The position numbers and the translations under genes were made by a program. A stretch of DNA of 61,403 nucleotides from assembly GCA_902567685.1 (NCBI GenBank), contig CACFNH010000005.1, forward strand, positions 1 to 61,403, read 5' to 3'. Source of the stretch: an uncultured Pelagibacteraceae bacterium (GTDB taxonomy: Bacteria > Pseudomonadota > Alphaproteobacteria > Pelagibacterales > Pelagibacteraceae). Shown here in pieces: positions 1-61,403 of this stretch (position 1 is the stretch's first letter; each line of letters opens with the position of its first letter). Under the pieces are notes generated by a model. That model searched no databases, was not told the origin of the DNA, and saw only the letters and a program-made list of their open reading frames with translations.

Positions 1-1
1 T

Positions 2-508
2 ATTGCCGAAATAACATCTCAAAATGAAATTAGTAGAGGAATTAAAGACAACAGGATTCGTCAGGCTATTGTTTTGCAGATAAAATTAAAAAATATTGTG
101 AAAAACAATGTTGAAGTTTCAAAAAAGATATCTACAGGTATGTTTAAAAAACCAGAAATGGAAAAATTTGCCAAAGATAAAAATTTAAAAATAAAAAATC
201 AAAAAATTACGAATTTAAAAGATAATAAAATTTTTAATGAAGATATAATAAAAGAAATATTTAAAATGAATGATGGTCAAATAAACTTATTGACTGACAG
301 ATCTCTATCCAAAAATTTTTTAGTATATATAGAGAAAACAGAAAATATTAAATTAGATAAAAAATCTAAAGATTATGAAAAATATAAGTTAAAAGCCAAA
401 ATCTCTCTTTCAAGAGAAATATATAAAACTTATGATAAAAGTGTTAATGCTAAATATAAAATTGATGTTAATAATAAAGCAGTTGACCGTATAAAAAATT
501 CATTTTAA
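2..508 (+). CDS. ppiD: PpiD/SurA-like peptidyl-prolyl isomerase, C-terminal part (5' truncated by window edge)
   Basis: The frame is open from the first complete codon at position 2, so only the last 168 residues of a longer protein are seen. The visible part is lysine-rich. It contains a segment resembling the end of a parvulin or parvulin-like domain (EIFKMNDGQINLL followed by a strand-like FLVYIEKTE). It ends in a YDKSVNAKYKIDVN...AVDRIKNSF motif typical of the C-terminus of alphaproteobacterial PpiD proteins. Such proteins are membrane-anchored periplasmic chaperones that help fold outer-membrane proteins. Its stop codon shares one base with the trpE start, and a ppiD-like gene ahead of trp genes is a common alphaproteobacterial arrangement. 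The assignment rests on the tail motif and context, because the catalytic domain is outside the window. Confidence 0.65.
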   Translation: MAEITSQNEISRGIKDNRIRQAIVLQIKLKNIVKNNVEVSKKISTGMFKKPEMEKFAKDKNLKIKNQKITNLKDNKIFNEDIIKEIFKMNDGQINLLTDRSLSKNFLVYIEKTENIKLDKKSKDYEKYKLKAKISLSREIYKTYDKSVNAKYKIDVNNKAVDRIKNSF

Positions 509-1965
509 TGAAACTAAACATTAGTTTTGTAAACTTTAAAAAAAACCATAAAAATAAAAAAGATCAATTAATTTTTACATCAAAAAAATGTAATGATTAT
601 TTGAGGGTAGAAAATCTTTTTAGATTTCTCTTGGTCAAAAAAAATAGTTTTATTTTCGAGTCTGTTGAAAAAGGAAAGATTAGAGGGCGTTATACAATAA
701 TTGGTTTTAATCCTGATAAGATATGGAATATCAACAAAAACAGTATAGATTTTTTTTTTAAAGGAAGAAAAAGAAAAATAAAAGCTAAACCTCTTAATTT
801 TTTAAATAGTTTATTAAGTAAATTTAATACCAAAATTCCCAAAGGTTTACCAAACATGGCATCTATGTTGGTGGGTTATTTTTCCTATGACGTTATAAGG
901 TATGTTGAGCAAATTCCTGACAAATGTATAGATGATCTAAAGCTGCCAGATGTGAGACTTTCTCGTCCAAAAAGTTTGATTATTTATGATAATTTAAAAA
1001 AGGAAATCTATTATATTGAAAATATTTTTAGTGACACACCTATTAAAAATTATTTTGAGGAATACCAATTAATCAAAAATAATTTTGATCTTTTTCAACA
1101 ATATGAAAAAATTGGATTACCAGAAAAATTTACATTTAAAAAAAATAAAAATAAAATAAAATCAAATATCTCAAAAAATAAATTTAAATCTATAGTTATA
1201 AAAGCCAAAAATCATATTAAAAAAGGTGATATCTTTCAGGTTGTTCTAAGTCAAAGATTTGAAAGAAAGTTTGAAAAAACACCTCTAGAAATTTACAATG
1301 AACTAAGAAAATCCAATCCTTCTCCTTTTATGTTTTATTTTAATTATGAAGATTTTAAAGTTTTAGGTAGTAGTCCAGAAATATTAGTACGTCTAAAAAA
1401 TGATCAAATAACAATAAGACCTATCGCTGGAACAAGGCCAAGAGGAAAAACCAAAATCCAAGATCGTAAATATAAAGAAGAATTACTTAGTGATGAAAAA
1501 GAATTAGCTGAACATCTTATGTTGTTGGACCTAGGAAGAAATGATGTTGGAAGAGTATCAAAAAAAAATACAGTAAGAGTTACTGAAAGTTTTAATGTAG
1601 AAAAATACTCTCACGTAATGCACATCGTTTCAAATGTTGTTGGTCGTTTTAATAACAAAATGTCAATCTTTGAAGCCCTTTTGTCTGGATTTCCAGCGGG
1701 AACTGTTACCGGAGCGCCTAAAATTAGAGCTATGGAAATAATTGATAAATTGGAAAAGAATAAAAGAAAACTTTACGCTGGAGGTATAGGTTATTTCACT
1801 CCTAATAAAGAATTTGACACATGTATAGCTCTTCGTACAGCTTTGATCAAAAATAATAAATTTTATGTTCAATCTGGCGCAGGTATAGTTGCAGATAGTA
1901 AGCCAGAAAAAGAATATGAGGAAACGGTAAATAAAGCTAAGGCTTTAATGAAAGCAATAGACTAA
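508..1965 (+). CDS. trpE: Anthranilate synthase component I
   Basis: This is the large subunit of anthranilate synthase, converting chorismate and ammonia (from TrpG) to anthranilate, the first step of tryptophan synthesis. At 485 residues it is full length. Chorismate-binding motifs are clear: IRPIAGTRPRG, DEKELAEHLMLLDLGRNDVG, SGFPAGTVTGAPKIRAME and YAGGIGYF. The N-terminal region carries FESVEKG, where feedback-inhibited TrpE proteins have their tryptophan-binding ES pair, so inhibition by tryptophan is likely. The start overlaps the preceding stop by one base and trpG follows with no gap, so a polycistronic message is expected. There is no room for an attenuator immediately upstream. Confidence 0.97.
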   Translation: MKLNISFVNFKKNHKNKKDQLIFTSKKCNDYLRVENLFRFLLVKKNSFIFESVEKGKIRGRYTIIGFNPDKIWNINKNSIDFFFKGRKRKIKAKPLNFLNSLLSKFNTKIPKGLPNMASMLVGYFSYDVIRYVEQIPDKCIDDLKLPDVRLSRPKSLIIYDNLKKEIYYIENIFSDTPIKNYFEEYQLIKNNFDLFQQYEKIGLPEKFTFKKNKNKIKSNISKNKFKSIVIKAKNHIKKGDIFQVVLSQRFERKFEKTPLEIYNELRKSNPSPFMFYFNYEDFKVLGSSPEILVRLKNDQITIRPIAGTRPRGKTKIQDRKYKEELLSDEKELAEHLMLLDLGRNDVGRVSKKNTVRVTESFNVEKYSHVMHIVSNVVGRFNNKMSIFEALLSGFPAGTVTGAPKIRAMEIIDKLEKNKRKLYAGGIGYFTPNKEFDTCIALRTALIKNNKFYVQSGAGIVADSKPEKEYEETVNKAKALMKAID

Positions 1966-2535
1966 ATGAAAGTTTTGTTAATAGATAATTACGACAGTTT
2001 TACTTATAATTTGTATCACTACCTTTCTCACTTAGGGTGCAAGGTTGATGTGTTTAGAAATGATAAAATTAGCTCTAAAGATATAATAAGAAAAAAATAT
2101 AAAAAAATTATAATATCGCCAGGTCCAGGAAATCCTAATCAAACCGGTAACTGTTTGAAGATAGTAAAAGATCTTCATAAAAAAATTCCAATATTTGGTG
2201 TTTGCCTAGGTCACCAAGTTATAGGTCAAGTTTTTGGTGGAAAAATTATAGAAGCTAGAAACCTAATGCATGGGAAAATGAGCAAAATTATTCATAAAAA
2301 ATTAGGTATATTTAAAAATTTTAAACCAAATTTTATGGCTACACGATACCACAGTCTGATTATTGATAGAAAAAAATTACCAAAATGTCTTATAGTTACA
2401 GCAGAGACTAAAAATAAGACTATAATGGGAATAATGCACAAAGATTATAATGTTCATGGAGTTCAATTCCACCCTGAAAGTATTAATACAAAAGAAGGAA
2501 TGAAGTTAATCAAAAACTTTTTAAAGTATAAATAA
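1966..2535 (+). CDS. trpG: Anthranilate synthase component II (glutamine amidotransferase)
   Basis: A 189-residue class I glutamine amidotransferase that supplies ammonia to TrpE. The catalytic triad is visible: nucleophile Cys in FGVCLGHQVIGQ, and His and Glu in VQFHPES. The N-terminus LLIDNYDSFTYNL and the oxyanion motif SPGPGNP are typical of TrpG/PabA. The protein could also serve folate synthesis as PabA, since many bacteria share one subunit, but its position directly between trpE and trpD supports TrpG. The start codon follows the trpE stop with no intervening base. Confidence 0.96.
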   Translation: MKVLLIDNYDSFTYNLYHYLSHLGCKVDVFRNDKISSKDIIRKKYKKIIISPGPGNPNQTGNCLKIVKDLHKKIPIFGVCLGHQVIGQVFGGKIIEARNLMHGKMSKIIHKKLGIFKNFKPNFMATRYHSLIIDRKKLPKCLIVTAETKNKTIMGIMHKDYNVHGVQFHPESINTKEGMKLIKNFLKYK

Positions 2536-2536
2536 A

Positions 2537-3529
2537 ATGGACGAAATTATTAAAAAATTAAAAAATAAACAAAATCTAAATTTTGAAGAAAGTAAATCTG
2601 CTTTTGAAGAAATGATGTCAGGTAAAATTAAAGAAGAACAAATTTATGATTTTTTAGTCTCCTCTTCTGCTAAAGGGGAGACTTCAGAGGAAATTGCAGG
2701 CGGTGTTTTTGTTTTAAGAAATAAAGCAACTCAGGTAAACGTTCCAGATAATACAATAGATACATGCGGTACTGGAGGAGATGGAAAAAATACTCTTAAT
2801 ATTTCCACTGCAGCAGCTTTATTATTGTCTAGTTTTGAAGTTAAAGTAGCTAAACATGGAAATAAATCTGTTTCTTCAAAATGTGGTTCTGCTGATGTTT
2901 TAGAAAAATTAAATATTAATATTAATCTCGGGCCTAAAGAAGTCGAAACAAGTATAAATAATAATAATTTTGGATTTATGTTCGCTCCGGGATATCATTC
3001 TGCTATGAAATACGTTGGACCAGTAAGAAAAAAAATTGGAAAAAGAACAATATTTAATTTAATTGGTCCACTAAGTAGTCCTGCAAAAGTGAAAAGGCAA
3101 GTTGTGGGTGTTTTTGATAAAAATTTATTAAAAATTTTTGGAGAAGCTCTTAAAAATTTAAATTTAAAAAAAGCATTAATTGTAAACAGTGAAGATGGTT
3201 TAGATGAAATTTCTCCATATGCAAATACAAATATTGTTGAATTAAATAACGGAAGCATTAAAGAATATGTTTTAAATCCAAAAGAACTAAACATAAAAGC
3301 AGACAGTTTTGAAAACATTATTGGAAAAGATCCTGAATACAATGCTGAAAAAATTAAAGAAATATTTCAAGGCAAAGATAACGATTTTTCTGTTGCTGTT
3401 TGTCTAAATGCTGCGGCTGGTTTACTTGTATCAGAAAAATCAAATACTTTTAAAGAAGGGTATCAAGAATTAAGAAAGCATATTATTTCAGGAAAAGTTA
3501 TTAATCATATTTCAGAACTCTCAAAATGA
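2537..3529 (+). CDS. trpD: Anthranilate phosphoribosyltransferase
   Basis: Transfers phosphoribose from PRPP to anthranilate, the second step of tryptophan synthesis. The 330-residue length matches the family. The PRPP-binding glycine-rich motif DTCGTGGDGKNTLNIST and the metal-site region containing SEDGLDEIS are both present, as are KHGNKSVSSKCGSADVLE and FMFAPGYHSAMKYVGPVRK. One base separates it from trpG. Its stop overlaps the trpC start by four bases, which suggests translational coupling. Confidence 0.97.
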   Translation: MDEIIKKLKNKQNLNFEESKSAFEEMMSGKIKEEQIYDFLVSSSAKGETSEEIAGGVFVLRNKATQVNVPDNTIDTCGTGGDGKNTLNISTAAALLLSSFEVKVAKHGNKSVSSKCGSADVLEKLNININLGPKEVETSINNNNFGFMFAPGYHSAMKYVGPVRKKIGKRTIFNLIGPLSSPAKVKRQVVGVFDKNLLKIFGEALKNLNLKKALIVNSEDGLDEISPYANTNIVELNNGSIKEYVLNPKELNIKADSFENIIGKDPEYNAEKIKEIFQGKDNDFSVAVCLNAAAGLLVSEKSNTFKEGYQELRKHIISGKVINHISELSK

Positions 3530-4320
3530 GCAATGCTCTAGAAAAAATAATTACTGATAAAAAAAGTAACATAGAAAAATATAAGAAATCTTTTACCATT
3601 AAAGACCTTAAGAAAAAAATTTCTTTATATAATAATTACTTAAATTTTAAAGATAAATTAAATCACAGTAAAGTTTCTGTTATTGCAGAAATAAAAAAAG
3701 CTAGTCCTTCTGCTGGTGTTATTCTTGAGGATTATGACCCAAAATCAGTTGCCAAAGAATATTTTAATTCTGGCGCAGATTGCCTCTCTGTTTTAACAGA
3801 GGAAAACTATTTTAAAGGAAAATTAGAAGATATCACTGAAATAAAAAAAGAAATTAAATTACCTATATTGTGTAAGGATTTTTTTATTGAATCTTATCAA
3901 GTTTATCTTGCTAGAAGTTTTGGCGCTGATGCCATATTAATTATTTTATCAGCTGTTAATGAAAAGACTGCCAGAGAAATCTATGATGTTGCTGAAGAAT
4001 TAAATATGAACACAATAGTTGAGGTGCATACAAGTGAAGAAGCAAAAAATGCACTTAATTTTAAAAATGCGATAATTGGAATTAATAATAGAAATCTTGA
4101 AACACTTAAAACAGACATTCAAACAACGTATGATTTACATAAATTAGTTTCCAATCATCCTGGGCCTTTAATATGTGAAAGTGGAATAAAATCTGAAAAA
4201 GAGGTTGAGAAAATAGTTAAGAAAACCAAGATAAATAATTTTCTAATTGGTGAATCACTACTTAAAGATCTTGGTAAAAACTCATCTCTTTTAAACAAAA
4301 TCCTTCAAATAAAGGCTTAA
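3526..4320 (+). CDS. trpC: Indole-3-glycerol phosphate synthase
   Basis: Closes the ring of the carboxyphenylamino-deoxyribulose phosphate intermediate to give indole-3-glycerol phosphate. It is a 264-residue TIM barrel with the expected strand-end motifs: VIAEIKKASPSAGVI, LCKDFFIESYQVY, GINNRNLETL and CESGIKSEKEVE. It overlaps trpD by four bases and is the last gene of the trpEGDC group. trpF, trpB and trpA are not in the window. In many alphaproteobacteria moaC and moeA follow trpC; here lexA follows directly. Confidence 0.97.
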   Translation: MSNALEKIITDKKSNIEKYKKSFTIKDLKKKISLYNNYLNFKDKLNHSKVSVIAEIKKASPSAGVILEDYDPKSVAKEYFNSGADCLSVLTEENYFKGKLEDITEIKKEIKLPILCKDFFIESYQVYLARSFGADAILIILSAVNEKTAREIYDVAEELNMNTIVEVHTSEEAKNALNFKNAIIGINNRNLETLKTDIQTTYDLHKLVSNHPGPLICESGIKSEKEVEKIVKKTKINNFLIGESLLKDLGKNSSLLNKILQIKA

Positions 4321-4338
4321 TCTAAGGCTAATTTAGCA

Positions 4339-4367
4339 TTGATATTATAGTAGAACTTTTGTAGAAC
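4339..4367 (+). promoter_or_regulatory. lexA promoter with alphaproteobacterial LexA (SOS) box
   Basis: A direct repeat GAAC-N7-GAAC lies at 4353-4367. It is the complement of the GTTC-N7-GTTC operator known for alphaproteobacterial LexA. A -35-like TTGATA (4339-4344) is 17 bases from a -10-like TAGAAC (4362-4367), so bound LexA would cover the -10 element. This is the expected arrangement for autorepression of lexA in the SOS response. Seen: the repeat and its spacing. Known: the operator consensus. Inferred: the exact promoter hexamers. Confidence 0.75.
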
Positions 4368-4389
4368 AGAAATGTACGAGGTTTGTTCT

Positions 4390-5064
4390 ATGCTTACAAA
4401 AAAACAAAAAAACTTATTAATTTATATAAACAAGAAAATTAGATCTTCTGGTATTTCACCTTCTTACGAAGAAATGAAAAACTCCCTCAACTTAAAGTCG
4501 AAATCGGGTATCCATAGATTAATTTCAGCTCTTGAAGAAAGAGGGTTTGTTAAAAGACTTGCGCATAAAGCTAGAGCTTTGGAAGTTGTGAAGTTGCCTG
4601 AGAATGCAAGTGCAAACGATATTTTTAATTCTTTTACTCCTAGTGTAATTAAGGGCGGCTTAGATAAAACAAGTAAAAATTCAAGTAAAGTTTCAGTTTT
4701 GGGTAGTATTGCGGCTGGAACTCCTATTGAGGCTATACAACAAGAAGTTGATAAAGTTGCTTTGCCTGAAGATTTGCAAAACAATGGTGAACATTTTGGT
4801 CTTAAGATTAAAGGTGACTCAATGATTGAAGCTGGTATCAATAATGGAGATACAGTTATAATTAAGAAAGCTTCGAACGCAGACAACGGTCAAATTGCAG
4901 TTGTTTTGATAGATGATCAAGAAGCTACTTTAAAAAGAATTAGAAAAAAAGGTAACACAATAGCTCTTGAAAGTGCTAACAAAAACTACGATACAAAAAT
5001 TTACGCTGCAAATAGAATAAAAATCCAGGGAAAACTGGTCTCTTTATATAGAAACTTTCATTAA
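4390..5064 (+). CDS. lexA: LexA repressor, SOS regulator
   Basis: Represses the SOS regulon and self-cleaves when RecA filaments form on single-stranded DNA. I chose the ATG at 4390 because the protein then begins MLTKKQ as LexA does and an ACGAGG ribosome-binding site sits 8 bases upstream. An in-frame ATG at 4372 would be too close to the predicted transcription start. The 224-residue product has an N-terminal winged helix (about 1-65), the Ala109-Gly110 cleavage site in GSIAAGTPIEA, and the Ser144/Lys182 catalytic dyad (KGDSMIE, ATLKRI). An SOS box lies just upstream. gltX follows after 19 bases and may be co-transcribed. Confidence 0.95.
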   Translation: MLTKKQKNLLIYINKKIRSSGISPSYEEMKNSLNLKSKSGIHRLISALEERGFVKRLAHKARALEVVKLPENASANDIFNSFTPSVIKGGLDKTSKNSSKVSVLGSIAAGTPIEAIQQEVDKVALPEDLQNNGEHFGLKIKGDSMIEAGINNGDTVIIKKASNADNGQIAVVLIDDQEATLKRIRKKGNTIALESANKNYDTKIYAANRIKIQGKLVSLYRNFH

Positions 5065-5083
5065 AATAGTCTAATTAATCTAC

Positions 5084-6466
5084 ATGACTTTCATTTGTAG
5101 ATTTGCACCCTCTCCTACCGGACCCCTTCATATTGGCGGCGTTAGAACTGCTCTATTCAATTGGTTGCTTGCTAAAAAAAATAAAGGAAAGTTTTTTTTA
5201 AGAATAGAAGACACAGATAAAGAAAGATCTAAAGATGAGTTTAAAAATCAAATTATCTCTTCATTAGGTTGGCTCGGTGTCAAACATGATGACAAAGAGT
5301 ATATACAGTCTAAAAATATTAACAAACATGTAGAGGTAGCTAATGAATTGGTTAAAAAGGGATTTGCTTATTACTGTTACTGTACTGAAAAAGATTTAGA
5401 AGAACAAAAAACTCAAGCAAAAAGAAAAAGTTTACCTTTTGTCTACAATAGAAAATGCAGAGATTTAAAAGAAAAAAAAGACTCTCCTGCTGTATTAAGA
5501 TTTAAAAGTAAAATATCAGGTTCTTCATTAATAAAAGATTTAGTTCAGGGTGAAATGAATGTTTCTAATTTAACAATAGAAGATTTTGTTATTTTAAGAA
5601 AAGATAAAACACCTACTTATCAATTGTCTGCTACAGTAGATGATCATGAAATGAAGATTACCCATGTGATAAGAGGAGATGATCACAAAATTAATACTTT
5701 TAAACAAAAACAAATTTATGATGCTATGGGTTGGAAAATTCCTGAGTTTGCCCATATTCCACTAATACATAGCGAATCAGGAAAAAAACTTTCTAAAAGA
5801 GATAAAGCATCAACGATTGATGATTATATTAAGATTGGAATCTTGTCAGATGCTCTTAGAAATTACCTTTTAAGACTAGGCTGGGCTCATAAAGACAAAG
5901 AAATATTTACTCTAGACGAAAGTATTAAACTTTTTGACTTAAAAGGAGTTGGAAGATCTCCATCAAAACTGGATATGTCTAGAATACTCTCTATTAATGA
6001 ACACTATATAAAACATATAGATGAGAAAGAATTATTTAAATTATTGAAGATTTACTGCAAAAAATTTAAAAAAAACATCGATTCTTCCAAAGAAAATATT
6101 CTTTTAAAATCGATGAATTTCTTGAAAAATAAAGCGAAAACACTTGAGGATATTTTTCAGAATGCCCAGTATATACTTCAAGACAATATTCAGGTTTCTC
6201 CCGAGGACGCCAAACTTCTAGATGCTTCATCTAAGAAAATTATAAAGGACTTTCTCGATGAATTTGAAAAACTGTCAAAAACAAACAAAGAAACTCTTGA
6301 AAAAATAGTAAATGACTTATTAAGCAAATATAAGACAAACTTTAAAGGAGTTGGACAACCATTAAGAATTGCCTTAACAGGCTCTAAATACGGTCCAGGC
6401 TTATATGATATTCTTTTATCTCTTGATAAAGATGAAATAGTTAAAAGATTAAAGATGATTAAGTAA
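5084..6466 (+). CDS. gltX: Glutamyl-tRNA synthetase
   Basis: A class I synthetase charging tRNA-Glu, and possibly tRNA-Gln for later amidation, as is usual in alphaproteobacteria that lack GlnRS. The 460-residue protein has the HIGH-type motif HIGG at residues 16-19 and the KMSKS-type loop KKLSKRDK. A GRSPSKLDMSR segment and an alpha-helical C-terminal anticodon-binding domain follow. Its last 18 bases overlap the convergent lpxB 3' end, so the two coding ends share sequence on opposite strands and no ordinary terminator fits between them. Confidence 0.96.
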   Translation: MTFICRFAPSPTGPLHIGGVRTALFNWLLAKKNKGKFFLRIEDTDKERSKDEFKNQIISSLGWLGVKHDDKEYIQSKNINKHVEVANELVKKGFAYYCYCTEKDLEEQKTQAKRKSLPFVYNRKCRDLKEKKDSPAVLRFKSKISGSSLIKDLVQGEMNVSNLTIEDFVILRKDKTPTYQLSATVDDHEMKITHVIRGDDHKINTFKQKQIYDAMGWKIPEFAHIPLIHSESGKKLSKRDKASTIDDYIKIGILSDALRNYLLRLGWAHKDKEIFTLDESIKLFDLKGVGRSPSKLDMSRILSINEHYIKHIDEKELFKLLKIYCKKFKKNIDSSKENILLKSMNFLKNKAKTLEDIFQNAQYILQDNIQVSPEDAKLLDASSKKIIKDFLDEFEKLSKTNKETLEKIVNDLLSKYKTNFKGVGQPLRIALTGSKYGPGLYDILLSLDKDEIVKRLKMIK

Positions 6467-7576
6467 AACTGAGCTCGCAATCTCAGACGATTTTTCAGTT
6501 TTAAAATCTTTTATAATCCCTTGTGATTTTGTTACTTGTTTCTCTAATTTTTGTTTATCACATAAAAGATTATCGACTGTTTTAAATATTGTTTTAGAAT
6601 TACACCTTGATTGCAATAATTCAGGAATTATTTCTTCATTAGCAGCAATATTAATAATGTTTGCAAATTTAACTTTCACTAACATTTTAACAATAAAAAA
6701 ATTAATCATGTTCATTTTATAAATAATAACAGATGGTATTTTTGCATTACAAATCTCCAGTGAAATTGTTCCAGATTTTGCTACTGCGAACATAGAAGAT
6801 TTCAATACATGAGATTTTATTTTTTCATCTCCTATGGCTCCACAATTTTTAAAACCCTCTTTAAGTAGAAGATCTTGAATTAGTTTGACGTGTTCTGACG
6901 TTGAATGAAAAACAAAAAATAAATCTTTGTGTTTCTCGTTCATTTTTTTAACGAATTCAAATAATATTGGAGTTAAAACATTAATCTCAGATAATCTGCT
7001 TCCTGGATAAATAGAAAAAATCTTTTTGTTGTCTTTTATAATTTGAGTTATGTCGACTTTGCTTTTATTTTGTTCTTCTAATAAAGGATGTCCTGTAAAG
7101 GTTGATTGGATACCCTCTTTATCAAAGTATTTTTTCTCAAATGGAAATAATAATAAAACATGATCTAAAAAAGATTTAAGCTGCTTAACTCTATGCTCTC
7201 TCCAAACCCAAACCTGTGGAGCTACAAAATGAATTGTTTTAATACTTGGGTCTCTCTTTTTAACTTCTTTTGCCACACGTAATGTAAAATCAGGACTATC
7301 TACTGAAAAAAGAATATCAGGTTTAAATTTAAGAATTTCTTTTACTGTTTCATTTATTTTGCTCTTAATTTTAAAAATGTTAAATAAAACTTTTGTAAAG
7401 CCAAGATATGTTACTTCCTTCAAGTCATAAAGAGACTTGATTCCCAAAGCTTTTAAGTGTTCGCCGCCAACAGACAAGCATTCAATATCTGATCTTGAAT
7501 TTTTAATTTGAGAAATAACCTTTGAAGCTAATTTGTCACCTGAAGGCTCTCCAGTTAATATAAATATTTTTTTCAT
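6449..7576 (-). CDS. lpxB: Lipid-A-disaccharide synthase
   Basis: Joins UDP-2,3-diacylglucosamine and lipid X to form the lipid A disaccharide at the inner membrane. The 375-residue protein starts with FILTGEPSGDKLASKVI and has VAPQVWVWREHR, FPFEKKYF, FTGHPLLEE, IYPGSRLSEI and AVAKSGTISLE, all characteristic of LpxB (GT19). It is the last gene of the lpx run and overlaps the sugar dehydrogenase gene by four bases. Its stop lies inside the 3' end of gltX. Confidence 0.95.
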   Translation of the reverse strand: MKKIFILTGEPSGDKLASKVISQIKNSRSDIECLSVGGEHLKALGIKSLYDLKEVTYLGFTKVLFNIFKIKSKINETVKEILKFKPDILFSVDSPDFTLRVAKEVKKRDPSIKTIHFVAPQVWVWREHRVKQLKSFLDHVLLLFPFEKKYFDKEGIQSTFTGHPLLEEQNKSKVDITQIIKDNKKIFSIYPGSRLSEINVLTPILFEFVKKMNEKHKDLFFVFHSTSEHVKLIQDLLLKEGFKNCGAIGDEKIKSHVLKSSMFAVAKSGTISLEICNAKIPSVIIYKMNMINFFIVKMLVKVKFANIINIAANEEIIPELLQSRCNSKTIFKTVDNLLCDKQKLEKQVTKSQGIIKDFKTEKSSEIASSVLLNHL

Positions 7577-8634
7577 TTATACATTCTCCAAAGCTCTCCT
7601 TTATCAGATAACATATAAAGTTCGCCTGTTTCTTTATGTATCTTTATATCTCTAATTCTTCCAATATTCCCTTTGAATATAGTTTCTTCGTTAATAAATT
7701 TGTTGCCTTTAAATTGAATTTTTCTAAGTGACTGATCTCTTAAAGATGTAATTAACGCATCACCGTTCCATTCTTCAAATTCTTTACCTTTATAAATTGC
7801 TATTGCACTTACTGCTATTGAAGGCACCCAATATTTAATTGCTTTGGTGAATCCAGGTTTCCATTTAGGCCCAATTTTTAAACCTGAATAGTTTGTTCCA
7901 CCCCACCCTAAAATTTTCCATCCATAATTTTGACCATAATTTGCAGTACCGAACCAATCCCCGCCTTTTGCACCATGATTGCTTAAATAAATCTTATTAT
8001 CAAAGGGAGATAAAGCCATACCTTGGGGATTTCTAACTCCAATTTGATAAATTTCAGGCAACCAGTTTTTTTTGTTTTTGAATTTTGGATTATCCTTTGG
8101 AATAGAACCATCAAGGTTTATTCTAATTATACTACCAGGATGTTTTGTAACATCTTGAGCTATCATGCCTTTTCCTCTTTCTCCTGCGGTAATATAAATA
8201 TGTTCACCTTTTATAACTAACCTAGAACCAAAATGATAACCCGAGTCTATCGGAGGTTCAGCTCTAAAAATATTTTTAAATTCAATATTTGCTTGATTAA
8301 ATTTACCTTTTGCAACTGAAGTACTTGTCTTCCAATCTCCTCTATTTTCAGAATATGAAATATAAATTTGTCCCTTGTCATGTAAAACATCAAGTAATCC
8401 TCCTTGGCCTACTTCTAGGACTGAAAGATTATGTTTTATTTCTGAAGTTTTTTTAGCTTTTAAATTTAATGTATATAATTTCCCTGATTTCTCAGTGAAT
8501 ATAATATTTTCTTGATCAATAAAAGATAAGCTCCAAGGTTTATCCATGCCATCAATTATTTTTTCTAATTTGATTTCTAAAGCACACAATTTGGAAAAAG
8601 TAAAAAAAAATAAAAAAATAAATAACTTTTTCAT
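7573..8634 (-). CDS. PQQ-dependent soluble sugar dehydrogenase-like protein, periplasmic
   Basis: A 353-residue beta-propeller of the glucose/sorbosone dehydrogenase family (YliI/Asd-like). These enzymes oxidise aldose sugars with pyrroloquinoline quinone in the periplasm. An N-terminal signal peptide of about 18 residues (MKKLFIFLFFFTFSKLCA) is evident. Family motifs are SGYHFGSRLVI, ITAGERGKG, HPGSIIRINLDGSIP, GVRNPQGMALSP and LSNHGAKGGD. The gene overlaps both lpxI and lpxB by four bases, so it is translated as part of the lipid A cluster, which is not its usual setting. No PQQ synthesis gene is in view, so the cofactor and the substrate remain inferred from the family. Confidence 0.8.
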   Translation of the reverse strand: MKKLFIFLFFFTFSKLCALEIKLEKIIDGMDKPWSLSFIDQENIIFTEKSGKLYTLNLKAKKTSEIKHNLSVLEVGQGGLLDVLHDKGQIYISYSENRGDWKTSTSVAKGKFNQANIEFKNIFRAEPPIDSGYHFGSRLVIKGEHIYITAGERGKGMIAQDVTKHPGSIIRINLDGSIPKDNPKFKNKKNWLPEIYQIGVRNPQGMALSPFDNKIYLSNHGAKGGDWFGTANYGQNYGWKILGWGGTNYSGLKIGPKWKPGFTKAIKYWVPSIAVSAIAIYKGKEFEEWNGDALITSLRDQSLRKIQFKGNKFINEETIFKGNIGRIRDIKIHKETGELYMLSDKGELWRMYK

Positions 8635-9425
8635 TTAACTGTAATAAACATTTTGTTTTTATTTGTAAAAGTGATGCATTTTTTTCTTTCTAAAAAAATA
8701 TTTTGCTTATCTTTTAAAACTATTCCTTTAAGTCCTGCTAATTTACATTGGGTTAAGGTTTTTAATCCTACTGTAGGTAAATCAATTCTAAGATCTTGTT
8801 TTTTCTTTGGAAATTTAACTAAAACACCTTTATTTCTAAATTTTTTACTTTTGCATCGCTTAAGCATTTTTTGAGTGCCACCCTTTCCTTCGATAGCAAC
8901 GACTTTTTTGTTTCTAACTACTACTCCTTGACTAAAAGTATATTTACCTAATCTATTTAATGTTTTAATAGCTTTATTAATATCAGCTTTATCTTCTTTG
9001 TTAGGTTTTGTTCTGGAATAGTTTCCTTTTTTTAAAGTTAACTCAGGATTAAAAGTTAACGAACTAACTGTTCTAATTTTTTCTTGGCTTAGTATTTTTA
9101 TGATTTCTTTTAATATAGCGGCATCACCCAGCTTAGAACTTTTTATAATTCTTGGAATATAATAAATCCCTTTAAGATCTAATCTTAGTTTAGAAAAATT
9201 TGGTTTTTCAACTCTTCCTGCAAAAAGAACTTTTTTACATTTATTTTCTTTTAATATTTTAATAATTTTACCAAATTGTCCTACGGAAACACTGTGTGAA
9301 TGTTTGTCTTTTCTAAAAGTTCTTCTTTTAGTTAAGTCAATAATTAAATATCTAGCTTTTCTTCTTTTTACTTTTTTTAGAATTTCCTTTGGAAAATTTG
9401 TTTTTCCAAATATTAAACCAATCAT
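8631..9425 (-). CDS. lpxI: UDP-2,3-diacylglucosamine diphosphatase LpxI
   Basis: Hydrolyses UDP-2,3-diacylglucosamine to lipid X, the alphaproteobacterial replacement for LpxH. The 264-residue protein is of the DUF1009 type, with the N-terminal domain motifs SVGQFGKIIKILKENKCK and LFAGRVEKP, and the C-terminal motifs GVVVRNKKVVAIEGKGGTQ and RIDLPTVGLKT. It lies between lpxA (one-base overlap) and the sugar dehydrogenase, on the same strand as lpxA and lpxB. Confidence 0.92.
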   Translation of the reverse strand: MIGLIFGKTNFPKEILKKVKRRKARYLIIDLTKRRTFRKDKHSHSVSVGQFGKIIKILKENKCKKVLFAGRVEKPNFSKLRLDLKGIYYIPRIIKSSKLGDAAILKEIIKILSQEKIRTVSSLTFNPELTLKKGNYSRTKPNKEDKADINKAIKTLNRLGKYTFSQGVVVRNKKVVAIEGKGGTQKMLKRCKSKKFRNKGVLVKFPKKKQDLRIDLPTVGLKTLTQCKLAGLKGIVLKDKQNIFLERKKCITFTNKNKMFITVK

Positions 9426-10207
9426 TATTTAGACAATGGTGTACAAATAGGTCTTTTTTTATCCTTTTCTATAAAATTTGTGACCTCTTTGACTAATTCG
9501 TTTTCTTTATATTCTCCATTAATTTTACTTAAATTTTCTTGAAGGTTGTTAGAAGAAAATATTTTATCATAAGCGTCGTTTAGCTCCATAATTTTTTTAT
9601 TTTCATACTTTTTTCTTCTAAGACCGATTAAATTAATTCCTTGAAGATAGTTTCTGTTTCCAAAAGAAAGGCCAAATGGAATAACATCTTTTAAAACACC
9701 GGTCATTCCACCAATCATGGCCAGTCTTCCAATTCTTGTAAACTGTTGAACTGCAGAATTTCCTCCTATAACAACTGAATCTTCGATTGTGGCATGTCCG
9801 CCTAATGGAACATTATTTGCAATAACAACATTATTTCCAACTTTACAATCATGAGCAATATGTGCTGAAATCATGAATAGACAATTATTTCCAACAATTG
9901 TTTTGCTTCCGCCTCCAGATGTGCCTGGATTGATAGTCACATATTCTCTAATCATATTATTTTCACCAATTTCAAGACTATTAGATTCTCCTTTATATTT
10001 TAAATCTTGTGGTGCTGTTCCAATACTTGCAAATGGAAATATTTTTGTTCCTTTTCCAACTTTTGTATTACCTTCAATGTGTACATTGGAAATTAATTCC
10101 ACATTTTCAGAAAGTTCAACATTGGGACCTACATAACAAAAGGGTCCAATTTTTACATTTTTAGTAATTTTTGCTTTCTTATCAATTACACTCGAATTAT
10201 GTATCAT
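9425..10207 (-). CDS. lpxA: Acyl-ACP--UDP-N-acetylglucosamine O-acyltransferase
   Basis: First committed step of lipid A synthesis, acylating the 3-hydroxyl of UDP-GlcNAc. I place the start at the ATG at 10207 (MIHNSSVIDKKAKI), which matches the family N-terminus. A TTG 15 bases further upstream is a weaker choice. The 260-residue protein is a left-handed parallel beta-helix built of hexapeptide repeats, with catalytic His in SAHIAHDCKVG and a short helical C-terminus. It overlaps fabZ by 11 bases. Confidence 0.95.
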   Translation of the reverse strand: MIHNSSVIDKKAKITKNVKIGPFCYVGPNVELSENVELISNVHIEGNTKVGKGTKIFPFASIGTAPQDLKYKGESNSLEIGENNMIREYVTINPGTSGGGSKTIVGNNCLFMISAHIAHDCKVGNNVVIANNVPLGGHATIEDSVVIGGNSAVQQFTRIGRLAMIGGMTGVLKDVIPFGLSFGNRNYLQGINLIGLRRKKYENKKIMELNDAYDKIFSSNNLQENLSKINGEYKENELVKEVTNFIEKDKKRPICTPLSK

Positions 10208-10661
10208 TTTTTTTTCTATCAACTATTGTTGCTGACCATTCTGCGTCTGCCATTCTTTTTCCTTCAACTTTAGCAGTACCTTTATATTTCCAGACTCTAC
10301 CGTGAGATCTTATGGCTTCTATTTCCAAATGTAATTCACAATCTGGCAATACAGGATTTCTAAATTTTGCTTTTTCTACACTCATTAAATAAACTAGTTT
10401 ATTCGCATACTCTTTAGGATCTATACCGTGAGCTGTAAGTGCAGCTGCAGCTTGTCCAAAAGCCTCAACAATAAGAACTCCTGGCATAACTGGTTGTCCA
10501 GGAAAATGCCCTTGTACATAAAAACCATCTTTTTTAACATTCATAATTGCTGTAGCAGATTTTAAAGGAACAATTTTAGTTAACTTATCAATTAACAACA
10601 TAGGGGCTCTATGGGGCAATAATCTCTCGATTTCTTTTCTATCTATTGAATCTTTACTCAA
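10197..10661 (-). CDS. fabZ: 3-hydroxyacyl-ACP dehydratase FabZ
   Basis: Dehydrates 3-hydroxyacyl-ACP in fatty-acid elongation and competes with LpxA/LpxD for the same acyl-ACP pool. The 154-residue hot-dog-fold protein carries LLPHRAPMLLID, catalytic His52 in GHFPGQPVMPGVL and Glu66 in EAFGQAAA. It sits between lpxD and lpxA as in most proteobacteria, overlapping lpxD by four bases and lpxA by 11. Confidence 0.96.
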   Translation of the reverse strand: MSKDSIDRKEIERLLPHRAPMLLIDKLTKIVPLKSATAIMNVKKDGFYVQGHFPGQPVMPGVLIVEAFGQAAAALTAHGIDPKEYANKLVYLMSVEKAKFRNPVLPDCELHLEIEAIRSHGRVWKYKGTAKVEGKRMADAEWSATIVDRKKNDT

Positions 10662-11629
10662 AAGTCTTTTCCTTTCTTTAGAAATTCCTTAAGTGGAACT
10701 GCTGGAAAACCCATAACTACTGAATTATCTTCTATGTCTTTAACAACGCCACTTCCTCCTCCAATTTTTACATTATTTCCTATTTTTAAATGACCAGATA
10801 TTCCAGCTTGTCCTCCTATAGAAACATTATCCCCTAAAGTAGAACTTCCTGCAAAGCCTACTTGACCAGCAATCATACAGTTTTTTCCAACTTTTACATT
10901 GTGTGCCATATGTACCTGATTATCTAAAAAAGTATTTTCTCCAATTATAGTGTCATCTACAGAACCTCTATCTATCGTGCAAGAAGCTCCAATTTCAACA
11001 TTATTTTCTAGTATCACTCTACCTATGTGAGGAAATCTGAAATTTTTTCCTTTTAAAGGAATAAATCCAAAACCTTTTAAACCAATTTTTGAACCATCTT
11101 GAATTATCACATCGTCTCCTATAATAGAATTTTTTATCATTACTTGTGACCCTATTACACAATTTTTTCCTATAACAACATCGTGCTCTATTATTGTGTT
11201 GCTTCCAATTGAGGTGTTTTTACCCAATTTGACATTTTTGCCAATTAAAACATTGTTACCAAATTTTACTTTAGAATATTTAGATGTATTAGGCTTAACT
11301 AAAGTTTTATCTAGATAATCAATATCAGCGTCAGGGTAAAATTTTTTTGTTATTTTTGCCAACTCAGATAGTACGTTTTTGACAATAACAGGAGTACAAG
11401 TGTTGGGTAAGTTTTCCTTTAATTTTTCAGTCGTAATACAAAAACCTGCATTAGTTTTAAAGGCAAAATCTTTATAATTTAAAGAATCAAAAAAAGTAAT
11501 ATCATTTTTCGTTGCTTGACTTAATGTTTTAACATTTAATATTTTTGTTTTTTTTTCTTTGTGTTTTCCTTCAAAAAGTTCTTTAAGCATGAACGGTCCT
11601 TTTGACTCAAAGAAATTATTTTTTAACAT
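10658..11629 (-). CDS. lpxD: UDP-3-O-acylglucosamine N-acyltransferase
   Basis: Adds the second 3-hydroxyacyl chain (N-linked) during lipid A synthesis. The 323-residue protein has an N-terminal uridine-binding domain (about 1-100), a long run of hexapeptide repeats, and the catalytic His region VHMAHNVKVGKNCMIAGQ. GSKIGLKGFGFIP and the final GFPAVPLKEFLK are typical of LpxD. It follows the Skp-like gene after 5 bases and overlaps fabZ by four. Confidence 0.96.
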   Translation of the reverse strand: MLKNNFFESKGPFMLKELFEGKHKEKKTKILNVKTLSQATKNDITFFDSLNYKDFAFKTNAGFCITTEKLKENLPNTCTPVIVKNVLSELAKITKKFYPDADIDYLDKTLVKPNTSKYSKVKFGNNVLIGKNVKLGKNTSIGSNTIIEHDVVIGKNCVIGSQVMIKNSIIGDDVIIQDGSKIGLKGFGFIPLKGKNFRFPHIGRVILENNVEIGASCTIDRGSVDDTIIGENTFLDNQVHMAHNVKVGKNCMIAGQVGFAGSSTLGDNVSIGGQAGISGHLKIGNNVKIGGGSGVVKDIEDNSVVMGFPAVPLKEFLKKGKDF

Positions 11630-11634
11630 TTAGA

Positions 11635-12162
11635 TTATTTAAGTTTTATCGATTTAAGTTTTTTATCCAAAAGCTTAATTATTTCTTCTGTGATATCTAA
11701 TTTAATATCTCCCAATAAAATACTTTTTTTATCTAAAACTATTCTAATATTATTTTTTTCCATATATTCTTTCATCAATGGATTTAAATTTTTTAGAAGT
11801 TCAGTTCGTGCTTTACCTCTTAATTTAGCAATATTTTTTAATGAGTTCTGTTTATTTTTTTGGAGCTGAGAAACTTTTTTTCTTAATTCTTCTACTTTTT
11901 TTTGATACTCTTCATTAGTAATCAACTTTTTTTTGGAAATGATGTCTTTCTCTTCTTTTCTTAATTTTTTTTCTTCTTCTGCATGTTTTTTTGACTCAGA
12001 CTCAAATTTAGATTTTAAAAAATCTTGTGCTTGTTTACCAGCCTTACTCTCATTTAAAACTTTGGTAAAATCTATATAATGAGGTGTCTCTGAAAAAGAT
12101 AAATTTGTATTCACTAGATAAATTAGAAATGTAAATGAGACTATTTTAAATAAATTTTTCAC
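11635..12162 (-). CDS. OmpH/Skp-family periplasmic chaperone
   Basis: A 175-residue protein with an N-terminal signal peptide (hydrophobic to about residue 24, ending near LSFS). It then has PHYIDFTKVLNESKAGK, a long charged coiled coil (about 45-125), and a C-terminal strand segment containing IRIVLDKKSILLG. This is the tentacle-and-body layout of Skp, which holds unfolded outer-membrane proteins in the periplasm. It lies three bases after bamA, the insertase those proteins are delivered to. Skp proteins diverge strongly in sequence, so the call rests on layout and position. Confidence 0.8.
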   Translation of the reverse strand: MKNLFKIVSFTFLIYLVNTNLSFSETPHYIDFTKVLNESKAGKQAQDFLKSKFESESKKHAEEEKKLRKEEKDIISKKKLITNEEYQKKVEELRKKVSQLQKNKQNSLKNIAKLRGKARTELLKNLNPLMKEYMEKNNIRIVLDKKSILLGDIKLDITEEIIKLLDKKLKSIKLK

Positions 12163-12165
12163 AAA

Positions 12166-14391
12166 CTAAAAACTCGTTCCAAGGTTAAAAGTAAATGATT
12201 GAGTAACATCTGTATCAGCTTTACTTATATCTTGTGCTAGAATGAAAGAAAGAGGACCAATTGGAGATAACCAGCTAGTAGCAACGCCTACGGAAGATCT
12301 AATTTTACTAGACTCATCTACTGAACTATCATAGTCCACTCCCCAAACATTAGCTAAATCTAAAAAAAGACCAACATCAGTTTTTGAATTTTCTGGAAGT
12401 AAATTAGGTAAATTTGTTTCAAAGTTAACGGCAGCAGCATAATTGCCTCCTACATAATCTGTACCATCTTTTGGTCCAATTTTTCCAGGTTTGAATCCAC
12501 GAATTCTGTTACGAGGAACTCCTATTCTCTTACTAAGTCTAACATCTTCGTTTTGAAGGCCATTTATTGAAGCAAGATATAATTTAAAAGATCCAATAAC
12601 ATCCTCTCCAAATGAATTGTACTTACTAAAAGAATATTTATTACGAATATAAGGGGCATCTGCGTATACAGGTATTGTTTGCCTAAAAGAAGAAAGATGT
12701 CCACTTGTTGGCATATAAACTTTATCTCTTTTGTCAATTCCTATACCGTAATCTAAAGCTAAGTCTGTAAATGTACCAGCTTGTTTTTTTAGAGAGTCAC
12801 TTGCAGTTTCTTGTACTTGTAAATCATCATAGTTTAAGGCTATTGCTGCACTTAGTTTAACGTCTTTATATTGTTCAAAGGATGTATTTATTCCCGTAGA
12901 CATTAGACTGTTTTCATAACCTGAATCTGGTTTATCATTTTGTGTGCTACTAACAAACCAACCTAAAGAATTGCCAGAAAAATTGTAATTTGGATCTGTA
13001 ACACTAAGGCTTCCCTTTAAAGTATCTTGGTCTGCCTCTAAGAATGTTGAAACGTTAAGTCCTCTACCCAGCCAATTGTTTTCCCTAATGTTAAAAGCAA
13101 AAGAACCTCCATTTGTTCCTACTCCTGCTCCAGCGCTTATTTCTCCAGTAGGTTGTTCTTTAACTGAAATATTTATAATCTTAGTATCTTTAGATGATCC
13201 GGGTACAATTTCTCTAGACACATCAGAAAACAAGTTTCTTGCTTTTAGTTTTGCTATAGATTGTTTAAGCTTTAAAAGATTAAAAGGTTCACCTTCATCC
13301 AAAAGCAATTCAGATCTTATAACGGACTCGCGTGTTATAGTATTTCCCTTAATATTTATTTTCTCTACCAATTCCTTGCTTCCTTCAAATATGTTTATTT
13401 TAATTTCAATACTTTCGTCTTCAATAATTTCATTGACCGAGTGTTCAACAAATTGAATGTCTTTGCTTGCGATTAACAAATCTACTTCGTCAAGTAATTT
13501 TTTTATCGTAAAAGGGGAATAGTATTTTCCAACAACTTTTTTAAACTGTTTATTAAGAGAAACAAAATTTGATTTATCTATAGCTTGATCGACATTAGTA
13601 CTAATTTTTTTAATTCTATATCTAGTTCCAGCATCAACATTGTAGGTCAAAGTGGTGCTATTTTCTGAGTCGATTTCAGCGCTGCTGGATAAAACTTGAA
13701 CATCATAATAACCAATCGATTTGTAATAATTTTTTAGAAGTCTTTTATCTAATTCAATATTTCTGCTATTTAAGTAGGTAGTTTTTGTAATAAATTTCCA
13801 AAACTTATGCTCTTGTGAAACAATTATATCTCTTAGCCTTCTATCTCTTACTTTCTTATCTCCTATAAAATTAATTTTAGAAATTTTTGTTTTTTCACCT
13901 TTGTCAATAAAAAAAAGTAAATTAATTCTATTTTTAGTAATTTCCTCTATTTTTGAGTCAACCTTACTAAAATTATAACCTGCAGATAGATAAAGTTTTT
14001 TAATAATTTCAATATCCTCTCTTAAAGTGTTTTTTATAAAAGGACTATTTTTCTTTAAAGCAATAACCTCCAATAATTTTTCAACTCTTTCATTTTTTGG
14101 TTCGCCTTCCACTTTAATAGAATTAATTATTGGATATTCTTTAACAATGATTTTTAAAACACCCTGATTAATTGATAGTTTGATATCATCAAAAAAATTT
14201 GTGCCATAAAGTTTTTTTAAGATCTTACTAAGGTCTTCATCATTATAATCTGCTTTTAATGATATATCTCCATAAACTATTATTGTTTCTTTGCTAACTC
14301 TTTCGTTTCCAACTACTTCAATTTTATTGACTATTTCAGAATAGGAGTAGGTATTAAAAAAAAGCAAAAAAGCAATTATATATTTCTTCAT
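12166..14391 (-). CDS. bamA: Outer membrane protein assembly factor BamA
   Basis: Core of the outer-membrane beta-barrel insertion machine. The 741-residue protein has a signal peptide (about 1-18), five POTRA-like repeats to roughly residue 420 (starting IVNKIEVVGNERVSKETI), and a 16-strand barrel domain. The conserved RIRGFKPG loop motif is present in the barrel, and the protein ends in the aromatic residue F, as outer-membrane barrels do. One base separates it from dxr. In most alphaproteobacteria rseP lies between dxr and bamA, and it is not here. Confidence 0.95.
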   Translation of the reverse strand: MKKYIIAFLLFFNTYSYSEIVNKIEVVGNERVSKETIIVYGDISLKADYNDEDLSKILKKLYGTNFFDDIKLSINQGVLKIIVKEYPIINSIKVEGEPKNERVEKLLEVIALKKNSPFIKNTLREDIEIIKKLYLSAGYNFSKVDSKIEEITKNRINLLFFIDKGEKTKISKINFIGDKKVRDRRLRDIIVSQEHKFWKFITKTTYLNSRNIELDKRLLKNYYKSIGYYDVQVLSSSAEIDSENSTTLTYNVDAGTRYRIKKISTNVDQAIDKSNFVSLNKQFKKVVGKYYSPFTIKKLLDEVDLLIASKDIQFVEHSVNEIIEDESIEIKINIFEGSKELVEKINIKGNTITRESVIRSELLLDEGEPFNLLKLKQSIAKLKARNLFSDVSREIVPGSSKDTKIINISVKEQPTGEISAGAGVGTNGGSFAFNIRENNWLGRGLNVSTFLEADQDTLKGSLSVTDPNYNFSGNSLGWFVSSTQNDKPDSGYENSLMSTGINTSFEQYKDVKLSAAIALNYDDLQVQETASDSLKKQAGTFTDLALDYGIGIDKRDKVYMPTSGHLSSFRQTIPVYADAPYIRNKYSFSKYNSFGEDVIGSFKLYLASINGLQNEDVRLSKRIGVPRNRIRGFKPGKIGPKDGTDYVGGNYAAAVNFETNLPNLLPENSKTDVGLFLDLANVWGVDYDSSVDESSKIRSSVGVATSWLSPIGPLSFILAQDISKADTDVTQSFTFNLGTSF

Positions 14392-14392
14392 T

Positions 14393-15559
14393 TTAATTTT
14401 TATTTCTTTCTACAATTTTCAAAGCAGTCATTCTTGCCCACTGATCAATTATATAAATATTTTTCAAATTAATTGGTTTGTATATAGCATATTTTCTATA
14501 GTTTTTGTCTTTTAAAACCAAAAATAGATACCTCAAAATTGAAGTGAAACTTATTTTTTTTTTCAAAAAATGATCAACTAATATTTCATTAGCCGCATTA
14601 ATAATTATTGGGGTAGAAACATACTTGTTCAATTTGGGTATGAGTTTTATTGCAGAAAATCTTTTTTTATCTGGATCAAAAAATTCCAGATTTTTTATTT
14701 TATCTTTTTTATTGATATAGCTAGTTATATCAATTTTAGAGTCATAAATAGCATTTAATATTGGAATTGTCATATCTGGTTCGTGATACAAAAATTTTGT
14801 TATACCATTTTTTAATTTAACTACAGCATGAACTAATGATTGTGGGTGAATAAGTATTTGATATTTTTTTAAATCAAAAGGAAAGATTTTTTGAGCTTCT
14901 ACTAACTCTAAAATCTTGTTCATTAAAGTTGAAGAATCAACAGATATCTTTTTACCCATGGACCATTTAGGGTGTTTTATAGCATCTGACGGTTTAATAT
15001 TTTTAAATCTATTTTTAGACAAATATAAAAAAGGTCCTCCAGATGCAGTTATATAAATTTTTTCTATTTCATTTTCTTTATGATTTTCTAAAAGTTTCAT
15101 TATAGAAAAATGTTCTGAGTCAATCGGAACAATTTTAGTTTTATTTTTTTTTCCAAGTTTATTTATTATCTGCCAACCACAAATAATCGACTCTTTGTTT
15201 GCTAGAAGTATTTTTTTGCTTATTTTAGTAAAATTAATCGTTGGTTCTAATCCAGCTATTCCAGGTATCGATGCTATTGTTATATCAATTTTTTTCTTTG
15301 AGAATATAATCTGCTTATAGTTATTCAAAATTTTTGTTTTTTTGTTCTTAAATTTTTTTTTTATTTTTAAGAAAATTTTATTATTTGTAACTACAAAGTA
15401 TTTAGGTTTAAATTTTACTATTTGTTTACAAATTTTTTTATAATTCTTGTTGGCTGATAAAAATTCAATATTAAATAAGTTTATCTTTTTTTCAATTATC
15501 TTTAAAGAAGTTGTTCCAATGGAACCAGTCGATCCTAATATTGCAACTCTTTTTTTCAT
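14393..15559 (-). CDS. dxr: 1-deoxy-D-xylulose 5-phosphate reductoisomerase
   Basis: Second step of the MEP isoprenoid pathway, which feeds UppS two genes upstream. The 388-residue protein shows the NADPH-binding ILGSTGSIGTTSLKI, the LLANKES-type motif, PIDSEHFSI, ITASGGPF, HPKWSMGKKISVDSSTLMNK and HPQSLVHAVV. It overlaps cdsA by four bases. Confidence 0.96.
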   Translation of the reverse strand: MKKRVAILGSTGSIGTTSLKIIEKKINLFNIEFLSANKNYKKICKQIVKFKPKYFVVTNNKIFLKIKKKFKNKKTKILNNYKQIIFSKKKIDITIASIPGIAGLEPTINFTKISKKILLANKESIICGWQIINKLGKKNKTKIVPIDSEHFSIMKLLENHKENEIEKIYITASGGPFLYLSKNRFKNIKPSDAIKHPKWSMGKKISVDSSTLMNKILELVEAQKIFPFDLKKYQILIHPQSLVHAVVKLKNGITKFLYHEPDMTIPILNAIYDSKIDITSYINKKDKIKNLEFFDPDKKRFSAIKLIPKLNKYVSTPIIINAANEILVDHFLKKKISFTSILRYLFLVLKDKNYRKYAIYKPINLKNIYIIDQWARMTALKIVERNKN

Positions 15560-16191
15560 TGATAAAAAATTTTAAAAATTAAGTATGTTGATGGAAAAGC
15601 AAATATCATGCCATCTATTCTATCCAATAGACCTCCATGACCTGGTATGATTTTTCCAGTATCTTTAATTTTAGATTTTCTTTTAAAATATGAGACAACA
15701 ATATCTCCTAATTGACTTACTGTTGAAATAACAATCGTAAGTACAAAATTATTTATAGAGAGCTCCTTATCTATGGAAAAATAATTATAAAAAATTGCCA
15801 TAAATATTATTGAAAATAAATACCCGCCAATGACTCCTGCATAAGTTTTCTTGGGACTAATTTTAGTTAATCTTGGGCCTTTAAATATTTTGCCAAAAAT
15901 ATATCCTCCGATATCAGTAAATACACATATAAATAAAATCATAATAAAATATATATAGTCTCCATACATTTCATTCCGAAAATAATAAGCTGAGTAAAAA
16001 GATAGAAGTAAAAAAATTATACCTGGTGTTTTATATACTTTATATTTTGATACTAAATGCCATTCATAAATTGATATTAGTAGACAAATTGAAATAAAAA
16101 AATTAAAGAAATAAGTTCCTTTAATTATAAAAAAAAGAGCTATAGGAATAAGCAATAAAGAGCTTAAAAATCTTTTTTGAAAGTTTGTCAT
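15556..16191 (-). CDS. cdsA: Phosphatidate cytidylyltransferase
   Basis: Makes CDP-diacylglycerol, the precursor of all phospholipids, in the inner membrane. The 211-residue polytopic protein (about six hydrophobic segments) carries the CDS signature SYFKRKSKIKDTGKIIPGHG followed by GLLDRIDG near its end. At 211 residues it is clearly shorter than the usual 260-285, with the loss on the N-terminal membrane side. It overlaps uppS and dxr by four bases each, so the ends are well fixed and no frameshift is apparent. Confidence 0.92.
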   Translation of the reverse strand: MTNFQKRFLSSLLLIPIALFFIIKGTYFFNFFISICLLISIYEWHLVSKYKVYKTPGIIFLLLSFYSAYYFRNEMYGDYIYFIMILFICVFTDIGGYIFGKIFKGPRLTKISPKKTYAGVIGGYLFSIIFMAIFYNYFSIDKELSINNFVLTIVISTVSQLGDIVVSYFKRKSKIKDTGKIIPGHGGLLDRIDGMIFAFPSTYLIFKIFYQ

Positions 16192-16865
16192 ATTTTTCCA
16201 AAGTTTCTCTTAGTCGATCGATAATTCTTAATAATTTTTCTTAAATCACTTCCATTAAAATCAGGCCATAATTTATCAAGAAAGTAAAGTTCTGAATAAG
16301 CTAGTTGCCATAACATAAAATTACTCAAACGTTTTTGCCCACCTGTTCTAATTAAAATATCAGGATCAGGTTGGTTTCTAGTATAAAGACTCTTCCTTAT
16401 TTTAGACTCAGTAACCTTAGAACGATTTTTTTTTAGTTTAATGAAAGCATTCTTTATTTCATTCTTTGAACCGTAGTTAAGAGCTAAATTTACTATTAGT
16501 TTTTTATTTTTAGCCGTTTTTTTAATCGTATCATTTAATATTTTCTTCAAAGATTTTGAAAAAAAGAAAGTATTTCCTAGAATATTTATTTTAATTCCAT
16601 TTTTTGTGACATTTTCAATTTCTTTTTTAAAATAAGATGCAATTAAATTAAATAAAAAATTAATTTCACCTTTTGGTCTTTTCCAATTTTCAGTGGAAAA
16701 AACATAAAATGTAATAATAGGAATTTTTAACTTTAAAGAATCCTGCACCACCTTTTCAACAGTTTTAACTCCTTGAAGATGTCCGTAATTTCTTCCTCTT
16801 TTTTTCTTTTTTCCCCATCTGCCATTACCATCCATGATAAAGGCAATATGGTTGAGTTTGTTCAT
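16188..16865 (-). CDS. uppS: Undecaprenyl diphosphate synthase
   Basis: Extends farnesyl diphosphate with cis-isoprene units to make the lipid carrier for cell-wall and LPS sugars. The 225-residue cis-prenyltransferase has AFIMDGNGRWGKKK with the catalytic Asp at residue 12, YVFSTENWKRP, and the C-terminal IRTGGQKRLSNFMLWQLAYS and LWPDF. It overlaps frr and cdsA by four bases each. Confidence 0.96.
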   Translation of the reverse strand: MNKLNHIAFIMDGNGRWGKKKKRGRNYGHLQGVKTVEKVVQDSLKLKIPIITFYVFSTENWKRPKGEINFLFNLIASYFKKEIENVTKNGIKINILGNTFFFSKSLKKILNDTIKKTAKNKKLIVNLALNYGSKNEIKNAFIKLKKNRSKVTESKIRKSLYTRNQPDPDILIRTGGQKRLSNFMLWQLAYSELYFLDKLWPDFNGSDLRKIIKNYRSTKRNFGKI

Positions 16866-17422
16866 ATTTGAAGTATTTCTTTTTCTTTTTCTTCTAGAAT
16901 TTTTTCAATATTTGAAATGTTGTTATCTGTAATTTTCTGAATATCTTTCTCATATGACTCTTTTTGATCTTCGCTAATTTTTTTATCTTTTAATAATTTT
17001 TTTATATCTTCATTTGCATCTCTTCTTATATTTCTAGTTGCCACTTTACTTTTTTCACCCATACCTTTTAAAACTTTTATTAATTCTTTCCTTCGTTCTT
17101 CTGTAAGATCAGGAATAGCAATTCTTATAATCTGTCCATCAACTTGAGGGTTAACTCCTAATTCTGATTTTTGGATAGCTGAGTCAATTAGTTTCACATT
17201 TGATTGGTCCCACACTTGAATTGATATTAATCTTGCTTCTGGAACATTTATAGTTGCAACTTGATTAATTGGCATTTGCTGTCCATAGACTTCTAGCTTT
17301 ATTGTATCGAGCATTGCTGCATTAGCTCTACCAGTTCTTAGAGTAGAAATATCTTTTTTAAAAGACTGGATAGTTTTGTCCATTTTTAATGAATAATTTT
17401 TTTCACTAAATTCTTGGCTCAT
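16862..17422 (-). CDS. frr: Ribosome recycling factor
   Basis: Splits post-termination ribosomes together with EF-G. The 186-residue protein shows LRTGRANAAMLD, YGQQMPINQVATINVPEAR, IRIAIPDLTEERRKEL and RNIRRDANEDIKK, all conserved RRF segments. A GGAG ribosome-binding site lies in the end of the preceding EF-Ts reading frame. If the tsf frame is restored, only five bases separate the tsf stop (17428-17430) from the frr start. pyrH, normally placed between these two genes, is absent. Confidence 0.97.
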   Translation of the reverse strand: MSQEFSEKNYSLKMDKTIQSFKKDISTLRTGRANAAMLDTIKLEVYGQQMPINQVATINVPEARLISIQVWDQSNVKLIDSAIQKSELGVNPQVDGQIIRIAIPDLTEERRKELIKVLKGMGEKSKVATRNIRRDANEDIKKLLKDKKISEDQKESYEKDIQKITDNNISNIEKILEEKEKEILQI

Positions 17423-17427
17423 AACGA

Positions 17428-17521
17428 TTAAACTCCTTCGCCAACTTTGTATCTTATAAAATCTAATATCTTTAGTTCAGAGTTTATCGAATTTTCTTTC
17501 AGTATATCAAGGACTTTTTTT
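17428..17521 (-). other. Out-of-frame 3' tail of tsf downstream of an A7 run
   Basis: On the coding (minus) strand the tsf frame reads AAG followed by seven A (17521-17515) and then hits TGA at once. If one A is skipped, the frame continues for 28 residues, VLDILKENSINSELK then ILDFIRYKVGEGV, and stops at TAA (17430-17428). That tail matches the conserved EF-Ts C-terminus (FxRFxVGEGI-type ending). The coding-quality tail shows that the intact gene spans 17428-18295 and encodes about 288 residues. The cause may be a sequencing or assembly indel, slippage during expression, or a real mutation. Confidence 0.85.
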
Positions 17522-18295
17522 CTTAGGATCCATAATCCAAATTTGATTTAAAAGAGTGTTATCAGAAACAAATTTGTTTAACTTACCTTGGGATATTTTT
17601 TCAATCATTTCTTTTTTCTTTCCTGAATTTAGAAGTTCTGCTTTAATAATTTCCAATTCTTTTTCCAAAATTTCTTTTTTTAAATCGTTCTTGTCTATAG
17701 ATAAAGGGTTAGAGGCAGCCACATGCATAGCAAGTTTATTTCCCACATCTTCATTTTTGCCAATAGCAATATTTTTTATTTTTACCACTGATATAATTTT
17801 TCCTATATTTTTTTCAACAGCTCCATGAACATAGTAAAAATTGTTTCCTTCTTTTTTGTCAAAATATTTAGCTCTTCTTAAAGTAATTTTTTCTCCAATC
17901 TTTGAAATTAAATCTGTTAAATTCTCTTTAACGCTAATATTATTTTTCATATTTGCACTATTAATTTTGTCCAAATTCCCCTTATGGTTAAAATTAATCT
18001 CAGAAATTTCTTTAGAAAAAGAAATGAAATCTTTATTTTTAGCAACAAAATCCGTTTCACTGTTAATTTCTATAATTGAGACCTCTCCGTCTTTGTCATG
18101 AGCTAAAACTAAACCTTCAGAAGCAACTCTACTCATTTTTTTTGAAGCCTTAGCAATTCCTTTTTTTCTCAAAAATTCTACTGACTTTTCTAGATCTCCT
18201 CCATTTTCATCTATGGCTAACTTACAATCTTTAAAACCTACTCCTGTTAGTTCTCTGAGTTTTTTTATATTTTCCAATATTTCTTTATTTGTCAT
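17507..18295 (-). CDS. tsf: Elongation factor Ts, interrupted near the 3' end by a one-base excess
   Basis: Nucleotide exchange factor for EF-Tu. The uninterrupted frame gives 262 residues with the N-terminal UBA-like domain (LRELTGVGFKDCKLAIDENG), the EF-Tu-contacting SETDFVAKN motif, and LAMHVAASNPLSI. It ends abnormally in MDPKKKSP, whereas EF-Ts proteins continue for about 25-30 more residues. The missing tail is encoded immediately downstream in another frame after an A7 run. EF-Ts is important for growth, so a functional full-length product is likely in the cell. rpsB lies 22 bases upstream. Confidence 0.93.
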   Translation of the reverse strand: MTNKEILENIKKLRELTGVGFKDCKLAIDENGGDLEKSVEFLRKKGIAKASKKMSRVASEGLVLAHDKDGEVSIIEINSETDFVAKNKDFISFSKEISEINFNHKGNLDKINSANMKNNISVKENLTDLISKIGEKITLRRAKYFDKKEGNNFYYVHGAVEKNIGKIISVVKIKNIAIGKNEDVGNKLAMHVAASNPLSIDKNDLKKEILEKELEIIKAELLNSGKKKEMIEKISQGKLNKFVSDNTLLNQIWIMDPKKKSP

Positions 18296-18317
18296 GAAAT
18301 TTTAAAAGATTTTCAAT

Positions 18318-19085
18318 CTAATTAGTTTTTTTCTTTTCTTTTGAGATATCTTTTTTTGTAGGTTTTTTTTCTTCTTTACTTTTATCTTCCTGCTTTTGAA
18401 TATTTTTTGATGCATCTATAATTGTATTCTTTAAGAGATCACAATATAAATTTATAGACCTTCTTGCGTCATCATTTCCAGGTATTGGAAATTGAATATT
18501 AGTAGGATCTGAGTTTGTATCAAGTATTGCCACTATTGGTATTTTTAATTTAATAGCTTCTTTAACTGCTAATGACTCAATATTTGTATCAATTATAAAA
18601 ATCATATCTGGAATTTTTTTCATATCTACAATACCTCCTAGAGATCTTTGTAACTTGTCTCTCTCTTTACCAAGCTTTAAAATCTCCTTTTTTGTAAAAC
18701 CAATATCATCTTTGGATAATTGTTCGTTGAGAAGTTTCATTCTCTTAATTGAGTTTTGGATTGTGTTCCAGTTGGTTAGCATTCCCCCCAACCATCTGTA
18801 ATTAACAAAAAATTGTCCTGTGTCTTTTGCCAAAGTACTTATTTGCTCTGAAGCTTGTTTTTTTGTAGAAACAAGCAAAATTTTACCTCCTTTTGAAACA
18901 CATTTATGTATCTCAGATAGCGCATTTTTTAAAAAAGTTACTGTTTGAGTTAAATCAATAATGTGTATGGAATTTTTGTCTCCAAAAATATATTCCTTCA
19001 TTTTTGGATTCCATCTTAGAGTTTTGTGTCCAAGATGTACCCCTGCTTCTAAAAGTTGTTTTATATTTACTTCAGGTATTCTCAT
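18318..19085 (-). CDS. rpsB: Small ribosomal subunit protein S2
   Basis: Protein S2 of the 30S subunit, 255 residues. Motifs: LLEAGVHLGHKTLRWNPKMK, RWLGGMLTNWNTI, PDMIFIIDTNIESLAVKEA, and GNDDARRSINLYCDLLKNTI. The last 35 residues form a lysine- and glutamate-rich tail without family similarity. It is the first gene of the rpsB-tsf-frr-uppS-cdsA-dxr-bamA run, and a folded leader and promoter lie directly upstream. Confidence 0.97.
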   Translation of the reverse strand: MRIPEVNIKQLLEAGVHLGHKTLRWNPKMKEYIFGDKNSIHIIDLTQTVTFLKNALSEIHKCVSKGGKILLVSTKKQASEQISTLAKDTGQFFVNYRWLGGMLTNWNTIQNSIKRMKLLNEQLSKDDIGFTKKEILKLGKERDKLQRSLGGIVDMKKIPDMIFIIDTNIESLAVKEAIKLKIPIVAILDTNSDPTNIQFPIPGNDDARRSINLYCDLLKNTIIDASKNIQKQEDKSKEEKKPTKKDISKEKKKTN

Positions 19086-19090
19086 ATTTT

Positions 19091-19165
19091 TTCCGGTTAA
19101 TCCACCACAGCTATTCCAATTTCTGGACCGGTAGGGTGCTTACCCTTAATGCTGTGTGCGAAATT
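19091..19165 (-). ncRNA. Structured 5' leader of rpsB, probable S2 autoregulatory element
   Basis: The minus-strand leader folds into a compact multi-branch structure. An outer helix pairs CACAGC (19156-19151) with GCTGTG (19111-19106). Inside it lie a GGGT-AAGC-ACCC hairpin (19145-19134) and a CCAG-AAA-TTGG hairpin (19126-19116). CCGGT/ACCGG pairing between the interior (19131-19127) and the sequence just before the start codon (19097-19093) would make a pseudoknot over the ribosome-binding region. Seen: the complementarity. Known: S2 represses its own operon in bacteria through a leader. Inferred: that this leader is the S2 target. Confidence 0.65.
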
Positions 19166-19172
19166 AAGCTTT

Positions 19173-19200
19173 AGTATAGTTAAAATTAGAAAAAATCAAG
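19173..19200 (-). promoter_or_regulatory. Promoter for rpsB-tsf operon
   Basis: On the minus strand a -10-like TATACT (19178-19173) is preceded by a -35-like CTTGAT/TTGATT at 19200-19194 with 15-16 bases between. Transcription would begin near 19166, just before the folded rpsB leader. The -35 element lies only a few bases after the dnaE stop codon. A weak AAGC/GCTT hairpin followed by six T in the same place could also end the dnaE transcript. Confidence 0.5.
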
Positions 19201-19203
19201 CCG

Positions 19204-22200
19204 CTAAAAGCTTATTTTTTTAACATATTGCTTATTTTTTACGTTATTAAATGTAGTGAGATCAAATTTTCTAGTCTTTTCTAGCTCAAAAGCAAAACTC
19301 TTATTTTTGTCTTTAATAATAAAATTTATCTTTGTATTTCCTTTTTCTTTTAAAACTTCTTTCAATTCTTCAATATTATAGTCATGGCTTAATTCAATTG
19401 AAACATTTTCATATGGTTTTCTAATCATTTCGCTTAGGTTTAAAATTTTTCTTACATTTATTCTTTGTTGTGTATTCTCACCCAAAGGTTTATCTTTTTG
19501 AAGAGTTAAAATAAATGAAGTTGACTCTTTTAGTTTTTCTCTATTAGCAATTAAAAGTTCAGAAAAAAGGAATAACTCAAATTCAGTGCTATTATCACTA
19601 AATTTTACTATAGCAAAGGGAGTGCCTTTTGAGCTCTTTTTTTCTTGAATGGACATTATTGTGCCGGCTACTAAAGCTTCTTTGCTTTCTTTTTCTAAAA
19701 ATTCTTTAAAGGACTTAATCTGCAATTGAGAAAAAAGTTCTTTATATTCATTTAGTGGATGATCTGAGATGTAGAAACCTAAAGAATTAAATTCTTCAGC
19801 TAATAATTCTTTTTTTGTCCAAGATTCTTTTGTTTTAAAATCAAATATATCTTTTTCCGAATCATGAATACTCTCAAAAAGATTGTTCTGGTTATTTATC
19901 CTGTCCTCATTTATATTTTTTATCGTTTGTATAATTTTTGGAATAGAAAAAAATATTTTTTTTCTATTTTTTTCAATCTTGTCAAAAGCCCCTGCCTTTA
20001 CTAAACCTTCAAGTTGAAGCTTATTAACATCTTTTGGATTTACTCTTCTGATAAAATCATTAACAGATTTAAATTTTCCGCTTTTTTCTCTTTCTTTTAT
20101 TATGTTAGAAACAGCTTCAAAACCAACATTTTTAATAGCTCCTAAACCATAATGAATTTTATTTTTTCCTGCTCTAAACTCTGCAAAACAATTATTTATA
20201 CAAGGCCTAATTACATCTACTTTCAACCTTTTTAATTCTTCAACAAATTCTCTTAATTTTCCTGTGCTTGTTAATTCTGTAGACATTGTTGCTGCAATAA
20301 AGTCTTCCTTGTGATAAGTTTTTAAATAAGCAGTTTGATAAGCTATTAATGCATAAGCAGCAGCATGACTTTTGTTAAAACCATATTCAGCAAAAGGTTC
20401 AATTTTAGTAAATATAAAATTTGCTAAATCTTTTTTTATTCCATTTTTAATTGCTCCATTAATAAATCTCTCTTTTTGTCTTTCCAGCTCAGCTCTTTTC
20501 TTTTTTCCCATTGCCCTTCTTAAAATATCAGCTTCACCAGCAGTAAATCCTGCCAAGACTTGAGCTATTTGCATTACTTGTTCTTGATAAATAATTATTC
20601 CATATGTTGGTTTTAATATGTCTTCTAACTTAGGATGAATATAGTCTGGTTTTTTCAATCCATTTTTACAATCATTATAAATTGGAATATTGTTCATGGG
20701 TCCCGGCCTGTACAAAGCAACTAAAGCTATTATATCTTCAAACTTATTAGGCTTCATTTGGCGAAGCGAATCTCTTACACCAGTGCTCTCTAGTTGGAAT
20801 AGTCCTGTTGTTTCACCAGTTGATAAAAGTTTATAAACTTTTTCATCCTTAAGACTAATTTTACTTATATCTAACTTGATATATTTTTGAGCTAACATTT
20901 TTAAAGTTTTGTCGATTACCGTTAAAGTCTTTAAACCAAGAATATCAAATTTTACTAATCCTGCATTTTCAGATGAGTGCATATCAAACTGAGTTGATGG
21001 TAAAAACAAACTTGAAGCATGATCTTTGTAAAGAGGAATTTGTTCAGACAGTTTTTCTCCTGCTATAACCACTCCAGCAGCATGAGTAGCCATATTTCTG
21101 TTCAAGCCTTCCAATTTTAGAGAAAGCTCAATTAACTTTTCCACCTTTTTGTTGTTTCTTGTTTCTTCTTTAAATCTAGGTTCTCGATCTATGGATTCTT
21201 TGAGAGAAAGTGGACGAGAAGGGTCAAAAGGTATCATTTTACATATTTTATCTACATGCCCATAAGGCAAACCTAAAACTCTTCCTACATCCCTTAAAGC
21301 CATTCTTGCTTTCAACTTCCCAAAAGTGATTATGTGAGCAACACCACCTTTGTATTTTGATTTTAAATATTGGAAAACTAAGTCTCTTTTTTCCTCGCAA
21401 AAATCTATATCAAAGTCTGGCATTGAGATTCTGTCAGGATTTAAAAATCTTTCAAAAATCAGATCAAATTCAATTGGATCTAAATCTGTAATATCCAAAG
21501 AATAAGCTACTAAAGAACCTGCACCAGAACCTCGACCAGGACCAACAGGAATATTATTTTTTTTTGCCCATTTAATATAATCAGATACAATTAAAAAATA
21601 TCCAGAATAATTCATTTTAATTATAATATTTAATTCATGTAAAAGTCTATCTTGGTAAATCTTGGTAATTTTTTCTTTACTTGAAGAACTATTTTTTTTA
21701 AAAATAAAATTTTTCAATCTATTGTCTAATCCTAACTTGGCTTGAGAATCAAGCTCTTGTTCTATTGTTAAGTTTTTTTTTATTTCTATAGAAGGTAAAA
21801 TTGGATTAGATTTTTTTGGTTTAAAGTTAAATCTGTAAGGAAAATTATAATTATTTTCTAAAGCTTCTGGGATATCTTTAAAAATTTTTTTTAATTCTTC
21901 ACTTGATTTTAAAAAATGTTGGTCGCTATACCTTTTTCTTTTAGTTTCATCTATAAAATTCTTTTCTCCAATACAGACTAGAGCATCATGTGCTTCAAAA
22001 AGATCTTTATCTAAATAATAAACCTCTTGGGAAGCAATTAGTGGGATTTCCAGTTTTTTTGATAAATTAATCAAATACTTTTCATAGCTATTTTCACCCG
22101 GTTCATTATGTCTTTGTATTTCTATATAGAGTCGATCTTTAAAAATTTTTTTTAATTTGTTTAAATTTTCTTCAATTTTTTTTAATTTATTTTTTTTAAA

Positions 22201-22623
22201 TAACTCTCCAAATAAATCAAATTGATTTCCGGTTAAAATGATCAAATCTTGATTAAAATTGATTAAGTCTTCAAAATAACAATAGGGATCATTATTTTCA
22301 CTAGAGTCCAAATAGCTTTTTGAAGATAGTTTTATAAGATTTTTATAACCGAGCTCTGAGGTCGCAAAAAGCGGAATTTTTCCTAACTCTCCTTCTAATA
22401 AAAAATTTATCTGTGTTCCAATTATTGGTTGGGTTCCAGCCTTGCTTATCTTTTCAGAAAATTCTAATGCGCCACATAAGTTATAACTATCACAAATTCC
22501 TATAGATTTTATTTTTTGATCCTTACAAAGAAAGGCTAAATCATCAATTCTTACTGCACCTTCACATATTGAATATTGAGTGTGAATCTTAAAATTATTG
22601 AAGCTCTTGTTGCCATTAAGCAT
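19204..22623 (-). CDS. dnaE: DNA polymerase III subunit alpha
   Basis: The replicative polymerase, 1139 residues. It contains an N-terminal PHP domain (KIHTQYSICEGAVRIDDL onward), palm motifs GPGRGSGAGSLVAYSLDITD and PDFDIDFCEEKRD with the catalytic aspartates, the fingers region with ALYRPGPMNNIP and ATHAAGVVIAG, and a C-terminal OB-fold region. The start overlaps the lolD stop by 8 bases. Grouping with lolC-lolD ahead of dnaE is common in alphaproteobacteria. Confidence 0.97.
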   Translation of the reverse strand: MLNGNKSFNNFKIHTQYSICEGAVRIDDLAFLCKDQKIKSIGICDSYNLCGALEFSEKISKAGTQPIIGTQINFLLEGELGKIPLFATSELGYKNLIKLSSKSYLDSSENNDPYCYFEDLINFNQDLIILTGNQFDLFGELFKKNKLKKIEENLNKLKKIFKDRLYIEIQRHNEPGENSYEKYLINLSKKLEIPLIASQEVYYLDKDLFEAHDALVCIGEKNFIDETKRKRYSDQHFLKSSEELKKIFKDIPEALENNYNFPYRFNFKPKKSNPILPSIEIKKNLTIEQELDSQAKLGLDNRLKNFIFKKNSSSSKEKITKIYQDRLLHELNIIIKMNYSGYFLIVSDYIKWAKKNNIPVGPGRGSGAGSLVAYSLDITDLDPIEFDLIFERFLNPDRISMPDFDIDFCEEKRDLVFQYLKSKYKGGVAHIITFGKLKARMALRDVGRVLGLPYGHVDKICKMIPFDPSRPLSLKESIDREPRFKEETRNNKKVEKLIELSLKLEGLNRNMATHAAGVVIAGEKLSEQIPLYKDHASSLFLPSTQFDMHSSENAGLVKFDILGLKTLTVIDKTLKMLAQKYIKLDISKISLKDEKVYKLLSTGETTGLFQLESTGVRDSLRQMKPNKFEDIIALVALYRPGPMNNIPIYNDCKNGLKKPDYIHPKLEDILKPTYGIIIYQEQVMQIAQVLAGFTAGEADILRRAMGKKKRAELERQKERFINGAIKNGIKKDLANFIFTKIEPFAEYGFNKSHAAAYALIAYQTAYLKTYHKEDFIAATMSTELTSTGKLREFVEELKRLKVDVIRPCINNCFAEFRAGKNKIHYGLGAIKNVGFEAVSNIIKEREKSGKFKSVNDFIRRVNPKDVNKLQLEGLVKAGAFDKIEKNRKKIFFSIPKIIQTIKNINEDRINNQNNLFESIHDSEKDIFDFKTKESWTKKELLAEEFNSLGFYISDHPLNEYKELFSQLQIKSFKEFLEKESKEALVAGTIMSIQEKKSSKGTPFAIVKFSDNSTEFELFLFSELLIANREKLKESTSFILTLQKDKPLGENTQQRINVRKILNLSEMIRKPYENVSIELSHDYNIEELKEVLKEKGNTKINFIIKDKNKSFAFELEKTRKFDLTTFNNVKNKQYVKKISF

Positions 22624-23299
22624 TAACTCTTTTTATATTACCATTAGAAATACTCAACTTGTAATCTGCTTTGTTAGCAAGCTCTCTATTGTGGGTTGCA
22701 AAAAGAACTGCTTTTTTTAATTTTTTTAATTTGAGAAAATATGAAAATACATCTCTTGAAGTTTTGAAGTCCAAATTTCCAGTAGGCTCATCTGCTAAAA
22801 CAAGATCTGTTTCTGCTATTATTGATCTCGCAATTGCAACTCTTTGTTGTTCTCCTCCTGAAAGTTCACTAGGAAAGTGGTTTATTCTCTCAGAAAGATT
22901 TACTTGTTTTAAAATATTTTTAGCTTTCTTAAAAGAACTTTTATAATTTTCGCCACGAATTATTAGTGGCATTAGTACATTTTCGACTGTTGTAAAGTCT
23001 GAGAGTAAATTGTTATCTTGAAATATTATTGATATTTTTTCTCTTCTAATTTGATCTTTTTTGTTTTCATCAAAATTTTTAGAATCTTTACCTAAAAACA
23101 AAACTTTTCCAGCAGAAGGTTTATCTAGAAGAGAGAGTAAATGTAAAAAAGATGATTTTCCAGATCCCGATGGCCCTACAAGAGCTACCAGTTCACCTGG
23201 TTTTATTCCTAAATTAACATCTTGAAAAACTTTTATTTGACCATTTCTGTGATCAAAAATTTTTTTAAGATTTTTTACTTCTATTAAATATTTATTCAT
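22616..23299 (-). CDS. lolD: Lipoprotein-releasing ABC transporter, ATPase LolD
   Basis: ATP-binding subunit that powers release of lipoproteins from the inner membrane to the LolA carrier. The 227-residue protein has Walker A GPSGSGKSS, the signature LSGGEQQRVAIARS, Walker B LVLADEPTGNLD and the switch His in FATHNREL. It overlaps lolC by eight bases, and the pairing with a LolC/E permease decides the call over other MacB-type ATPases. Confidence 0.93.
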   Translation of the reverse strand: MNKYLIEVKNLKKIFDHRNGQIKVFQDVNLGIKPGELVALVGPSGSGKSSFLHLLSLLDKPSAGKVLFLGKDSKNFDENKKDQIRREKISIIFQDNNLLSDFTTVENVLMPLIIRGENYKSSFKKAKNILKQVNLSERINHFPSELSGGEQQRVAIARSIIAETDLVLADEPTGNLDFKTSRDVFSYFLKLKKLKKAVLFATHNRELANKADYKLSISNGNIKRVNA

Positions 23300-24521
23300 A
23301 TTTTAAAGCCTTTATTGTGTCCATTTTTGAAACAGCTTTTGCTGGAAAAAAAGATGCTAAAGCTGTGATAAAAATAGAAAAAAGAAATATAATTAAAATG
23401 GATATTGGATTTATTTCACTTGGTAATTCATCTAAAAAATAAATGTCTTCTGGAAAGATATCAAAATTAAAAGTTGAAGATATAAAAAATCTTATATCTT
23501 CAACATAAAAAGAAAAAATAACTCCTAAAATTACTCCAGCTATAGAAGCTAAACAACCAATAGTGAATCCTGTTAGAAAAAAAGATTTTGTTATTGATTT
23601 GTTGCTTAAGCCCAAAGTTTTAAAAATTGCTATTTCTTTAGTTTTATTCTTTATTAAAATTGTAAGTCCAGATATAATATTAAAAGCAGCAACAATAATT
23701 ATTAATGTAAGTATAATAAACATAATATTTCTCTCTAACTTTAATGCACCAAAAAATGATTTGTTTAAATCAGCCCAAGAATATACATAATAATTTTCAT
23801 TTATCTTTTCGATTTTCTTTTTATAAAAATCTGCCTTTAATGGGTTATCTAGTTTTATTTCCAAACTTAAATCTTTTTTAGTTTTATTAAAAAATAACAA
23901 AGAATCTTTTAAATTGAGAAAAATCACTCCTTGATCGAATTCAAAGAATCCACTACTAAAAACAGCTGCAATTTCAAAATTCTCTTGCATTGGAAAGCCT
24001 CCTAAGGGTGTGGACACAAAATTAGATGACATTAAATTTATTTTATCTCCAACAACCACTCCTAGATTAATAGCCAGTTGTTTTCCTAAAATAATTTTGC
24101 CATTTTTAAAATCTTTGAAATCACCGTCTATTAAATTATTTTTTATGAATTTAAAGTTTTCCTCTTTACTTTTTATTCCCTTTACAAAGACTCCTTTTAC
24201 TAAGTCATTTTTCATAATAACTGCTTCCCCACCAAATGACTCTGTAATTTTCAAGTTTTTATAATCTTTTTTCAATCTTGATTTAAAAGACTCATCAATA
24301 TCTGCACTATAAGGTTTAACAATTATATGTGGATTAAATCCAAGAATCTTATTAGTTAGATCGTTTCTAAAACCGTTCATAACGGACATCACTATAATTA
24401 GTATAGCAACACCCAGCATTATTCCTAAAAATGAAAAAATAGAAATTACTTTAAGAAAACCCTCTTTTTTCTTAGGTTTGAGATTCCTTGATGAAATTAA
24501 TCTTTCAACTTTATTAAACAA
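23292..24521 (-). CDS. lolC: Lipoprotein-releasing ABC transporter permease LolC/LolE
   Basis: Inner-membrane permease that extracts lipoproteins. The 409-residue protein has one N-terminal membrane segment (after FLKVISIFSFLGIMLGVA), a large periplasmic domain (about 50-260), and three C-terminal membrane segments separated by IFKTLGLSNKSI and a FFPAKAVSKMDTIKALKYE end, typical of the FtsX/LolCE family. Only one permease gene is present next to lolD, as usual in alphaproteobacteria (a single hybrid LolC/E, sometimes called LolF). Confidence 0.92.
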   Translation of the reverse strand: MFNKVERLISSRNLKPKKKEGFLKVISIFSFLGIMLGVAILIIVMSVMNGFRNDLTNKILGFNPHIIVKPYSADIDESFKSRLKKDYKNLKITESFGGEAVIMKNDLVKGVFVKGIKSKEENFKFIKNNLIDGDFKDFKNGKIILGKQLAINLGVVVGDKINLMSSNFVSTPLGGFPMQENFEIAAVFSSGFFEFDQGVIFLNLKDSLLFFNKTKKDLSLEIKLDNPLKADFYKKKIEKINENYYVYSWADLNKSFFGALKLERNIMFIILTLIIIVAAFNIISGLTILIKNKTKEIAIFKTLGLSNKSITKSFFLTGFTIGCLASIAGVILGVIFSFYVEDIRFFISSTFNFDIFPEDIYFLDELPSEINPISILIIFLFSIFITALASFFPAKAVSKMDTIKALKYE

Positions 24522-24522
24522 T

Positions 24523-25836
24523 TTAATTCTTAATTTTTTCTTTTATTTCTTTAAGACTTAATGTTTGTGTTTCGCCATTTACTTCTTTGAATTCAAATTG
24601 ATCACCCTTTGATTTAGAGCCAATGATTATTTGATATGGAACACCTATTAAGTCATGTTTTTTAAATTTTGCAGACATATTCTCATCAACATCGTCCAAC
24701 AATACGTCAATATTTTGTTTTTTTAATTCTTGATATATTTTATTAGCTTTTGTTAAGTTTTCAGTGTTGTTTTTGCTAATACTTGGAATGATTACTACAT
24801 CAAATGGAGAAACTGACTTAGGCCACTTCATAATATCTTTATTGTATTTAGCCTCAATAATTGCACCAACAAGTCTGGAAACACCAATACCATATGATCC
24901 CATCTTCACAGAATTTTTTTTACCTTCTTGAGAGTCTACCAAACAATTAAGAGGCTTAGAATATTTATCACCAAAATAAAATATATGTCCTACTTCAATA
25001 CCCTTCGTAATAATCTGATCTGATTTATTAACCGCTTTGTCAAATTCACTTTTATTAAATTTTTCATCTGTCACAGCATAAAATGAAGTTAGTTCTTTTC
25101 GCATGTTAGCTAAAGAATCGTCATTAAATTTAAATTTATCAAGTTCTATTTTAAAAATTTTTTTGTCTGCGTATATTTTACTTTCTCCAGTTTCTGCTAA
25201 GATAACAAATTCATGTGAAAGATCTCCTCCTATCGGGCCTGTGTCTGCAGCCATTGGGATTGCCTCCAAGCCTAATCTTTTAAATGTTTTGAGATAAGCA
25301 AAAAACATTTTGTTATAAGATTTTTTTGCTGAAGCTTCATCAATATCGAAAGAATAAGCATCTTTCATAAAAAATTCTCTACATCTCATAACACCAAACC
25401 TTGGTCTAACTTCATCCCTAAATTTCCATTGAATATGATAAAGCATTTGAGGAAGAGATTTGTATGACTTGACGCTAGAACGAAAAATTTCTGTTATGAG
25501 TTCTTCATTAGTTGGGCCGTATAGCATTTCTCTTCCTTGACGATCTTTTATTCTTAGCATTTCTTCACCGTAGTCGTCGTATCTGCCACTTTCTTTCCAA
25601 ATATCTGCTGATTGAATGGTTGGCATTAACATTTCCTGAGCTCCAATATTATTTTGTTCTTCTCTAACTATTTGTTCGATTTTCTTCATTATTTTAAACC
25701 CCAGAGGAAGCCAAGAATATATGCCTGCTGATGATTGCCTTATCATTCCTGTTCTAAGCATAAGTTGATGTGATTTAATTTTTGCTTCAGATGGCAAATC
25801 TTTAGTTATTGGGATAAAAAGTTTAGATAAAAACAT
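24523..25836 (-). CDS. proS: Prolyl-tRNA synthetase (short alphaproteobacterial form)
   Basis: Class II synthetase charging tRNA-Pro. The 437-residue protein has motif 1 around GFKIMKKIEQIVREE, motif 2 (FRDEVRPRFGVMRCREFFMKD) and motif 3 (GSYGIGVSRLVGAI). It lacks the roughly 180-residue editing insertion found in the E. coli enzyme, the normal state for alphaproteobacterial ProRS. A 61-base gap with a GGAGA ribosome-binding site separates it from the RNase J gene. Confidence 0.95.
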   Translation of the reverse strand: MFLSKLFIPITKDLPSEAKIKSHQLMLRTGMIRQSSAGIYSWLPLGFKIMKKIEQIVREEQNNIGAQEMLMPTIQSADIWKESGRYDDYGEEMLRIKDRQGREMLYGPTNEELITEIFRSSVKSYKSLPQMLYHIQWKFRDEVRPRFGVMRCREFFMKDAYSFDIDEASAKKSYNKMFFAYLKTFKRLGLEAIPMAADTGPIGGDLSHEFVILAETGESKIYADKKIFKIELDKFKFNDDSLANMRKELTSFYAVTDEKFNKSEFDKAVNKSDQIITKGIEVGHIFYFGDKYSKPLNCLVDSQEGKKNSVKMGSYGIGVSRLVGAIIEAKYNKDIMKWPKSVSPFDVVIIPSISKNNTENLTKANKIYQELKKQNIDVLLDDVDENMSAKFKKHDLIGVPYQIIIGSKSKGDQFEFKEVNGETQTLSLKEIKEKIKN

Positions 25837-25897
25837 TAATATTAGTTCTCCATTAAATTAAAGCAAGATTCGCTTATGAAGTAGCATATTCTCATGA

Positions 25898-27559
25898 TTA
25901 AATTCTAGCAATATTTATATTTGTGTATGGTTTTTTTCCAGTTTTTGCTTTCACAATTCTTCTACAATTCTGTTTTAATGATTCGATTAAATTTTTTTCT
26001 TGATTTTTGTTTCCTAGGGAAAATGTTCTACAAATATTTGATATTTCGTCTTCCATATCAAAAATAAAAGTTTCGCTTACTTCATCTTCAGGTATACCTT
26101 TATAAGAAATTACGGGTTTTTTAATCTTACCATTGTTTGTAACTATCAAGGTTACCTCTAAATAACCATTTAAAGATAAATTTTTCCTATCTTTAATAGA
26201 TTTAGAGTCTTCGCTTACACCAACAGAACCATCCAAATACATTCTGCCGGATGGAGCCTTGTCAACAATTTCAGGTTCATTACCAGGATATAATCTCACT
26301 ATATCTCCATTTTCAATTTGTAGGGTTTGAGGAATCTGCATTTCTTTAGCAAAATTAACATGTTCGATCATGTGTCTATGTTCTCCATGAACTGGTATTA
26401 TGCATTTTGGTTTCACCCAACCATACATATCTTTTAAATCGTCTCTATTTGGGTGTCCTGATACATGCACAAAAGCATTCTCTTCAGTAATTATTTCAAT
26501 ATTTTTTTTGACTATTTCATTATGCAATTGATATAATTTTTTTTCATTTCCAGGGATTATTTTTGAAGAAAAAATAATTGTATCACCTGACTCTAAAAAA
26601 ACTTCTGGATGAGTTTCATTTATAATTCTTTTCATCGCACCCATAGGTTCTCCCTGGCTTCCAGTGCACAAATATATAATTTTATTTCTTGATACTTTTT
26701 TTGCGTCTTTTGGATCAATTGGATTTATAATATCTTTCAAATAACCGCATTGTTTTGCGGCTTTATATATTCTGTTCATTGAACGTCCTACTAAAGAAAT
26801 CTGTCTATTAGTTTTTTTTGCACAATAAAAAATTGACTCCATTCTAGCTACATTTGATGCAAAAGATGTTACGATTATTCTTTTATCCTTTTTTTCCATT
26901 ATCTTTAATAAACTTTCTCTTACATCGGACTCTGATCCTGCCCTGCCTGGGCTGAAAACGTTTGTTGAATCACATACCATTGCTATGACATTTTTTTTTC
27001 CTATTTCTCTTAATTTCTTTTCGTCTATATTATTTCCAATTAGAGGATTGGGGTCCACTTTCCAGTCTCCAGTATGAAGCACTAATCCAGCTGGGGTCTT
27101 TATGCTCAAACCATTAGGCTCAAGAATTGAATGAGTCAAAGTTACAAAATCTATTTCAAATGGACCTAGTTCAATTCTCCCATTTAATTGAACTATTTCT
27201 AAACTTTTTGATATATCAATTTTTTTCTCTTTAAATTTTTCTTTGATAAGTACTGCAGTAAAAGGTGTGGCATAAATCTTACATTTTAATTCTGGCCAGA
27301 TATGAGCTACTGATCCAATATGATCTTCATGAGCGTGGGTAAGAACAATTCCAAGAAGATCCTCTTTTTTTTCTAAAATAAATCCAGGATCTGGATAAAT
27401 AAGATCAATTCCAGGTATTGAGTCGTCTGCAAATGTTACGCCCATATCAACTATTATCCATTTTTGATCATCTTCTTTTCCATAAGCATACAGGTTCATA
27501 TTCATTCCAATTTCACCTGATCCGCCTAAAGGACAAAAAATAAATTGTGCTTTTTTCAT
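25898..27559 (-). CDS. rnj: Ribonuclease J
   Basis: A metallo-beta-lactamase and beta-CASP ribonuclease that processes and degrades RNA with endo- and 5'-3' exonuclease activity. The 553-residue protein has the zinc motif THAHEDH (His75, His77, Asp79, His80), TGDWKVDP, beta-CASP motifs (CDSTNVFSPGRAGSE, IIPGNEK, HVSGHPNRDD) and PVHGEHRH. It overlaps coaX by four bases, and the coaX-rnj-proS order is typical of alphaproteobacteria. Confidence 0.94.
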   Translation of the reverse strand: MKKAQFIFCPLGGSGEIGMNMNLYAYGKEDDQKWIIVDMGVTFADDSIPGIDLIYPDPGFILEKKEDLLGIVLTHAHEDHIGSVAHIWPELKCKIYATPFTAVLIKEKFKEKKIDISKSLEIVQLNGRIELGPFEIDFVTLTHSILEPNGLSIKTPAGLVLHTGDWKVDPNPLIGNNIDEKKLREIGKKNVIAMVCDSTNVFSPGRAGSESDVRESLLKIMEKKDKRIIVTSFASNVARMESIFYCAKKTNRQISLVGRSMNRIYKAAKQCGYLKDIINPIDPKDAKKVSRNKIIYLCTGSQGEPMGAMKRIINETHPEVFLESGDTIIFSSKIIPGNEKKLYQLHNEIVKKNIEIITEENAFVHVSGHPNRDDLKDMYGWVKPKCIIPVHGEHRHMIEHVNFAKEMQIPQTLQIENGDIVRLYPGNEPEIVDKAPSGRMYLDGSVGVSEDSKSIKDRKNLSLNGYLEVTLIVTNNGKIKKPVISYKGIPEDEVSETFIFDMEDEISNICRTFSLGNKNQEKNLIESLKQNCRRIVKAKTGKKPYTNINIARI

Positions 27560-28314
27560 AATAATAAATCTTTATAAACTTTAATTATTCCTTTTACGGT
27601 TATATTATCATCTATGATAGATTTTTTTTTAATATGTTTTTTAAATAATCTAGAATAACCACCTGTTAATATAACTTTGTACTTAAAATTACTGCTAGAA
27701 ATAATTTTATCAATTATACTGTTTATTAATCCTTTGTATCCCCATAAAAATCCTGAATTGAGAGCATCTTCTGTATTTCTGCCATAACTTTTTGCATTAG
27801 ATTTTAAGTTTATTAACGGCAGTAATGCTGTTGATTTGTTTAAATTAATAATTGATAGTTTTATACCAGGAGCAATAACGCCACCATCATAAATTCCTGG
27901 TTTTTTTACAACATCAAAAGTTGTAGCAGTGCCGAAATCTACTATTAAACAATCTTTTTTATATAGATAATAAGCTCCAATAGCATTTGCTATTCGATCA
28001 GAGCCTATTTGTTTAAAATTATCTATATTTAGTTTAATCATCTTGCTAACTTTTAATTCTTTAATTTCATGCGTTTTATATTTTTTAACTTGTAAATAAG
28101 ATTTAATATTTTTGTAAATAGGTGGAACAACACTTGAAAATAAAATTTTTCTATTAATATTTTTTATAAGAAAATTTTTTAAAAAAAAAAGTAAATATTT
28201 TTTTTTATATAGTTTATTTGTCTCAATACTTTTTGACCTTATAATCTTAAATTTATCATTCAATAAAGTTATTTTTGTTAATGTATTTCCTATATCACCT
28301 ACTAAATATTTCAT
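27556..28314 (-). CDS. coaX: Type III pantothenate kinase
   Basis: Phosphorylates pantothenate, the first step of coenzyme A synthesis. The 252-residue ASKHA-fold protein shows the phosphate-binding VGDIGNTLTK at the N-terminus, IGSDRIANAIGAYYLY, VDFGTATTFDVV, GVIAPGI and VILTGGYS, all CoaX motifs. It overlaps birA and rnj by four bases each. Confidence 0.93.
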   Translation of the reverse strand: MKYLVGDIGNTLTKITLLNDKFKIIRSKSIETNKLYKKKYLLFFLKNFLIKNINRKILFSSVVPPIYKNIKSYLQVKKYKTHEIKELKVSKMIKLNIDNFKQIGSDRIANAIGAYYLYKKDCLIVDFGTATTFDVVKKPGIYDGGVIAPGIKLSIINLNKSTALLPLINLKSNAKSYGRNTEDALNSGFLWGYKGLINSIIDKIISSSNFKYKVILTGGYSRLFKKHIKKKSIIDDNITVKGIIKVYKDLLL

Positions 28315-28853
28315 AAAATTTTTCTACTCTTTTTAAAATTTAAAATTACCTTTTCATAAGCTGATTTAATCTTTATCAAAATTTCATCGTTTCTTATAAT
28401 ATGATTTGAACATGTTGACAAAGATATTGAGCTAACGTTTTTATTTTTAGGTGCCTTTTTGGTGTTAATTCCTATTCCTATAATTAAAAATCTCTTGTTC
28501 TTATGTTCTATAACTTCTTGAAGTATACCGCATAACTTTCTTTTTTTTATCAACAGATCATTTGGCCATTTTATTGATATCTTGTATCTTGAATATTTTG
28601 ATAAAATATTTTTTATAATGCGTGGGCTTAATAAAGAAAATTTTTCTGCTCTTGTGTTTTTTTTAATATCAAAAAATATTGATATAAAAAGATTTCCCTT
28701 TTCAGATATCCATTTTTTTCCCATTGTTCCTCTGCCTTTTGTTTGTCTTTTTGTTGTAATAATACAAGGAAAAAATTTATCTTTTTTTATTAACTTAACA
28801 GCTTCATCATTAGTACTTTTTACACTTTTAAATTTTATTATTTTTAGATTCAT
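28311..28853 (-). CDS. birA: Biotin--[acetyl-CoA-carboxylase] ligase, catalytic domain only
   Basis: Attaches biotin to carrier proteins. The 180-residue protein has KSTNDEAVKL, the biotinyl-AMP loop KGRGTMGKKW, NLFISIFF, KWPNDLLIKKRKLCGILQE and IIGIGINT. It lacks the N-terminal helix-turn-helix of the bifunctional BirA repressor, so it should act only as an enzyme. The C-terminal domain is also reduced. Overlaps of one base with nuoN and four with coaX fix its ends. This gene after nuoN is standard alphaproteobacterial order. Confidence 0.9.
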   Translation of the reverse strand: MNLKIIKFKSVKSTNDEAVKLIKKDKFFPCIITTKRQTKGRGTMGKKWISEKGNLFISIFFDIKKNTRAEKFSLLSPRIIKNILSKYSRYKISIKWPNDLLIKKRKLCGILQEVIEHKNKRFLIIGIGINTKKAPKNKNVSSISLSTCSNHIIRNDEILIKIKSAYEKVILNFKKSRKIL

Positions 28854-30268
28854 TAATAATCAAATGCTAAATTCACTATGCTGTTTAAAGCTGCAGGATA
28901 TAAGAAAAAGGTTATTAATATAAAGCAACTCAAAAAAATTGTACCTGTGATATTAATATTTTTAATTTGATCCAATGGTTTAATAAGATTATCAAAATAA
29001 ATTATTTTAATTATTCTTAGATAATAAAAAGCTGATATAACAGTCGTAAGTAATCCAATAATAGCTAAAACATACATTTCGCTTTCAATTACAGACATAA
29101 AAACATAAAACTTGGCAAAAAAACCTCCTAAAGGAGGTATTCCAGCTAATGAAAATAAAATAATTAAAAATGAGATTGCCAAGAGTGGGTGTCTTTTTGA
29201 AATACCTGACAAATCTTTAATTTCTTCTGTGTATTTCCCGTCTTTTTTCATTAAAAATATGCATGCAAAAACACCGATATTCATTACAACATAAATAGTT
29301 ATATAGACTATTGAGCTTTTATACCCTGAGATCGTTCCTGTTGCCACACCGGCTAGTGCGTAACCTATATGTCCTATAGAACTATAAGCTATTAATCTTT
29401 TAATATTGTTTTGTCCTATTGCTGCAACTGCACCCAATATCATTGAAGCAACAGATATAAAAATTATAATAGATTGCCATTCAACCAATATGTTAGCAAA
29501 AGGTGTTTGCATAAATCTTATAATTACTGCTAAACCAGCTACTTTTGGAACGACTGAAAAAAAACTTGTTACAGATGTAGGTGAGCCTTCATATACATCT
29601 GGAGTCCACATATGAAAAGGAACCGCTGAAACTTTAAATGCTAAACCTACAAGAATAAATACCATTGCAAAAATTGAACCAGTGCTATCTGGATCTATCT
29701 GTGAATTGATAATTTCAAAATTTGTAGATCCAGTAAAACCATAAAGTAAAGAACAGCCATATAGTAGTAAGCCTGATGAAAGAGCACTTAATACAAAATA
29801 TTTAACTCCTGCTTCTGTAGATCTTGTATTATCTCTGTCTATTGCTGCTAAAATATAAAGAGCTAAAGATTGTAATTCTAAGCCAAGATAAAAAAGTATT
29901 AAATCATTAGAACTCACCATAAAAAACATACCTAAAATAGCTAAAAGGATAATTATAGGATATTCAAACTTTGAAATATTGTTTTCTTTGATAAAAAGTT
30001 GCGATGAATATAAAACAAAAATACTTCCAAGCAAAATTAGAATTTTAATAAAATTTCCATAAGAGTCTCTTACAAAGCTTTCAGAAAAGATTTTAATAGA
30101 TGTGTTGTCGTTATTAAAAATAATTAATATTAGTATAATTAAAGACAAAAATGAGAGATTTGTAACTAAATTATAACTTTTGTTAACAAAAACTCCAACC
30201 ATCAGAATAAAAAATATAGAAATAGATAGAAAAATTTCAGGAAGTAATATGTTTAAATTATTTATCAT
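28853..30268 (-). CDS. nuoN: NADH-quinone oxidoreductase subunit N
   Basis: Antiporter-like proton-pumping subunit of complex I, 471 residues with about 14 membrane segments. Motifs include LILFYLGLELQSLALYIL, the amphipathic region VPFHMWTPDVYEGSPT, and NNIKRLIAYSSIGHIGYAL with the lysines of the proton path. It is the last gene of the nuoA-N operon, overlapping nuoM by four bases. Confidence 0.96.
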   Translation of the reverse strand: MINNLNILLPEIFLSISIFFILMVGVFVNKSYNLVTNLSFLSLIILILIIFNNDNTSIKIFSESFVRDSYGNFIKILILLGSIFVLYSSQLFIKENNISKFEYPIIILLAILGMFFMVSSNDLILFYLGLELQSLALYILAAIDRDNTRSTEAGVKYFVLSALSSGLLLYGCSLLYGFTGSTNFEIINSQIDPDSTGSIFAMVFILVGLAFKVSAVPFHMWTPDVYEGSPTSVTSFFSVVPKVAGLAVIIRFMQTPFANILVEWQSIIIFISVASMILGAVAAIGQNNIKRLIAYSSIGHIGYALAGVATGTISGYKSSIVYITIYVVMNIGVFACIFLMKKDGKYTEEIKDLSGISKRHPLLAISFLIILFSLAGIPPLGGFFAKFYVFMSVIESEMYVLAIIGLLTTVISAFYYLRIIKIIYFDNLIKPLDQIKNINITGTIFLSCFILITFFLYPAALNSIVNLAFDY

Positions 30269-31761
30269 TTGCCTGCTTTAAGATGATGGATTAAATCTTT
30301 TTGATAGTTATCGAGTAGGTCATTTACTGAAACATTCATAGTGTCTAACAATGGATCTGGATAAAATCCAAAAACAATTATAAAAATAACTAGTACAGAT
30401 AATATTGTTCCCTCTAAAAAATTGATATCTTTTAAAGCCTTAATTTCTTGATTTTTTACATCTCCAAAAATTACTCTTTTAGATAACCAAAGCATATAAG
30501 CAGCAGCTAAGACAACACCTATAGTAGCCAGCAATCCAATTAAATAATTTTTTTTAAAAACTCCAATTAAAATTAAAAATTCTCCTAAAAAACCCGTAGT
30601 TCCTGGTAACCCTAACGCAGCTAAAGCAAAAATTATGAAAATTAATGAGTACTTTGGAATATAATTTACTACTCCACCATAAAAATTTATAAGTCTTGAG
30701 TGAGTTCTATCATAAAGAACACCTACGCTCAAAAAAAGAGCTGCTGATATTAATCCATGGCTTATCATTTGATATATGCTTCCATCGAGACCTTGTTTTG
30801 TAAAAGTAAATATTCCAAGAGTAACGTATCCCATGTGAGCTACCGATGAATATGCTATTAATTTTTTCATATCTTCCTGCATTAAAGCAACTAACGATGT
30901 ATAAATAATTGCAACAACACTTAAAAAATAAATTAATGGAACAAAATATTCTGATGCTACAGGAAACATGCCTATTGAAAATCTTAAAAAGCCGTATCCT
31001 CCCATTTTTAGAAGTATGGCTGCCAAGATAACTGAGCCGGCTGTTGGTGCCTCTACATGAGCGTCTGGCAACCAAGTATGAACAGGCCACATTGGCATTT
31101 TAACAGCAAAAGAACTAAAGAATGCTAGCCACAATATATGTTGATATTCTTTAGGAATTCTAATCTTATAAATTTCAACTAAATCTGTTGTTCCTGTTAA
31201 CCAGTAAATTGTTATTATTGCTACTAGCATTAATACAGAACCCAGCAATGTATAAAGAAAAAATTTGAAAGCTGAATAAACTCTTCTAGGTCCACCCCAA
31301 ACTCCAATAATTAAAAACATGGGTATTAAACCAGCCTCAAAAAAGAGATAAAAAATAACAAGATCAAGAGAAGAAAAAACTCCTATCATGAAAGTTTCTA
31401 AAATTAATATTGCAATTAAAAACTCTTTAACTCTTTCTTTTACGCTATTAATACATGAAATAATGCAGATTGGGGCTATGAGGGCTGTAAGGATAATAAA
31501 TAATATAGAAATACCATCAATTCCCAACTTAAATTTTATTAGACCACTTATCCAATTTTTTTCTTCAACAAATTGAAATCCAGAAAAATCTCTGTCAAAT
31601 AAACTCCATAAAAACAAACATAAAATTAAATTAGCTAAACTAGTAAATAAAGAAACATAAACTGCACTTTTGTTATTTTCTTTATCATCTTTGAATAAAA
31701 AAATAAATATAGCGCCTAACAATGGTAAAAAAATTATTGATGAAAGAATCGGAAAATTCAT
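30265..31761 (-). CDS. nuoM: NADH-quinone oxidoreductase subunit M
   Basis: Proton-pumping membrane subunit of complex I, 498 residues and about 14 membrane segments. Motifs include FYLFFEAGLIPMFLIIG with the key Glu, PVHTWLPDAHVEAPT and EDMKKLIAYSSVAHMGYVT. It lies one base after nuoL and overlaps nuoN by four. Confidence 0.96.
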   Translation of the reverse strand: MNFPILSSIIFLPLLGAIFIFLFKDDKENNKSAVYVSLFTSLANLILCLFLWSLFDRDFSGFQFVEEKNWISGLIKFKLGIDGISILFIILTALIAPICIISCINSVKERVKEFLIAILILETFMIGVFSSLDLVIFYLFFEAGLIPMFLIIGVWGGPRRVYSAFKFFLYTLLGSVLMLVAIITIYWLTGTTDLVEIYKIRIPKEYQHILWLAFFSSFAVKMPMWPVHTWLPDAHVEAPTAGSVILAAILLKMGGYGFLRFSIGMFPVASEYFVPLIYFLSVVAIIYTSLVALMQEDMKKLIAYSSVAHMGYVTLGIFTFTKQGLDGSIYQMISHGLISAALFLSVGVLYDRTHSRLINFYGGVVNYIPKYSLIFIIFALAALGLPGTTGFLGEFLILIGVFKKNYLIGLLATIGVVLAAAYMLWLSKRVIFGDVKNQEIKALKDINFLEGTILSVLVIFIIVFGFYPDPLLDTMNVSVNDLLDNYQKDLIHHLKAGK

Positions 31762-31762
31762 T

Positions 31763-33670
31763 TTAATTTAATATCAAGAAAGTTATTAATAAGGACAAAC
31801 CAATAAGCATTACAAATGCATAGTCATAAATGTATCCACTTTGAAATTGCACAGCCTTATTAGAAATAAGTTTTACAATTTTTGAAATTCCATTAGGACC
31901 AAATCTATCAATAGTATTTTCATCTCCTTTTTTCCAAAAGAATAGTCCCATTTTTTTTATTGGAATTACAAAAATAAATTCATAAATTTGGTCTATGTAC
32001 CACTTATTAAGTAAAAAATTGTAAAGCAATTTGTTATTTTCTGTAAATTTGTCTAAAATTTTTCTATTTGATATAAAAATGTAATAAGAAATAGGTATAG
32101 CAGATACAACAAGTATTGGTGTGAAAAGTAAAAACCATAAAGGAGGATGTTCATAGTTTATTTCTTGAAGAAAAAATATTGAACTTTCCCAAAAATTTTT
32201 ATTTTCACTTCCAATAAATAAATCTTTAAATATATAACCTGAAAATATTGCTCCTAAAGCTAAAAAAGCTAAAGGTATAAGCATTACTAATGGGGACTCA
32301 TGAGTTTCCTTTAATGATAAATTTTTATTCATATATTTTCCATGAAAAGTCTTAAACATTAATCTCCAAGAATAAATTGCTGTTAGAAAAGCTGTGAATA
32401 TTCCAATATAAGCTGCAAAATTTCCAATCAATGAATGTTTGGAATAAGCAAATTCAATTATTGCATCTTTAGAATAAAAACCAGACAAAAAAGGAAATCC
32501 TGTCAAAGCTAATGTTCCAACTAGCATTAAAAACCAGGTATATGGAAGTTGTCTCCAAACTCCGCCCATATTTCTTATATCTTGATCGTCTTTAAAAGCA
32601 TGTATTACTGAACCTGATCCTAAAAATAATAATGCTTTAAAAAAAGCATGGGTAAATAAATGAAACATTGCTATATGGTAAGCGCCTACACCCGCTGCAA
32701 AAAACATGTAACCCAATTGACTACATGTTGAATAAGCTATGATTCTTTTTATATCGTTCTGTACTAAAGCTACTGAGGCAGCAAATATTGCGGTTATACC
32801 TCCTACTATTGTAATAACATTCAGAGCTATCTCTGAATATTCAAATATTGGAGAGCATCTTACAATTAAAAAAACTCCAGCCGTCACCATAGTTGCAGCA
32901 TGGATTAATGCAGAAACAGGTGTTGGTCCTTCCATAGCGTCTGGTAACCAAGTGTGGAGCAAAAATTGTGCAGATTTTCCCATTGCGCCAATAAATAAGA
33001 AAAGACAAATTGCCGTAATTAAATTAATTTCAAAACTTAAAAAATTGATTTCTTTATTAGTAATTTGTGGAACTAATTGAAAAACTTCATCATAATTAAT
33101 GGTACCAAAATGATAAAATATAAGAAAAATACCTACAGCTAAGCCAAAATCACCAACTCTATTCACAATAAATGCTTTGATCGCTGCATTATTGGCAGAA
33201 TTTCTCTTATACCAAAATCCAATTAGCAGATATGAGCATAATCCAACTCCTTCCCATCCAAAAAATAACTGTAAGAAATTATCCGACACAACTAGAGCCA
33301 ACATTGAAAATGTAAACAAAGATAAATAAGACATGAATCTTGGTTTATGAGGATCGTGTTTCATGTATCCAATTGAATAAATATGAACTAATGAAGAAAC
33401 TAGAGTAACAACTACAAGCATGATTGAACTAAGGGGGTCTATCTTAATTGACCAATTTGCTACAAAACTACCAGAATTAACCCATTCAAATATTTTATAG
33501 TTTCCATAATTTCCTGTTTTTACCCCGTTGTAAAAAATAATAATTGATAATATTCCTGACGCACAAACAAAAAAACAAGTAGCTAATTCTGAAAAAAAAT
33601 TACCTAAACGTTTTCCAAAATATCCTATTATTGAACCTAATAATGGTAAAAATAATACTGCGTATTCCAT
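31763..33670 (-). CDS. nuoL: NADH-quinone oxidoreductase subunit L
   Basis: Distal proton-pumping subunit of complex I, 635 residues, with antiporter-type membrane segments plus the long C-terminal lateral helix region. Motifs: LQLFFGWEGVGLCSYLLIGF, LLHTWLPDAMEGPTPVSALI and NDIKRIIAYSTCSQLGYMF. The start directly follows the nuoK stop. Confidence 0.96.
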   Translation of the reverse strand: MEYAVLFLPLLGSIIGYFGKRLGNFFSELATCFFVCASGILSIIIFYNGVKTGNYGNYKIFEWVNSGSFVANWSIKIDPLSSIMLVVVTLVSSLVHIYSIGYMKHDPHKPRFMSYLSLFTFSMLALVVSDNFLQLFFGWEGVGLCSYLLIGFWYKRNSANNAAIKAFIVNRVGDFGLAVGIFLIFYHFGTINYDEVFQLVPQITNKEINFLSFEINLITAICLFLFIGAMGKSAQFLLHTWLPDAMEGPTPVSALIHAATMVTAGVFLIVRCSPIFEYSEIALNVITIVGGITAIFAASVALVQNDIKRIIAYSTCSQLGYMFFAAGVGAYHIAMFHLFTHAFFKALLFLGSGSVIHAFKDDQDIRNMGGVWRQLPYTWFLMLVGTLALTGFPFLSGFYSKDAIIEFAYSKHSLIGNFAAYIGIFTAFLTAIYSWRLMFKTFHGKYMNKNLSLKETHESPLVMLIPLAFLALGAIFSGYIFKDLFIGSENKNFWESSIFFLQEINYEHPPLWFLLFTPILVVSAIPISYYIFISNRKILDKFTENNKLLYNFLLNKWYIDQIYEFIFVIPIKKMGLFFWKKGDENTIDRFGPNGISKIVKLISNKAVQFQSGYIYDYAFVMLIGLSLLITFLILN

Positions 33671-33982
33671 TTAGCCTTTCATTTCATGAATATCTTCAAC
33701 TCGAATAGATCCTTTGTTTCTATAAAAAACAACTATGATTGCTAATCCGATAGCTGCTTCTGCTGCAGCAACAGTTAATATTAACATAGTAAATATTTGT
33801 CCTACAATATCTCCAGAAAAAATTGAGAAAGAAATAAGATTTATATTTACTGCTAAAAGCAGAAGTTCAACAGACATTAAAATAACAATAATATTTTTTC
33901 TGTTTAAAAATATTCCAATAACACCTAATGAAAAAATAACTGCTCCCAAGGTAAGATAGTGACCTAAACCAATATCAATCAT
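33671..33982 (-). CDS. nuoK: NADH-quinone oxidoreductase subunit K
   Basis: A 103-residue, three-helix membrane subunit at the quinone end of the complex I membrane arm. It shows [13 protein letters not shown] with the conserved Glu, and [19 protein letters not shown] with the second Glu. Overlaps nuoJ by eight bases. Confidence 0.95.
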
Positions 33983-34604
33983 CTATTTTAACCCCCTTTT
34001 CAAATTCTACATCTTTCATTTCAACTGATGTTTTTTTTTCTCTGGAAATTTGATTAATATAACTTTGTCTTTTTATATTTTCTCTTTTTCTATAAGTTAA
34101 AACTATTGCACCTATCATAGATAGCAACAAAATGATTCCTGAAATTTGAAAATAAAGAAAATAATCTGTATACATAACGCTCCCTATCAAGTGGGTATTT
34201 GAGATATTCTCACTTACTTGTAGAGTACTGCTACTCATTACATTTGGTTTATATTTCCAGCCTCCAACAACAACTAACAATTCTAAAAGGATTATAATAC
34301 TTACAAATAAACCAGATGGTATATGAGTAGACTTTCTTCCAATAAACCAAGATTGTTTCTGATGGGTTACATTGAGCATCATTACTACAAATAAAAACAA
34401 AACTGCTACAGCTCCAACATAAACAATTAAAATAATTATTCCCAGAAACTCTGCTCCAACCATTATAAATAGGCAGCCAATAGAAATAAAATCTAGTATT
34501 AAGAAAAAAACCGAATTAACTGTACTTCTAGACGTAATGACCATTAACGCAGAAAGTATTGCTACAATGGAGAAGAAATAAAAGAAAAAGGCATGAATAA
34601 TCAT
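33975..34604 (-). CDS. nuoJ: NADH-quinone oxidoreductase subunit J
   Basis: A 209-residue membrane subunit of complex I with five hydrophobic segments. Family motifs are [20 protein letters not shown] and MMLN. The last 45 residues are charged and cytoplasmic. It lies three bases after nuoI and overlaps nuoK by eight. Confidence 0.94.
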
Positions 34605-34607
34605 TGA

Positions 34608-35093
34608 TTACCTGTATATTTTATCGAGTTTAATATTTTTTTCTAATACGGACTCCCATCGGTCTCCATTATCCAATAATTTTTCTTTATTATAATAAAG
34701 CTCTTCACGAGTCTCGGTGGCAAATTCAAAATTAGGTCCTTGTACAATGGCATCTACTGGACAAGACTCTTGACAGAGACCACAGTAAATACACTTCAGC
34801 ATATCAATGTCATACCTAGTAGTTTTTCTGCTTCCATCTTCTCGTTCTTTTGACTCAATTGTAATAGCCTGAGCAGGGCATACAGCTTCACACAATTTGC
34901 AAGCAATGCACCGTTCCTCTCCATTCGGATATCGTCTAAGAGCGTGTTCTCCTCTAAACCTTGGGCTTATTTTTCCTTTTTCATGGGGGTAATTAATAGT
35001 TTTTTTTCTCTTAAAAATTTCCTTAATAGCAATGAAAAAAGCTGAAACAAACTCAGCTAAAAAAATTGTTTTTAATATTCTATTTAATTTCAT
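34608..35093 (-). CDS. nuoI: NADH-quinone oxidoreductase subunit I
   Basis: Carries two [4Fe-4S] clusters (N6a and N6b) linking the peripheral arm to the quinone site. The 161-residue protein has the two cysteine motifs [12 protein letters not shown] and [12 protein letters not shown], plus [16 protein letters not shown] ahead of the first. Overlaps nuoH by four bases. Confidence 0.96.
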
Positions 35094-36097
35094 CCAAAGT
35101 CCTTGGTTGGTAACATGTCAAAGTAAAATAAAAAACTAGCTGTTAAAACAACATATAGCAGAGAGAATGGTAAGAAAATTTTCCAACCAAGCTTCATTAG
35201 TTGATCGTATCTATATCTTGGAACGATTGCCTTTACTATTGAGAATAAAAAAAATAAAAATAATATTTTTAGAACCATCCAAATAGGAGCTGGAATAATA
35301 TCTAATGGATAAATTTCTAAAGGTGGAAGCCATCCTCCTAAGAATAATATTGAACCCATAGCACACATTAGTAATATATTTGCATATTCTCCTAACCAAA
35401 ACATTGCATACATCATTCCAGAGTATTCCGTTTGATAACCTGCAACCAATTCGGCTTCGGCCTCGGGCAAATCAAAAGGAGGTCTATTTGTTTCAGCTAA
35501 AGCAGATATAAAAAATATTACAAACATTGGAAAAAGAGGGATAACAAACCAAATATTTTTTTGTGCTAAAACTATATCAGTTAAGTTCAAAGAACCCACA
35601 CATAACAAGACATTTATTATTATAATTCCTATTGAAACTTCATAAGATACCATTTGAGCAGCTGATCTAATTGAACCAAGAAATGGATACTTTGAATTGG
35701 ATGCCCATCCTCCCATTATAATTCCATAAACTCCAAGTGAAGAAACTGCGAATAAATAAAGTATACCAATATTGATATTCGATAAAACTAAATCTTCACT
35801 TAACGGAATAACTGCCCATGCTACTAATGCTAATGTCATAGTAACAATTGGAGCCAAAATAAATATAATTTTATTTGCACTTGCAGGGATAATGATTTCT
35901 TTAAATATATATTTTAAAGCATCAGCTAAAGTTTGAAACAATCCAAAAGGACCAACAATATTCGGGCCTCTTCTCTTTTGAACAAAACCCCAAACTCTTC
36001 TATCTAGCCAAACTATTAAAGCAACTGAAACCAAAATAGGAATTATAAGAAAAAAAATTTTATACAATTCTTGAATTAAAATATTTAGATATTGCAT
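35090..36097 (-). CDS. nuoH: NADH-quinone oxidoreductase subunit H
   Basis: A 335-residue membrane subunit that forms most of the quinone chamber, with eight hydrophobic segments. Motifs: [58 protein letters not shown] and [13 protein letters not shown]. One base separates it from nuoG. Confidence 0.96.
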
Positions 36098-36098
36098 T

Positions 36099-38153
36099 TT
36101 AGTTATTTGTTCCCTCTTTAGGTAGATTTAATTTTATTTTTCGACAATCACTCATAGTTTTAGACGATCTGGCAACTGCATTACTAAAATAATAATCAAT
36201 TTCTTTTATGATTATCGTTTCATCATCAAAATTAGAGTTAATTTTTTTATTATCTTTTATAATTTTTTTTGGTAGTGAATCTATTTGTGAAAAATTGATT
36301 ATTTCCTTCATTGCAGAATTTTTAAGATCTTCGTGTTTATAAAAAAGCTTTTCATTTTTTAGACTTTTATAAATCAAATTAAAAATTTTCCAGTCTTCCA
36401 TTGACTTGCCTGGGGGATAAGAAGCTTTTCTACATTCTTGAACCCTACCTTCGAGGTTAATAAACAAACTATTTTGTTCAGTATAAGCAGGACTAGGTAA
36501 TATTATATCCGCAATTTCTGCTCCTCTGTCACCATGGCTACCTTGATAAATAATAAATTCATCTTTCTTTTTTATCTCGAGATTATCTGAGCCTAAAAGA
36601 TAAATAATTTCAAATTTATTATTTTCAATTTTATCAAAAAATGTAGATTCATATATATTGTTTGAATTAAAAAATTTAAGATCTAAACACCCTACTGTAG
36701 AAGCGTTCTGTATTAAAATATTTAAAGCATTCCAATTTTTATTAATAAAATTATTTTTTAATAAAAATTCTTTAATTTCTTCAAATATAAATTGTCCACT
36801 CTTCATTTCTAGAGCTGATTCTCCAATAATTACTATTGGTTTTTTAGAAGACAAAAATTGCTTTTTAAAATGATTTTTACCATCAATAATATCTTTTAAA
36901 TCCTGGGTACTCTTTCCAACAACTTGATATTCATAGGTAAGATCTCCGGGTTCTCCAACTGAGAAAATAGGGGTTTTTTTCTTAGAAAAAGTCTTTCTTA
37001 TTCTTGCATTTACCATTGTTGCTTCGTGCCTTGGATTACAACCTACTAATAAAATCAAATCTGAGTCTTCTATTCCCTTTATAGAAGAGTTGAATAAATA
37101 GTTAATTTTGTCTGATGAATTAATATAAAAATTTTTCTCTCTAAAATCAAAGCTGTTGCATTTAATTTTAGATAAAAGCTTTTTAAAGGCAAAAATATTT
37201 TCTAAACCAACCATGTCACCGACGTGTGCTCCTAATTTATTAGGATCTGTAGAATTAATTTTTTCACATATTTTTCCTATAGCTTCCTCCCAACTACATT
37301 TTATTAATTTTCCATCTTTTTTAATGTAAGGGGTGTCTAGACGTTGTTTTAATAAACCATCACATGCATATCTTGTCTTGTCAGATATCCATTCTTCATT
37401 AATTTCATTATTGACTCTTGGTAAAATTCTTTTTACTTCCCACCCGTATGTGTCTACTCTAATGTTAGAACCAACTGAATCCATAACATCTATGCTTTCA
37501 GTTTTTTTTAATTCCCACGGTCTTGCCTCAAAAGCATAGGGTTTTGAAGTTAGTGCTCCGACTGGGCATAGATCTATTACATTAGCAGATAATTCAGACT
37601 CCATTGATTTTTCAAGATAGGTTGTAATTTCCATATCTTCACCACGTCCTACTGCTCCTAATTCTGGAACTCCTGCAACTTCTGTAGCAAACCTTACACA
37701 TCTTGTGCAGTGAATACATCTAGTCATTTGAGTTTTGATTAAAGGACCCATATACTTTTCTTTAACAAATCTCTTATTTTCTAAAAACCTAGACTTATCT
37801 ACACCATAATAAAGTGATTGATCCTGTAAATCGCATTCTCCACCCTGATCACAAACAGGACAGTCTAAAGGATGGTTTGCTAGCAAAAACTCCATAACTC
37901 CTTTTCTAGCTTTTTCTACAAATTCAGTATTTGTTTTTATTTTCATTCCTTCTTCAGCTGGCATAGCGCATGAAGCGATTGGTTTTGGAGATTTTTCCAT
38001 TTCTACAAGACACATTCTGCAATTTCCTGCTATAGAAAGTTTCTCATGATAACAAAATCTTGGGATTTCAACATTTGCAAGTTCACAAGCTTGCAAAACC
38101 GTCATTCCTTTCTCGAACTCTATCTCTTTTTCATTAATTATTATCTTAGGCAT
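36099..38153 (-). CDS. nuoG: NADH-quinone oxidoreductase subunit G
   Basis: Largest peripheral-arm subunit, 684 residues. It has an N-terminal [2Fe-2S] ferredoxin domain ([19 protein letters not shown]), a His-Cys3 region ([18 protein letters not shown]), a [4Fe-4S] region ([16 protein letters not shown]), then a molybdopterin-oxidoreductase-like domain from about residue 220 that no longer binds molybdenum in complex I. Overlaps nuoF by eight bases. Confidence 0.96.
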
Positions 38154-39477
38154 TATCTTTCTCTAATAAATGTTGATCTATTAAATAAGGAACATTTCTT
38201 TTCTTTTTAACTATTGGCGTACCACTACACCTCTTTTCAATTTCTTTTCTGAAATGTCTTAAAAGACCTTGTACTGGCCAAGCTGAACCCTCTCCAAAAG
38301 CACAAATAGTGTGTCCTTCAATTTGCTTAGTGACATCTGATAATAAGTCTATATCGCTGAAAGTTGAATCTCCTCTTGCGGTTCTTTCTAAAATTCTCCA
38401 CATCCATCCTGATCCTTCTCGGCAAGGAGTACATTGACCACAACTTTCGTGCTTATAAAACTTAGCTATTCTTGCCATACACTTAATAATGTCTTGGTCT
38501 TTATTGATAACGACTATTCCGGCTGTACCTAGACCGCTTTTTACCTTTGTTAAGGAGTCAAAATCCATAGTAATAGTATCACAAATTTTTTTTGGAAGCA
38601 GAGGCATTGAAGAACCTCCTGGTATTACTGCTTGTAAATTATCCCATCCACCAATTACTCCTCCAGCATATTTTTCAATTAAATCTTTTAAAGGTATCCC
38701 CATCTCTTCTTCAACATTGCATGGAGAATTTACATTACCTGATATACAAAATATTTTCGTACCAGTATTTTTTGGTTTTCCAAGAGATGAAAACCATTTG
38801 CTTCCTCTTCTTAATAAAGTTGGAATTACAGCTATTGTTTCAACATTATTTACAATTGTAGGACATCCATACAATCCTACCAATGCAGGAAATGGTGGTT
38901 TAAGTCTAGGTTGTCCTTTGTTTCCCTCTAAACTTTCTAATAAAGCTGTTTCCTCTCCGCAAATATAGGCACCAGCCCCATAATGAATGTAAATATCAAA
39001 ATCCCAACCAGTGCCATATGCGTTTTTTCCTAAAAATTTTTTTTCATATGCCTGATTTATTGCCTCTTGTAGTCTTTTGCCTTCATTAAAATATTCACCT
39101 CTTATGTAAATATAACAAACATGAGCATTAACTGCATAACCAGATATTAAACAACCTTCTATTAACTTCTGCGGTTCAAATCTTAAAATATCTCTGTCTT
39201 TACAAGTTCCTGGTTCAGACTCATCTGCATTAATAACTAAATAATGAGGTCTAGACCCAACTTCTTTGGGTGCAAAAGACCATTTCAAACCTGTTGGAAA
39301 ACCTGCTCCGCCTCTACCTCTAAGTTCTGATTTTTTAACTTCATTAATTATCCACTCTCTACCCTTAGAAATAATCACTTTAGTATCTTTCCAATCTTCT
39401 CTTTTTAAAGAACTTTCGATATCCCAACCATATTGATTGTAAAGATTTTTAAATATTTTATCTTCTGTTTTGATCAT
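38146..39477 (-). CDS. nuoF: NADH-quinone oxidoreductase subunit F
   Basis: Holds FMN, the NADH site and cluster N3. I take the ATG at 39477 ([11 protein letters not shown]) because a GGAAA ribosome-binding site precedes it. An ATG 15 bases upstream is possible. The 443-residue protein has the NADH/FMN motifs [14 protein letters not shown] and [15 protein letters not shown], and the cluster motif [12 protein letters not shown] followed by the later Cys in HTICAFGEG. It overlaps nuoE by 20 bases. Confidence 0.95.
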
Positions 39478-40078
39478 AATTAATTTTTCCATTAAAGTTT
39501 TGAATATTTTCAGGAGAAGTATTTTTTCTTCCTCTATATGAACCCGGTTTTAAAGGCTTGTCTTTTAATAAAGACTCAATAATTTCTCTAGTATTTTTTT
39601 CATCTAAATCTTCGTAATAATCTTCATTAACTTGAATCATTGGTGCGTTAACACAGGCACCTAAACACTCAACTTCCATCCAAGAACATTTTTTATTCTC
39701 AGAAAGTTCTTTTTCATTTGTAGAAATTTTTTCTTTGCACACTTTTAATAGTTTGTCTGCGCCCCTAATTAAACATGGGCTAGTTGTGCAAACTTGAACT
39801 AAGTATTTGCCTACAGGAGATAGATTGTACATTGAGTAAAATGTAGCCACTTCATAAACTTTAATGTAGGGAATAGACAAATATTTAGCTATATATTTCA
39901 TAGCAGACAAAGGGATCCAATTTTCATTCTGTTTTTGTGCCAAATACAAGAGTGGCATTACTGCACTTTTTTTTCTGTCTTGAGGGTATTTTTTTAAGAT
40001 ATCCTCGGCAATTTTTAAATTTTTATCAGAAAATTTAAATACTTCAGGTTGTTTTTCATAAATTGTTTTCAATGTCAT
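39458..40078 (-). CDS. nuoE: NADH-quinone oxidoreductase subunit E
   Basis: Thioredoxin-like subunit with the [2Fe-2S] cluster N1a. The 206-residue protein has a helical N-terminus ([18 protein letters not shown]), EVATFYSMY, and four cluster cysteines in [11 protein letters not shown] and [12 protein letters not shown]. Overlaps nuoD by four bases. A C-terminal extension of about 40 residues shows no recognised domain. Confidence 0.95.
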
Positions 40079-41250
40079 CTATCTACTTCTCCAAAAACAA
40101 TGTCTAATGACCCAAGAACAGCAGGAACATCTGCCAACATATGTCCACGGATTAAATAATCCATTGCCTGTAAATGAGAAAAGCCAGGAGCTCTTATTTT
40201 GCATCTATAAGGTTTATTACTGCCATCTGAAATAAGGTAAACACCAAATTCACCTTTCGGAGCTTCGACTGCTGAGTAAACATCTCCCGCTGGAACTCTA
40301 AAGCCTTCAGTAAAAAGTTTAAAATGATGTATAAGAGCTTCCATAGAATCTTTTAACTCGCTTCTTTTTGGAGGTGATATTTTGCCATCAATTGTTTTGA
40401 CTGGGCCTTTAGGTAAATTTTTGAGACATTGTTTTATAATTTTAACACTTTCTCTCATTTCTTCGATTCTACAAAGATAACGATCATAACAATCTCCATT
40501 TTTTCCAACTGGAATTTTAAATTCTAAATCTTTATAACATTCATAAGGTTGCGACTTTCTTAAATCCCACGAAACCCCTGAACCTCTTAACATTACACCA
40601 GAAAAACTATGGTTTAATGCCTCTTCTTTTGTAACAATTCCAATTTCTACATTACGTTGCTTAAAAATTCTGTTATCAGTCAAAAGATTTTCTAAATCAT
40701 CTATTGTTTTGGGAAAAGTTTCACAAAAATTACCTATATCTTCTATAAGTTTTGTTGGTAGATCCTGATGAACTCCTCCAGTTCTAAAAAAGTTTGCGTG
40801 TAATCTTGATCCTGAGGCTCTTTCATAAAAAGTCATTAATGTTTCTCTTTCTTCAAAACCCCACAAAGAAGGTGTTAAGGCTCCTACATCAAGAGCTTGT
40901 GTTGTAACATTTAATATATGGCTTAGAATTCTTCCTATCTCACAAAAAATAACTCTTATGTATTTTGCCCTTATGGGTATTTCTATGTCTAATAATTTCT
41001 CTGTAGCTAAAGTAAATGCATGTTCTTGATTCATAGGAGCCACATAATCAAGTCTGTCAAAATAAGGTAAAGCCTGGGTGTATGTTTTGTGTTCTATAAG
41101 TTTTTCTGTTCCTCTGTGCAACAATCCAATGTGAGGATCTGCTTTTTCAACAATCTCACCATCCAGTTCTAGTATAAGTCTCAGCACTCCGTGAGCAGCA
41201 GGGTGTTGTGGACCGAAATTTAAATTAAGTGTTTTATTCTTTTTTTTCAT
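40075..41250 (-). CDS. nuoD: NADH-quinone oxidoreductase subunit D
   Basis: 49-kDa-type subunit forming the quinone site with NuoB. I choose the ATG at 41250 ([21 protein letters not shown]), which gives 391 residues and the normal N-terminus. An in-frame start further upstream would run deep into nuoC. Motifs: [43 protein letters not shown] and the end [20 protein letters not shown]. Overlap with nuoC is 17 bases. Confidence 0.95.
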
Positions 41251-41851
41251 TATCTTTTTTTTTATTAAGTTCTTTAATATATTTTGTGCCTTCCCAAGGA
41301 CTTTCAAAATCAAAATTTCTATAATTTTGTTCTAAATTCACAGGTTCATAAATTACTTTCTTATCCTTTTCGCTATATCTAACTTCGTTAAAGCCAGTAA
41401 GTGGAAAGTCTTTTCTAAGAGGATGACCTTTAAAACCATAGTCAGTTAATATTCTTCTAAGATCAGGATGATTGACAAATTTTATTCCATACATATCAAA
41501 AACTTCTCTTTCCATCCAATTAGCTGAAGGAAATAATTTAATTATAGATGGAATCTTTTTTTCAATATCAAAATCTATAGACACTTTAATTCTCAAATTT
41601 TTTTCATGAGATAAAAACAAGTAAACTAGTCTATATCTTTTTTCATTTTCTGGAAAATCTATACCAGCAATATCTATTAATTGTTTAAATTTACAATTAT
41701 CATTTAATTTTAAAAACTGAATAATGTTAAGTAAATTGTCTATATCTGTCTCTACTAAAATTTCTTTAAAAGAAATTGTAGATTTTTTTATTTTACTCGT
41801 AAGTTCTGAGTTTATTGTTTTTTCAAGTTCTTGAACATTTTTTAAAAGCAT
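41234..41851 (-). CDS. nuoC: NADH-quinone oxidoreductase subunit C
   Basis: 30-kDa-type peripheral subunit, 205 residues. The signature region [20 protein letters not shown] then [20 protein letters not shown] is clear. The N-terminal 60 residues are poorly conserved, as expected. NuoC and NuoD are separate proteins here, not fused as in E. coli. nuoB ends five bases upstream. Confidence 0.95.
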
Positions 41852-41856
41852 AAAAA

Positions 41857-42393
41857 TTATCTTTTAAAACTACCTTCTCGTCTTATTTTTTTTTGAAGTT
41901 GAAGAACTCCATATAACAAGGCTTCAGCCGAGGGAGGACATCCGGGAACATAAATATCTACTGGAACAATTTTATCGCAACCTCTTACTACAGAATAAGA
42001 ATAATGATAATATCCTCCTCCATTAGCACAGCTGCCCATAGAGATAACATACCTAGGTTCTGGCATTTGGTCGTAAACCTTTCTTAAAGCTGGAGCCATT
42101 TTATTTGTTAGTGTGCCAGCAACTATCATAACGTCAGACTGTCTGGGTGAAGCTCTAGGTGCTGCTCCAAATCTTTCCAAATCATACCTTGGCATGGAAG
42201 TTTGCATCATTTCAACTGCACAACATGCTAAACCAAAAGTCATCCAATGCAGAGAACCTGTTCTCGCCCAATTAATTAAGTTTTCTGTTGAAGTAGTTAC
42301 AAAACCTTTTTCACTAAAATCTTTAGCTATTTGTTTAAAATTTTCTGGAATTTGTTTTTCTTTATTTTGAAAAAAATTTGACTTCATTCCCAT
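41857..42393 (-). CDS. nuoB: NADH-quinone oxidoreductase subunit B
   Basis: Carries cluster N2, the final electron donor to quinone. The start at 42393 (MGMKSNFFQ) is favoured by a GGAG ribosome-binding site seven bases upstream. A longer frame from 42414 would place the start before that site. The 178-residue protein has the tandem cysteines in [11 protein letters not shown], then [16 protein letters not shown] and [15 protein letters not shown]. It overlaps the end of nuoA by 10 bases. Confidence 0.95.
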
Positions 42394-42752
42394 TCTAGAG
42401 CTCCTTTTTTCCATTCATAAATAAATCCAATAGTTAAAATACCTAAAAAAATCATCATTGACCAAAAGCCTAGCGCGCCCAGGTTCCCAAGTGAAATCGA
42501 CCAAGGAAAAAGAAAAGCTATTTCTAAATCAAAAATAATAAACAGAATAGCTACTAAATAAAATCTTACATCAAACTCCATCCTTGAGTCGTCGAATGCC
42601 TCAAATCCACATTCGTAAGCTGACAATTTTTCAGGATCAGGATTTTTTGGTGAAGCTAAATAATTGATTAAAATAAATCCAATGCTTAATACTAAAGCAA
42701 TAAATAAAAATATTATTATAGATAAATATTCTGATAAAAAGTTATAAATCAT
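42384..42752 (-). CDS. nuoA: NADH-quinone oxidoreductase subunit A
   Basis: A 122-residue, three-helix membrane subunit and the first gene of the 14-gene nuo operon. Motifs: [40 protein letters not shown] and the ending [14 protein letters not shown]. Upstream lies a 146-base stretch after tRNA-Asp that should hold the operon promoter. It contains TATATT- and TATAAG-like hexamers on the minus strand but no convincing -35. Confidence 0.95.
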
Positions 42753-42874
42753 TGTTAATCAATATCTACTCTAATACCTATGGTTTAGAGATTCTTATAT
42801 TAATCTTATTTAAAGAATATATAACATTTGAAAGAGTAGTGTACAGGTGACAGATGCTCACATTTCTATAGATT

Positions 42875-42897
42875 TACATGAAAATCATTATCATGTA
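42875..42897 (-). terminator. Stem-loop just after tRNA-Asp
   Basis: Two base positions after the encoded CCA of tRNA-Asp the minus strand has TACATGA, a nine-base loop, then TCATGTA, a perfect seven-base-pair hairpin. No T run follows it, so it may be a 3' processing signal or a weak termination site separating the tRNA transcript from nuo. Confidence 0.35.
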
Positions 42898-42898
42898 G

Positions 42899-42976
42899 TG
42901 GCGGGAGTGACGGGACTCGAACCCGCGACCTCCTGCGTGACAGGCAGGCGCTCTAACCAAACTGAGCTACACCCCC
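42899..42976 (-). tRNA. tRNA-Asp (GUC)
   Basis: The minus strand folds as a cloverleaf. The acceptor stem is GGGGGTG/CACTCCC with discriminator G and an encoded CCA. The D arm is GCTC...GAGC, the anticodon arm is CCTGC-CTGTCAC-GCAGG with anticodon GTC, and the T arm is GCGGG-TTCGAGT-CCCGT, whose terminal pair is G-T. It lies 15 bases after tRNA-Val on the same strand. Confidence 0.95.
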
Positions 42977-42991
42977 ACTTACTAATTTAAT

Positions 42992-43067
42992 TGGTGGGCG
43001 GTAAAGGACTCGAACCTATGACCCTCTCGGTGTAAACGAGATGCTCTACCAACTGAGCTAACCGCCC
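42992..43067 (-). tRNA. tRNA-Val (UAC)
   Basis: Minus-strand cloverleaf of 76 nt including an encoded CCA. The acceptor is GGGCGGT/ACCGCCC, the anticodon arm is CTCGT-TTACACC-GAG with anticodon TAC, and the T loop is TTCGAGT. The pair tRNA-Val and tRNA-Asp ahead of nuoA is a common alphaproteobacterial arrangement. Confidence 0.95.
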
Positions 43068-43167
43068 TAAATTAAACAGAACCGAGATATACAACATAAT
43101 TTTTATAATGTAAAAAGCAAAAAATATTAATTTAAGTTTTTATCGATAACCTGTATTATAAATTAAT

Positions 43168-43683
43168 ATGATTATTCAGTGTAATTCTTGTAAAAAGAAA
43201 TTTAGTGTTCCAGACGCTGCTATAACTTCAAAAGGAAGACTGGTACAATGTAGCTCTTGTGGAAATCAATGGACTCAATATCCTCCAAATCAAAATTTAA
43301 AAAAAACTACAAAAACAGGTAAATTAAGTAAACCAATTTCAACATCTAAACAAAAAAGAAAAAAAGAAAAAACTATAGATACTTATTCTGAAGAATATCT
43401 ACAAAAAAAACATGGAATAAAAATAATTGATCCATCAAGTCTAAGTAAAAAACCTACAACAAATAAATTAAAAACTAAAAGAAATTATAAAAGTTATGGA
43501 TTTGGATTTTATAATTCTTTATTAATATCTATAATTTTCTTAATTTTTATTTTAGGAATACTAAATTTGACTAGAGATATACTTGTTTACAACTATCCAT
43601 TTTTAGAAAACTACATAAATTATTTATTTGAAACTTTAAATAATATAAAATTAATTATTTCAGATTTCATTACAGATTATTAA
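43168..43683 (+). CDS. MJ0042-type zinc-ribbon protein with one membrane segment
   Basis: A 171-residue protein. Residues 1-35 form a zinc ribbon with CxxC pairs at Cys5/Cys8 and Cys28/Cys31, of the MJ0042 (zinc_ribbon_5) type widespread in alpha- and deltaproteobacteria. A lysine-rich linker follows (about 40-105). There is one hydrophobic segment at about 113-132 and a short C-terminal tail. The function of the family is not known. The zinc ribbon should be cytoplasmic. It is the first plus-strand gene after the tRNA pair and is followed 8 bases later by a small ORF on the same strand. Confidence 0.75.
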   Translation: MIIQCNSCKKKFSVPDAAITSKGRLVQCSSCGNQWTQYPPNQNLKKTTKTGKLSKPISTSKQKRKKEKTIDTYSEEYLQKKHGIKIIDPSSLSKKPTTNKLKTKRNYKSYGFGFYNSLLISIIFLIFILGILNLTRDILVYNYPFLENYINYLFETLNNIKLIISDFITDY

Positions 43684-43691
43684 AATTATAA

Positions 43692-43847
43692 ATGAAACAA
43701 AATTTTAGTATTGATGAAATATTAGAAGCTGTGAATCTTTTATTAGAACCAAAATCTAAAAAAAAATTAGAAAACAAAAATAAAATTTTACCAGCAGACA
43801 CCGAAAGAATAATATCCCAAGCGGAAAATTATATTAAAAAAAGATAA
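43692..43847 (+). CDS. Small hypothetical protein, 51 residues
   Basis: A short frame starting ATG at 43692 and stopping TAA at 43845-43847. The product begins MKQNFSIDEILEAVNLLLEP, continues with a lysine-rich stretch and ends SQAENYIKKR. It looks like two short helices with a charged linker. It lies 8 bases after the zinc-ribbon gene on the same strand and ends two bases before the 3' end of the convergent fusion gene, filling the gap exactly, which supports it being real. I do not recognise a family. Confidence 0.5.
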   Translation: MKQNFSIDEILEAVNLLLEPKSKKKLENKNKILPADTERIISQAENYIKKR

Positions 43848-43849
43848 AT

Positions 43850-46393
43850 TTATTTCTCTAAATCTTTAATATTAATAAAATTATTTGATATTTTATGATT
43901 TTTTGATTTAATTTCATTGAAGAAATTCCAGGCTAAAACTAAAATAGCGCTGTCGTAATTTTTAATATTAGATTTATCTTTAATTGGTATTTTTACACCT
44001 GGAATATATTTTCCATGTTTCAATTTATTGTCCTCAACTACAAAGTCAATTTCATCAGATACTCCAAAAAAATTTAAAGCAGTAGTTGCTTTAGCAGGCG
44101 AACCATAACCAATAATTTTTTTGTTCTCTTTTTTAAGTTTATTTAAATTTTTAATAACATTATCTCTAATTTTATAAACTTTTTTTCCAAATTCTTGATA
44201 AGTTTTAAACTTTTTAATTCCAAACTTTTCTTCTTCTTTGACTAAAGTTTTAACACTGTTTTCAATCTTAACTTTTTTATTTTTTTTAATATAAATTCTA
44301 AGAGATCCACCATGTGTTTCTATTTTTTCCGCCCTAAATATTTTAGCATTAAACTGATTAAAGAAATTAACCAAAGATGTTAATGACCAGTAATTATAAT
44401 GTTCGTGATAAATATTATCGAAAGTTAGATCCTTCAATGTGTTTAATAAATATTGGATTTCAATAATTATAGTTCCATTTTTGCTTAAAAGTTTAAACAT
44501 GCATTCAGTCATCTCTTTTAGTTTATCTGAATGGGCAAAAACATTGGATGCTAATATTAAATCAGCATTTTTTTTTATTTTATTCAAATTCTTTTTTTCA
44601 AGAAATCCGTTGTATGTTTTAATTTTATTCTTGTTTGCTAATTTTGCCAAATTTTTAGCTGGTTCTATTCCTAAAATTTTTTTAAAACCTTGATCTTTAA
44701 ATGGTTTTAAAGCAACACCATCGTTGCTGCCAATATCAATTATGTAAGAATTTTTTTTATTTAATTTAAACCCTTTAATATATTTGTTAGCAGCATTTAC
44801 AAAATGTTCTCTGAAAGACTTAGATGTTGATGAAGTATATAAATAATTGGAAAACATTTTTTTTGGGTCTACGGCAACTGACAATTGGCAATTATGACAT
44901 TTGCCACAATAATTTACTTCTAATGGATACAGTTCACACTTTTCATCTTTTTTACTTAGCAAGTTATTTGCAAGAGGTTGGTATCCTAAAGAAACAACTC
45001 TTTTTAAATCTTTGTTTCCACAAGATCTGCAATCAAATTTATAACAACTAAGCAACAAATCTCTTTCTTTGTCATCTACAAATATGTGTTTAATTGTATG
45101 TGTGATACCATAATTTTTGTGTTCTCTGTCTCCCCTCACTAAATTTAAAAAAGTTGTATCTTTAGTAAAAACCATTGTGTGTGCCACATTCGGTTTTATA
45201 ATTGACAACTGTCCTTCGTTAACTACTTGGGTAATTTTTGGGGATTTTGGATTTAGTATATCTTGAAAAATCTCTATGATTTGTCCTTTGGTGAATAAAC
45301 ATTTTTGCTCCTGTTGTGGATGGTAATGATTAGCTCTTATGCTTCCTTTTTTTGACTCGACCAAACCTATCATATTTATTGGTTCAGTTAATTCATGATT
45401 GCTGATCTTTCCTCTCGAGTCAATAAATTCATCAGCTCCATCTCTAACATGTTCTAAATCTTTAATTAAATTTTGTTTAGACCACTTGCCAATCATTTCT
45501 TTGATACTTTCATCTAGTGCATAAAGAAATTTGAAACCTTTATCTAAGATTTTCTTATTAGATAAAGAAAATCCTTCATTGGGAATAGGGTCATTAGTTT
45601 CTCTTAAAGTAACTTTTTGGTTATATTTTTTACAAATTTCAGCAACTTCTTTGACGGTAACTGTATCCTTAGTTAAATTAAATATATCAAAGGAAATATC
45701 ATCTCTTTCCTCCATATATTTAAAACATCTTGCCACATCTATAAGAGGAACTAAGCTTTTAACCTGCCTGCCACCAGAGAATAATTTTAAAGTTCCATCT
45801 TGAGAAGTAATTTTTGAGAAAAGGTTAGGCATTATATCAATACGAGCAGTATCTGATGAATACCCGTAAACAGAACCCAATCTCAAAACTACATAATTTT
45901 TACCAGACTTTTTTAATTGTTCTTCATTAATAGCCTTAGATTTTGCATAAGCAAGAACTGGTTTTGTTTCTTCATCTTCAAGTATATCATTTTTTACTTT
46001 CTCTAAACCCTCATAAACGACATGTGTGGATGGTAGAATAATTTTGCATTTATCACTTATTGCATCTAAAATATTTTGAGTTCCCTGTTCCCCTACTAAC
46101 ATAATTTTACTATCTATGGAGTCATTACTTTCATTTTTCACCCTGGGTACAGCAGTTATGCCAGCAAGATGATGAACGACATCAGCATCTTTACAATACT
46201 TATTTATTAAGTTTTTATCAGTTATGTCGCCTTGAATAAAATTTATATTCCAATTCCTAAGCTGATTAACTCTTTCAGAAATAAATCTGTTATCAATTAC
46301 TGTAATTTTGTTATTCCAACTTACACCGGAGTAAATTTTGCACAACTCAGTTCCTATATAACCAAGCCCTCCTGTTATTATAATTCTTTTCAT
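43850..46393 (-). CDS. Three-domain fusion: sugar-nucleotide epimerase/reductase, cupin, C-methyltransferase
   Basis: An 847-residue protein with three parts. Residues 1-310 are an extended-SDR NAD-dependent epimerase/dehydratase with GGLGYIG (8-14) and the Tyr149-xxx-Lys153 pair. Residues about 315-440 are a cupin of the sugar-epimerase-like type with RANHYHPQQEQ (His356, His358) and His405. Residues 450-847 are a deoxysugar C-methyltransferase (TylC3/NovU/TcaB9 type) with a zinc site (Cys455, Cys458, Cys496, Cys499), SAM motif IDIGSNDG (552-559), YHEHYNYW (662-669), HGGSLR (694-699) and GYGSPAKATTALNFFG. Together these could modify one nucleotide-linked sugar by reduction or epimerisation and C-methylation. 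The substrate is unknown. It is divergent from the glycosyltransferase genes across an 82-base gap. Confidence 0.85.
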   Translation of the reverse strand: MKRIIITGGLGYIGTELCKIYSGVSWNNKITVIDNRFISERVNQLRNWNINFIQGDITDKNLINKYCKDADVVHHLAGITAVPRVKNESNDSIDSKIMLVGEQGTQNILDAISDKCKIILPSTHVVYEGLEKVKNDILEDEETKPVLAYAKSKAINEEQLKKSGKNYVVLRLGSVYGYSSDTARIDIMPNLFSKITSQDGTLKLFSGGRQVKSLVPLIDVARCFKYMEERDDISFDIFNLTKDTVTVKEVAEICKKYNQKVTLRETNDPIPNEGFSLSNKKILDKGFKFLYALDESIKEMIGKWSKQNLIKDLEHVRDGADEFIDSRGKISNHELTEPINMIGLVESKKGSIRANHYHPQQEQKCLFTKGQIIEIFQDILNPKSPKITQVVNEGQLSIIKPNVAHTMVFTKDTTFLNLVRGDREHKNYGITHTIKHIFVDDKERDLLLSCYKFDCRSCGNKDLKRVVSLGYQPLANNLLSKKDEKCELYPLEVNYCGKCHNCQLSVAVDPKKMFSNYLYTSSTSKSFREHFVNAANKYIKGFKLNKKNSYIIDIGSNDGVALKPFKDQGFKKILGIEPAKNLAKLANKNKIKTYNGFLEKKNLNKIKKNADLILASNVFAHSDKLKEMTECMFKLLSKNGTIIIEIQYLLNTLKDLTFDNIYHEHYNYWSLTSLVNFFNQFNAKIFRAEKIETHGGSLRIYIKKNKKVKIENSVKTLVKEEEKFGIKKFKTYQEFGKKVYKIRDNVIKNLNKLKKENKKIIGYGSPAKATTALNFFGVSDEIDFVVEDNKLKHGKYIPGVKIPIKDKSNIKNYDSAILVLAWNFFNEIKSKNHKISNNFINIKDLEK

Positions 46394-46475
46394 AATTTGT
46401 CTTACAGATTTTTCTCTTTCTTTTGTGACAACATTAAGATTTACTTACATAAAAATTTATAATATCTCAACAAAT
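46394..46475. promoter_or_regulatory. Divergent intergenic region of the glycan island
   Basis: 82 bases between the fusion gene (minus) and the first glycosyltransferase gene (plus), so both transcripts must start here or run in from elsewhere. On the plus strand TATAAT at 46458-46463 is a good -10 candidate only 12 bases before the ATG, implying a very short leader. No clear -35 or operator repeat is seen. Confidence 0.3.
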
Positions 46476-47363
46476 ATGAACATTTTTGATTGTTTCATGT
46501 ATTTTGATGAAGATATGCTGCTAGACCTAAGGCTGCATATGCTAAACAAATATATAAAAAAATTTATTATTGTTGAGTCTACTTTTTTGCACAATGGAAA
46601 ACCAAAAAAGTTAAATTTTGACCTGAATAAATTTGATAAGTTTAAAGATAAAATAGAATACATTGTTGTAGACAGTCTTCCTAGTGATATTAAAAATATA
46701 AATCTAAAAGACTCTAAGAATATAAAAAATTCAAAAATATTAATAAATGCTCTTAAAAGAGAAAATTATCAGCGAAATATGATTTCTAAAGGATTCAAGG
46801 AAATAAATGATGATGACTTAATTATTATAAGTGACGTAGATGAAATACCTAATTTAAAAGATTTTAGGTACAAAAAAAAATTTAGTTTTTTTAAACAAAA
46901 AATGTTTTATTACAAATTTAACCTGGTCCATCCTAATATGACCTGGATGGGGTCAAGAGCTTGTAAAAAAAAATTTCTAATTTCTCCTCAATGGCTAAGG
47001 AATATTAAAGAAAGATCCTATCCTTTATGGAGAATTGATACTTTTTTTTCAAATAAAAAATATGGAAACATTGATTTTGTAAATAATGGAGGTTGGCATT
47101 TTACAAATATCAAAACCCCCCAAAATATTCACTTTAAACTTTCAAGCTTTCTTCACCATCTTGAATATGAAGAAAGCAATTTAGATATAAAAGATATGGA
47201 AAAAATGATAAAAGAAAAAAGAATATCTTACGATCATACTTTAGATAAAAAAGAAAATAAATGGAATGCTTCTATTTCTTTAAAAAAAGTTGAAGATAGA
47301 CATTTACCAGAATATTTAGTTAAAAATAAACATAAATATAAAATATGGTTTGAAAATGAGTGA
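46476..47363 (+). CDS. Family 17 glycosyltransferase, first copy
   Basis: A 295-residue protein of the GT17 family (relatives of beta-1,4-N-acetylglucosaminyltransferase III). I start at ATG 46476 (MNIFDCFMYFDEDMLLDLRL), the family N-terminus. The frame runs 51 bases further upstream without similarity. Visible motifs are FDEDMLLDLRL, KKFIIVEST, the Asp-rich donor site SDVDEIP (119-125), QKMFYYKFNL and NGGWHFTN. It is a soluble protein without signal peptide, probably cytoplasmic. It is a paralogue of the gene at 48069. The end overlaps the oxygenase-like gene by 8 bases. Confidence 0.85.
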   Translation: MNIFDCFMYFDEDMLLDLRLHMLNKYIKKFIIVESTFLHNGKPKKLNFDLNKFDKFKDKIEYIVVDSLPSDIKNINLKDSKNIKNSKILINALKRENYQRNMISKGFKEINDDDLIIISDVDEIPNLKDFRYKKKFSFFKQKMFYYKFNLVHPNMTWMGSRACKKKFLISPQWLRNIKERSYPLWRIDTFFSNKKYGNIDFVNNGGWHFTNIKTPQNIHFKLSSFLHHLEYEESNLDIKDMEKMIKEKRISYDHTLDKKENKWNASISLKKVEDRHLPEYLVKNKHKYKIWFENE

Positions 47364-48063
47364 ATTAATTGAAAAAATAAAAAGTTCAGAAGGATCTCCT
47401 AAAATTTTAAAAAATTTATATAGTGAGGAAGAAATAAATAGGTTTTTAAATTTGTATAAAATTTTACCAACTACAGTTCATAATAAAAAACAAAATGTTA
47501 TAAAAAAAAGATGGTTGCAAGGCTATGATAAGATATTAGAAAAGTTATTTTGCGAAAGACTAAAAAATGAAATAGGAAATTTTAAAATGGACAATCTTCA
47601 GACTGAAGATGGAAAAGATATTTTTGGTCTTATACAAGAAAGTCATTCTCCAATCGGTTTGCATGTTGACTCTGGTTTTAACATTAAAAACCAAATATAC
47701 AAACAAACCTTAATTCCTCTAACACCCGTTGGTAGTACAGTAATTTTCAAAAATAGATTTTATGGAAACTCTACAAGTTTTACACTAGACCCAAATGAAC
47801 TTAAAAAAAAAGATTTAGGGTATGGACAAAATAAAAGGTCTTCAGAACATTTAGAACTATATGGAAAAAAACCCTTTGATAAAAAAATACATGAAAAATA
47901 TTTATCCCACGAGAAAATTGAAAACTTAGCGGGTTTAGAGGTGGAGTTTATATATGAATGGGAATTGGGCTCTATGTTAATTTTTGACAGAACCCATTTA
48001 CATGCTTCATCCTCAAACATTCAAGGAAAAAAAATTGGTATAGCAACATTTACAAAAAAGTAG
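47356..48063 (+). CDS. Probable 2-oxoglutarate/Fe(II)-dependent oxygenase
   Basis: A 235-residue protein. The layout suggests a double-stranded beta-helix oxygenase: HxD at His103-Val-Asp105 (GLHVDSGF), a strand TLIPLTPVGSTVIF, a distal His in DRTHLHASSSN (214 or 216), and basic residues soon after (KKIGIATF, 225-226) that could hold 2-oxoglutarate. I infer the fold from this spacing and have no direct family match. The start at 47356 is an ATG, and a TTG six bases earlier is less likely. The gene is held between two GT17 genes on the same strand, so the substrate may be a sugar or a glycan acceptor. Confidence 0.6.
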   Translation: MSELIEKIKSSEGSPKILKNLYSEEEINRFLNLYKILPTTVHNKKQNVIKKRWLQGYDKILEKLFCERLKNEIGNFKMDNLQTEDGKDIFGLIQESHSPIGLHVDSGFNIKNQIYKQTLIPLTPVGSTVIFKNRFYGNSTSFTLDPNELKKKDLGYGQNKRSSEHLELYGKKPFDKKIHEKYLSHEKIENLAGLEVEFIYEWELGSMLIFDRTHLHASSSNIQGKKIGIATFTKK

Positions 48064-48068
48064 TTTGT

Positions 48069-48953
48069 ATGAAAATTTACGATTGTTTTCAATTTTTTGA
48101 TGAAGATATGATGTTGGATTTAAGATTAAACATCTTAGACAAATATGTTCATAAATTTGTGATAGTTGAAAACTTGTACATGCACAGTGGCAAAAAGAAA
48201 AATCAAAATTTCAGTATAAATAATTTCAAAAAATTCAAAAATAAAATTGAATATATATTAGTAGACAAACTGCCAGCTAAATTACACGACATAGACAAAG
48301 TAGAAGAAAGTCAAAAAGGCAACAGGATAATAGACAATACTTTAATGATTGAGCATAACCAAAGAAATAGAATTCAAGATGGTTTGATGGATGCATCAGA
48401 AGATGACTTAATAATCATAGGTGACATAGATGAAATACCTAACTTTGAAAACTTCAATTTTGAAATTAAAAAGAAATTAATCTTATTCAAACAAAAAATG
48501 TTCTACTATAAATTTAACTTAAAATATGGATCTAAACCATGGATTGGATCGAAGGGTTGCTTAAAAAAAAATTTAATTTCTCCTCAATGGCTTAGAGATG
48601 TAAAAGATAGAAAATACCCTTTATGGAGATTTGATATTCTATTTTCTAAAATGAAATTTAATAGTATTCAATATATAGATAATGGAGGATGGCATTTTAC
48701 AAATTTTAAAACTTTCGATGAATTAGAAAAAAAACTTAACAACTTTGGACACCACTTGGAATATAAACAGAGTGGTTTAAAATCTAATGACTTAAAAGAA
48801 ATGATAAAAAAGAATTTGGCAGTTTATGATTATGAAGCTGACATGAGAGAAAATAAGTGGTCTGGTAATAAAAAACTAGTCCAAGCAAGCTTAGATGAAT
48901 TGCCTAAATATGTTTTGGACAATAAAAATAAATATTCTGAATGGTTTAATTGA
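48069..48953 (+). CDS. Family 17 glycosyltransferase, second copy
   Basis: A 294-residue GT17 protein, clearly paralogous to the product of 46476-47363. Shared features are MKIYDCFQFFDEDMMLDLRL, HKFVIVEN, GDIDEIP (118-124), QKMFYYKFNL, SPQWLRDVKDRKYPLWRFD and NGGWHFTN. The two copies differ most in residues 70-95, which may set acceptor choice. It starts five bases after the oxygenase-like gene and ends four bases before the convergent lon stop. Confidence 0.85.
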   Translation: MKIYDCFQFFDEDMMLDLRLNILDKYVHKFVIVENLYMHSGKKKNQNFSINNFKKFKNKIEYILVDKLPAKLHDIDKVEESQKGNRIIDNTLMIEHNQRNRIQDGLMDASEDDLIIIGDIDEIPNFENFNFEIKKKLILFKQKMFYYKFNLKYGSKPWIGSKGCLKKNLISPQWLRDVKDRKYPLWRFDILFSKMKFNSIQYIDNGGWHFTNFKTFDELEKKLNNFGHHLEYKQSGLKSNDLKEMIKKNLAVYDYEADMRENKWSGNKKLVQASLDELPKYVLDNKNKYSEWFN

Positions 48954-48957
48954 TACT

Positions 48958-51348
48958 CTAGTGCGGGGAACTAGTAGTACCCGATTTTTGTTTTTCTTTA
49001 TTTGCTATCTGTTCTACTTCAACCCATTTAACTGGCTTTAAAGATTTTGTTAAAGCAATCTTCAATACTTCGTCTACATTTTTCACAGGTATGATGGTAA
49101 TATTTTTTTTTATAATTTTAGGAATTTCTGCCAAATCTTTTTGGTTTTCAAAAGGAATCAAAACTTTTTTGATGCCAGCTCTATGAGCAGCTAATAATTT
49201 TTCTTTTAAACCTCCAATTGGAAGAACTACTCCTCTAAGAGTTATTTCCCCTGTCATAGCTACATTTTTGTTTACAGGAATTTCTGTTATTGAAGAAATT
49301 ATTGAAGTAACCATAGCAATTCCTGCTGAAGGACCATCTTTTGGTGTTGCACCTTCAGGAACATGTATATGAAAATCTTTTTTATCAAATATAGGTGGTA
49401 TAATTCCATACTCTAGGCTTTTAGATCTAATGTAGGATTTTGCAGCCTTTACCGATTCTTGCATAACCTCCCCTAGTTTACCAGTAATTTGCATTTTCCC
49501 TTTACCAGACATTATTACTGACTCTATTTTTAAAATTTCTCCCCCAACTTCAGTCCATGCTAAGCCCGTAACAACTCCTACTCTATTTTGCTCTTCTACT
49601 TCACCATATTTAAATTTTTGAACTCCTAGATAGTTTGTAAGTTCTTTTTCTTTTATAGGATTACTAACTTTTTCTTTAGCATCTATTTTTTTTACAGTTT
49701 TTCTTGCTATTTTCGATATTTCTCTTTCTAAATTTCTTACTCCAGCTTCTCTGGTATAATTTCTTATTATTTTTCTATTAACCTTTTCTTCAATACCCCA
49801 TTCATCTTTTTTTAATCCTGCATTCTCTCTTTGTTTAGGTATCAAATACTTTTGAGATATATTTACTTTTTCATCTTCGGTGTAACCTGGAAGCCTTATT
49901 AGTTCCATTCTATCTAGCAAAGGCGGTAATATATTTAAAGTGTTTGCAGTAGTTACAAACATTACATCAGATAAATCATAATCTACTTCTAGGTAATGAT
50001 CATTAAATTCTTTATTCTGTTCAGGGTCAAGAGCTTCTAATAATGCTGAGGAAGGATCTCCTCTATAGTCATTACCTACTTTGTCTATCTCATCTAATAA
50101 AAATAACGGATTTTTAGTTCCAGCTTTTTTCATCATCTGTATTATCTTGCCAGGCAAAGATCCTATATAAGTTCTTCTATGACCTCTAATTTCAGCCTCA
50201 TCTCTTGTTCCTCCTAAAGAAATTCTTACAAATTTTCTTCCTGTTGCTCTGGCTATTGATTTACCAAGTGAAGTTTTTCCAACTCCGGGTGGGCCAACTA
50301 AGCAAAGTATAGGACCTTTCATTTTTTCCGTTCTTTTTTGTACTGCCAAAAATTCAATTATTCTTTCTTTTACTTTTTCTAAACCAAAATGATCCTCGTC
50401 TAAAATTTTTTGGGCATTTTTTAAATCACTATTAATTTTGCTTTTATTACTCCAAGGGAGTTCAGTCATCCAATCTAAATAATTTCTTACAACTGTTGCT
50501 TCTGCTGACATAGGACTCATAGATTTCAGCTTTTTAAGTTCTGAAAGACATTTTTCTTGAACTAATTTGGGCATTTTGGCTTTAGCTATAGATTTAGTTA
50601 AATTTGATACTTCATCTTTTCCTTCGTCTATTTCTCCAAGTTCTTTTTGGATAGCTTTAAGTTGTTCGTTTAAATAATATTCTCTTTGGGTTTTCTCCAT
50701 TTGATTTTTAACCCTTCCTCTAATTTTCTTTTCAACAGAAACAACGCTTGTTTCTTTTTCTATTAACTCATATATTTTTTCTAGTCTTTTTCTTACGTCT
50801 GATAATTCAAGAAGTTCCTGTTTTTGAAAAATCTCTAAATTTAAATTAGAAGCAATATTGTCTGCTATTTCACTGCTGTCTTTTAATTTCTTTATACTCT
50901 CTACTGACTCTGACAAATCTCTTTTGTTTAAAATCAATAATTTCTCAAATCTTTTAACAAGAGATAAAGCATAAGTATCTGAATCTTTATTTCTATTTGA
51001 CTCTTCTATTTTCTCTACATCGCAGCTTAAATAATCTTCATCTTTATTTTGATAAATCTCAAGTATTTTCACTCTATTGATTCCTTCTACTAAAACTTTC
51101 ACAGTTCCATCTGGTAGCTTAAGTAATTGAAGAACTTTGCTGAGACAGCCATGACTGTAAATATCTTTGTCATTTGGATCATCAATCTCAGAATTTTTTT
51201 GTGCAGAGAGAACTATTGATTTGTCTGTTTTCATGACTTCTTGTAATGCTTTAATCGATTTTTCTCTTCCTACAAAAAGAGGAACGACCATAGAAGGAAA
51301 GATAACTATGTCTCTTAAAGGGAGTAAGGGTTTTTTGTTTATAGCCAT
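48958..51348 (-). CDS. lon: ATP-dependent protease Lon
   Basis: Degrades misfolded and regulatory proteins in the cytoplasm. I take the ATG at 51348 ([18 protein letters not shown]), not the TTG six bases upstream. The 796-residue protein has the N-terminal substrate domain, Walker [10 protein letters not shown], Walker [13 protein letters not shown], and the Ser-Lys protease dyad in [12 protein letters not shown] and [17 protein letters not shown]. It follows clpX by 52 bases. hupB, which usually lies next to lon in alphaproteobacteria, is absent and the GT17 island occupies the site. Confidence 0.97.
48964..48990 (+). terminator. Possible terminator of the glycosyltransferase operon, inside the lon 3' end
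   Basis: On the plus strand CGGG (48964-48967) and CCCG (48980-48983) pair around an 11-12 base loop holding the palindrome ACTAGT, and ATTTTTG follows. A second option is CTAGT/ACTAG at 48958-48974. The stem is short, so it is a weak candidate. It would lie within the lon coding sequence because the two genes converge with almost no gap. Confidence 0.3.
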
Positions 51349-51400
51349 AATCAATTTATATGGTAATTAACATGAAAATATCAAGAAACTTATTTAGAAA

Positions 51401-52654
51401 TTATGCTGCAGATGTTGATTGTTTTTTGCCATATGAAAGTATAGGCTCCCTTTCACCTTTGACAGATCCCTTGTCAACAGTTACTTTTGTGACATCTTCG
51501 ACTTCTGGTAAATCAAACATAGTTTTTAAAAGAATATTTTCTAATATAGATCTAAGACCTCTGGCGCCTGTTTTCTTGCTAATAGCTTTTTTTGCTATCT
51601 CACTAAGAGCATCTTCGTGAAACTCAAGTTCAACATTCTCAAATTCAAACAATCTTTTATATTGTTTGATCAAAGAATTTTTTGGCTCTTTAAGAATTTT
51701 AATCAAAGATTTTTCATCTAAATCATTCAAAGTTGCAATGATTGGCATTCTTCCAATAAATTCTGGTATCAAACCATATTTTATTAAATCTTCTGGTTCT
51801 AAATTTTTCATTGTTTCTGATAAAGGTTGTTCTTCGTAATCCTTAACTTGAGCTCCAAAACCAATTGATGTCCCTTTTCCTCTTCTGTCTATAATTTTAT
51901 CTAATCCTGCAAAAGCACCACCACAAATAAATAAAATATTTGTTGTGTCTACCTGTAAAAATTCTTGTTGAGGATGTTTTCTACCTCCTTGTGGTGGAAC
52001 GCTTGCAATAGTTCCTTCCATTATTTTCAGAAGAGCTTGTTGGACACCTTCTCCAGAAACATCTCTTGTTATAGATGGATTTTCTGATTTTCTACTTATC
52101 TTATCAACTTCATCTATGTAAACTATTCCTCTTTGAGCTTTTTCAACATTATAGTCCGCTGATTGTAATAATTTTAAAATAATATTTTCAACATCTTCGC
52201 CTACATAACCTGCTTCGGTTAATGTAGTTGCGTCAGCCATTGTAAAAGGAACATCTAAAATTCTTGCTAAAGTTTGTGCTAATAGTGTTTTTCCACAACC
52301 AGTAGGTCCAACTAATAATATGTTAGATTTTGATAGTTCGATATCTTTGTTGTTTTTCGTTTCATGATTCAACCTCTTATAGTGATTGTGAACAGCTACA
52401 GATAAAACTTCTTTAGCAAATTTTTGTCCGATGACATAATCATCAAGAACTTTACAGATTTCTTTAGGTGTTGGAACTCCATCTTGATGTTTTATTAATG
52501 AGCTCTTACTTTCCTCCTTAATAATATCCATACAAAGTTCGACACATTCATCACATATAAAAACGGTAGGTCCAGCTATTAATTTTCTTACTTCATGCTG
52601 GCTCTTTCCACAGAATGAACAATAAAGTATATTTTTATTATTTTTTTCAGACAT
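51401..52654 (-). CDS. clpX: ClpX, ATPase subunit of ClpXP
   Basis: Unfolds tagged proteins and feeds them to ClpP. The 417-residue protein has an N-terminal C4 zinc finger (CSFCGKS and CDECVELC), Walker [14 protein letters not shown], Walker [10 protein letters not shown], the pore loop GYVGEDVEN and the ClpP-docking IGFGAQVK region. It has its own promoter candidate in the 79-base gap after clpP. Confidence 0.97.
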
Positions 52655-52671
52655 AACGAATCAATTTACCA

Positions 52672-52700
52672 ATATTAAATCTTCGGATTCTGCATATCAA
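52672..52700 (-). promoter_or_regulatory. Promoter candidate for clpX
   Basis: On the minus strand TTGATA (52700-52695) is 17 bases from TAATAT (52677-52672), a good match to a housekeeping promoter in this AT-rich background. Transcription would start about 10 bases before the clpX ATG at 52654, leaving room only for a weak GGTAAA ribosome-binding site. Confidence 0.45.
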
Positions 52701-52733
52701 GTACAAGTTGTGAAGCAGGCTATATGTTGTGTA

Positions 52734-53345
52734 TTATTTTCTCTTCTCTACCACAGAGTCTATTAGCCCAAATTTTTTGGCTTCTTCGGCAGTCATAAAT
52801 TTATCTCTCTCTAAAGCCTCTGCGATTTGGTCAACTGATTTGCCTGTGTGCTTTGCGTAAATCTTGTTTAGTCTATTTTTGAGATCAAGAATTTCTTTTG
52901 CGTGTATTTGTATATCAGTTGCTTGGCCTTGAAATCCAGAAGAAGGTTGGTGAACCATAATTCTTGAATTTGGTAATGAAAATCTTTTACCTTTTTCTCC
53001 CGCAGCCAGTAAAAAAGAACCCATAGAAGATGCTTGTCCTATACATAAAGTAGAAACTGGTGAATTAATATATTGCATGGTATCGTAAATTCCCAGACCT
53101 GCTGTAACTAGACCGCCTGGACTATTAATGTAAAAATTTATTCCTTTTTTTGGATTTTCTGATTCAAGAAAAAGTAATTGAGCAGTTACAAGGGAAGCAA
53201 CATTATCATTAACTGGTCCTACCAAAAAAACTATCCTTTCTTTTAAAAGTCTGGAATAAATGTCAAAAGCTCTTTCTCCTTTGGCTGTTTGTTCTACAAC
53301 CATAGGAATTAAAGAGTTCATCTGTTCTTCAATTTTGCGACTCAT
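52734..53345 (-). CDS. clpP: ClpP protease subunit
   Basis: Barrel-forming serine protease, 203 residues. The catalytic Ser is in [14 protein letters not shown], His in IMVHQPSSG, and the Asp in the [13 protein letters not shown] region. It lies 24 bases after tig. The order tig-clpP-clpX-lon is the standard alphaproteobacterial one. Confidence 0.97.
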
Positions 53346-53369
53346 GCTATTGGTTTATACAACTATTGC

Positions 53370-54701
53370 TTACTTTTTACTAATTTTTTTTGATTTTACT
53401 TTGGTTTTGGACCCGTTGAATTCTGAAATAACCTTTTCTGCTTCAAAAGTTGATAAAGTTTTTGATGTTAATTTAATCTTTGATTTTAAAAGTTTTATAA
53501 TTTTATCTTCATACAGTGCACCTTTTAAACTCTGAGCTGCTTGTGGGTTTTTTTTATAATATTCTATAACCATTTTTTCTTGCCCAGGCATTCCTCTAAT
53601 TTGCTTTTGTATTTCTCCATTAATTTCTTCTTCGGTAACTTTTAAGTTATTTTTTTCTCCATATTCATTTAAAAGTAATCCCAGTTTAATTCTAGATTTG
53701 GCCAATTTTTCATTAGCATCCTTATGTTTATCTTTTTCTTCTTTTTTAAGATTTTGAGTCATTATTGCAAGCTCGCTGTCAATTAAACTTTTTGGCAAAT
53801 CAAAATTGTGGATTTTTTCGAGTTGATCTAAAATTTCTTTTTTTGTTATTGAATCTAGAGCTTGTTTGTACTGAGAAGACACTTGTTTTTCTATCAAATT
53901 TTTTAAGTCAGATAAATCTTTTGCGCCCATATGTTTGGCAAATTCATCATTTATTAAAGTTTCTTTAGGTTTTTTTACATTCAATATTTTGCATTCGAAT
54001 TTAGTTTTTTTATTAGCTAATTCTTTATTTGGATGATTTGAAGGCAAAATAGATTCTACACTCCTAGTTTCATTTTTTTTAACAGAAATCAATTGTTGAT
54101 CAAAACCTTTAAGAAATAAATCTCTTCCTAATTCTATCTGAACCCCTTTACCTTCACTTCCTTCAAATTTATTTCCATCTACTGTTGCTGAATAATCAAA
54201 AACTATTTGATCTCCCGTTTTGGCTTTTTCATCTTCCTTTCTATCTTCAAAATGTTTGTGTCTGTTTGCAATTTCTTTTAACTTTTCATTTACTATTTTA
54301 GAATCTATTTTTATAACATATTCAGTAGCTTTAAAATTTTCAAAAGATTTTAGTTTAATTTCAGGTAGTGAGTCTACTTCCAAGATGTAATTCAAGTCTT
54401 TACCTTCTCCAAAAGTTTTTAAATCTATCTTCGGCTGACCCGCAATTTTTATTTTTTTTTCTTTTATTGCTTCTGCGGAAGACTCTTTAAGTAGTTTGTC
54501 AATAACATCGCCATAAATAGCTTTTCCAAATTGATTTTTTATTACTGAGGCTGGAACTTTTCCAGGTCTAAAACCTTTGATGCTTACCTCAGATTGAAGT
54601 TCGTTCAGTCTTTCTTCAATTTTTTTTTGGATTGTCTTTTTATCAACTAAGATAGATAAAATAGTTCTTAAGCCCTTTTTTGATTGTGTTTCTACTTTCA
54701 T
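53370..54701 (-). CDS. tig: Trigger factor
   Basis: Ribosome-bound chaperone and prolyl isomerase. The start at 54701 (MKVETQSKKGLRT) gives 443 residues. A longer frame begins inside tRNA-Leu and is not credible. The N-terminal ribosome-binding motif GFRPGKVPASVIKNQFG, the FKBP-like domain (KTGDQIVFDYSATVDGNKFE onward) and the helical C-terminal arms are all visible. Confidence 0.95.
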   Translation of the reverse strand: MKVETQSKKGLRTILSILVDKKTIQKKIEERLNELQSEVSIKGFRPGKVPASVIKNQFGKAIYGDVIDKLLKESSAEAIKEKKIKIAGQPKIDLKTFGEGKDLNYILEVDSLPEIKLKSFENFKATEYVIKIDSKIVNEKLKEIANRHKHFEDRKEDEKAKTGDQIVFDYSATVDGNKFEGSEGKGVQIELGRDLFLKGFDQQLISVKKNETRSVESILPSNHPNKELANKKTKFECKILNVKKPKETLINDEFAKHMGAKDLSDLKNLIEKQVSSQYKQALDSITKKEILDQLEKIHNFDLPKSLIDSELAIMTQNLKKEEKDKHKDANEKLAKSRIKLGLLLNEYGEKNNLKVTEEEINGEIQKQIRGMPGQEKMVIEYYKKNPQAAQSLKGALYEDKIIKLLKSKIKLTSKTLSTFEAEKVISEFNGSKTKVKSKKISKK

Positions 54702-54713
54702 TTTTTTTTTGTT

Positions 54714-54798
54714 TGGTGGGCAAGAAGAGACTCGAACTCTTAAGCCTTGCGGCACCAGTTCCTAAGACTGGCGCGTATACCAATTCCGCCACTTGCCC
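54714..54798 (-). tRNA. tRNA-Leu (UAG)
   Basis: An 85-nt minus-strand cloverleaf including encoded CCA. The acceptor is GGGCAAG/CTTGCCC, the anticodon arm is CCAGT-CTTAGGA-ACTGG with anticodon TAG, a long variable arm TGCCGCAAGGCT marks it as class II, and the T loop is TTCGAGT. It lies 12 bases upstream of the tig start on the same strand. Confidence 0.95.
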
Positions 54799-54820
54799 AG
54801 TGTTGTTTACGCGATGTGCT

Positions 54821-55894
54821 TTATATATCAATTTCCTTTTTCGCGAAACTATAAACTCTTAAATAAATTATTAAATAAACAATCAATAGAAAGAAAAACC
54901 AATATCTACAAACAAAAGGATTTTCTTTAAAGAAAATTCCTGGAAAAATTAAAACAAAATAAACTAGGTTAACAACTACTGAGTTGAGATAGTTACAATC
55001 CGTAAATTTTTTTGTTTTTTCTAAACATTTGAATGATAGCATGTGTAAATGATTGCTGTCTGGACTAAGAGGTGATTTTTTTAAATATATTTTTCTAAAA
55101 AAAGAAAAAAAGACCTCAAAAAACAAATAAAACAAAAGTATACAAAAGAAAAAAGAGGAAATTTCTGGATTTAAATTATTAGTCTCAATAATATTTAAAG
55201 CTATTAATGAACCAAATAAATAGGACCCGCTGTCTCCTAAAAAAATCTTTGCCTTCGGAAAATTGAATAATAAAAAAGAAAAAAATATTGCGATTTGACC
55301 AGTAATAATCAAAGCGAGTTCCATGTTTTGACTGTTAATGTTAATAAGTAAAAGTATGAAGTTTATTAATATTAAATGTATTACAAGCAGACCATTAAAA
55401 CCGTCTATTAAATTAGCTCCATTAATTACAAATAAAAAACATAACAAAATAAATATAATTTCAAAAAATCTGTTTGCCATCCATGATTTTACAAAGCTGA
55501 TATCTATATTGTCTATGTTAATGGAAAGAAAGATTATACTTAAAGACAAAGCTATGATCATAAAAATTAATCTAATATTTGGATTAGTCTTCAGCTTTAT
55601 ATCTTCTAAAAAACCTATTGAAAAAAAAATTATAGATAAAAATAAATAATCATTAAGAACTCGACCAAACAAAAATTGATAAATTAATATAAAAAACATT
55701 ATAGATATAAATGTTGCCAGTCCGCCACTTCTGGGTACCGGTTCTTTATGATAAGCTTGGGGTTTCTCAAAATCTTGATCCAATAAAACCCCATTACCAA
55801 TTTTACTTGAAATTTTTTGTACAATTAGAGTTACAAAAAAACTTACTAAAGTTATGATTGACAAAAAACTTTGTGTCGCTTGTTCTGAAAACAT
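54821..55894 (-). CDS. Polyprenyl-phosphate sugar-1-phosphate transferase (WecA/MraY family)
   Basis: A 357-residue membrane protein with about 10 hydrophobic segments. Family motifs are PVPRSGGLATF, GFLEDIK (with the Asp pair region), NGANLIDGFNGL, FLGDSGSYLFGS and the cytoplasmic SPDSNHLHML. It should move a HexNAc-1-phosphate from UDP-sugar to undecaprenyl phosphate, starting O-antigen or another surface polymer. It is more like WecA than MraY because it stands outside a cell-wall cluster and has the His-rich HLHML ending. It overlaps the EamA gene by one base. Confidence 0.8.
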   Translation of the reverse strand: MFSEQATQSFLSIITLVSFFVTLIVQKISSKIGNGVLLDQDFEKPQAYHKEPVPRSGGLATFISIMFFILIYQFLFGRVLNDYLFLSIIFFSIGFLEDIKLKTNPNIRLIFMIIALSLSIIFLSINIDNIDISFVKSWMANRFFEIIFILLCFLFVINGANLIDGFNGLLVIHLILINFILLLININSQNMELALIITGQIAIFFSFLLFNFPKAKIFLGDSGSYLFGSLIALNIIETNNLNPEISSFFFCILLFYLFFEVFFSFFRKIYLKKSPLSPDSNHLHMLSFKCLEKTKKFTDCNYLNSVVVNLVYFVLIFPGIFFKENPFVCRYWFFFLLIVYLIIYLRVYSFAKKEIDI

Positions 55895-56805
55895 TATTTT
55901 CTTACCAATTTATCATTTTTTTTTACAATAAATATACCTGTTATTATTATAATTAATGAAACCAATACTCTCCAGGTAATTTGTTCATCCATAATTAAAT
56001 ACCCAAAAAATACACCAAATAAAGGTATTAGATAAGCAACTTGTGTTTGAAAAACTAGGCCAACTTTTGTCAATAAGTGAAATCTTAACGCCCAAGCAAA
56101 GCCTGTGGAAACAACTCCTAAATAAATCAAAGCAGTTGTTGACTCGATAGAAGGATTTAAATTTATCCAAGGTTTTTGAAATAAACAAAAAGGAAAAAGG
56201 AAAATCAGAGACCAAATAATTGTTGAAGTAGTAACGTTTTCATTTCCCTTATTTTTTAAAAATTTCAAAGTTAGTATTCCACCAATAACATAAAAAGTAG
56301 AACCACATAAAATTATTAGTGCATAAATAAAATTGCTTTCAGTTATTACTAATTTGTCAAAAAATAAAAAGACTACACCAATAAAACCTAAAATAACCCC
56401 GAGTAATTTATAAAAGTTTAATTTTTCATTTTTGGTAAAAAAATGCGCCAGTATTGTTCCGCTTAAAGGTGTAGTGCTCATTAATATTGCTGCTAAATAA
56501 CTTTGAACTTTGTTTGTACCATAAGCAATAAGTAAAAAAGGGATAACAATGTTACAAAGCCCTACAAGAGCGTACATTTTCCAATCTCTAGAGAATGCCA
56601 TTATCTTTATATTTTTGTAAGAACAGTAAAAAGCAAGAGCTATTAAAGCAAAAAAAACTCTAACAAAGACTAATGTTATAGTGTCGTACGTATAGGTTGC
56701 TATTTTAATATTAAAAAAGGCTGACCCCCAAATTGCTGCAAGCAAGATTAATAATAAAATGTCTGTAGTTTTAGCTTCTTTTTTCATTTCGAGCCCAGAT
56801 TGCAT
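55894..56805 (-). CDS. EamA/DMT-family membrane transporter
   Basis: A 303-residue protein with ten hydrophobic segments made of two EamA repeats (AAIWGSAFFNIKIATYTYDT near the N-terminus; LIYLGVVSTGFAWALRFHLL in the second half). Members export amino acids or small metabolites, and the substrate here is unknown. The start may be 56805 or the in-frame ATG at 56787 (MKKEAKTTD); neither has a strong ribosome-binding site. It is divergent from glnA across 104 bases. Confidence 0.85.
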   Translation of the reverse strand: MQSGLEMKKEAKTTDILLLILLAAIWGSAFFNIKIATYTYDTITLVFVRVFFALIALAFYCSYKNIKIMAFSRDWKMYALVGLCNIVIPFLLIAYGTNKVQSYLAAILMSTTPLSGTILAHFFTKNEKLNFYKLLGVILGFIGVVFLFFDKLVITESNFIYALIILCGSTFYVIGGILTLKFLKNKGNENVTTSTIIWSLIFLFPFCLFQKPWINLNPSIESTTALIYLGVVSTGFAWALRFHLLTKVGLVFQTQVAYLIPLFGVFFGYLIMDEQITWRVLVSLIIIITGIFIVKKNDKLVRK

Positions 56806-56818
56806 TATGTAAAAAGTG

Positions 56819-56902
56819 CATAACAGTCATTCCTAATATTATATTATTGAAATTATTAATTCTGTTATGTTTAATACAGTTTTATAAAATTTATTAAAGG
56901 AA
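56819..56902 (+). promoter_or_regulatory. glnA promoter region
   Basis: TTGAAA (56847-56852) is 17 bases from TTTAAT (56870-56875), giving a plausible housekeeping promoter. An eight-base inverted repeat, CATAACAG (56819-56826) and CTGTTATG (56862-56869), flanks and overlaps the promoter spacer and could be an operator or RNA stem. The ribosome-binding site AAAGGAA (56896-56902) is 7 bases from the ATG. No -24/-12 sigma-54 element was seen. Confidence 0.45.
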
Positions 56903-56909
56903 TTTTTTC

Positions 56910-58316
56910 ATGAGCGCTAAAAACGTTTTAAAATTAATGAAGGACAAAGAGTTAGAGTTTGTGGACCTTAGATTTACCGATCCAAGAGGTAAGCTTCAAC
57001 ATCTAACAATGGATTCCACTATTGTAGATGAAGAAATGTTGGAAGAAGGAGTGTTTTTTGATGGATCTTCAATAGCGGGTTGGAAGGCTATAAATGAGTC
57101 AGATATGATTCTTAAGCCAGATTTGTCTAGAACAGTTATAGACCCTTTTAATTCCCATAATACTTTAAACATTTTTTGTGACATTCTTGATGCTGTAAAG
57201 AAAAATCCTTATGAAAGAGACCCTAGAGGTACTGCAAAAAAAGCAGAGAATTATTTAAAAAATTCTAAAATTGGAGACAAAGCTTATTTTGGTCCAGAGC
57301 CTGAATTTTTTGTGTTCGATGATGTTAGATATAAAAATGACATGAACGAAACAAGTTTTATGATTGATAGCTCCGAAGGACCTTACAATACAGGAAAAAA
57401 ATATGAGAACGGAAATATGGGCCATCGTCCCGGTATTAAAGGTGGCTATTTCCCAGTTCCTCCAGTTGATAGTGCTCAAGACATGAGAGGTGAATATCTA
57501 AAAGCTTTGAGAGATATGGGAATTAAAGTTGAAAAACATCATCATGAGGTAGCTCCAAGCCAGCATGAGCTAGGTATGTATTTTAATACACTCACTAATC
57601 AAGCAGATAATGTTCAACTATACAAATATGCTGTTCAAATGGTTTCTCATTCTTTTGGGAAGACAGCAACATTTATGCCTAAACCTGTTAAAGGAGATAA
57701 TGGTTCTGGAATGCATACGCACCAATCAATCTGGAAAGGAAGCACTCCAGTATTTTCTGGCAACAAATATGCAGGCCTTTCCCAAGAAGCTCTTTATTAT
57801 ATTGGAGGAGTTCTTAAACACGCTAAAGCCATTAATGCTTTTTCTAACGCAACCACTAACAGTTATAAAAGATTAATACCTGGATTTGAAGCTCCTGTTC
57901 TTCTTGCTTATTCTGCAAGAAATAGATCAGCTTCATGTAGGATTCCTATAACCTTGAGCAAAAAAGCTGCACGTTGTGAAATAAGATTTCCTGATGCTGC
58001 TGGAAATCCTTACTTAACTTTCGCTTCAATGTTAATGGCTGGTATAGATGGAATTAAAAATAAAATAGATCCTGGAAAATCTCTTGATAAAGATTTGTAT
58101 ACATTATCTGAGAGTGAAGTTAAAAAGATTCCAACAGTTTGCGGTTCATTGAGAGAAGCTATGGAATGTCTAGATAAAGATCGCAAGTTTTTAACTCAAG
58201 GTGGAGTATTCACCGATGATCAAATCGATGCTTACATCGCATTAAAGTTTGAAGAAATTTATAAATTCGAACATACTCCTCATCCCATCGAATTTGAAAT
58301 GTACTACAGCGGATAA
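56910..58316 (+). CDS. glnA: Glutamine synthetase, type I
   Basis: Condenses ammonia and glutamate, the main nitrogen-entry reaction. The 468-residue protein has [52 protein letters not shown] and the C-terminal [11 protein letters not shown]. Tyr397 in KDLYTLSE stands exactly at the adenylylation position of GSI-beta enzymes, so covalent control by GlnE is possible. The PII gene glnB, often just upstream in alphaproteobacteria, is not adjacent. It converges on a small ORF with a 2-base gap. Confidence 0.97.
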
Positions 58317-58318
58317 AA

Positions 58319-58507
58319 CTAATTATTTTTTTTTAGAATTTTTTGGTCTGCAATTTTATTTTTATTTGCACCTTCTTTAATAGTATATTCTAAAGTGCCA
58401 TGAGCACCTGCTTCAACAGCTTTTATTTTGTTTTTAAAAAGCTTTTTTTCTTTTTCTTCTTGCTCTTTTTCTTTTGCAAACTTTTCTAAATGTTTGGTGT
58501 CTCTCAT
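58319..58507 (-). CDS. Small charged hypothetical protein, 62 residues
   Basis: A 62-residue, lysine- and glutamate-rich protein beginning MRDTKHLEKFAKEKEQEEKE, with a less charged middle (AVEAGAHGTLEYTI) and a basic end. It is probably a coiled coil in its first half. It lies 9 bases after the A-type iron-sulfur carrier on the same strand and fills the gap to glnA. I do not recognise a family. Its tight fit at the end of the suf operon argues that it is translated. Confidence 0.5.
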   Translation of the reverse strand: MRDTKHLEKFAKEKEQEEKEKKLFKNKIKAVEAGAHGTLEYTIKEGANKNKIADQKILKKNN

Positions 58508-58516
58508 ATACGAATA

Positions 58517-58852
58517 TTATATCTTAAATGACTCTCCACATCCACAACGTTCTGTTTCGTTAGGGTTTTTAAAGACAAATTGTGAGGAAAATTGCTCTTT
58601 TTTATAGTCCATTTCTGTTCCCAAAAGATACATTATAGCTTTTGGGTCTATTAAAACTTTAACCCCTTTATCTTCTATTATTTCTTCGTTTGGTTTAATT
58701 TCTTTTGCATATTCCATTACATAAGAAAGGCCTGCACAGCCTCCAGATTTAACTCCCACTCTTACACCAATTGCTGATTTGTCGGCTGTAGACATAATCT
58801 CTTTTATCCGAATGGCAGCATTGTTACTTAATTTTATTATATCTTTATTCAT
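58517..58852 (-). CDS. A-type iron-sulfur carrier (SufA/IscA/ErpA family)
   Basis: A 111-residue carrier that receives clusters from the SUF scaffold and delivers them to targets. Ligand cysteines are Cys39 (SGGCAGLSYVME) and the C-terminal CGCGESF pair (Cys103, Cys105). Within this operon SufA is the most likely identity. The sequence alone does not separate SufA, IscA and ErpA. It overlaps the sufT-like gene by four bases. Confidence 0.88.
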   Translation of the reverse strand: MNKDIIKLSNNAAIRIKEIMSTADKSAIGVRVGVKSGGCAGLSYVMEYAKEIKPNEEIIEDKGVKVLIDPKAIMYLLGTEMDYKKEQFSSQFVFKNPNETERCGCGESFKI

Positions 58853-59151
58853 AAATTTAATTCTAATCTCGCAGCTTCAGACATTTTATCCTTAGTCCAA
58901 GGTGGATCCCAAACCAAATTGAGTTTCACGTCTGAAACATCCTTAATTTTCATTATATTATCTTTAACCATTTTTGGCAAACTATCTGCTACAGGACAAT
59001 TTGGTGTTGTTAAAGTCATGTCTATATTAACCACATTTTTGTCACTTATTTCTATCTTATAAATAAGACCAAGTTCATAAATATTTACTGGGATTTCAGG
59101 ATCGTAAACCTTTTTAATTTCCTTAATTATTTTTTCTTTTAAGTTGCTCAT
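58849..59151 (-). CDS. sufT: SufT-like MIP18/DUF59 protein
   Basis: A 100-residue protein of the DUF59 family, which helps mature Fe-S proteins. Motifs: VYDPEIPVNIYELGLIYKI, MTLTTPNCPVADSLP with the conserved Cys, and VWDPPWTKDKMSEAARLEL. It lies between sufU and the A-type carrier, the usual position in SUF operons. It is shorter than SufT proteins that carry an N-terminal extension. Confidence 0.85.
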   Translation of the reverse strand: MSNLKEKIIKEIKKVYDPEIPVNIYELGLIYKIEISDKNVVNIDMTLTTPNCPVADSLPKMVKDNIMKIKDVSDVKLNLVWDPPWTKDKMSEAARLELNL

Positions 59152-59155
59152 AACC

Positions 59156-59620
59156 CTATTTTTCTGTCTTTACTGTTTCCTCTTTTCCTTCTGCCGCATG
59201 TATAAATGTATGCCAAGCTAAAGTAGCACACTTTACCCTCATCGGAAATTGTTTTACGCCCGAAAGAGACATCATTGTCGTATTTTCATCCTGGCTTAGG
59301 CTATTAATACTTAATTTAGAACCTTCTTTAAGCATATTTATAAAATGTTCTAAGATTTTTTTTGCAACATTAAATTCTTTTCCTTTTATAGTCTCTGTCA
59401 TAATAGAGGCTGAAGCTATTGATATTGCACAACCTTCTCCTTCAAAAGAAATATCTTCTACTTTTTTATCGTTATTTAATTTTAAAAAAACTTGTACTTT
59501 ATCACCACAAAGAGGGTTATGACCTTTTGCTTCTTTATTAAACCCTTCACACTTATTTTTGTTTCTAGGATTTTTTCCGTGATCTAAAACTATTTCCTGG
59601 TATAATTCTTTAATATCCAT
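59156..59620 (-). CDS. sufU: SufU-type iron-sulfur/zinc protein
   Basis: A 154-residue NifU-N/IscU-like protein. Conserved residues: NPLCGDKVQVFLKL (Cys and Asp), GEGCAISIASASIMTE (Cys) and RVKCATLAWHTF (Cys). The insertion before the last motif, including LSGVKQFPMR, marks SufU and not IscU. In studied systems SufU accepts sulfur from SufS. It starts right after sufS with no gap. Confidence 0.92.
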   Translation of the reverse strand: MDIKELYQEIVLDHGKNPRNKNKCEGFNKEAKGHNPLCGDKVQVFLKLNNDKKVEDISFEGEGCAISIASASIMTETIKGKEFNVAKKILEHFINMLKEGSKLSINSLSQDENTTMMSLSGVKQFPMRVKCATLAWHTFIHAAEGKEETVKTEK

Positions 59621-60838
59621 TTAAGTATTAAATACCTTATTACATTTTTTTATAGCACTGCTAAGGGCATCAATATCATCTTTTGAATTATAAATTCCTA
59701 AAGAAGCTCTTGCTGAAGCTGAGATACCCATTTTTTCATGCAAAATTTGGCAACAATGATGCCCGGCTCTAATAGCAACTCCATCCTCATCAAGAATTGT
59801 TGCTATATCATGAGGATGAATTCCTTTGATTGTAAAAGATATTATTGAACCTCTATGTTTTGGATCTCCAATAATTCTCACTGAATTATTTTTTTTTATT
59901 TCTTCCAGCCCATACTCTAGAATTTCTTTTTCATGTTGCATAATATTTTTTATTCCAACATCTTCTATAAATTTTAAAGACTCAGAAAAACCAACCACCT
60001 CAGCCGTTTGTAAAGTTCCTGCTTCATATTTTGTAGGGCTGCCAGGAAATGTAATGCTCTCTTTTTTTACCTCCTCTATCATTCCTCCCCCACCTTGATA
60101 AGGTGGTAAAACATCTAACCACTTCTTCTTTGCATATAAAACTCCTACACCAGTGGGTCCATACATTTTGTGGCAAGAAATTGCATAAAAATCACAACCA
60201 AGCTCCTGCATATCTAATTTTAAATGTGGAGCACCTTGGCAACCATCTACGAGAACTGGAATTTTTTTCTCACTGGCTAAATCTACAATTTTTTTTATTG
60301 GCATTATTACTCCCGTAACATTTGATAAGTGTGTAATTGCAATAATTTTTGTTTTATTGTTTATTAGTTTTTTTATCTCATCAATATCTACTTCACCTCT
60401 ATCATTACATTTAGCAAATTTAATTATAGCTCCTTTTTTTTGTCTTAGAAAATGCCAAGGAACATAATTAGCATGATGTTCTAATTCTGTTATTAAAATT
60501 TCATCTCCTCTATTAATAAATTTATCTCCATAAGTTGAGGCAACTAAATTAATTGCTTCTGTAGCATTTTTTGTAAATATTATTTCTTCTCTCGATTTTG
60601 CATTAATATACTTTTTCATTAAGTCTCTAGATTCTTCAAACCTATTAGTTGCTGTTACAGCTAATGTGTGAACACTCCTTCCAATGTTTGAGAATTCTTT
60701 TGAATAAAATTTAGAAATTCTATCAATAACATTTTTCGGCTTTTGAGATGAGTTTGCGTTATCGAGGTAAATCAATGGTTTTCCATTAAACTTATTTTTA
60801 AATATAGGAAATTGTGATTTAATAGATTTAATATCCAT
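59621..60838 (-). CDS. sufS: Cysteine desulfurase SufS
   Basis: A PLP enzyme that removes sulfur from cysteine to supply cluster assembly. The 405-residue protein has YLDNANSSQKP, ELEHHANYVPW, the PLP lysine in AISCHKMYGPTGVG, and the active-site cysteine in RAGHHCCQ. It overlaps sufD by 11 bases and is followed directly by sufU. Confidence 0.95.
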   Translation of the reverse strand: MDIKSIKSQFPIFKNKFNGKPLIYLDNANSSQKPKNVIDRISKFYSKEFSNIGRSVHTLAVTATNRFEESRDLMKKYINAKSREEIIFTKNATEAINLVASTYGDKFINRGDEILITELEHHANYVPWHFLRQKKGAIIKFAKCNDRGEVDIDEIKKLINNKTKIIAITHLSNVTGVIMPIKKIVDLASEKKIPVLVDGCQGAPHLKLDMQELGCDFYAISCHKMYGPTGVGVLYAKKKWLDVLPPYQGGGGMIEEVKKESITFPGSPTKYEAGTLQTAEVVGFSESLKFIEDVGIKNIMQHEKEILEYGLEEIKKNNSVRIIGDPKHRGSIISFTIKGIHPHDIATILDEDGVAIRAGHHCCQILHEKMGISASARASLGIYNSKDDIDALSSAIKKCNKVFNT

Positions 60839-61403
60839 GAATTTGCCCTTCTAACTTGTTTTTAACAAAATCTTTCACTGAATTACTTTTAATCATTTCA
60901 ATTACTTCATTTAAAAAACCATTAACTAATAATTTAATGGACTCTTTTCTATTCAATCCTCTGGTCATTAAATAATAAATTGAGTCTTCATCTATACTTC
61001 CAGAAGTTGATCCGTGAGAACACTTAACATCATCAGCGTAGATTTCTAATTCTGGTTTTGAATCAAATTCAGAGCTGTCACTTAACAACATTGCTTTACT
61101 CAATTGATAAGCATCAGTTTTTTGCGCAACATCTTTAACAAAAATTTTACCTTGATAAACACCTTTTCCTTCAGAGTTTAAAACATTTTTAACTCTTTGA
61201 TAACTTTTACAATTAGGAGCCAAATGATTCATTCTTGTTTTAATTTCTTGATGATCATTTTTGTCTAGAAAAGAAGCAGCTTGCAAATTACATTCGCTGC
61301 CTTCACCTTTTAAATTAAATTCTAAGTCTAATTTATTAAACTTTAAACCTGAGGGGAAAATAAATGAAGAGTATTTAGAATTTGATTGTAGTATATTTTT
61401 AGA
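60828..61403 (-). CDS. sufD: SufD, C-terminal part (5' end outside the window)
   Basis: Subunit of the SufBC2D scaffold. The frame stays open to the window edge, so this is the last ~190 residues. It has the beta-helix core and the family region GEGSECNLQAASFLD, NHLAPNCKSYQ, FVKDVAQKTDAYQLSKAMLL, EIYADDVKCSHGSTSGSID and YYLMTRGLNRKES with the conserved His and Cys. A TTG inside the frame at 61286 is not a real start. SufD is preferred to SufB because sufS follows. Confidence 0.93.
   Translation of the reverse strand, partial: SKNILQSNSKYSSFIFPSGLKFNKLDLEFNLKGEGSECNLQAASFLDKNDHQEIKTRMNHLAPNCKSYQRVKNVLNSEGKGVYQGKIFVKDVAQKTDAYQLSKAMLLSDSSEFDSKPELEIYADDVKCSHGSTSGSIDEDSIYYLMTRGLNRKESIKLLVNGFLNEVIEMIKSNSVKDFVKNKLEGQIHGY

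Follow-up and report, generated by a model that had tools for sequence, protein, structure and literature searches.

The type member of glycosyltransferase family 17 (GT17), MGAT3, is a GlcNAc transferase of N-glycans that acts on core mannose. The literature that we searched held no paper joining GT17 and SAR11 and, judged by title, none on a bacterial GT17 enzyme. A described oxygenase of glycan assembly is KdoO, presented in the cited passages as an Fe(II)/2-oxoglutarate (2OG) Kdo 3-hydroxylase acting within the assembly of the LPS core (PMC8533242). For SAR11, passages on HVR2 describe surface glycan genes in about 50 kb between rRNA genes (PMC4053759); surface structures are discussed in parts of that paper and of another as targets of phage selection (PMC4053759, PMC7029224), and glycan-bound phosphonates are discussed in passages of a third (PMC8931226). 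Here we describe an oxygenase gene (MID) that is paired with GT17 genes in Pelagibacterales. We give a probability of about 0.68 to the reading that MID encodes an Fe(II)/2OG oxygenase that works with the adjacent GT17, in an exchangeable module that puts a modified sugar on a glycan, most likely at the cell surface.

The window, that is, the whole 61,403-nucleotide stretch of DNA analysed, comes from a draft genome of an uncultured Pelagibacteraceae bacterium (990 kb, 82% complete) with one copy of MID. An initial annotation, made from the sequence alone, had described two GT17 genes with shared DVDEIP/DIDEIP and NGGWHFTN motifs around a 235-residue gene, the three overlapping or abutting. 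These observations stand: the open reading frames are present, both outer proteins pass the PF04724 cut-off (26 bits) and carry the motifs, and an 8-base overlap between GT17A and MID is followed by a 5-base spacing before GT17B, all on the forward strand (Table 1). We start all three genes at ATG, the mechanical open reading frames beginning at GTG 46425 (GT17A) and TTG 47350 (MID). The set is flanked by a convergent lon and by a divergent gene for a fusion protein, which relatives retain beside their own lon gene with 66–82% identity.

Table 1. Features of the lon locus and of the neighbouring tig region, in positions of the window
Feature	Position	Strand	Basis or remark
847-aa fusion of NAD-epimerase, cupin-like and C-methyltransferase parts, left border of lon site	43850..46393	-	PF08421/PF08484 (C-methyltransferase)
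GT17A, 295 aa, glycosyltransferase family 17, kind resident at lon locus	46476..47363	+	PF04724 54.4 bits, model, tree
MID, 235 aa, very probable 2OG-Fe(II) oxygenase, unclassified family	47356..48063	+	Model, motif, GT17 linkage
H103-V104-D105 codons, HxD metal motif of MID	47662..47670	+	Counted from ATG 47356
H216 codon, putative third metal ligand of MID	48001..48003	+	Invariant 58/58
K226 codon, probable 2OG-binding lysine of MID	48031..48033	+	Invariant 58/58, H216+10
GT17B, 294 aa, glycosyltransferase family 17, MID-linked subclade	48069..48953	+	PF04724 48.7 bits; SH-aLRT 98
lon, right border of site	48958..51354	-	PF05362, PF02190
Glycos_transf_4 gene (PF00953)	54824-55894	-	Adjoins EamA transporter gene, beside tig
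EamA transporter gene	55897-56805	-	Adjoins Glycos_transf_4 gene, beside tig

The middle protein had been suspected of being a 2-oxoglutarate oxygenase on the strength of an HxD...H arrangement, with structure prediction of a jelly-roll metal site proposed as the check. The prediction returned such a fold rather than one lacking the metal jelly roll. The model, for which 58 members were used, reaches a mean pLDDT of 90.8; every one of the 50 PDB matches listed by Foldseek is a 2OG-type enzyme (best E 8.5e-07), and structure comparison with VIA gives Z up to 13.4 (rmsd 3.1, 162 aligned). In the alignment (58 of 61 distinct sequences, without the fragment L051, the 25% homologue L057 and the cut L012), H103 is present in 57 of 58 members, and D105, H216 and K226 are each present in all 58. 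The exception is the copy of locus L055 (7324-8022, reverse strand), in which Gln replaces the first metal His and which is possibly inactive or altered. K226, a basic residue ten positions after H216, is where 2OG binding is expected and is the probable ligand of the cosubstrate. With the fold, the HxD...H triad and the basic residue at His+10 of the 2OG-Fe(II) oxygenase superfamily, MID is very probably such an oxygenase, as judged from model and motif together, and it is a new family inside that known superfamily. In Pfam and NCBIfam, no family exceeded its curated cut-off for MID, and the window protein matched no Pfam family at E up to 1; the named Pfam 2OG-oxygenase families gave the 58 members weak matches only (WelO5, 0.021 in two members; Asp_Arg_Hydrox, 0.025 in one). 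A search of PDB sequences with MID likewise returned no significant match.

The fold names no substrate, because the matches that fall within a single Z unit of each other use amino acids, proteins or natural products as substrates. VIA ranks the epimerase SnoN first, prolyl hydroxylases tie at the same Z, and GriE, WelO5 and the carbocyclase SnoK fall in the same interval; we therefore rejected naming a substrate from these matches. The positions of SnoN, SnoK and the halogenase WelO5 could also be taken to mean that MID is a sugar-pathway 2OG enzyme that epimerises, desaturates, cyclises or halogenates rather than hydroxylates, which we consider improbable. WelO5-type halogenases are not known to carry the Asp of this metal motif; halogenation by MID is unlikely because all 58 members keep Asp105, whereas epimerisation or cyclisation may still apply. 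MID may well carry out plain hydroxylation.

The two neighbours of MID are both GT17 proteins and are 51% identical (150/294). GT17A is modelled as a GT-A type fold (pLDDT 94.9), with a best Foldseek match to GlcAT-P (E 2e-4) and VIA Z up to 11.2, at which nucleotidyltransferases of related fold are tied. D120 and D122 of the DxD motif are invariant in the 57 aligned GT17 rows (57 of 91 sequences), GT17B included. In a GT17 tree of 92 rows, made by a quick method, GT17A groups with GT17s that reside at the lon locus, and GT17B is placed in a separate five-row subclade (SH-aLRT 98), all rows of which lie beside MID in the lon region. GT17B is nearer to the GT17s that partner the oxygenase in four other genomes (57–66% identity) than to GT17A. 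The description of the pair as tandem paralogues thus stands as regards a common family and falls as regards close kinship: the two are in different subclades and are not each other's nearest relatives.

MID has two main sites in the mapped loci. The usual one, site 2, has the order tsaC, ABC ATPase, ABC-2 permease, MID, often an FkbM-type methyltransferase gene, GT17C, rluD and then rpoH; the names rpoH, purA, thiD, glmM, dxs, ispA and clpX at these loci are what we take the genes to be. Between GT17C and rluD we also saw a second, different 2OG oxygenase (PF13640; L063 9213-10058, reverse strand) and an extra gene of 271–274 aa with no Pfam family (L050 5837-6649; L063 10099-10920). Of the genomes with MID in the lon region, described next, the window genome and three of the other four (G445, G457 and G468) have a GT17 without MID at site 2; the ABC permease of site 2 was not found in the draft of the remaining one, G495. 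Site 1 is the lon locus, which carries one or two GT17s, and MID lies at or near it in at least five genomes, namely those of the window, L088, L089, L091 and L013 (the latter being locus L090). In L013, the MID–GT17B set lies between Glycos_transf_4 and trigger-factor genes, right beside a relative of the Glycos_transf_4 gene of the window.

GT17s occur at all 24 mapped sites having both the fusion gene and lon, a figure partly due to selection, as similarity to GT17A was the criterion for collecting GT17s of the lon locus. GT17A looks like the resident of the lon locus, and MID with GT17B looks like an inserted pair; we infer that this was the direction of the move. The lon site has been rearranged in several ways, because two GT17s stand there in opposite orientation in L102, L103 and L104. 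Elsewhere, at another site, L100 and L101 (genomes G355 and G302) have a tandem GT17 pair without MID.

These arrangements bear on the proposal that the three window genes form a dedicated pathway, with tandemly duplicated GT17s adding successive sugars and the oxygenase working at the step in between. As this proposal would have it, the genes are probably co-transcribed in the window, since they share a strand and either overlap or are separated by 5 bases. However, a survey of neighbourhoods found no second case of the triplet: no other mapped MID locus has a GT17 on both sides, a few of these loci being cut by contig ends. The order near lon also varies (MID–GT17B–GT17A in L088 and L089, GT17B–MID in L091 and MID–GT17B in L013), the two GT17s belong to different subclades, and at many lon sites a GT17A-like gene is present and MID is absent. 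We therefore set aside both the triplet as a unit and sequential addition by the tandem GT17s, and hold the three-enzyme pathway to be quite unlikely.

What is conserved is the pair. Counting GT17s among the matches listed, one lies downstream of MID on the same strand in 105 of 109 copies, which agrees with the earlier view that oxygenase and GT17 belong together. In 61 copies it follows directly (0–147 bases between matched stretches), and in 44 after 949–969 bases, which leaves room for one gene and holds an FkbM-type methyltransferase where examined; such a gene is present in 22 of 49 distinct loci compared (with a Pfam assignment, PF05050, for one). Two of the four copies without a downstream GT17 are at contig ends (G469, locus L119; G034-C21, locus L086), a third (G468, locus L091) lies downstream of its GT17, and the fourth is in G465. 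Conversely, among the matches listed, MID is upstream of 85 of the 88 type 1 GT17s, defined by at least 57% identity to the site-2 copy of L009. The other three belong to G438, G465 and G469, the last at base 1 of a different contig. Less similar GT17 rows, a mix of site-2 genes and some others, have MID upstream in 16 of 55 and lack it in 39 of 55, again among the matches listed. These counts used 143 of the 150 GT17 rows listed, the last seven, at least four of them of the GT17A type, being left out. Ten of the 39 rows without MID may lie at other sites, because their genomes have another listed row that is paired with MID.

The oxygenase and GT17 are thus a conserved unit, and the GT17 partners of MID come from two distinct subclades, at two places in the genome. 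It could nevertheless be argued that MID acts outside any sugar pathway, for example on free amino acids or on a residue of some protein, and neighbours GT17 only through a shared preference for variable regions. Prolyl and amino-acid hydroxylases do share the top of the fold matches with the other enzymes, but linkage in 105 of 109 copies across two sites and two subclades, together with the sugar-gene surroundings of distant homologues described below, makes this reading improbable, if slightly less so than the three-enzyme pathway. The association of MID with GT17 is real and conserved, and we did not find it described in the literature searched, where we came upon no paper presenting an oxygenase(–FkbM)–GT17 module and where 2OG-Fe enzymes, glycosyltransferases and Pelagibacter are mentioned together chiefly in papers on phages.

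MID is not a chance open reading frame, because 108 of the 169 genomes searched in the window's Pelagibacterales genus hold a relative of it. At the level of the order (397 genomes), MID was found in 42 genomes and GT17 in 219. An alignment-based search of 289 genomes of the class and 299 of the phylum, both thin samples, matched only the window's own genome in each; one contig scan, with a single MID protein as query, was suited to close relatives only. Within the genomes searched, MID is confined to Pelagibacterales. Named carriers of its relatives are Pelagibacteraceae or Pelagibacterales, and one labelled 'IIa.A' would, from that label, belong to SAR11 clade II. Pattern-based scans of IMG/VR and a tblastn search of INPHARED phages found no relatives, and we rejected a phage origin of MID on these grounds; the best viral structure match is A0A1B1ITW5 (E 5.8e-11, 18% identity).

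Two distant homologues from outside the genus are found in sugar clusters. L056 (approximately 43% identity) is encoded on the other strand from the sugar genes around it, which are a GT15-like gene and a second glycosyltransferase gene, with an epimerase and a DegT-type aminotransferase nearby. L057 (25% identity, E 3e-21) lies between Glycos_transf_1 and methyltransferase genes on the same strand. These surroundings count in favour of a sugar-pathway role for MID.

Within fixed flanks, the module changes its type. On a tree of the three linked genes purA, rpoH and thiD (quick method; 64 of 67 rows, identical ones dropped), module type, scored as type 1 with MID, type 2 with MID or type 2 without MID, needs at least 14 changes where the minimum is two, and well supported branches alone force five changes for type 1 with MID. 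The sample is enriched for loci without MID, 15 having been picked from genomes that either lack the gene or carry it close to lon. The count used a 56% cut; at the 57% cut applied in the type 1 correlation below, L067 and L075 (56.9%) were counted as type 2, although the GT17 tree puts both with type 1. Across 49 loci, distances of MID and GT17C correlate at 0.74, those of MID and its two adjacent flanks at 0.26 and 0.19, and the partial correlation, also 0.74, was reached by none of 999 permutations. For type 1 alone (41 loci), MID correlates at 0.43 with GT17C, 0.53 with the ABC permease and 0.38 with the other flank, with a partial correlation of 0.29 that is above 999 of 999 permutations. 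The strong MID–GT17C signal therefore mostly reflects the deep split between types, because it drops within type 1; exchange of the pair is clear for deep types and weak within one type. In a MID tree (59 of the 61 distinct sequences, L051 and L057 omitted), the five lon-region copies fall in three places, so that more than one move of MID to the lon region is likely, although well supported branches force only one change.

Under our preferred reading of an oxygenase paired with a GT17, the module would consist of MID and GT17, in many genomes with the FkbM-type methyltransferase between them. Against this reading weigh the prolyl hydroxylases among the tied structure matches, the Gln of L055, the weaker correlation within type 1, the 39 less similar GT17 rows that lack MID upstream, and the gene arrangements of L091 and L056. 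The likeliest chemistry is that MID hydroxylates a sugar, or a glycolipid bearing that sugar, either before or after transfer by GT17, so that its product would be used by the neighbouring GT17 or its substrate would be made by it. The new hydroxyl might then be methylated by FkbM or serve as an acceptor. At the lon locus of the window, the MID–GT17B pair would have been set beside a resident GT17A. We tentatively extend this to a bolder version, which we think clearly more likely wrong than right: a new 2OG-oxygenase family would hydroxylate a sugar for methylation by FkbM or for glycosylation by a dedicated GT17, in modules of two or three genes that are swapped among SAR11 at several small fixed sites and act as phage-selected, serotype-like surface switches. 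That phages drive the MID–GT17 module is our own inference.

Being small, changing repeatedly and including an unclassified oxygenase, the module would provide a defined handle on the SAR11 surface, and through it bacterial GT17 enzymes might be assigned their first function. Its closest relatives among known systems each match it in part. MID shares the fold, triad and His+10 residue of the 2OG-Fe(II) oxygenase superfamily, and differs from described members in matching no curated family and no PDB sequence significantly and in being restricted, in the genomes searched, to Pelagibacterales. The window GT17s share with MGAT3 the Pfam match (PF04724) and the DxD motif, with a GT-A type model for GT17A, and differ in being bacterial, about 295 aa in length and beside an oxygenase. 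KdoO provides a precedent for a 2OG oxygenase inside glycan assembly, a likeness to MID that is one of description; unlike MID, it has no GT17 partner named in the cited passages (PMC8533242). HVR2 of SAR11, as described in part of its source, likewise has variable glycosyltransferase genes in fixed flanks (PMC4053759), whereas the modules described here comprise one to three genes and lie beside lon, beside tig, and between the ABC transporter and rluD.
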